DNA of 32,537 nucleotides from Flavobacteriaceae bacterium (GTDB lineage Bacteria > Bacteroidota > Bacteroidia > Flavobacteriales > Flavobacteriaceae), in contig CANCFZ010000003.1 in NCBI GenBank assembly GCA_947377425.1, positions 1 to 32,537 on the forward strand, in the 5' to 3' direction. Both the position numbers and the translations under genes were made by a program. The notes under the pieces were generated by a model that did no database searches, had not been told where the DNA came from, and saw only the letters and a list, made by a program, of their open reading frames with translations. This document shows positions 1 to 32,537 of the stretch, piece by piece (the stretch's first letter is position 1; every line of letters starts with the position of its first letter).

Positions 1-2
1 AT

Positions 3-335
3 AAAAATAAAATATTTGCCATGTTTCCATTAGAAGATTCTGCCGTAGAAACGTCTGGTAGTTATGAAAAATATGTGATTTTTAATGGAATTAGATATTC
101 ACATATAATTGATACTCGAACGGGCTATCCAGCTCAAGGTTTGGTAAGCGTATCTGTTTTTGCAAAAACAACCGAAGTTGCAGACGCACTAGCCACAGGA
201 GTTTTTGTATTAGGAAAAGACAAAGGAATGGAACTTGTAAATAAATTACCAGGAATAGGTTGCATCATGGTTGATGATAAAGGCAAAGTCTATTCTTCGA
301 AAAACATTGATTTAAAAAACTATAAAAATGAATAA
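3..335 (+). CDS. apbE: FAD:protein FMN transferase (ApbE family), C-terminal part; 5' end outside window
   Basis: Frame is open to the left edge; motifs YSHIIDTRTGYPAQGLVSVSVFA and ADALATGVFVLG typical of the ApbE C-terminal half. The ATG at 21 is probably internal. Confidence 0.88.
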   Translation, partial: KNKIFAMFPLEDSAVETSGSYEKYVIFNGIRYSHIIDTRTGYPAQGLVSVSVFAKTTEVADALATGVFVLGKDKGMELVNKLPGIGCIMVDDKGKVYSSKNIDLKNYKNE

Positions 336-537
336 ATACTTAGTCTTAATTTTATTTGCAGCATCTATGACTTCATGTGTTGCTGTTAAAGAATATGAAA
401 AAGAATTGATTAATGATCCCGAAATGAAACTAGGAGCCAAAACATCAGAAAAATATGAAGTTACTTTTCAAGTATATAGAGAAGCTGCTGCTGGAGCAAA
501 CGGAGGAAAATCTGGCGGAGGTTGTGGTTGCAATTAA
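328..537 (+). CDS. DUF4266-type small lipoprotein with Cys-containing C-terminus (GGGCGCN)
   Basis: 69 aa, lipobox-like MTSC after a hydrophobic N-terminus, DPEMKLG core, C-terminal SGGGCGCN; overlaps the apbE stop by 8 nt; sits between ApbE and DUF3570. Confidence 0.8.
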   Translation: MNKYLVLILFAASMTSCVAVKEYEKELINDPEMKLGAKTSEKYEVTFQVYREAAAGANGGKSGGGCGCN

Positions 538-550
538 TTATTATTAATCA

Positions 551-1981
551 ATGAAAAAAAATATTTTAATATTTGCCATTTTTAGTTCAATCGTTTCATT
601 TTCACAAGAAAAAGTAAAAGATACCATAAAAAAGTATAAAAAACCTGTATTAGAAAATGTAGAAGCCGACATATTAATGAGTTATTATAAACAAGATGGA
701 GTTCACTCAGCAGTTTCTGGCGGTATGGGATCAGAAAAACTTAAAGATTTTGCTACTAATATTACGGTTGCAGTACCAATGAATGATGATGATGTTTTAA
801 CTATTGATACTGGAATTTCGGCATATACATCTGCTTCTTCAAGTAATATAAATCCGTTTAATAGTAATAGTTCAACGTCTGGTGCTTCTGGTCACACAAC
901 AACTACAACTTCGCCTCCTTATGGAACACCATGGTTGGCATCTTCTGGGGCATCTGCATCTGATCAGTTAATTAGCTTGAGTGGAAATTACAGTCATAGT
1001 AGCAACAATAGAAACTTTATATGGAATGCAGATGTTTCTGTTTCCAATGAATTTGATTATACTTCATTTGGTTTTGGTGGAGGAATCACAAAATTATTCA
1101 ACAAGAAAAATACTGAATTGAGTTTAAAAACTAATATATATCTTGATAAATGGCGTCCAATTTATCCAACAGAATTGCACGAATATGCTAAATATGGAAA
1201 TTCATTTCAAAATAATGGTTACTTAAATGGAGTTACAATTTATAATCAAAATGGAAATGCAACAACGTCATATAAACCCATAAAGTTTACAACATTAGAT
1301 ACAGAAAAGAGAAATTCATATTCTGTTTCTTTTAGTTTTTCGCAAATTGTTACGCGCAAATTACAGTTTTCTATTTTCTTTGACTTATTACGACAAGAAG
1401 GATTGTTGTCAACTCCTTATCAAAGAATTTACTTTGCTGATGTTGCTAATTATTATATCGGACAAAAACAATATATTTCTGATTATGAATCTTCTTCCAA
1501 TATAGGTGTTTATAGATTAGCCGATGATATTGAGCGTTTACCAAGTTCAAGAGTGAAATTACCAATAGGTTTTAGAGCAAATTATTATATAAATGAACGA
1601 TTTAAGTTAAGAACTTATTATCGCTATTATACAGATGATTGGGGTATTTCTTCACAAACTGCAAATATTGAAATCCCTATTAAATTAAATGATAAATTTA
1701 CAGTTTATCCAATGTATCGTTATTATACTCAAAACGCGTCTAAATATTTTGCTCCATTTGAACAACATTTATCTACAGAAACCTATTATACATCGGATTA
1801 TGATTTGTCAAAATTCATAACCAATCAATATGGATTTGGTGTTTCTTATGTAGATATTTTTACTAATTTCCATTTGTTTGGATTTGGATTAAAAAACATT
1901 GATTTTAGGTATAATAATTATCAAAGAAATGATGGTTTAATAGCTAATATTATTACATTTGGGTTTAAATTTATTCAATAA
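551..1981 (+). CDS. DUF3570 domain-containing protein, predicted outer-membrane beta-barrel-like
   Basis: Signal peptide MKKNILIFAIFSSIVSFSQ, ADILMSYYKQDGVHSAVSGGMGSEKL, DTGISAYTSASSSNI motif, alternating aromatic beta-strand pattern, C-terminal FGFKFIQ; adjacent to DUF4266 and ApbE. Confidence 0.82.
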   Translation: MKKNILIFAIFSSIVSFSQEKVKDTIKKYKKPVLENVEADILMSYYKQDGVHSAVSGGMGSEKLKDFATNITVAVPMNDDDVLTIDTGISAYTSASSSNINPFNSNSSTSGASGHTTTTTSPPYGTPWLASSGASASDQLISLSGNYSHSSNNRNFIWNADVSVSNEFDYTSFGFGGGITKLFNKKNTELSLKTNIYLDKWRPIYPTELHEYAKYGNSFQNNGYLNGVTIYNQNGNATTSYKPIKFTTLDTEKRNSYSVSFSFSQIVTRKLQFSIFFDLLRQEGLLSTPYQRIYFADVANYYIGQKQYISDYESSSNIGVYRLADDIERLPSSRVKLPIGFRANYYINERFKLRTYYRYYTDDWGISSQTANIEIPIKLNDKFTVYPMYRYYTQNASKYFAPFEQHLSTETYYTSDYDLSKFITNQYGFGVSYVDIFTNFHLFGFGLKNIDFRYNNYQRNDGLIANIITFGFKFIQ

Positions 1982-1992
1982 AACTAACTATT

Positions 1993-2658
1993 ATGGGTAA
2001 AATTTTAATTATTGAGGATGAAATTGGTATTTCAAATTTTTTAAGTCAAGGTCTTGAAGAAGAAGGATACACAGTTCTTGTGGCTGCTGACGGATTAAAA
2101 GGCTTAGAAATGGCAACAACTAAGTCAGTAGATTTAATTCTACTAGACTGGATGATACCTAATATATCGGGGCTTGAGGTATGCAAAAAATTTAGAGAAA
2201 AGGACAAAACTACTCCAATAATTTTTTTAACTGCAAAAGATACAATTCAAGAAACTATTGTAGGATTAAAAGCGGGTGCTAATGATTATATAAAAAAACC
2301 TTTCAGTTTTGACGAACTTTTAGAAAGAATAAAAGTTCATTTTAGAAAAAACAATGATAATGAAATATTAACATTGGGTGCTATTAAAATTGATATGTCA
2401 AAACGTCAAGTTTTTTCAGAAGATAAAGAAGTGGCATTAACACAAAGAGAATTTGAATTGTTAACCTATTTAATTAAAAATAAAGGTAGAGTTTGTTCAA
2501 GAACCGAAATAATCGAAAAAGTTTGGAATATTTATTTTGAATATGACACAGGTGTTATTGATGTGTTTATGAATGCGTTAAGAAAAAAATTAAATATAAA
2601 TAAAGATAATGATTGTATAAAAACAATACGAGGAGTAGGCTATATTGTTAACGACTAA
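1993..2658 (+). CDS. OmpR/PhoB-family DNA-binding response regulator
   Basis: Receiver motifs (ILIIEDE, LLDWMIP, LTAKD, KPF) and winged-helix region (LTQREFELLTYLIKNKGRVCSRTEIIEKVW...IKTIRGVGYIV). Confidence 0.95.
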   Translation: MGKILIIEDEIGISNFLSQGLEEEGYTVLVAADGLKGLEMATTKSVDLILLDWMIPNISGLEVCKKFREKDKTTPIIFLTAKDTIQETIVGLKAGANDYIKKPFSFDELLERIKVHFRKNNDNEILTLGAIKIDMSKRQVFSEDKEVALTQREFELLTYLIKNKGRVCSRTEIIEKVWNIYFEYDTGVIDVFMNALRKKLNINKDNDCIKTIRGVGYIVND

Positions 2659-2663
2659 ATTGA

Positions 2664-4049
2664 ATGAACAAATTTTCCTTAAAAAATAGAATTGCTTTTT
2701 TCTACATTATTTCAGCAGCGATGTTGATTTTTGTGGTCTTCTTTTCAATTTATAATATTGTATCATTAACTATGAACAATAAGGTCAATGAACATATAGA
2801 TTTTGAAGTCAAAGAATATAAAGAAAAAATAAGAATTGGAGAAAATAATATTGAACTGATAAATCCAGAAGAGTGGTTAAAAAGAGAACATAATGAAGTA
2901 TCTGTTGACCCTGTTTTTTTGCAAATTACTAACAGTGTTGGAACTGTTATAGAAACATCAGAAAATTTAAAAAGTAAAAACTTATTATTTAACTATAAAC
3001 TACTCAAGGACAAAGTAACAGATATTAAATTATCTGGTAAATCGGTTAGGCAAATTCAAGTTCCTCTATACTATAAAAATAAAATTAATGGTTATATTAT
3101 TGTTGCTGTTTCTATGGAAGAAGCAATTTTAATTATAGAAAAATTAAAATCAATACTATTTGTAATTTTTCCAATTGTACTTTTATTTTTGTTTTTTATT
3201 GCTCAATTTATTGCTGGTAGAAGTATTAAACCAATTAACGCAATTATTACTACTTCTAATGCAATTACAAATGATAATTTAAAATCTCGAATTCCTTTAC
3301 CAAGAAATAGAGATGAATTATTTACTTTAACAAAAACGATTAATAATTTGTTAGATAGGGTGGAAAGTACTATTGAAAGAGAAAAACAATTTACATCAGA
3401 TGCTTCTCATGAACTTAGAACACCTTTAGCAATCATTAAAGGTACATTAGAAGTATTAATAAGAAAACCAAGAAACCCAGAAGAATACCAAGAAAAAATT
3501 ATTTTTTGTATATCCGAAGTCGATAGAATAAACAATTTAGTAGATCAATTATTACTTTTAGCTCGATTTGAAAATCAAAAATTATCATTAAATATTGAGC
3601 ATATTAACATTAACGAATGTGTTGCTGAATCAATAAATAGATTTAAAAATAAAGCTAAATCAAAAAATATTATTGTTGTTAAGAAATTTCCAAAAGAAGA
3701 GCTTTACGCTAAAACCGATGGCTATTTTTTAACAATAATTTTACACAATTTAATATCTAATGCCTTGAAGTACTCTAAAGATAATGGACAAGTAGAAGTT
3801 GTTATAGAAAAAAATGATTATAAGACTATTGTAAAAATCATTGATAATGGAATAGGGATTTCTTCTGATGAAATTGGTAAAGTTTTTAACTCATTTTATA
3901 GAACTAAAACATCAACAAATCATCCAGAAATTAAAGGTATTGGATTAGGGTTGTCAATAGCAAAACGTTTGTGCGATATATTATCAATTACTATAACAAT
4001 TACAAGTAAAGAAAATATTGGAACCACATTAGAATTAAGCATATCTTAG
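2664..4049 (+). CDS. Sensor histidine kinase (two TM, HAMP, HisKA, HATPase)
   Basis: H-box FTSDASHELRTPLAIIKG, N-box LHNLISNALKYS, G-boxes DNGIGIS and GIGLGLSIAKRL; 5 nt downstream of the response regulator. Confidence 0.95.
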   Translation: MNKFSLKNRIAFFYIISAAMLIFVVFFSIYNIVSLTMNNKVNEHIDFEVKEYKEKIRIGENNIELINPEEWLKREHNEVSVDPVFLQITNSVGTVIETSENLKSKNLLFNYKLLKDKVTDIKLSGKSVRQIQVPLYYKNKINGYIIVAVSMEEAILIIEKLKSILFVIFPIVLLFLFFIAQFIAGRSIKPINAIITTSNAITNDNLKSRIPLPRNRDELFTLTKTINNLLDRVESTIEREKQFTSDASHELRTPLAIIKGTLEVLIRKPRNPEEYQEKIIFCISEVDRINNLVDQLLLLARFENQKLSLNIEHININECVAESINRFKNKAKSKNIIVVKKFPKEELYAKTDGYFLTIILHNLISNALKYSKDNGQVEVVIEKNDYKTIVKIIDNGIGISSDEIGKVFNSFYRTKTSTNHPEIKGIGLGLSIAKRLCDILSITITITSKENIGTTLELSIS

Positions 4050-4099
4050 TAAAATATTATAATTGATTTATTTTTGTCTAAATTTTAAGAATTCAAATT

Positions 4100-4609
4100 A
4101 TGAATGATGCACATTTACACATGGTTGTTAATCACTTTCCAATTATTGGTTCAATTTTTGGATTAGGAATTTTAATAGCCGGACTTTTATTGAAAAATAA
4201 TACTGTAAAAAATACAGCTTATTGTTTATTTGTAGTGGCTGCAATTTTTGCTGCTGTAAGTATGGCTACAGGAGATGGAGCCGAAGAAATGGTTAAAGAT
4301 ATGCCTAATATTGGTCGTAAAATAATTCATGATCATGAAGAAATGGCTGAAAAATTAGCACTCTTTTTATATTTATTAGGTGTTATTTCGTTACTTGGAA
4401 TTTATACAAATATAAAAAACCATTCTAAAGCAAAATTAATTTCATTTCTAGCTTTAACAATAGCATTTGTAACAGTTTTTCTAGCTAAGGGAACTGGAAC
4501 TAGTGGCGGCGAAATTCGTCATACTGAAATTAGAGCTAATGCTACTCCAGCACTTAATGCAAATCAAAAAGACACAATGCCGCCCGAGAATAAAAGCGAT
4601 GAAGATTAA
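4100..4609 (+). CDS. DUF2231-like integral membrane protein
   Basis: Four hydrophobic segments; N-terminal MNDAHLHMVVNHFPIIGSIFGLGIL resembles the DUF2231 HxxxVHFP motif. Confidence 0.6.
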   Translation: MNDAHLHMVVNHFPIIGSIFGLGILIAGLLLKNNTVKNTAYCLFVVAAIFAAVSMATGDGAEEMVKDMPNIGRKIIHDHEEMAEKLALFLYLLGVISLLGIYTNIKNHSKAKLISFLALTIAFVTVFLAKGTGTSGGEIRHTEIRANATPALNANQKDTMPPENKSDED

Positions 4610-4642
4610 TTTAATTATAAAACCTTTATTTTGACAGCATAT

Positions 4643-4688
4643 AAAAAGATGTGTTTAGAAAAAATATTTTTTCTAAACACATCTTTTT
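4643..4688. terminator. Perfect 46-bp palindrome, likely bidirectional intrinsic terminator
   Basis: AAAAAGATGTGTTTAGAAAAAAT / ATTTTTTCTAAACACATCTTTTT between convergent genes ending at 4609 (+) and 4774 (-). Confidence 0.8.
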
Positions 4689-4773
4689 TTCGATTACAAT
4701 TTTGTTTTGGTAATAAGATTAATCATAATAAAATCAACCTAATGACAAAATAGTTTTTAAGTATCCTAACTTG

Positions 4774-4911
4774 CTAGTCTTTTTTGTTTTTATTACTTCC
4801 CATCATGAGAAAAATTGCGCCAACTAATCCTATGATTACTAATGCAAAAACTCCTATCATGATGAATGCTCCATTGTTCCAAGAATATAATGGAATTGTT
4901 AATTTCGTCAT
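4774..4911 (-). CDS. Small single-pass membrane protein (45 aa), not in ORF track
   Basis: Reverse-strand translation MTKLTIPLYSWNNGAFIMIGVFALVIIGLVGAIFLMMGSNKNKKD*; one hydrophobic helix then a lysine-rich tail; own promoter-like elements upstream and shared terminator downstream. Confidence 0.75.
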   Translation of the reverse strand: MTKLTIPLYSWNNGAFIMIGVFALVIIGLVGAIFLMMGSNKNKKD

Positions 4912-4935
4912 AAGAATTGGTTTTTAAAGGTTTGT

Positions 4936-4943
4936 CAAATTTA
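4936..4943 (-). promoter_or_regulatory. Bacteroidetes -7 element (TAAATTTG) for the smORF
   Basis: CAAATTTA on + is TAAATTTG on -, matches TAnnTTTG; 22 nt downstream of the palindrome at 4966-4979. Confidence 0.6.
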
Positions 4944-4965
4944 ATATCCTTTTAACCAATTAAAT

Positions 4966-4979
4966 ATGATAATTATCAT
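4966..4979. promoter_or_regulatory. Palindromic operator ATGATAATTATCAT, Crp/Fnr-like (TGAT-N4-ATCA)
   Basis: Same 14-mer occurs at 31199-31212 upstream of hemN, at identical distance from a -7 box. Confidence 0.6.
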
Positions 4980-5056
4980 AACAAGATTAACTTATTTTAA
5001 AGTAATATAATTCTAAGATTCAACCATTTTAACAATTTAAGCTAGTATTAGATGAA

Positions 5057-7609
5057 TTATCGATCTAATAATACAGATTTAGTTACAATGTCTTTTATAA
5101 CAACATCTAATTCTTTAGCAGCTTCTAAAATATAAGGCAGTAATTCTGATTTTTCTTCAATAATTGAAGCGTCATTTATTAGTTCAATAAATCCCATAAT
5201 TCTGGCTAATGGCGCTCTAACTACATGTGATTGCATCCAAGCAATTTCTTTAAGAATTTCGTTTTGACGTTCTATTGATTGAAGATAGTTTAATTTTTCG
5301 GTTACATCATCAATTAGAACTAAAGTACATTTCCTTCCGTTATAATCCATCACGTGAGCGTTAATATTTACAACTATTATCTCTCCACTCTTTTTTTGAT
5401 GCTTAGTTGTAAATTTAACTACTTTATCCCCTTTTTTATCTGCATTATCAATTATATATTTTACAGATGCAATCTCTTCAATAGGTCTAATTTGCATCAT
5501 ATTTAATTGTAAAAATTCTTCTCTAGTATATCCATATTTTAAGAGTACTTCATCATTACAATCAACTATATTAAGAGTTTCAAAATCGAAAACATACATT
5601 GGAGCTGGGTTGTTTTCGAAAAGATGTTTGTATTTTTTTTCAGACAAAATTAGTTCCTCTTCATGCTTTTTTTGGCTAGTAGCATCTTTTGCTGTGCAGT
5701 AAATTATTCTGTCTTTTTCATCCCATCTAATAGACCAAACAATAGGAACTATGGTTCCATCTTTTTTAATATATCGATTTTCAAAATAAGTGTATTCTGC
5801 ACCATTCATTAGTTCATCAGCCGCAGAAAGTGTACGTTCTCTATCTTCTTCAAATACTAAATTGATGAAGGGTTTACCAATTATTTCTTCGGGTAAATAG
5901 CCCCATATTTTTTCAGAGGCATTACTCACATTAATAAAATTTCCAAATTCGTCAATAGTACAGATTATATCTACTGAGGAGAACATTATTTTACTTAACT
6001 CATTACTTATTTTGTTATTTTCACTTATTACATTGCGCGTTTCAGTAACATCTCGAATCGACCCAATTAATTTAGTACAAATTCCTTTTGAATTTAAAAT
6101 AGGAGTAACGGTTGTAATGATAGTTTTAATTCCTGTAGAATAAGTTCTTACATCTTCCCAAGTTACAGTGCTTTTAGTTGAAATTGATAATTGATAATTC
6201 AATAATGTTAAGCGTAAAGATGGCTCAGGAATTACTTCATTAAGATAATGGTTAATCACTTCCTCTTCTTTTAATCCTGAAATTTTATAGTAAGCTTTAT
6301 TGATTGCTGCTATTTTAAATTTATTATTACCCTCATTTTCAATTAAAAAAATAACATCATTTACATTGTTGTAAATTAATGACAATTCTTGTTCTCTTTT
6401 CACTAATTTTCTTTCAGCATTTTTGCGTTTAGTAATGTCAAAAGCAGTAACAAAAACACCATTAATTATATTGTATCTATCTTTTGTTGGATGATATTTT
6501 AGTAAAAAATAGTTTTTTGTACCATTTATATATAGTGCAAATTCATTTTCTTCATACGAACCATTCATTACTCTATTACAAATTTCTCGTTCCAATTCTC
6601 TATCTGCTGGATGCGCATAATCAAAAAAAGAACCTCCAATCTTAATGTCAACTCCAAAATAATCATAATACATTTTATGAAATTGTTCATTAAAGGAGAT
6701 GATTTCAAATTCTGAGTTTATCATAATAAATAATACTTCGGTATTGTTCATTAACATTAAATTTTCCTGCTCAATTTTTTTCCGTTTAGTAATATCTGTG
6801 AGAATTGAGATTGATCTTAATTCGCCATCACTATGTTTAAAAATAGATGAACTTCCTTCAAAAGGAAATTGTTCACCACTTTTTTTAATACCTATTAATT
6901 CTATAGATGTAATTCCATCATCTCTTCTTTTTTGTAATATTTGATTAGCACTACTACCGTGAACAATAAATTTTTCACGAGCCAAGGTTCTAAACTCATC
7001 TGCTGAATATTCAAATAATTCACAAGCTGCTTTATTAGCATCAATCACCTGACCGTTAATAGGGTTTGAAAACAAAATAGGAATGATTGAGTTTTCAATC
7101 ATTGCTTTATATTTTTTTTCACTTAGATCTAATTCAATTTTACTCTTATGCAGTTCAATCAATTGAACTACCTGATTTGCTAATAATTGCAATGATTTAA
7201 TTTGAACATCCGAAAGAGTATTAGGAGAATAATCATATACAGCTAAAACACCAATAATAACTTTAGATGAAGTAATAAGTTGAATTCCTGCATAAAAAAC
7301 TATTTTAGGGTCGTTAACTACATATGTTTTATCTTTAAAACGACCATCTAATCTGGCATCTTCAATGATAAAAATCGGATTAGATTGATTAAAAGTATGC
7401 ATACTCAAAGATTGATCAATGGGATCTGGAATTGAACTGCAACCATAACAGGATTTATAAAATTGATGGGTGTCTGTAATAAAAGAAATTGAAGCTAGTG
7501 GAATACCACAAAGTATAGAAGCTAATTCTGTAATAGCATCATATTCTGTGTTAGGTAATGTTTCTAAAAGTTTATAAATATCAATATTCTCAAAGTAGTT
7601 CTTTCCCAT
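5057..7609 (-). CDS. GAF and multi-PAS sensor protein ending in a HisKA-like H-box region without HATPase domain
   Basis: N-terminal GAF-like region (ELASILCGIPLASISFITDTHQFYKSCYG), at least four PAS/PAC units (ITKRKKIEQE, ITKRKNAERK, VTETRN, ATSQKKHEEE), C-terminal IAWMQSHVVRAPLARIMGFIELI then stop about 50 aa later. Confidence 0.85.
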   Translation of the reverse strand: MGKNYFENIDIYKLLETLPNTEYDAITELASILCGIPLASISFITDTHQFYKSCYGCSSIPDPIDQSLSMHTFNQSNPIFIIEDARLDGRFKDKTYVVNDPKIVFYAGIQLITSSKVIIGVLAVYDYSPNTLSDVQIKSLQLLANQVVQLIELHKSKIELDLSEKKYKAMIENSIIPILFSNPINGQVIDANKAACELFEYSADEFRTLAREKFIVHGSSANQILQKRRDDGITSIELIGIKKSGEQFPFEGSSSIFKHSDGELRSISILTDITKRKKIEQENLMLMNNTEVLFIMINSEFEIISFNEQFHKMYYDYFGVDIKIGGSFFDYAHPADRELEREICNRVMNGSYEENEFALYINGTKNYFLLKYHPTKDRYNIINGVFVTAFDITKRKNAERKLVKREQELSLIYNNVNDVIFLIENEGNNKFKIAAINKAYYKISGLKEEEVINHYLNEVIPEPSLRLTLLNYQLSISTKSTVTWEDVRTYSTGIKTIITTVTPILNSKGICTKLIGSIRDVTETRNVISENNKISNELSKIMFSSVDIICTIDEFGNFINVSNASEKIWGYLPEEIIGKPFINLVFEEDRERTLSAADELMNGAEYTYFENRYIKKDGTIVPIVWSIRWDEKDRIIYCTAKDATSQKKHEEELILSEKKYKHLFENNPAPMYVFDFETLNIVDCNDEVLLKYGYTREEFLQLNMMQIRPIEEIASVKYIIDNADKKGDKVVKFTTKHQKKSGEIIVVNINAHVMDYNGRKCTLVLIDDVTEKLNYLQSIERQNEILKEIAWMQSHVVRAPLARIMGFIELINDASIIEEKSELLPYILEAAKELDVVIKDIVTKSVLLDR

Positions 7610-7808
7610 AGAATCACAGTTTAAAATATATTATGTTTTTAATATTTAAAATATAAAGTTAATACCAAATTTAAGATTTTATTAACTCATTTTTGATTTT
7701 TGTTAAATAAAGTTTAATTTTTTAACACATAAATTCTTTCGGAAATTTTAATTTTTCATGGTTAAAACGAAACATTTAAAAATTAATACGTTATTAATCA
7801 ATTATTTA

Positions 7809-7838
7809 TAAAAATGTAGAATAATTTCTACATTTTTA
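7809..7838 (-). terminator. Intrinsic terminator-like hairpin downstream of the PfkB kinase gene
   Basis: TAAAAATGTAGAA-N4-TTCTACATTTTTA; T-run on the minus strand. Confidence 0.6.
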
Positions 7839-7901
7839 TTATTGCAATCTATATCTTGAAATTTTCAATAAAATTAAATGTGTTTTTTCTTACAAATAAT
7901 A

Positions 7902-8783
7902 TTATTGTAATATGCTCTCAATTTCTTTATTGGTAATCACTGGATTCGCACCATTGCAAGAAGCGACTAATGCACCAACAGCGCATGCAAACTCAACTGC
8001 TTTTTGATAATCATTAGTGTGTAAAATTTCAGACAATAATGCAGCTAAAAAACTATCACCTGCACCAATTGTATCAGCAACAGTAACTGCAAATCCTTTG
8101 TTTCTATAAAACTGATTTTCAGCGTATAATATTGCGCCATCTTTACCTTTAGTAATACAAATAGTTCTAGTATTAGTTAACTTAGAAAGAAATAATATAT
8201 TATCTTCAATAGTATCTGTTTTTGAGCCTAAAGCTTGTGCAACTTTTAATAATTCATCGTCGTTTAATTTTACAAAATCTGATAAATCCATTAGCTCTTT
8301 CAAGAATTCGATAGAATAGAATGGTGATCTAATGTTTATATCAAATATTTTGTATTTAGCTTCTTTTAATAATGTCAATAGCGTATTTCTAGAAATAGTA
8401 TTTCTACTTGCTAAAGATCCAAAAACAAAAGCGTCTGCTTCACGAACGGCATCAATATTTTCTTTTGTAATCAAAATACTATCCCAAGCTGAAGGATAAA
8501 CAATAGTATAAGTCGCACTTCCTTTAGCGTCCAATTTAACTAGAACCTCACCTGTAGAATGAGTAAAATCTGTTTGAATTAATGAAGTATCAACATTCTT
8601 CTCTTTTATTATATTCAGAAGTTCTTTACCCAATTCATCATTGCCAATTTTAGAAATCATTTTTGCATTAATTCCCAATGATTGCAAACGAATAGAAACA
8701 TTCATTGGTGCACCACCAGCAATCTTTTCGGTAGGTAATACATCCCACAAAACTTCTCCAAAACAAACTACATTTTTATTCAT
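7902..8783 (-). CDS. PfkB-family carbohydrate kinase, likely fructokinase
   Basis: VCFGEVLWDVLPTEKIAGGAPMNVSIRLQ N-terminus and DTIGAGDSFLAALL signature; adjacent to MFS and GH32. Confidence 0.9.
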   Translation of the reverse strand: MNKNVVCFGEVLWDVLPTEKIAGGAPMNVSIRLQSLGINAKMISKIGNDELGKELLNIIKEKNVDTSLIQTDFTHSTGEVLVKLDAKGSATYTIVYPSAWDSILITKENIDAVREADAFVFGSLASRNTISRNTLLTLLKEAKYKIFDINIRSPFYSIEFLKELMDLSDFVKLNDDELLKVAQALGSKTDTIEDNILFLSKLTNTRTICITKGKDGAILYAENQFYRNKGFAVTVADTIGAGDSFLAALLSEILHTNDYQKAVEFACAVGALVASCNGANPVITNKEIESILQ

Positions 8784-8784
8784 T

Positions 8785-10122
8785 TTATTTTATTTCTTCT
8801 TTATTAGATAAACTTTCTGATAATTCTTCCAAAGTTTGACCTTTAGTTTCTGGCATTTTTAAAAATACCCATATTAATTGTAATACCATCATCAAACAAA
8901 ATATAATAAAAACAGTTGCAGTACCAATAGTTTTAAATAAATAAGGAATAAATGATGGAATTAATGCCGCTAAAATCCAATGAACGGAACATCCAAAGGC
9001 CTGTCCTGCCGCACGTAATTTATTTGGAAAAATCTCAGAAATAAACACCCAAATTACCGCTCCTTGACCAATGGCGTGTGAAGCAATAAACAAGAAGAAA
9101 AATACTGGAACTAACATTCCTTTCCATTCTAGCATAAATGCTGTAGAAACTAATCCAAGCGAGATGATATAACCTATTGAGCCAATATACATTAAAGTTT
9201 TTCTTCCATATTTATCAATTAATGTGATACCTATAATGGTGAATAAAAGATTGATTATTCCAATTCCAATACTGCTTAAAAATGAAGCTGATTTTTCTAA
9301 ACCTGCCAATTCAAAAATTCTAGGTGCATAATATAAAAAGGCGTTTATACCCGAAAGTTGATTAAAAAAAGCAATAAAAAAAGCTAATAATAATGGTTTT
9401 CTATATTTCTTCATAAATATATTTTCATCCACAGTTTCTTTCGATTTTTCGGTTTCTATTGCTTTAATTTCTTCATCTAGATTAGAATTTGGGTTTATTT
9501 GCTTTAAAATAGCAATAGCTTTAGTTTTATCTTTCAAATAGTCCAAAATCCAACGTGGACTCTCGGGTACACCAAATACTAAAATAGTATAAATTAATGC
9601 CGGAAAAGCTTGAATTCCTAGCATCCAACGCCAAGAATTTTCTCCAATATCTTGCAAGAAATAATTAGATGTAAACGCTATCAATATTCCAAAAACAATA
9701 TTGAATTGGTATAATGCAACCAGTTTACCTCTGTCTTTCGCAGGAGCAATTTCAGACACATAAGTAGGAGCAGCAATAGTTGATGCGCCAATACCTAATC
9801 CTCCAATGAATCTGAAAAATGCAAATACCACAGTGTTTTCTGCTAATGAAGTTCCTAATGCCGAAACAAAAAACAAAACACCTATAATAATTAACGTTTT
9901 TTTGCGCCCTAATTTATTAGTAGGAATAGCTCCAAAAATAGCTCCAATAACAGTTCCCCATAATGCCGATGACATGACTACTAATCCGTGATACAAATCA
10001 GAAGTATGCCAAAGTGCTTGCAATTGTTTATCTGCTCCTGAAATAACTACAGTGTCGAATCCAAATAAAAATCCAGCTAATGCTACTATAATTGACCAAT
10101 AAAATATTTTTCTATTATTCAT
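8785..10122 (-). CDS. MFS sugar porter family transporter
   Basis: GFLFGFDTVVISGA, GRKKTLIIIG, PESPRWIL, PETKGQTLEEL motifs; twelve-TM pattern. ATG at 10122 preferred over the TTG start at 10146. Confidence 0.9.
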   Translation of the reverse strand: MNNRKIFYWSIIVALAGFLFGFDTVVISGADKQLQALWHTSDLYHGLVVMSSALWGTVIGAIFGAIPTNKLGRKKTLIIIGVLFFVSALGTSLAENTVVFAFFRFIGGLGIGASTIAAPTYVSEIAPAKDRGKLVALYQFNIVFGILIAFTSNYFLQDIGENSWRWMLGIQAFPALIYTILVFGVPESPRWILDYLKDKTKAIAILKQINPNSNLDEEIKAIETEKSKETVDENIFMKKYRKPLLLAFFIAFFNQLSGINAFLYYAPRIFELAGLEKSASFLSSIGIGIINLLFTIIGITLIDKYGRKTLMYIGSIGYIISLGLVSTAFMLEWKGMLVPVFFFLFIASHAIGQGAVIWVFISEIFPNKLRAAGQAFGCSVHWILAALIPSFIPYLFKTIGTATVFIIFCLMMVLQLIWVFLKMPETKGQTLEELSESLSNKEEIK

Positions 10123-10136
10123 AAATTTATACTTTG

Positions 10137-11624
10137 TTATTTCCAAACTCTGGAAATTGAATTAATTTTTAAGTTGGTTAAAGGAATATTGTCTTTGGTA
10201 ATGATATTCAAATTTGAATAATTCTCGGTAGGAAAAAACAAATTAGTCATAGAATACTTTCCTTTATTTAATAAAATTTCGACAGATGATTTATCTAAAA
10301 CAATTTGAAATGAAGTGATTATATCGTGCAGTTGCATCACTTGTGGTTTAGTTGCAAATACGTCACTAAAGTTTTTTATTCCAGAATTACTTCTATCAGT
10401 AATTAATTGATTTTCAGATAATGTTATTGTAAAAACTTCTCCTTTTGAATTTAAAAGTGATATAATAACATCTGTATTTTTTTCAAGATTGAAATTGACC
10501 TCCGTTTGAGATAAGTCTATATTCATTTTTTCAAATGGAGTATCTACTTTTTCTTGTTCAAATACTGATTTTGTCAAAGTAGAAAATTGAGCAATCATTT
10601 TTTGATTAAGATAAAATTCGTTTTTATCTTTTTTTAATTCTAATTCTCTAGGCATTGTCATTGCACTACGCCATACTTCGGTTGGAACTTTGGTAGCATA
10701 TTGCCAATTACTCATCCAAGCCAAGAGAATTCTTTTATTATCAGGAACATTGGAGAAGGTAACTGCCGCATAAAAATCGGTGCCATTGTCCATCCAAATA
10801 GATTTTTGGTTGTTTGAAAATGTTTTACCATCAAAATCGCCAACAAAATATCGTGTTCCAGAACCGCCATTTGGAGCTTTATCTCCATGATTTACTATCA
10901 TAACCCATTTGGTTTCGCCAGAAGCAATTTTCATTGGAAACAAATCTGGACATTCCCAAACACCTAAATATTTTAAGTCATTTTGTGGTTTGAAATCACT
11001 TTCAAATTGCCATTCTTTTAAATTAACGGAAGACCAAATTTTGATTTTATCACCAACAGCCAAAACCATATTCCATTTTTTAATTGACTCGTTCCAAAAT
11101 ACTTTGGGATCTCTAAAATCTTGTTCGTTAGAGTTCTTTAAAACTGGATTTTCTTTATATTTCGTCCAGGTTTTTCCTTCATCTAAACTATAGGCAATTC
11201 CTTGACTTTCGGTATTTTTATTTCCTTTTTTCCAAATTTCATCATTATGGTATGTAAAAATGGCAACCATAGCATTCTTACCAAATCCAGAAGTATTATT
11301 TTGATCAATTACAGCGCTTCCTGAAAAAATCCATCCTAGTTTATCAGGATATAATGCAATTGGAAGGTGTTCCCAATGTAATAAATCATTACTAACAGCA
11401 TGTCCCCAATGCATTGGTCCCCATATAATTCCTTCAGGGTAATATTGATAAAACAAATGATACTTTCCATTAAGATAAACTAATCCGTTAGGATCATTCA
11501 TCCATTTGGCAGTAGGAGTAAAGTGAAATTGTAAACGATAAGGTTCGTTATAATTAGTTGATTTATTTTGAGAAAAAGTCAACTGACATAGTAAAGTCAA
11601 CAAAAAAACATGTGAAATTTTCAT
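10137..11624 (-). CDS. Glycoside hydrolase family 32 (invertase/levanase-like), exported
   Basis: Signal peptide MKISHVFLLTLLCQLTFSQ; WMNDPNGLVYLNGKYHLFYQYYP, FRDPKVFW and WECPDLF GH32 motifs. Confidence 0.93.
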   Translation of the reverse strand: MKISHVFLLTLLCQLTFSQNKSTNYNEPYRLQFHFTPTAKWMNDPNGLVYLNGKYHLFYQYYPEGIIWGPMHWGHAVSNDLLHWEHLPIALYPDKLGWIFSGSAVIDQNNTSGFGKNAMVAIFTYHNDEIWKKGNKNTESQGIAYSLDEGKTWTKYKENPVLKNSNEQDFRDPKVFWNESIKKWNMVLAVGDKIKIWSSVNLKEWQFESDFKPQNDLKYLGVWECPDLFPMKIASGETKWVMIVNHGDKAPNGGSGTRYFVGDFDGKTFSNNQKSIWMDNGTDFYAAVTFSNVPDNKRILLAWMSNWQYATKVPTEVWRSAMTMPRELELKKDKNEFYLNQKMIAQFSTLTKSVFEQEKVDTPFEKMNIDLSQTEVNFNLEKNTDVIISLLNSKGEVFTITLSENQLITDRSNSGIKNFSDVFATKPQVMQLHDIITSFQIVLDKSSVEILLNKGKYSMTNLFFPTENYSNLNIITKDNIPLTNLKINSISRVWK

Positions 11625-11725
11625 TTATTTTTACAAAAGAGTATTAAAATTTTAAGAATATTAAATAAACCCTAAAAATATTAAAAAAAATGAAATATGT
11701 GGTGAAAATGTATGAAAAGGAGTTG

Positions 11726-11753
11726 TTTTCTAAAACGAAAACGTTTTAGAAAA
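11726..11753. promoter_or_regulatory. Candidate LacI-family operator upstream of the GH32-MFS-kinase genes
   Basis: Perfect inverted repeat TTTTCTAAAACG-AAAA-CGTTTTAGAAAA containing AAAACGTTTT; no T-tract following it on the minus strand. Confidence 0.5.
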
Positions 11754-12431
11754 TTATTTGTTTAAAAATTTAAGAAGTAATGATTCCATAAATTTGTAAC
11801 CATTCAAGTTTGGATGAACTCCATCATCTCCGTATTTTTTATCTAATCCTTTGTTGTCATCAACCATTGCCGAATAATAATCTATATAAGAAATTTTGTT
11901 TTTTAAGGCATACTCTTTTATCATTTTATTCAGCTCAATAACTTTGTCTGCTGGTTGAAGTTTTGGATTCCAATAAAAAATATTTGAAGGTAAAACAGCA
12001 CAAAGAACAACTTTAATCTTATTTAATTTGGCCAATTCTGCCATAGAAACAATATTGCCAAAAATAGCTTCAAGAGTAATTGGTCCCGTATTTTCTGCAA
12101 TATCATTTATTCCTGCTAAAATAACAACTGTTGAGGGTTTCAAATTGATTACATCTTGTCGGAAACGAAGCAACATTTGTTGAGTAGTTTGCCCGCTAAT
12201 TCCTCTATCTATTAGATTATTATATTTAAAAAAAGCACTATCGTTTACTTTCCAAAATTCGGTAATGGAATCCCCCATTAAAACGATTGGTTTTGCACTT
12301 GGTGTTTGCAACAAAATGTTATTTTCCGTTGCATATTTCTTTAAATTAGGCCAATCTTTTTTCATAATATCATCTTGACTATATGCTAAAAATAAAGGAA
12401 AAATTAAAATCATAAAAATAATTTTTCTCAT
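11754..12431 (-). CDS. SGNH/GDSL-type hydrolase, exported
   Basis: Signal peptide, block I VLMGDSITEFW, GISGQTT, AGINDI, DGVHPNLNGY. Confidence 0.88.
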   Translation of the reverse strand: MRKIIFMILIFPLFLAYSQDDIMKKDWPNLKKYATENNILLQTPSAKPIVLMGDSITEFWKVNDSAFFKYNNLIDRGISGQTTQQMLLRFRQDVINLKPSTVVILAGINDIAENTGPITLEAIFGNIVSMAELAKLNKIKVVLCAVLPSNIFYWNPKLQPADKVIELNKMIKEYALKNKISYIDYYSAMVDDNKGLDKKYGDDGVHPNLNGYKFMESLLLKFLNK

Positions 12432-12438
12432 AATTATA

Positions 12439-13035
12439 TTATTTTAATCCCAAACGAGATTTGAGTTTCAAAAATAATAATGCAATTGTATAAGAATCGT
12501 CCGTTGTAGAAATGCGTTCGGTTTTAGCAATTTTAAAAATATGACTCAACTCGTCTAATGAAAAATTTTTATCATTAATATCATGAAGTTTTTTGTACAT
12601 AACTTCAATATCTAAAGCTTCATTTTTGAGTCTTCCACAACCTAATTTTTCTAGCGCCTCATTAATCATTTCTATATCAAAATTTATGCGATGTCCCACT
12701 AAAGTTGAATTTCCAATATAATTAACTAAAAATTCCATTGCTTGAACTTCCGATAATTTAGGTTGTTCAGATTCTAAAAGAAAATCATTAGGCATGCCAT
12801 TATCGTGAAGAAATTTATATTGTGGAATAGTTACTTCAAATACATCTCCAATAATAATATTATCATTAACTACAGCAACTGCTCCAAAAGATAAAATAAC
12901 ATCTTTTTTAGGATTTAATCCTGTTGTATCAACACTTAAAGCGACATAACGGTCACTTTTCTTATCTAATTTAGATAAATAGATTTTCCAAAATTCTGGA
13001 TGATCTTTATTTATATTTTTTATCCAATCGAGCAT
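12439..13035 (-). CDS. 3'-5' exonuclease, DnaQ/DEDD-like
   Basis: YVALSVDTTGLNPKKDVILSFGAV (Exo I-like), LVGHRINFDIEMINEAL (Exo II-like), DDSYTIALLFL (Exo III-like). Confidence 0.85.
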   Translation of the reverse strand: MLDWIKNINKDHPEFWKIYLSKLDKKSDRYVALSVDTTGLNPKKDVILSFGAVAVVNDNIIIGDVFEVTIPQYKFLHDNGMPNDFLLESEQPKLSEVQAMEFLVNYIGNSTLVGHRINFDIEMINEALEKLGCGRLKNEALDIEVMYKKLHDINDKNFSLDELSHIFKIAKTERISTTDDSYTIALLFLKLKSRLGLK

Positions 13036-13037
13036 GA

Positions 13038-14948
13038 TTATGAAAATTGAGTAAGTTGAAATCTATCTTTAATTAAATCTTCCAATTCACGCATAGGAAT
13101 AAGGGCATTTTTGAGTTTTTCTTTATCTACTTTATTTAGTTCTTCTAAATTAATATACTGCCCTGAACTATCATTTTTTAAACCTTCTTGAGCTCTAAAT
13201 TTTGATAATAATAAAAAAGCATCAGCACAATTAAGATAAATTTCTGAATATTTAGGATCAATCATAGCTAATTGCTTATATCTCAAATAAGTACTGTTTA
13301 TTCCTCTTATATTGTTACTCAAAACTAATAATCGAGCACCATCAATTAATGGCATTAGTGCTTTGGTTTTAATATCAAACTTGCCTTTATATTCGCCTTC
13401 TTCTTCTAAATTAAATTTTTTAAAGAAATTTAGAGGTGCTGGTTTTTTTAGAGCATCATTTCCTAGATAATCAAAGAAAAGAGCATTATTTTTTGCGTTT
13501 TTGAAAATTACATCTGTTATTGCATCTTCAATTTTTTGTTCTCCAAAAGCAATTTCATAATCAAAGAAAACACTACTTATTTCATTGGATTTTTCACCTG
13601 GAGTATTCATCCAATTATTATATTGTTTTGACCAATCAGTCAATGATTTGCACCAAAGCATATTGCTTGCCATGTGTCCTTGTGGGCAAAAAACAAATCC
13701 AACTTTTTCTAATGTTGCAGTTGTTTTTTTAGCTAATTTCAAAAAATAATCTTTTACATCACGATATTTCTCGGCTGTGACATCTTCAAATACTAAAATA
13801 CTGTCTTGGTCTGTTAATAACAATTGCTCTTTACGTCCTTGACTTCCAATACTTAACCATGCAAAACGAGCAGGAGGAGAGCCTAAATCTAAAATAGCCT
13901 GTTCTACAGCTCTTTTTACTATAGCAAGTGTGATTTCGCCAGCAATACTATTAATGTGAGTAAGTGGAATATTTTTATTTAAAGACGATTGAATAATATC
14001 TGCTAATTTATCACGAACCAATTTTAGTTCTTTTGCTGATTGCGAGCGCTTGATTTCTTTTAAAAGAACACCAGGATTATTGGCTTGAGCAACAACTAAA
14101 TCATGCTCAGATATTATTCCTTTTACATCTGATTTATCAGTTCCATCATGAGTGACACACAAGTGAGTAACTCCATATTTTAGCATAATTAACTGCGCTT
14201 CAGCAACTGAAATATTTTCAGTTACAGTAATAACAGGTGATGCCATTATTTTATCTATTGTATTTGAAAATGCTACACGACCAGTTGCTACTTTAGAACG
14301 AAAATCTTTATCGGTTACAATACCAACAGGATAGCCATTTTCGGTAATTAAAACACTATCCAACATCGTATCTGTAACTAATTGAGCGGCATCTTTTATA
14401 ATTGTTCCGGTGCTAATTTTTAAAGGAGTTTTGTTATAAGTTAAAGATTGAAAATACAGCATATCAGACTGATTGTCAGAATAACCAACATTATCAGAAA
14501 TTAAACCGTGATCTTTATCTAAATTTCCTTTTGTATTTGCTGCAAAACTTTCTAACAAGAAGTTTAAAACATCAGAATTTTGAGCAACAAATGGTTTGAA
14601 AGTTGCTATAGGAATAGCATAAACAATACTTTCTTCACGAGCTTTTGCTGTCATTTGGTAATTATTTTTGGCAAAAAATGGACGTAAACCAAAAATATCA
14701 CCAGCGTAACATTTGTTCAAAAGAGTTTCCTCAGCATCAGAAATTACCGTTAAATGAATCACGCCAGAAGCAACTACATAAAATGAATCGTGTAAAATAT
14801 CATTAATTTGAAATAATGATTTGTGTTTTTCTAAATTGATAACACGAATTGTATTGGCAATTTTAATTAAATCATCGAACGAAAGATAATTAAATGGTTC
14901 GTATTCTTTTAAAAAATTGGCTACGCGTTGTGAAATAGCATTTGTCAT
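13038..14948 (-). CDS. cNMP-binding, CBS pair and DUF294 putative nucleotidyltransferase protein
   Basis: N-terminal cyclic-nucleotide-binding-like region, two CBS-like repeats (DSVLITENGYPVGIVTDKDFR; GVTHLCVTHDG...GIISEHDL), LSIGSQGRKEQLLLTDQDSILVFED nucleotidyltransferase motif. Confidence 0.88.
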   Translation of the reverse strand: MTNAISQRVANFLKEYEPFNYLSFDDLIKIANTIRVINLEKHKSLFQINDILHDSFYVVASGVIHLTVISDAEETLLNKCYAGDIFGLRPFFAKNNYQMTAKAREESIVYAIPIATFKPFVAQNSDVLNFLLESFAANTKGNLDKDHGLISDNVGYSDNQSDMLYFQSLTYNKTPLKISTGTIIKDAAQLVTDTMLDSVLITENGYPVGIVTDKDFRSKVATGRVAFSNTIDKIMASPVITVTENISVAEAQLIMLKYGVTHLCVTHDGTDKSDVKGIISEHDLVVAQANNPGVLLKEIKRSQSAKELKLVRDKLADIIQSSLNKNIPLTHINSIAGEITLAIVKRAVEQAILDLGSPPARFAWLSIGSQGRKEQLLLTDQDSILVFEDVTAEKYRDVKDYFLKLAKKTTATLEKVGFVFCPQGHMASNMLWCKSLTDWSKQYNNWMNTPGEKSNEISSVFFDYEIAFGEQKIEDAITDVIFKNAKNNALFFDYLGNDALKKPAPLNFFKKFNLEEEGEYKGKFDIKTKALMPLIDGARLLVLSNNIRGINSTYLRYKQLAMIDPKYSEIYLNCADAFLLLSKFRAQEGLKNDSSGQYINLEELNKVDKEKLKNALIPMRELEDLIKDRFQLTQFS

Positions 14949-15094
14949 AAATGTGATATAATTTTATAAAAATATAAAAAATACAGTAATCCGCAAAAGT
15001 AAAGAAGATAAAGATTGTAAAGAATTTAAAGATGTATATTTATTACAACTTAAATTATGATATCGAGCTTTATAAAATTAAGTGTTATGTTTTG

Positions 15095-15126
<32 letters not shown>

Positions 15127-15165
15127 TGCAAATTGAGACGTTTAAAAAAAGTAGATTTTTAGTCA

Positions 15166-16704
15166 TTAATCAGCTTCATTCATGACTTTTATTCGATATA
15201 TTCTACCAATAGCAATTGTTAATTTTAAAGTGTAATCTTCAATAAGCCAACTTCTGTAGTTTTTTGTAACGTTTCCTAAACAAATACAATATTGTTTAAT
15301 TCTATATTCAATATCATCATTTAATTCCTTAGAAAGTTTTCTAGCATCAGATAATTCTTCGGTATTTTCAACACACATTGTTGCATGTTGTTCTAAAGAT
15401 TTTTCAAGAATTGTTTTAGCTTTCATATTATTTTTGACTGTAAATTTAAATTCTTCATTTACATCCATAGCTATATCAATTGATTTACTAAATTTTTTAC
15501 GCAATTCATCTGGCATGATATATTTAAAATTACTTTCAATATCTGCATCATCTCGAAGGCTTTCTAAATAATATTCGGGAGATTTAAAAATATGTTGCCA
15601 ATCCATTGGATTATTCCACAAACCAAATCGTAATGCGTTGTTTCCTAAATCAATAACATTAAAATTATCTTTGTGTGGTAATTTTCTAGAACCGCGACCA
15701 ATCATTTGAAAATAAAGCGTCAATGATTTTGTAGCACGATTTAATATGATGGTTTCAACCGTTGGCTCATCAAATCCTGTAGTTAAAATCCCAACCGATG
15801 TTAAAATTGCATCTGGAGTTTTCTTGAACCAATGTAAAATTTCCTTTCGGTCTTCTGTAGTTGTTGTGTTGTCTAAATGACGAATGTTATATCCAGCATG
15901 TCTAAAACTCTCGTAAACATGCAAGGAAGTATTGATTCCGTTATTGAAAATTAAGGTTTTCTTTCCGAGGGATTTCTCAGTATAAGCGTGCAATAATTTC
16001 TCTTGCATAACCATATTACTGTACAAATCATCCGAAGATTTTACAGTATAATCACCATTTATTCCAACTTTTAATGATGTTAATCCAACATCATAACTAT
16101 AAGTTGTTGCTTTTGCAAGAAATCCTTCGTCAATAAGATTTTGAATGGTATCACCAACAATTAATTCATTGTAATTTTCATACATCGGCAACTTGATATT
16201 TGAACTCAATGGTGTTGCCGTAACTCCAAGTATAAAAGCATTTCCGAAGGCGCTAAATAACTTCCTGAATGAATTGAAGTGAGCTTCGTCAATTATCACT
16301 AAACCAACATCTTCTATTTCTAATTTTTCATCATTAAGACGATTTTTTAGAGTTTCAACCATTGCTACAAAACACGAATATTCTTGTTGATCTGGTAATT
16401 CTTTGATGGCGCTGTTTATAATTTTATTTTTAACATCAAAAGCCTTAAGCATTTTGGAAGTTTGCTTACAAAGTTCGATGCGGTGTGTTAAAACAACAAC
16501 TTTTTTATTGTGCTGTTCTAAATAACGTCTTGTAATTTCTGAAAAAATAACTGTTTTTCCACCACCAGTTGGCAATTGATAAAGCAAATGATAATTTTTA
16601 GGTGCATTATCTAATCGTTCGAATATTTTATCAATATCGCCTTTTTGGTAACTATAAAGCTCCTTTTTTTCTTCAATTTCGGCAAGTAAATCCTTTTTTG
16701 GCAT
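15166..16704 (-). CDS. DEAD/DEAH-box SF2 helicase
   Basis: Motif I LPTGGGKTVIF, motif II VIIDEAH, motif III GVTATP, motif VI QMIGRGSRK. Confidence 0.92.
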   Translation of the reverse strand: MPKKDLLAEIEEKKELYSYQKGDIDKIFERLDNAPKNYHLLYQLPTGGGKTVIFSEITRRYLEQHNKKVVVLTHRIELCKQTSKMLKAFDVKNKIINSAIKELPDQQEYSCFVAMVETLKNRLNDEKLEIEDVGLVIIDEAHFNSFRKLFSAFGNAFILGVTATPLSSNIKLPMYENYNELIVGDTIQNLIDEGFLAKATTYSYDVGLTSLKVGINGDYTVKSSDDLYSNMVMQEKLLHAYTEKSLGKKTLIFNNGINTSLHVYESFRHAGYNIRHLDNTTTTEDRKEILHWFKKTPDAILTSVGILTTGFDEPTVETIILNRATKSLTLYFQMIGRGSRKLPHKDNFNVIDLGNNALRFGLWNNPMDWQHIFKSPEYYLESLRDDADIESNFKYIMPDELRKKFSKSIDIAMDVNEEFKFTVKNNMKAKTILEKSLEQHATMCVENTEELSDARKLSKELNDDIEYRIKQYCICLGNVTKNYRSWLIEDYTLKLTIAIGRIYRIKVMNEAD

Positions 16705-16779
16705 AGTGATTTTTACAATTTTGCAAAATTACACCTAAAAAAGAGTTTCTCAGCTATTATTTTAAAAAATAACTTTAAA

Positions 16780-17295
16780 TTAATAATCAAATCGTTCGAT
16801 AATAGCATTGAATTCATATTTATTCATCCATTTTTGCTTTATAGTTTCATCTTTTATAGCCACTACTCTACTTTTGAAATCCTCCAAAATACCTTTTTCA
16901 ATCATAAAACTAATTGCTTGTTCAAACGAATTGAGCATACTTTTATAAAAAGCTTGACTATTTATTTGCTTTTCGGATGATAATGCTTGTGCAATTTCAA
17001 TATTGTAAAGCATAACATCTACAATAATAAATGAATCAACTCCAAGTGAAATGAAATGTTTGATGAATTTTTGAGCTACCGAACGCCGCATTTTTGGCTT
17101 TTTCCCTCGAATTGGGAAAAACTCATTGGATATTTTAAGTTTAGCATCTTTTACCAAATTTCGTTCATTTGGATTAAAAACAAAATCATAATAGACTTTT
17201 ACATCTTTAAATTTATCGTACAACTCAATTAATTGCTCTTCAAGTTGGCTTTTATTTAATTCGGATAAATATTTTTTTAAATCTCGTTTACTCAT
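16780..17295 (-). CDS. DUF6155-like protein of unknown function
   Basis: 171 aa; N-terminus MSKRDLKKYLSELNKSQLEEQLIELYDKFKDVKVYYDFVFNPNE resembles this family. Confidence 0.6.
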   Translation of the reverse strand: MSKRDLKKYLSELNKSQLEEQLIELYDKFKDVKVYYDFVFNPNERNLVKDAKLKISNEFFPIRGKKPKMRRSVAQKFIKHFISLGVDSFIIVDVMLYNIEIAQALSSEKQINSQAFYKSMLNSFEQAISFMIEKGILEDFKSRVVAIKDETIKQKWMNKYEFNAIIERFDY

Positions 17296-17382
17296 ATAAA
17301 TGCTAAATTATTGCAAAAGTAACGCACTTTGTAGATTTAATATTAAGGTTATTACTTAATTTTGCATTTCAAAACAAAGACA

Positions 17383-17667
17383 ATGACAAAGATTTTTAAG
17401 GTTACAGCTATTTTAGAAGGATTTTCGTATTTAATTTTACTTTCAAACATGTTATTTATAAAGCCGAATAATATGGTTTTATATAAAACACTGCTTTTTC
17501 CAATAGGAATGACACACGGAATTCTTTTTATTGCTTATCTTTATTTGGCATTTATGATTAAGGAAAAGCAAAATTGGAGTATTAAAGATTTGGCGATAGT
17601 TTTATTAGGTTCGTTAATTCCATTTGGAGCTTTTTTTATAGAAAAGAAATATATGAAAAATGCATAA
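17383..17667 (+). CDS. DUF3817-like small membrane protein
   Basis: KVTAILEGFSYLILLSNMLF...GMTHGILFIAYLYLAF...LGSLIPFGAFFIEKKY. ATG at 17383 preferred over the TTG at 17362. Confidence 0.75.
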   Translation: MTKIFKVTAILEGFSYLILLSNMLFIKPNNMVLYKTLLFPIGMTHGILFIAYLYLAFMIKEKQNWSIKDLAIVLLGSLIPFGAFFIEKKYMKNA

Positions 17668-18919
17668 TATTTTAGAGAAATTATTTGGTTGGTTATATCC
17701 CTTGTTGCGAAAAATTTATTTTGGCGAAACATTGGCTTCTTATATAAGTTTGATTCTTAATATAATCATTTTATGCTTTTTAGCTTATATTACATATATT
17801 GTATTTAGATTAATATTAGTAACAATACTTGCAATTATTGCCAAGAAAACCAAAACTAATTTTGATGATTTATTGGTTTCAAATCAAACCGCCAAATACA
17901 TCGCCCATTTAATTCCATTTGTATTTATTTATAAATCGGTTCCAGTTATTTTAGAACATTATGTTTATTGGGAATCGATGTTTGGCAAATTAGTTGGAAT
18001 TTATATCATTTTATTATCGCTTTGGATAATACGAAGTGTTTTAAAAGCGATTAGAGATTATCTAAAAGAACAACCTCGATTTAGTGATAAGCCAATAGAT
18101 AGTTACATTCAAGTAATTATGATTGTGCTCTGGATATATGGCGTTGGCGTAATTATTTCTAAACTATTTGATATTGACAAAAACACTTTGTTAGGAACTT
18201 TAGGTGCAATTTCGGCTATTGTAATTTTGATTTTTAGAGATACTATTTTAGGATTTGTAGCCAGTGTTCAAGTTTCGTTAAATGATATGGTTCGAATTGG
18301 AGATTGGATTACATTTGATAAATATGGTGCAGATGGTGATGTTATTGAAATTAATTTGGCAACTGTAAAAGTCAGAAATTTTGATAACACAACTACTACA
18401 ATCCCAACTTACAGCTTAATTTCTGATTCGTTTAGAAATTGGCGTGGAATGTTGGATTCAGACGGACGAAGAATTAAAAGACATATTTTGGTTAAAGCTA
18501 AAAGTATCCGATTTTTAACTGATGATGAATTGCAGAAAATGAAAAAAATTCAATTGATTTCTGATTATATTGATATAAGACAAACTGAAATTAGTAAATA
18601 TAACAAAACTTATAATGTTGACAAGGAACTAGCCATAAATGGAAGAAATATGACAAACTTTGGTTTGTTTAGAAAATACATAACTAATTACTTGGAAAAC
18701 TATCCAGGTTTAAATAAGAATATGATTCTACTTTGTCGACAATTACAACCAACTGCACAGGGAATTCCATTAGAAATCTATGCGTTTTCAAAAGATCAAC
18801 GATTTGAACAATACGAATATATTATGGCTGATATTTTTGACCATATTATTGCTTCAATAGCCTACTTTGATTTAGAACTTTATGAAATGCCTTCTGATAA
18901 AAGTAACTTTTTAGGTTAG
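17660..18919 (+). CDS. MscS-family mechanosensitive ion channel
   Basis: Multiple TM segments, then AISAIVILIFRDTILGFVASVQVSLNDMVRIGDWITF (MscS pore and beta domain). Confidence 0.88.
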   Translation: MHNILEKLFGWLYPLLRKIYFGETLASYISLILNIIILCFLAYITYIVFRLILVTILAIIAKKTKTNFDDLLVSNQTAKYIAHLIPFVFIYKSVPVILEHYVYWESMFGKLVGIYIILLSLWIIRSVLKAIRDYLKEQPRFSDKPIDSYIQVIMIVLWIYGVGVIISKLFDIDKNTLLGTLGAISAIVILIFRDTILGFVASVQVSLNDMVRIGDWITFDKYGADGDVIEINLATVKVRNFDNTTTTIPTYSLISDSFRNWRGMLDSDGRRIKRHILVKAKSIRFLTDDELQKMKKIQLISDYIDIRQTEISKYNKTYNVDKELAINGRNMTNFGLFRKYITNYLENYPGLNKNMILLCRQLQPTAQGIPLEIYAFSKDQRFEQYEYIMADIFDHIIASIAYFDLELYEMPSDKSNFLG

Positions 18920-19308
18920 CTTTTTTTCAATCGGTCTTCGATATATTCAATTTTTGTTTTTCCATGAGGATGTGGTTTTCCTTCTAAACCAACACTTACC
19001 ATTGTAATAGTATCAATTGTAATAATAGTTTCTTTGGTCATCATGTTTCTAACTTCACACATTAGTGTTAAAGATGTAGTTCCGAATTTGATAACATCAA
19101 TTCCAATTTCAACAATATCACCTTGTTTTGCTGAACTTCTAAAGTTGATTTCAGACATGTGCTTGGTTACGATTCTAGGGCTTTCTAATTGTATTATAGC
19201 ATAAAGTGCAATTTCTTCATCAATCCATGCTAATAAACGACCACCAAATAAAGTGCTATTCGGATTCAAATCTTCGGGTTTAACCCATTTTCTAGTATGA
19301 AATCTCAT
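18916..19308 (-). CDS. Acyl-CoA thioesterase, hotdog fold (YciA-like)
   Basis: NPNSTLFGGRLLAWIDEEIALYA, GDIVEIGIDVIKFGTTSL motifs. Confidence 0.82.
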   Translation of the reverse strand: MRFHTRKWVKPEDLNPNSTLFGGRLLAWIDEEIALYAIIQLESPRIVTKHMSEINFRSSAKQGDIVEIGIDVIKFGTTSLTLMCEVRNMMTKETIITIDTITMVSVGLEGKPHPHGKTKIEYIEDRLKKS

Positions 19309-19411
19309 TTTGTTTTGTTTTTTTTATACAGCAAATTTAATGATTTCATAGTAGACCGATGATAATTTTTGAAAAGCATTAATAAAAATAAGGTTTTTAT
19401 CTCTCAAAAAG

Positions 19412-19441
19412 TTGGTAATTTGTTGTAAACTATTATATTTG
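19412..19441 (+). promoter_or_regulatory. Bacteroidetes-type promoter TTG-N19-TATATTTG for the OmpA-family gene
   Basis: TTG at 19412-19414 and TATATTTG at 19434-19441; ATG 36 nt downstream of the -7 box. Confidence 0.65.
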
Positions 19442-19477
19442 CACATAATTATACATAATTTAACTTATTATTATAAA

Positions 19478-20812
19478 ATGAAAAAAATTACATTATTGTC
19501 TTTATTGTTGATTTCTGCAATTTCAACCAATGCACAAGATAAAAAAGAAGAAGATAAAAATTCCTCAGAATATAATAAATGGACGGTTGAAGCTACTGTT
19601 GGTCAAGGCAAAGGAGTAAAACCTTATATGACTGGATATTTTTCTAGTGATTCTCGTACTTTTTTTGGGAAACCTCAAGCCAATAGCCTTTCATTAGCTG
19701 GAAGATATATGTTTGGCCCTAAATTTGGTATTAAATTAGCGTTTCATTATGAAGATTTAAAAAACATTAAGAATAATGAAAGTCTACCATTTGAAATGCA
19801 AATGATGGGTATTTCTTTTCAAGGTGTAGTTAATCTTAATAGATTATTTGGAATTGAAGATAATTTGAAAAAATTCGGACTTTTAGGTCATGCAGGTATT
19901 AAGGTAGATAGAATGACATCTAAAACTGAAAATCCAACTGTAACCTATAATGTTCCTTATTCTAATCATAACTATGGAAGAACAGAATATAATGGTGGTT
20001 TGGTTTTAGGAGTTTCTCCACAATACCGTTTTTCAAAAAAAATGGCTGTTTTGTTAGATGTTACTATCCAAAATAATTTTAGACAACATTTTAATTGGGA
20101 TGGTTCATATTCAGTAGAATCTAATAATTTGAATGGTCAAATGGTTACTACATCATTAGGTTTAACTTATTCATTAGGTAAAGCAGAGATGCATGGAGAC
20201 TGGGCTGTTATTAAAGATGAAAATCTTAAAAAAATAGAAGCATTAGACAAAAAAATAGGTGATATTGAAACACAAATGAATGATACTGATAAAGACGGAG
20301 TACCCGATTATCTTGATCAAGAAAATAATTCAGTTGCTGGTGTAGCCGTTGATACAAGAGGTAGAATGGTTGACATGAACAGAAATGGTGTTCCAGATGA
20401 ATTAGAGAGATATGTTGAAAAATCTACTAAAGAGACTGTTGAAAAATCTAAAGAAGATGCCGTATTACGTTTAGTTAATGAAGGTTATGTTTGTGCTTAT
20501 TATAAAAGCGGTAAAACTGAAGCAACAGATTCTTCTACTGAGGGTATTGACTTTATGTTAAACTTCTTGAGAAATCACCCAGGAACGATAATTGATATTA
20601 TTGGACATGCAGATGAATTAGGTAAAACTGAAACTAATAACGCATTAGCACTGAAAAGAGCTGAAAATGTTAAAAACATCTTAGTTAAAGCTGGTATTGA
20701 TCCTTCTAGACTAAATACAGTTTCACAAGGTGAAGATACTAGTGTTGCTCCAGATTCAGAAGGTGCTAGAAGACTAGTTCGAAAAGTAACTTTCAGAGTT
20801 GTAAATAATTAA
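19478..20812 (+). CDS. OmpA-family protein with TSP type-3-like repeats
   Basis: Signal peptide MKKITLLSLLLISAISTNAQ, beta-barrel region, DTDKDGVPDYLDQE, C-terminal IIDIIGHADELGKTETNNALALKRAENVKNIL. Start corrected from 19412 (TTG). Confidence 0.9.
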   Translation: MKKITLLSLLLISAISTNAQDKKEEDKNSSEYNKWTVEATVGQGKGVKPYMTGYFSSDSRTFFGKPQANSLSLAGRYMFGPKFGIKLAFHYEDLKNIKNNESLPFEMQMMGISFQGVVNLNRLFGIEDNLKKFGLLGHAGIKVDRMTSKTENPTVTYNVPYSNHNYGRTEYNGGLVLGVSPQYRFSKKMAVLLDVTIQNNFRQHFNWDGSYSVESNNLNGQMVTTSLGLTYSLGKAEMHGDWAVIKDENLKKIEALDKKIGDIETQMNDTDKDGVPDYLDQENNSVAGVAVDTRGRMVDMNRNGVPDELERYVEKSTKETVEKSKEDAVLRLVNEGYVCAYYKSGKTEATDSSTEGIDFMLNFLRNHPGTIIDIIGHADELGKTETNNALALKRAENVKNILVKAGIDPSRLNTVSQGEDTSVAPDSEGARRLVRKVTFRVVNN

Positions 20813-20827
20813 CAACTATTTCTTAAT

Positions 20828-20876
20828 ACATAAAAAAAGTGCCTCTGTAAAAAATACAGAGGCACTTTTTTTATGT
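20828..20876 (+). terminator. Intrinsic terminator after the OmpA-family gene
   Basis: 22-bp perfect stem ACATAAAAAAAGTGCCTCTGTA-AAAAA-TACAGAGGCACTTTTTTTATGT. Confidence 0.85.
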
Positions 20877-21100
20877 CATTAAATTAAAAAGACCAGAATA
20901 CATTTATTAAAATTTAGAGGAGTGAGGAAATTGGATTAGTTTCTTATCAATCTTTACAAGAGGATATATTACAACTTATTTGGATAAGTAAAGGATTTGG
21001 TAATACAACACAAGTGTTATTTATATTTAGTATATAAATAGATACTGAACGCATTAATACCTATCTATGGCTGACCTTTTTATTTCTACTAATATATATA

Positions 21101-22969
21101 TTACAATCTAAAAATAAAACTCTCACTTCCTTTAATACTCACTTTTATAATTCCTACTCCATCTGCAATATATAGCGTTGTAGTACTGCCATACAATTGA
21201 TCTTTAACGCTGTAAATACCATCGTGTAAATGCCATTTGGAAACTAAATCACTAGGCAGTTTTAAATCAAATGTACTGCTGTGGTCGGGTGAAAAATTGG
21301 CAACTACAATCAGCTTTTCTGTAGCTGACCAGCGAACATACGAATACAGTTTTTCATCATAGTTAGTGGTTTCTTGCCTGTTGATGCCTTGTATCTCTTG
21401 GAATTGTCCCATAAGGGCATCACTCTTTAACGAAAAGTTCAATAATCGTTTGTAAAAATCACGCAAGTCTTTTTCTGATTGCGATAATTGTCCACCGTCA
21501 AACTTTCCACCATTCATCCAGCGTTGGTGATTAGGTACACCCACATAATCAAATATTGATGTTCTAGAATGCATTCCGAACCCTCCATTTTCATTTCCCG
21601 CCTCTCCTACTTCTTGTCCAAAATATATCATGGTTGGTGATGAACTTATTGTAGTAGAAACTACCATTAGTGGTTTTCCTTTTTCGCCACTTCCTGCAAA
21701 CTCAGGACTAGCCAAACGTTGCTCATCGTGGTTGTCTAAAAAGTGAAGCATGTTTTTAGCAATATCTACATTTCGATACTGAATATCTGAAAGCCCATCA
21801 GGAACCGTTTTTCCTTGCATAACGGCTTTTAAATGGTCGTAGGTTTCAACTTTATCATACAAATAATCCATTTTACCTTTAAAGATATAATTTCTATACT
21901 CGTTTGGATTATAAACTTCTGCCATCAAAAAAGCATCTGGATTTTTCATTTTTATAGCCGAATTCATATAGCTCCAAAATTCATAAGGTACCATTTCTGC
22001 CATATCATAACGAAAACCATCAACGCCTTTAGTGGTCCAATACAAAGCAATATCTCTAAATTTTTTCCATGAACTTGGAACATCTTTATTTTTCCAAAAA
22101 TCAAAATGCTCTTTATATGATTTTTTATCAAAACCTTCTGGTAACTCCGGAAAATCTTTTGAACCATCAGGTCGAATTCCGTAATTCACTTTCACAGTTT
22201 CATACCAATCATTGATGTCTGGTTTTGCTAATCGTGAACCATTTCCTGTCCATTTTGCAGGATTTTCATCAAATGTTCCATCAATTAATGAGTTTTTTTC
22301 ACCGTTTAATGGTTTGTAACTTTCCGATGTTGGAACTTGAAAATGTTGTCCTGGAATGTAATAAAAGTTATTATTTCGAGCATATTCTACAGAAGTGTTA
22401 TCATCGGCACCAAAATCATTGAACTCATTAGGATTTGACAAACTAATATATTTACGAGCAATATGATTGGGAACAATATCAATAATAACTTTTAATCCAT
22501 TTTTGTGTGTTCGAGCAATTAATGCTTCAAATTCTTCCAACCGCTTTGCGGGATTGACAGCTAAATCTGGATTGACATTGTAATAATCTTTCACGGCATA
22601 AGGTGAACCTGCACGACCTTTTACTACTTCTGGATCATCGTTTGAAATTCCATATTTTGTATAATCATTTATCAAAGCATGATGCGGAACACCTGTGTAC
22701 CAAATATGTGTAATACCAAGATTCTTGATTTCGGTTAAGGCTTTGTCCGTAAAATCATTGAACTTCCCTACTCCATTTTCTTCAATAGTTCCCCAAGGTT
22801 TGTTGGTAGTGTTTTTATTTCCGAATAATCTTGTAAAAACTTGATAGACTACTTTTTTCTTTTCCACAATGGTAGCTTTTTTAGTATTGGTGTTAAACTT
22901 ATGTTTTTTTACTTGTGCATTTGCCGAAAGTGATAATCCAAGAACAGCAAGCAATAAGATTTTTTTCAT
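21101..22969 (-). CDS. Alpha-amylase family (GH13) enzyme, exported
   Basis: Signal peptide; DIVPNH, GVDGFRYDMAEM, AEVYNP, FLDNHDEQR conserved regions I-IV. Confidence 0.93.
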   Translation of the reverse strand: MKKILLLAVLGLSLSANAQVKKHKFNTNTKKATIVEKKKVVYQVFTRLFGNKNTTNKPWGTIEENGVGKFNDFTDKALTEIKNLGITHIWYTGVPHHALINDYTKYGISNDDPEVVKGRAGSPYAVKDYYNVNPDLAVNPAKRLEEFEALIARTHKNGLKVIIDIVPNHIARKYISLSNPNEFNDFGADDNTSVEYARNNNFYYIPGQHFQVPTSESYKPLNGEKNSLIDGTFDENPAKWTGNGSRLAKPDINDWYETVKVNYGIRPDGSKDFPELPEGFDKKSYKEHFDFWKNKDVPSSWKKFRDIALYWTTKGVDGFRYDMAEMVPYEFWSYMNSAIKMKNPDAFLMAEVYNPNEYRNYIFKGKMDYLYDKVETYDHLKAVMQGKTVPDGLSDIQYRNVDIAKNMLHFLDNHDEQRLASPEFAGSGEKGKPLMVVSTTISSSPTMIYFGQEVGEAGNENGGFGMHSRTSIFDYVGVPNHQRWMNGGKFDGGQLSQSEKDLRDFYKRLLNFSLKSDALMGQFQEIQGINRQETTNYDEKLYSYVRWSATEKLIVVANFSPDHSSTFDLKLPSDLVSKWHLHDGIYSVKDQLYGSTTTLYIADGVGIIKVSIKGSESFIFRL

Positions 22970-22999
22970 AATTAATTATGTTTTAATAACATGATGCAA

Positions 23000-23007
23000 C
23001 AAATATA
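23000..23007 (-). promoter_or_regulatory. -7-like element (TATATTTG) for the GH13 gene
   Basis: CAAATATA on +; upstream of the minus-strand GH13 start; no clear -33 TTG. Confidence 0.4.
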
Positions 23008-23033
23008 AAAATTTGCGTAACTGATTTGTTATT

Positions 23034-23066
23034 TTGACATCATTAATTTTATTATAACTAACTTTG
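23034..23066 (+). promoter_or_regulatory. Promoter-like TTG-N22-TAACTTTG for the GH5 gene
   Basis: TTG at 23034-23036, TAACTTTG at 23059-23066; ATG at 23087. Confidence 0.5.
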
Positions 23067-23086
23067 ATAAAACAAGTCATATTAAT

Positions 23087-24115
23087 ATGAAGAAAAAAAT
23101 GCTCATTGTATTTGGAATTACTTTATTAATTACAGTTAAAATTACCATTTCTTGTCAAAAAGAAACCATTCCAACCGAAACAATTCAATCTTTAACTTAT
23201 TCCATTTCTGGGAATAAAATTATTAACCAAAATCAACCCATTCAATTAATTGGTGTTAATGCATTTCATTCATTTAGTGCAGGAAGTAACGACATGAGCA
23301 ATTGGAACATAGATGTTGTTAGAGAATTTATAGGAAACGTAAAAGAAAACCCAATAGATGGAAATCCAATTCAAGACACCAATGGCAGTTATTTACATTC
23401 TTTACAAAAAATTGTAGATGGAAATAGATTGAACAATAAGGTTACTATTCTTTGCGCTTTTGGTTGGGATGGAACAAATGTAAATTTATATACCGGAAAA
23501 AGACCTGCTCAAACTTTTTGGTGGAATGATTATAAAATAAAATTGCAACAATGGGCAACTTTTTTCAAAAATCAACCCGACGTTTGGATTGAAGTTTGGA
23601 ATGAACCCTACAATTATAATAGAACCGATGGATATACTGATGCAATTTGGATGAGTGACATGAACGAATTGACGCAAGTTGTAAGAGCAGCTGGTAACGC
23701 GAACATTATTTTAATTCCATGTTGTGAGCAAGGTCAAGATGAAAGCGTTGTGGTAAATCAAGGAGCAAACTTTTTGAATAATAAGAGCAATATTATATTT
23801 GATATTCATGCTTATGAAAAATGGCTTTTAATAGACGATTCAACCAATCAAAATCGTTTAGAGGTATTGAAACAAAACAATTTACCAATTATTTTTGGAG
23901 AAACCGCACCAATGAATGCAGGAGTATTAATGAATCCACAATCTTTTTTAAATATTCTTTACAATCGTGGATTATCCGTTTGTGCTTGGACATGGAAAAA
24001 TGACGAAACTGATCAAGATGCTTTGTTAACAACAACTGGACTTCTGAATAATATTAACAATAATAATTGGGGATCAATTTATAAAGAATTAACAACAAGA
24101 GTTAGAAATCCGTAA
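23087..24115 (+). CDS. Glycoside hydrolase family 5-like (cellulase/mannanase superfamily) lipoprotein
   Basis: Lipobox-like TISC; IEVWNEPYN (acid/base) and PIIFGETAP (nucleophile) motifs. Confidence 0.85.
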   Translation: MKKKMLIVFGITLLITVKITISCQKETIPTETIQSLTYSISGNKIINQNQPIQLIGVNAFHSFSAGSNDMSNWNIDVVREFIGNVKENPIDGNPIQDTNGSYLHSLQKIVDGNRLNNKVTILCAFGWDGTNVNLYTGKRPAQTFWWNDYKIKLQQWATFFKNQPDVWIEVWNEPYNYNRTDGYTDAIWMSDMNELTQVVRAAGNANIILIPCCEQGQDESVVVNQGANFLNNKSNIIFDIHAYEKWLLIDDSTNQNRLEVLKQNNLPIIFGETAPMNAGVLMNPQSFLNILYNRGLSVCAWTWKNDETDQDALLTTTGLLNNINNNNWGSIYKELTTRVRNP

Positions 24116-24276
24116 TAGTATAATTTCTTAATAATATAACACATCTTATCTCTATTTTTATAAATTTGCCACAGAAGTAAAATCATTAAAAACAAATTTT
24201 ACTTTGAAAATCTATAATTAAGTACTAAAGAAATACTTAAAAAAATCCCTCAAAATTTAGTCTTATTAGCAAAATT

Positions 24277-25470
24277 ATGAATAACGATTTTATAAAATAC
24301 CAAGCGCAGACATCACCATATCCATTGGGAATGGAGGTTTCACATGCAATTGGTTCGTATATTTATGACACCAACAACAAAAAATATTTAGATTTTGTGG
24401 CTGGCGTTTCGGCTTGTTCACTCGGACATCAAAATAAGCGAGTAAATGATGCTATTAAAAATCAATTGGACAAATATTCGCATGTAATGGTTTATGGAGA
24501 ATATTCTCAAAGCCCAGCAGTGCAATACTGCAAATTATTAGTCGAACATTTACCTAAAGAATTAAACAAAGTCTATTTAGTAAACTCCGGAACAGAAGCT
24601 TGTGAAGGTGCATTAAAATTAGTGCGACGAGTTACAGGCAGAAGTCAATTGATTTCGTGTCATAATGCTTATCATGGAAATACAATGGGCTCCATGAGTG
24701 TCATGGGATTTGAAGAACGCAAGCAAGTTTTTCGTCCATTGATTCCTGATGTAGATTTTATAACGTTCAATAACGAAGATGATATTCAAAAAATAACTAC
24801 AAAAACGGCTGGAATCATTCTTGAAAGTATTCAGGGTGGTGCTGGTTTTATTCAACCTGAAAATGATTTTTTAGCCAAAGTAAAAAAACGTTGCGAAGAA
24901 GTTGGTGCCTTAATGATTATTGATGAAATACAACCCGGATTTGGAAGAACTGGAAAATTATTCGGATTTGAAAACTACAATGTAGTCCCTGATGTTATAA
25001 TCATCGGCAAAGGAATGGCTGGCGGAATGCCTGTTGGCGGATTCATTGCTCATGAAAAACACATGGATTTGTTAAGTCATGATCCAAAACTGGGTCACAT
25101 TACAACCTTTGGCGGTCATCCAGTTATTGCTGCGGCATGTTTGGCTACACTGCAAGAAGTATTAGAAAAAGACTACGCCAAACAATCATTAGAGAAAGAA
25201 AAATTATTTCGTGAGCTTTTGGTACATCCTTTGATACAAGAAATTAGAGGAAAAGGATTGATGCTTGCTGCCATGACATCAGATGCAGAAATAACCAATC
25301 AAATTATTTTGCGTTGTCAAGACAAAGGACTAATTCTGTTTTGGTTATTGTTTGAAGGAAAAGCCATCAGAATCACACCACCATTAACAGTTTCGGAAAA
25401 TGAAATTCGTGAAGGTTGTAAGATTATGTTAGAAGTAATGGATGAAGTTCAATTGATAATGAATAATTAA
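24277..25470 (+). CDS. Class III PLP-dependent aminotransferase
   Basis: VNSGTEACEGALKL, IIDEIQPGFGRTGKLFGFE, VIIIGKGMAGGMPVGGF (PLP lysine). Confidence 0.92.
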   Translation: MNNDFIKYQAQTSPYPLGMEVSHAIGSYIYDTNNKKYLDFVAGVSACSLGHQNKRVNDAIKNQLDKYSHVMVYGEYSQSPAVQYCKLLVEHLPKELNKVYLVNSGTEACEGALKLVRRVTGRSQLISCHNAYHGNTMGSMSVMGFEERKQVFRPLIPDVDFITFNNEDDIQKITTKTAGIILESIQGGAGFIQPENDFLAKVKKRCEEVGALMIIDEIQPGFGRTGKLFGFENYNVVPDVIIIGKGMAGGMPVGGFIAHEKHMDLLSHDPKLGHITTFGGHPVIAAACLATLQEVLEKDYAKQSLEKEKLFRELLVHPLIQEIRGKGLMLAAMTSDAEITNQIILRCQDKGLILFWLLFEGKAIRITPPLTVSENEIREGCKIMLEVMDEVQLIMNN

Positions 25471-25575
25471 TAATTGTTTTTCTGTTAATTAAATTGTTCA
25501 AAACAAAAAACATTTTTCCACGTTTGCACGTAAGAGTTAATTATCTTTATTCTGTTTAATTCTAAACAAAAAGCT

Positions 25576-26970
25576 ATGTATTTGGATCACGACGAAGAAG
25601 ACTACAATTTATCCTTATCAAAGTTTGAATCGATGTTGAAAACCAATAAAGTTTTCTTTTTTGATTCCGAGGAATTTGAAGAGATTATTCTTCATTATCT
25701 TGACATGGGCAAAGCCAATTTAGCCAAAAAAGCATTAAAATTAGGTTTAGAACAGCATCCAAAATCAACTGGTTTAAAGCTAGTTCAGGTAGAAATGTTG
25801 GTTTATGACGACAAACTCGATATTGCTGAAAAAATGCTGAACGAGTTGTATGCAATTGAGCCAACGAATGAAGAGATTTTTATACAAAAAGCAAATATTT
25901 ATTCCAAAAGAGATAACCACGAAAAAGCTGTTGAACTACTCCAAGAAGCACTAAAATACACCGAAGATTATGCCGATGTTTATAACTTAATTGGCATGGA
26001 ATATCTATTTATGGACAATTTAGAGAAAGCAAAAGAAAGCTTTATAAAATGTTTGGAAGAAGATATTGAAGACCAATCAGCACTTTATAATGTAGTTTAT
26101 TGTTATGAGTTTTTAGATCAAAATGCAGAAGCGATAGACTATCTTAAAAAATATATTGATAAAAATCCGTACAGCGAAATTGCTTGGCACCAACAAGGAA
26201 GATTATATTATGGATTGAAAGAATATGAAAATGCAGTTCAAGCCTTTGAATTTGCAACCTATATTGACGATGAGTTTTTAGGCGCATTCATGGAAAATGG
26301 TAAAGCTTTAGAACGGTTAAAACGTTATGAAGATGCTATTGAAAACTACCAAAAAACTATTGAGTTAGATGACCCAACTTCGTATGCCTTATTACGAATA
26401 GGAAAATGTCATGAAAAACTAGGACACAAAGCTGAAGCATTAAAATATTTTAATAAAACAGTTCATGAAGATCCTCTTTTAGATAAAGGTTGGATTGCTA
26501 TTACTGATTTTTATTTGCGTCAAAAAAACTACCAAAAATCACTATATTATGTAAATAAAGCTTTAGCAATAGATAATCAAAATCGTGCTTATTGGAAGCG
26601 TTACGCAACAATAAATAAAGCAATGGGATTCTATGAAGAAGCAGAACAAGGTTATAGAAAAGCAGTAGAATTTGGCGATGCCAATTTAGATACATGGTTA
26701 TTTTGGGTAGATATTTTACAACATTTAGGAGAGTTTGATAATGCCGTAATGACGTTACTTCAAGCATCTGAATTTTTCCCAGAAGAATATCAAGTAGAAT
26801 ACCGTTTGGCTGGATTGTACTACACCTTAAACGAAGAAGAAAAAGGAAGTTTTCATTTAAGTAATGGTTTGCGTTTGAATTATAAAAATCGTAAACTTTT
26901 ACAAGAATTATTTCCAATTGTTTGGGAAAATGAAATTGTTAAAAAGTATATTGAAAACCATAAAAAATAG
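25576..26970 (+). CDS. Tetratricopeptide repeat protein
   Basis: Repeated TPR-like units across 464 aa (e.g. AIDYLKKYIDKNPYSEIAWHQQGRLYYGLKEYENAVQAFEFATYID). Confidence 0.9.
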   Translation: MYLDHDEEDYNLSLSKFESMLKTNKVFFFDSEEFEEIILHYLDMGKANLAKKALKLGLEQHPKSTGLKLVQVEMLVYDDKLDIAEKMLNELYAIEPTNEEIFIQKANIYSKRDNHEKAVELLQEALKYTEDYADVYNLIGMEYLFMDNLEKAKESFIKCLEEDIEDQSALYNVVYCYEFLDQNAEAIDYLKKYIDKNPYSEIAWHQQGRLYYGLKEYENAVQAFEFATYIDDEFLGAFMENGKALERLKRYEDAIENYQKTIELDDPTSYALLRIGKCHEKLGHKAEALKYFNKTVHEDPLLDKGWIAITDFYLRQKNYQKSLYYVNKALAIDNQNRAYWKRYATINKAMGFYEEAEQGYRKAVEFGDANLDTWLFWVDILQHLGEFDNAVMTLLQASEFFPEEYQVEYRLAGLYYTLNEEEKGSFHLSNGLRLNYKNRKLLQELFPIVWENEIVKKYIENHKK

Positions 26971-27504
26971 ATGAAGAAATTAGCATTATTAAGCTTATTC
27001 TTATTGATGAGTTTTTCTTATGGACAAACTCAAAAAAAGAAAAATAAATCTAAAAAAGATGTTGCCACAACTAAAGTTATTTCTTTAGAAGAAAGAAGTA
27101 ATGATATTAAGGCTGATTCTGATGCGGTAATTTCTCCAACTGGATATGAGCCAAAAACGCTACAAGAAGATGAAAATATCATTTATAACCCTACAGGAAT
27201 AGAGGTTCAACCAGATTTTCCAGGTGGAAATAAAAACCTATTTGCTTTTATTTCTAAAAACTTTCAATATTCTAATGAAATGAAAGAAAACGAATTAAAA
27301 GGCAGAATAATTGCTTCTTTTATTGTAGAAAAAGATGGTTCTATTAGCAACATTAAAGTTGTTAGAAGCATCGGTTATGGAACAGAAAATGAAGTCATAA
27401 GAGTATTAAAATTAATGCCAAAATGGGCTCCAGGAGAGCAAAATGGTAAAAAAGTTAGATGTTCATATAATGTTCCAATAATGATTTATGCCACCAAACA
27501 ATAA
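26971..27504 (+). CDS. TonB C-terminal-domain protein with signal peptide
   Basis: MKKLALLSLFLLMSFSYGQ leader; PDFPGGNKNLFAFISKNFQY...LKGRIIASFIVEKDGSISNIKVVRS...MPKWAPGEQNGKKV. Confidence 0.85.
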   Translation: MKKLALLSLFLLMSFSYGQTQKKKNKSKKDVATTKVISLEERSNDIKADSDAVISPTGYEPKTLQEDENIIYNPTGIEVQPDFPGGNKNLFAFISKNFQYSNEMKENELKGRIIASFIVEKDGSISNIKVVRSIGYGTENEVIRVLKLMPKWAPGEQNGKKVRCSYNVPIMIYATKQ

Positions 27505-28234
27505 AAAATACGGATTATTAGGTAAAGATATTTCTTATTCTTTTTCTAAAAAATACTTCACCGAAAAATTCTCACAAGATTTATTTAATGATTGTGTTTA
27601 TAAGAATTTTGATATTCCAACTTTAGAAGAATTTCCAAATATTATAAAAAATAATCCTGATTTAAAAGGCCTTAATGTTACAATTCCCTACAAAGAATCA
27701 ATTATTTCCTACTTAGATACTTTATCCGAAAAAGCCTCTAAAATTGGAGCGGTAAATGTAATCAGATTTACAAAAAAAGGAAACTTAAAAGGCTATAATT
27801 CAGATTGGTATGGCTTTAAAAAATCATTAGAACCTCTACTCCAACCCCATCACAAAAAAGCTTTAATACTAGGCACAGGTGGTGGCGCCAAAGCAGTAGC
27901 CTTTGCTTTAGAACAAATGGGGATTTTCTATACTTATGTTTCTCGTGAAGCCACAGAAAATACAATTGATTATAGTAGAGTAAACATAACTACTTTTGAC
28001 AATTATCATATTATAATCAACTGTACACCAGTTGGAACTAGCCCTAACACAAAGGAATTTCCTCCTATTCCTTACGGTTTTTTTACAGACAAACACATTG
28101 CTTTCGATTTAATATACAACCCAGAGGAAACACAGTTTTTAAAAAAAGCAAAACAGAAAGGTGCTGTGATAAAAAATGGTTATGAAATGTTAGTTTTTCA
28201 AGCAGAAAAAGCTTGGAAGATATGGAATAAATAG
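27488..28234 (+). CDS. aroE: Shikimate dehydrogenase
   Basis: YGLLGKDISYSFSK, LKGLNVTIPYKESI, GAVNVI, GYNSDWYGF, ILGTGGGAKAVAFAL, INCTPVGTSPN. Confidence 0.95.
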   Translation: MPPNNKKYGLLGKDISYSFSKKYFTEKFSQDLFNDCVYKNFDIPTLEEFPNIIKNNPDLKGLNVTIPYKESIISYLDTLSEKASKIGAVNVIRFTKKGNLKGYNSDWYGFKKSLEPLLQPHHKKALILGTGGGAKAVAFALEQMGIFYTYVSREATENTIDYSRVNITTFDNYHIIINCTPVGTSPNTKEFPPIPYGFFTDKHIAFDLIYNPEETQFLKKAKQKGAVIKNGYEMLVFQAEKAWKIWNK

Positions 28235-28248
28235 AAACATGAAAATTC

Positions 28249-28764
28249 ATGAACAATCAAAAAAACTATCAATTCTCCTATTATCCAATTAAATTATGGA
28301 TAGATTCAATGATAACTATAATAATATTTATTTCATCAACATTAATCTTTCTTATAAACAATAATCAACCATTTGGAATATTAATAACACTTATTATTTG
28401 GTTCATTGGTAGAAATCATTTTCTTAAAACTATAAAAAATTTAAATAGAATTTTAAACAAAAAACCTGCAATAGAATTAACTGATGAATATTTTTATGAC
28501 CATATAAACAACATCAAAATTTATTGGAAAAATATTAATAAAATATCATTAATATCTATTAAAAGTAACACTTACATATGTTTCAATTTAAAAGACATTA
28601 AAAGCTACATTATTCAATCTAAAAGTTTTCTAGATAACTTTTTATTCAAAATAAATCTATACAACGAAGAAAAATTTGTAAAAACAGAGATCAGTTTGGT
28701 TGAAGGTAAAAATGAAGACATATTCAACAAAATTTCTACTTTTCACAAAATTAAAAACAACTAA
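28249..28764 (+). CDS. Hypothetical membrane protein, two N-terminal TM segments plus a beta-rich tail
   Basis: Continuous 171-aa ORF 14 nt after aroE; hydrophobic IDSMITIIIFISSTLIFLI...FGILITLIIWFIG; no family recognised with confidence. Confidence 0.6.
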   Translation: MNNQKNYQFSYYPIKLWIDSMITIIIFISSTLIFLINNNQPFGILITLIIWFIGRNHFLKTIKNLNRILNKKPAIELTDEYFYDHINNIKIYWKNINKISLISIKSNTYICFNLKDIKSYIIQSKSFLDNFLFKINLYNEEKFVKTEISLVEGKNEDIFNKISTFHKIKNN

Positions 28765-28910
28765 TGTTTTTAGAAATTGATAATTTATTTTTATGATATT
28801 CAGGTGAGCTTTAAATAAATTTTAACAGAAACCATTGATTTTCTTGGTTTTTTGGCTACACTTTAGTATCTTTCGCCCTTAAAATTGTATAACCTTACAC
28901 ATTTAAAAAA

Positions 28911-31160
28911 ATGTCAGAAGAAATGAATGATAACCTACCAGTTAACGGAAACGCGGTAGACGGAAACCTAAACAATGAATCTCAAGAGTTTATTCGTGCT
29001 GAAAATCAGGAAGTTGAAACAATTACTGATGAAGTTGAACCTTCAGAAGAATTAGTTCCAGATACAGAAATTGAAGCTCCTTTAGTAGCTGAAAATGAAC
29101 AAGAAAAAGTTCTTGAAGTAGAAGATTTAGTTGGAGAAGAAATTGAAGAAACCGCTATTGAAGTTGAACCAGTTGCAGAAATTGAAGAAGAAGTTATTGA
29201 AACTACTCCTGAACCAGCTGCTGAAATTGAAGAACCAGCAGTAGAAGAAGTTAATGAAACGCCAATTGCAACAACTGAAACAGAAAATACAATTGAACTT
29301 ACTGACGAACAAGTTGATGACGAAACAATCGTACTTGAAGAAGAAAGCGATGTTGCCATGAATGCTATTGCCAAAGCCAATGCAGAAGAAAGTGAAGACG
29401 AAACGATAAAAGGTCGCCACGATATTCCGCTTCAAGATTATGAAGCCTTACCAATGGAAAAATTGGTTGAAGAATTGGAAACCCTTGTTGTTGCTGACCA
29501 AGTAATGTCGGTAAGAGAACATGTTGAAGAAATAAAAAAAGCATTTTTATCTAAATATTACCATTTTATTGATGAGAAAAAAGATGAATTCCATGCTGAA
29601 AACCCAGATACATTAGAAGACTTTCACTATAGTTTTCCGTTAAAAACAAAATTTGACACTTTATACAATCAATATAGAGATAAGAAAAATACGCACTTTA
29701 AGTCATTGCAAAACAACTTAAAAGCGAATTTAGAAAACAGAATGGCAATTGTAGAAGAATTGAAAAATTTGGTTCACAATCCAGGTGCAAATATTGCCAA
29801 TTCTCTAAAACAACTTAATGATATTAGAGAACGTTGGAATGTGGCTGGTCCGATTCCAAAAGACAAATACAATCACGTTTGGAATAATTTCCATTTTCAT
29901 ATTGAAAATTTTTACGACTTTTTACATTTAGACAGAGAAGCTCGTGATATTGAATTCAAAAACAATTTAGAACACAAACAACGTATTATTGCTCGTGTTT
30001 CTGAATTAGTTAATGAAACAGATATCAATAAATCATTCCGTGAATTGCAAGATTTACATAAAATTTGGAAAGAAGATATTGGTCCAGTTTCAAGAGAAAA
30101 CCGTGAAGAACTTTGGAAACAATTCAGTGAATTGACCAAACAAATGCACGATAAACGTGAATCTTTTTATGAAGGATTCAGAGCTAAAGAAACTGATAAT
30201 CTAGAAAAGAAAAACGGAATTATTGCGCAACTTGAAGTTTTAGCTCAAGAAAAAGTAGATTCTCATCAAGCTTGGTTAAATCAAATTGTTAAAGTAGAAG
30301 CGTTACGTAACGAATTCTTTGCTACAGGAAAAGTTCCAAGTGAAGTAAACGAAGCTACATGGGCATCGTTTAAAGTTGCTGTTAGAAACTTTAATGTATT
30401 AAAAAACTCTTTCTACAAAGAAATCAAGAAAGATCAAAACGATAATTTAAGCAGAAAACAAGCATTAGTTGATAAAGCAAATGAACTAAAAGAAAGTGAT
30501 GATTTTGCTGCTACAACTCAAATGATGAAACAAATCCAAGAAGAATGGAAATTAGTTGGTCATGTTCCAAGAAAGTTTTCAGATGTACTTTGGAAAGAAT
30601 TTAAAGGTGCTTGCAATCATTATTTTGAACGTTTGAAAGAAAGTAAATCAGAAGAAAATGCTGACGAAGTTGCTGCTTTTGAAAAGAAAAAAGAATATCT
30701 AGAAGGTTTGCGTTCTTTTGAATTAGTTGGTGAACACAAAACTGATTTAGATGCAATAAAAGCTCATATCGAAGCATGGAAATCTATCGGAAAAGTTCCT
30801 TTTAATAGAAGACACGTTGAAGGAAAATTCAATAAAATCCTTGATGCTTTATTCGAAAAATTAAGTTCAAGTAAAAAAGAAGGCGAACAAATGCGTTTCG
30901 CAAATAGATTGGATAATTTAGCAGGTTCGGAAGATAGCAGAAAATTGGATAATGAAAAAATATTTATCATGCGTAAGATTGATGAAGTTCAGAATGAGAT
31001 TTTCCAATTAGAAAACAACATTCAATTTTTCCAAAATACTAAAAATGCCAAGAAAGAAAATTCAATTGTAACCGAAGTAAGAAAAACTATCGAAAGACAT
31101 AAAGAAGATTTGGTAACTTGGAAAGACAAATTAAAACAAATCAAAAATTTGGCTAAATAA
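28911..31160 (+). CDS. DUF349 domain-containing protein with acidic N-terminal extension
   Basis: Repeated DUF349-type units (WKSIGKVPFNRRHVEGKFNKILDALFEKL and similar); Glu-rich N-terminus of about 165 aa. Confidence 0.9.
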   Translation: MSEEMNDNLPVNGNAVDGNLNNESQEFIRAENQEVETITDEVEPSEELVPDTEIEAPLVAENEQEKVLEVEDLVGEEIEETAIEVEPVAEIEEEVIETTPEPAAEIEEPAVEEVNETPIATTETENTIELTDEQVDDETIVLEEESDVAMNAIAKANAEESEDETIKGRHDIPLQDYEALPMEKLVEELETLVVADQVMSVREHVEEIKKAFLSKYYHFIDEKKDEFHAENPDTLEDFHYSFPLKTKFDTLYNQYRDKKNTHFKSLQNNLKANLENRMAIVEELKNLVHNPGANIANSLKQLNDIRERWNVAGPIPKDKYNHVWNNFHFHIENFYDFLHLDREARDIEFKNNLEHKQRIIARVSELVNETDINKSFRELQDLHKIWKEDIGPVSRENREELWKQFSELTKQMHDKRESFYEGFRAKETDNLEKKNGIIAQLEVLAQEKVDSHQAWLNQIVKVEALRNEFFATGKVPSEVNEATWASFKVAVRNFNVLKNSFYKEIKKDQNDNLSRKQALVDKANELKESDDFAATTQMMKQIQEEWKLVGHVPRKFSDVLWKEFKGACNHYFERLKESKSEENADEVAAFEKKKEYLEGLRSFELVGEHKTDLDAIKAHIEAWKSIGKVPFNRRHVEGKFNKILDALFEKLSSSKKEGEQMRFANRLDNLAGSEDSRKLDNEKIFIMRKIDEVQNEIFQLENNIQFFQNTKNAKKENSIVTEVRKTIERHKEDLVTWKDKLKQIKNLAK

Positions 31161-31164
31161 ATTT

Positions 31165-31193
31165 AAAGCTCACTGTGAAAAGTGAGCTTTTTT
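31165..31193 (+). terminator. Intrinsic terminator after the DUF349 gene
   Basis: AAAGCTCACT-GTGAAA-AGTGAGCTTT followed by T's. Confidence 0.82.
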
Positions 31194-31198
31194 CTTAC

Positions 31199-31212
31199 AT
31201 GATAATTATCAT
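31199..31212. promoter_or_regulatory. Palindromic operator ATGATAATTATCAT upstream of hemN, Crp/Fnr-like
   Basis: Exact repeat of 4966-4979; centred about 42 nt before the predicted TSS. Confidence 0.62.
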
Positions 31213-31234
31213 TTTATCTTTTAGTTAACTAGAG

Positions 31235-31242
31235 TACTTTTG
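31235..31242 (+). promoter_or_regulatory. -7 element TACTTTTG for hemN
   Basis: Matches TAnnTTTG; 22 nt downstream of the palindrome; ATG at 31261. Confidence 0.6.
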
Positions 31243-31260
31243 GAACTTAAAATAAATGTT

Positions 31261-32537
31261 ATGTCTCTTTCGTTAATCCAAAAATACAATGTTCCTGGTC
31301 CTAGATACACTAGTTATCCAACGGTTCCTTATTGGGAAGAAGATTTATTTACTACAAAAAAATGGGAGAGTTCTTTTATAAAATCATTTGAGGAAAGTAA
31401 TAAAAAAGAAGGTGTTAGCTTGTACATTCATTTACCTTTTTGCGAAAGCTTATGTACATTTTGCGGCTGTAATAAACGAATTACAAAGCGACACGATGTT
31501 GAAAATCCATACATAAAAGCAGTTTTAAAAGAATGGAACATCTATTGTGATTTATTTCCAGAAAAGCCAATAATTAAGGAGATCCATTTAGGTGGTGGAA
31601 CTCCAACGTTCTTTTCGCCAGAGAATTTAGTAACTTTAATCAACGGAATTTTTGATAGAGCTGAAAAAGCAAAAGAACACGAATTCAGTTTTGAAGGACA
31701 TCCAAATAATACTACTCGAACACATTTACAAACACTATATGATGTAGGATTTAGACGAGTAAGTTTTGGGGTTCAAGATTATTCTGAAAAAGTACAAGCA
31801 GCAATTCATAGAATTCAGCCGTTTCATAATGTTGCAAAAGTTACTTTTTGGGCTAAAGAAATTGGTTATACATCAGTTGGACATGATTTGATTTTTGGAT
31901 TACCATTTCAAACTATTGACGATGTAATTGATACTATTGATAAAACTAATTCGTTACAACCCGATAGATTGGCATTTTATAGTTATGCACATGTGCCATG
32001 GATAAAAGGCAACGGACAACGCGGTTTTAAAGGAGAAGATGTGCCAAAAGACGATGCCAAAAGAAGACTTTATGAAGAAGGAAAAAAGCGTCTTGCTGCC
32101 AATAATTATCATGAAATTGGGATGGATCACTTTGCTTTAGCAACTGATAGTATGAGTGAAGCTTTTAAAGAAGGAAAGTTACATCGCAACTTTATGGGCT
32201 ATACCTCATCTAAAACACAGTTAATGATTGGATTGGGTGTTTCTTCTATAAGTGATAGTTGGTATAGTTTCGCACAAAATGAAAAAACTATCGAAGAATA
32301 TTATACTAGATTAGAAAATAATGAATTACCTATTTTTCGTGGTCACATATTAACTGACGAAGATTTAATTATCCGAAAACATATTTTAAATTTGATGTGT
32401 CAATTTGAAACTTCTTGGGAAAATGACAATCAGTTTTTTAATGAATTACCCGAAATCATTCATCAATTACACGAAATGGAAGTTGATGGATTGATAGAAA
32501 TTTTAAGTAAAAAAATAAAAATTACAGAAAAAGGAAA
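31261..32537 (+). CDS. hemN: Oxygen-independent coproporphyrinogen III oxidase/dehydrogenase (radical SAM), 3' end outside window
   Basis: Not in ORF track because no stop lies in the window. Translation begins MSLSLIQKYNVPGPRYTSYPTVPYWE; radical-SAM motif LPFCESLCTFCGCNK; IHLGGGTPTFFSPENL. Confidence 0.93.
   Translation, partial: MSLSLIQKYNVPGPRYTSYPTVPYWEEDLFTTKKWESSFIKSFEESNKKEGVSLYIHLPFCESLCTFCGCNKRITKRHDVENPYIKAVLKEWNIYCDLFPEKPIIKEIHLGGGTPTFFSPENLVTLINGIFDRAEKAKEHEFSFEGHPNNTTRTHLQTLYDVGFRRVSFGVQDYSEKVQAAIHRIQPFHNVAKVTFWAKEIGYTSVGHDLIFGLPFQTIDDVIDTIDKTNSLQPDRLAFYSYAHVPWIKGNGQRGFKGEDVPKDDAKRRLYEEGKKRLAANNYHEIGMDHFALATDSMSEAFKEGKLHRNFMGYTSSKTQLMIGLGVSSISDSWYSFAQNEKTIEEYYTRLENNELPIFRGHILTDEDLIIRKHILNLMCQFETSWENDNQFFNELPEIIHQLHEMEVDGLIEILSKKIKITEKG

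Follow-up and report, generated by a model that had tools for sequence, protein, structure and literature searches.

Gene order and the missing 5' end

The 32,537-nt stretch of Flavobacteriaceae DNA analyzed here (the window) begins inside an apbE gene, which is followed by DUF4266 and DUF3570 genes, a two-component system (TCS) and a gene for a DUF2231-like membrane protein. This raises the question of what these genes do together and whether the embedded regulator controls them. The ORF list gives six plus-strand ORFs at positions 3-4609, with an 8-nt overlap (328-335) and then gaps of 13, 11, 5 and 50 nt, and a terminator scan placed a strong terminator behind them; two terminator-like sites were found, compared with 0.2 in shuffled sequences. 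The figures match those of the initial annotation exactly. The word "fused" in its title was wrong: the genes are separate and adjacent. The features are as follows.

Contig C100 end (L004 1-651), minus strand: first 217 codons of apbE, ApbE profile positions 2-178
3..335, plus strand: C-terminal part of apbE, FAD:protein FMN transferase; 110 codons, open at the contig start
328..537, plus strand: DUF4266 lipoprotein gene; 69 aa, Pfam DUF4266 positions 1-50 of 50 (4.7e-19)
523..534, plus strand: DUF4266 C-terminal Cys-Gly-Cys-Asn, candidate redox pair; CxC in 144/144 relatives
551..1981, plus strand: DUF3570 gene, predicted outer-membrane beta-barrel and ApbE substrate; 476 aa (Pfam 1e-39)
827..838, plus strand: DUF3570 site A, T93-S94-A95-S96, with S96 as predicted FMN acceptor; end of strand 3 (AlphaFold)
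878..889, plus strand: extra SGAS motif, S110-G-A-S113, in a loop insert; lineage-specific, in only some close relatives
944..955, plus strand: DUF3570 site B, S132-G133-A134-S135, with S135 as predicted FMN acceptor; immediately ahead of strand 4
1993..2658, plus strand: OmpR-type response regulator (RR); 221 aa, Pfam Response_reg and Trans_reg_C
2664..4049, plus strand: sensor histidine kinase (HK); 461 aa, Pfam HAMP, HisKA and HATPase_c
4100..4609, plus strand: DUF2231-like four-helix membrane protein; 169 aa, Pfam 26.1 bits
4644..4694, plus strand: intrinsic terminator closing the operon; 20-pair stem at 4644-4687, T tail

The part of apbE in the window matches positions 181-265 of the 266-position Pfam ApbE profile (E = 1.4e-26). 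The rest of the gene lies at one end of C100, a second contig of this draft assembly, where a thioredoxin-like gene (147 aa, SDWCGPC, PF13899) precedes it; the top-scoring NCBIfam family for that thioredoxin is DsbH, a disulfide reductase, with a score below the cut-off. A relative that is 85% identical (L129) carries the whole gene order on one contig; judged from it, about 4 nt are absent at the junction between C100 and the contig of the window (C3). The upstream extension proposed in the initial annotation thus recovered both of the genes that it had sought; its list of six genes was right, and incomplete at the 5' end.

A known flavinylation gene set

Clusters of ApbE, DUF3570, thioredoxin-like PF13899 and DUF4266 genes, some with DsbD, were named by Méheust et al. 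(2021; PMC8238504), who reported 316 such clusters without DsbD, found by experiment that the DUF3570 protein of Chlorobium luteolum (C. luteolum) is flavinylated at two sites, regarded DUF4266 as a possible thiol redox protein and not an ApbE substrate, proposed reductive iron assimilation via VIT1-type transporters for 25 clusters, and left the physiological role of DUF3570-type flavinylation uncertain. The main text of that paper does not contain the words "efflux", "barrel" or "Flavobacterium", and "two-component" occurs there only in the title of a reference. Our locus has all four gene families together, in a joined order that was confirmed in L129, as well as two [S/T]GA[S/T]-like motifs in DUF3570 (site B an exact SGAS, the second site TSAS) and a C-terminal CxC in DUF4266 (CGCN end). 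The core of thioredoxin-7, ApbE, DUF4266 and DUF3570 is an already described gene set, and these genes belong to an established type of electron-transfer kit for the cell surface, in which ApbE puts flavins on a protein predicted to be an outer-membrane barrel; the view that DUF3570 is without known function was out of date. There is one DUF3570 gene in this genome. DsbD is absent from the locus, one DsbD_TM protein being encoded on contig C14, and no FMN_bind protein was found in the assembly, which is 76% complete.

Predicted flavin sites and barrel of DUF3570

Both candidate flavin sites of DUF3570 are present and conserved. At site A, A95 and S96 are invariant, S96 being a serine in all 164 aligned DUF3570 proteins, and S135 of site B is a serine in 163 of the 164. 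Site A reads TSAS, with the glycine replaced by serine, in most Bacteroidia sequences examined, a departure from the published [S/T]GA[S/T] that makes its modification presumptive. The proposal that DUF3570 is an ApbE client is well supported by these sites and by the experiment on the C. luteolum homologue (PMC8238504), but was already known.

The N-terminal hydrophobic leader, strand pattern and AlphaFold fold (mean pLDDT 86) of DUF3570 lead to the prediction that it forms an outer-membrane beta-barrel. Among the Foldseek PDB matches listed for the model, the best were outer-membrane barrels (FadL, OmpG, OpdK and AlgE), with E-values of about 1e-9 and low TM-scores of 0.3-0.4 of the query. 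Both flavin sites are predicted to lie in one loop, between strands 3 and 4, which by general barrel rules is probably extracellular, a placement that is new here; the loop is poorly modeled (pLDDT < 50 at 105-120 and 132-135). Sequence searches returned no solved structures for DUF3570 or DUF2231.

DUF4266 as a putative redox lipoprotein

The DUF4266 protein has the lipobox MTSC, counts exactly 53 residues from the lipid-bearing cysteine to its end and terminates in GGGCGCN. The GGCGCN end is found in 143 of 144 relatives and the 53-residue span in 137, and DUF4266 looks like a redox lipoprotein. That it is likewise flavinylated by ApbE, as the initial annotation had suggested, might be argued from its position next to apbE in nearly every locus, but the window protein lacks an [S/T]xA[S/T] motif, its nearest conserved stretch is GAN and not GA[S/T], and a thiol redox role was the one envisaged in PMC8238504. 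We rejected DUF4266 as a client on the missing motif and regard its flavinylation as extremely improbable.

Two-component system and metal-export neighbors

The best NCBIfam match of the RR is the heavy-metal regulator TIGR01387 (212.4 bits, below the cut-off of 279.2), and that of the HK is the heavy-metal sensor kinase TIGR01386 (197.9 bits, below the cut-off of 292.6). In a non-random sample of Flavobacterium loci (the best 60 of 172 matches plus 4 others), RR and HK genes lie directly downstream of the core in 34 of the 45 loci with one DUF3570 subtype (type I) and in none of the 19 with the other (type II). Metal exporters (CusA/CzcA RND, CDF, VIT1-type) occur in the same run in 30 of the 34 TCS-bearing type I loci, the RND exporters matching TIGR00914 above its cut-off, and DUF2231 is often among the genes that follow the TCS. 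Two single contigs (L138 and L154) show the full order Trx-ApbE-DUF4266-DUF3570-RR-HK-CzcA-CzcB-VIT1-DUF2231, and a third locus (L157) shows it with a ferritin-like-VIT1 protein. No metal exporter is present in the window, which of the downstream set has only DUF2231. The exporters were at first labeled CusA (Cu/Ag type), a label that was dropped on the signature DFGxxxDxxxxxxE, which we take to point to the CzcA-like class of RND exporters. VIT1 genes adjoin several type II cores.

Outside Flavobacterium the loci usually lack a TCS, as do most Bacteroidia cores, so metal control is inessential to the core. The neighborhood survey did not bear out a conserved linkage of the kinase pair to DUF4266/DUF3570 clusters across Bacteroidetes, and we rejected the TCS as a general part of such clusters: it is confined to Flavobacterium loci of one DUF3570 subtype and a few relatives. 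In Formosa (L169) a TCS is present upstream of the core. The new feature is a TCS tied to DUF3570 type I in Flavobacterium, mostly with metal exporters after it.

An operator-like repeat upstream of the first gene

The direct repeat TTAAn6CTTAA was found upstream of the first gene in 58 of 62 TCS loci, compared with 1.4 expected in shuffles, and among held-out loci in 24 of 25 with a TCS versus 9 of 49 without. A refined repeat, TTAAnnTTnnCTTAA, was present at this position in 55 of 64 regulator-bearing loci versus 2 of 83 lacking the regulator, and in 6 of 770 control regions, which were taken from in front of the other genes of these loci; all these counts run over loci irrespective of kinship, and the motif was first spotted in part of the set. 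In this genome the repeat is TTAAGATTGACTTAA, 96-110 nt before the thioredoxin start. We propose TTAAnnTTnnCTTAA as a candidate operator accompanying the regulator, also new here, and its co-occurrence with the regulator supports, without proving, the earlier view that the embedded regulator controls the module. Motif-like repeats with a different spacer occur upstream of some type II loci and were counted separately.

A genome-wide regulon was rejected: a stricter pattern occurred 7 times in the draft genome versus 8 times for the reversed control, and its six other places were unlike metal or redox promoters. One copy, on C134, shares a contig with a second apbE and lies away from the promoter of that gene.

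A TCS beside exporters is a common arrangement in itself. The TCS and DUF2231 could accordingly be mere neighbors, remnants of a separate metal-efflux locus that came to lie downstream of the redox operon and has no control over it, and the TCS-free cores of most Bacteroidia fit this idea. However, the gaps in the window are just 11 and 5 nt, the repeat precedes the thioredoxin gene and not mainly the exporters (of 34 long gaps before CzcA, 9 contain it), and it is mostly missing where the regulator is missing. We therefore consider chance proximity unlikely.

The DUF2231-like membrane protein

The window protein scores 26.1 bits against a gathering cut-off of 26.4 (PF09990), so that the wording "DUF2231-like" was right; the relative L154 scores 27.5. 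Its invariant residues are H5, H7, H12, E62, H79, E80, E81, E84 and H141, which in the model would lie on one membrane face. A role as a transmembrane b-cytochrome electron source, considered for the five invariant histidines, was rejected, as the helix limits of the model place them at the membrane face and not mid-membrane; a putative His/Glu metal site fits better. Foldseek gave no match to the model at E <= 0.001.

Proposed mechanism and its alternatives

We conclude that the genes probably form one operon for flavin-based outer-membrane electron transfer under a metal-type TCS. Of the initial interpretation, the envelope redox or metal-handling module, the DUF3570 client, the upstream thioredoxin and control by the regulator are supported; the DUF4266 client and the general kinase linkage are not. 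ApbE would attach two FMN to DUF3570, as for the homologue, presumably acting on the chain in the periplasm ahead of outer-membrane folding, and the loop with sites A and B would face the cell exterior. A periplasmic thioredoxin, reduced by DsbD, may pass electrons to the CxC tail of DUF4266, itself anchored in the outer membrane as a lipoprotein, and from there electrons could move to the two barrel FMNs and finally to an acceptor outside the cell, for instance a metal ion or complex; we infer both the electron direction and the metal. The kinase may respond to excess metal, or to envelope stress linked to metal, by turning on the redox genes together with the export genes. In the lineage of the window, the exporters would have been lost and the DUF2231 membrane protein alone have remained.

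The module might instead serve metal uptake, through reductive iron assimilation via VIT1-type transporters, and not defense against excess metal. This was suggested in PMC8238504 and agrees with the VIT1 genes beside type II cores, but the genes after the TCS in type I loci are of export type (RND CzcA/CusA, CDF, ferritin-like-VIT1 fusions), which makes uptake rather unlikely, although sequence does not settle the direction of transport in the VIT family. Envelope thiol/disulfide repair, in which surface proteins would be kept in the reduced state by the thioredoxin and the CxC lipoprotein, the flavin being a thiol-oxidizing by-path, would suit the DsbH match of the thioredoxin and the CxC seen in 144/144 DUF4266 proteins. 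DUF3570 is not itself a disulfide substrate, because most members have none or one cysteine and the window protein has 0, and we think such repair decidedly unlikely.

Returning to electron transfer under metal control, we tentatively offer a more specific and rather speculative form: a heme-free wire from thioredoxin through a DUF4266 of fixed length (53 residues, the glycine-rich tail reaching the barrel) to the pair of FMNs on the outer rim of DUF3570, switched on in Flavobacterium together with metal export by a metal-sensing kinase, so that surface redox and efflux would be one metal-defense program. The wiring of the kit to a metal-type regulator and export genes in Flavobacterium points to a possible purpose. 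With a dedicated regulator, a recognizable operator and consistent metal-export neighbors, the role of DUF3570 flavinylation becomes directly testable, and if the flavins face outward, they would mark a heme-free electron route through a Bacteroidota outer membrane.

Comparison with known systems

The locus shares with the "DsbD system" of PMC8238504 the four gene families in one operon, the two DUF3570 attachment motifs and the CxC end of DUF4266. It differs in that DsbD is not beside it and that a TCS, an operator repeat and DUF2231 are added, joined in relatives by CzcA/CusA RND, CDF and ferritin-like-VIT1 exporters. With TCSs of the CusRS/CzcRS/CopRS type (TIGR01387/TIGR01386), it shares the best-scoring family of both RR and HK, and the TCS of relatives directly precedes CzcA-type RND genes; unlike them, its RR and HK fall below the cut-offs, and the gene run in this lineage has a flavinylation module and no exporter. 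In MtrCAB-type multi-heme porin-cytochrome conduits, electrons cross the outer membrane via a barrel plus cofactors. If the heme-free wire is true, a barrel with cofactors would likewise carry electrons across the outer membrane here, but hemes would be replaced by covalent flavins and a lipoprotein with a cysteine tail; we claim no sequence relation for this likeness.

Organization of the operon

ORF calling on the window placed the six genes, their overlap and their gaps where the initial annotation had put them, a Pfam search returned the families it had named, and the strong terminator was recovered. The window opens contig C3 of a draft genome that is 2.3 Mb and 76% complete, and upstream extension located the remaining apbE and a thioredoxin-like gene (Trx) at the end of another of its contigs, C100. 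The missing apbE 5' part comprises 217 codons, matching ApbE positions 2-178; Trx, ending one base before apbE, encodes 147 aa with a leader peptide, SDWCGPC and Thioredoxin_7. A Flavobacteriaceae MAG (L129, CANGCT010000003.1), whose DUF3570 is 85% identical to the window protein, bears Trx-ApbE-DUF4266-DUF3570-RR-HK-DUF2231 on a single contig (RR, response regulator; HK, sensor histidine kinase), and since it reads NP-MN-KNK across the break between C100 and the window contig, about 4 nt appear to be absent there.

Features of the operon and related loci
Window 3-4609, +: apbE (3' part), DUF4266, DUF3570, RR, HK, DUF2231-like
Window 4644-4687: 20-pair terminator stem
Window 4774-4911, -: ORF for a 45-aa single-span membrane protein (MTKLTIPLYSWNNGAF...), directly past the terminator
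DUF3570 residues 93-96: TSAS (site A, S96)
DUF3570 residues 110-113: extra SGAS
DUF3570 residues 132-135: SGAS (site B, S135)
C100 (locus L004) 1192-1206: repeat TTAAGATTGACTTAA, starting 110 nt before the Trx start codon
L212 (contig C134, same genome) 3-1673, +: second ApbE, fused to TPR repeats
L212 1717-4916, -: convergent genes, adjoining the second ApbE, that include YceI-like, cytochrome-c-like, DUF5777 barrel and tRNA_anti-like proteins; perhaps another flavinylation-associated envelope cluster
L131 12578-12952 and equivalents: 125-aa secreted protein ending SIWLPPKLF

DUF3570 and DUF4266

The combination of Trx-like PF13899, ApbE, DUF4266 and DUF3570 has been documented since 2021 in hundreds of clusters, part of them including DsbD and 25 of them VIT1; its function was left uncertain, and co-expression and mutation showed the C. 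luteolum DUF3570 to be flavinylated at two motifs (PMC8238504). Our limited literature search found DUF3570 named in no other paper. The proposal that DUF3570 is an ApbE client is thus supported, both sites being conserved here, but was already published. S96 was Ser in 164/164 aligned DUF3570 proteins and S135 in 163/164, which makes A and B the conserved sites; the extra SGAS is lineage-specific. At site A Ser replaces Gly of the published motif, and we infer that this site is modified in the window protein.

AlphaFold (61-sequence alignment) modelled DUF3570 as a barrel of ~16 strands (mean pLDDT 86), for which the best PDB matches listed were the outer-membrane barrels FadL, OmpG, OpdK and AlgE (E ~1e-9, low TM-scores). 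Sites A and B flank the poorly modelled loop between strands 3 and 4. In known barrels the chain ends are periplasmic and the turns on that side short, an orientation that would put the long-loop side, including the site A/B loop, outside. Conservation of 90% or more was seen at 37/199 alignment columns in the presumed outer loops and at 39/203 in strands. Since outer loops are usually variable, this equal conservation suggests that the chemistry of the modelled protein is probably carried out at the outer-loop side.

DUF4266, also proposed as a client, carries no flavinylation motif, leaving that claim unsupported. It is instead a predicted lipoprotein: a Cys following a small residue starts the last 53 residues in 137/144 proteins, and 143/144 have a C-terminal GGCGCN. 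This constant anchor-to-cysteine span would fit a reach-limited electron carrier.

Linkage to a two-component system and metal exporters

DUF4266 was carried by 34/296 sampled genomes of the class Bacteroidia and 172/300 of the genus (Flavobacterium, by inference). We compared 94 fetched and 80 named loci by mechanical ORF calling and phmmer labelling. The survey called for by the initial annotation found the four-gene core kept in most loci, but the RR/HK pair was limited, within the genus, to type I. Genus subtypes were defined by how DUF3570 scored against that of the window (type I, >=500 bits; type II, <300). In the genus sample (60 best-scoring of 172 matches plus 4 others), RR and HK of the window kind lay downstream of DUF3570 in 34/45 type I and 0/19 type II loci. 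Metal exporters of one kind or another continued the same gene run in 30 of those 34 type I loci: a CusA/CzcA-family RND protein with a fused outer-membrane efflux domain (TIGR00914, above cut-off), a CDF transporter encoded between RR and HK, VIT1, or VIT1 with a ferritin-like N-terminus (Pfam marks only VIT1; the ferritin-like part was read from sequence). The longest order, Trx-ApbE-DUF4266-DUF3570-RR-HK-CzcA-CzcB-VIT1-DUF2231, occurred in L138 and L154, with DUF2231 last. The window, L129, L132, L153 and L191 retain the two-component system (TCS) and DUF2231 without an exporter, which we read as loss.

Other arrangements were also observed. The 125-aa SIWLPPKLF protein, recurrent between HK and CzcA in Flavobacterium, had no match in Pfam or NCBIfam at the thresholds applied. 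DUF3570 was duplicated within one operon in L140 and L073 (F. cheniae) and in L109, as a DUF4266-DUF3570 pair in L109 and with one copy downstream of RR in L073 and L140. A Rieske protein lay upstream of Trx in some loci, and neighbours outside Flavobacterium were mixed. In six loci of another family (L049, L056, L053, L060, L063, L066) the core lay close to VIT1, a Rieske protein, a membrane protein resembling cytochrome b and an RR-HK pair of lower similarity; the module may there draw electrons from another source and answer to another regulator. L042, L047, L050, L061 and L067 encoded, between Trx and ApbE, a secreted barrel-like protein of 220-240 aa with a GAGWWVYDRGQ motif, which occurs there in several families.

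A candidate operator upstream of Trx

Reading upstream sequences revealed a direct repeat of 11-base period before the Trx genes. Scored in the 300 bases upstream of Trx, TTAAn6CTTAA was present in 58/62 distinct TCS-bearing loci, against a mean of 1.4 and at most 4 in shuffles, and in 6/46 type I loci without the TCS and 7/38 type II loci. Outside the discovery set it occurred in 24/25 loci with the TCS versus 9/49 without (p 5e-11) and, within the genus, in 24/25 versus 9/26 (p 4e-6), both p values ignoring kinship. Two spacer positions that the pattern leaves free, TT, showed conservation of 94% and 100%; requiring them gave 55/64 loci with an RR orthologue, 2/83 without and 6/770 control regions of the same loci. 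OmpR/PhoB-type regulators bind 11-base direct repeats, and RR and HK were most similar to heavy-metal families, with scores below cut-off. The pattern showed no genome-wide excess in the draft genome (7 occurrences versus 8 for the reversed control), so control looks local. Seven type II loci without the TCS (L035, L107, L112, L113, L122, L125, L127) shared upstream of Trx a related yet distinct repeat, TTAA..n6..CTTAAG with a different spacer, to which a different regulator might bind.

A proposed metal-responsive flavin module

The DUF2231 protein has four helices, and its invariant His and Glu residues gather at a single face. Lysine-rich loops at the other face lead us to place them on the periplasmic side; a role as metal-binding accessory is plausible. 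After the superfamily, the closest named models of the CDF transporter were MamB/MamM, FieF and MntE, and VIT1 handles iron or manganese; Fe(II)/Mn is on these grounds a weakly held first guess for the metal.

We favour a metal-responsive operon that would produce a flavin-bearing outer-membrane redox protein. Flavinylation of DUF3570 by ApbE was shown for a homologue; both DUF3570 sites, the barrel, the regulator-operator pair and the metal-export context are supported here. Electrons might pass from DsbD, encoded on contig C14 of the same genome, through Trx and the DUF4266 CxC to FMN and an outside acceptor, the direction and metal being likewise presumptive. The initial interpretation stands in part; at its centre, the client role was already in print for DUF3570 and lacks support for DUF4266. 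Compared with the described clusters, and within the literature searched, the subtype-specific linkage of a metal TCS and exporters appears new, as do the candidate operator, the modelled DUF3570 barrel topology and the fixed-length putative lipoprotein DUF4266.
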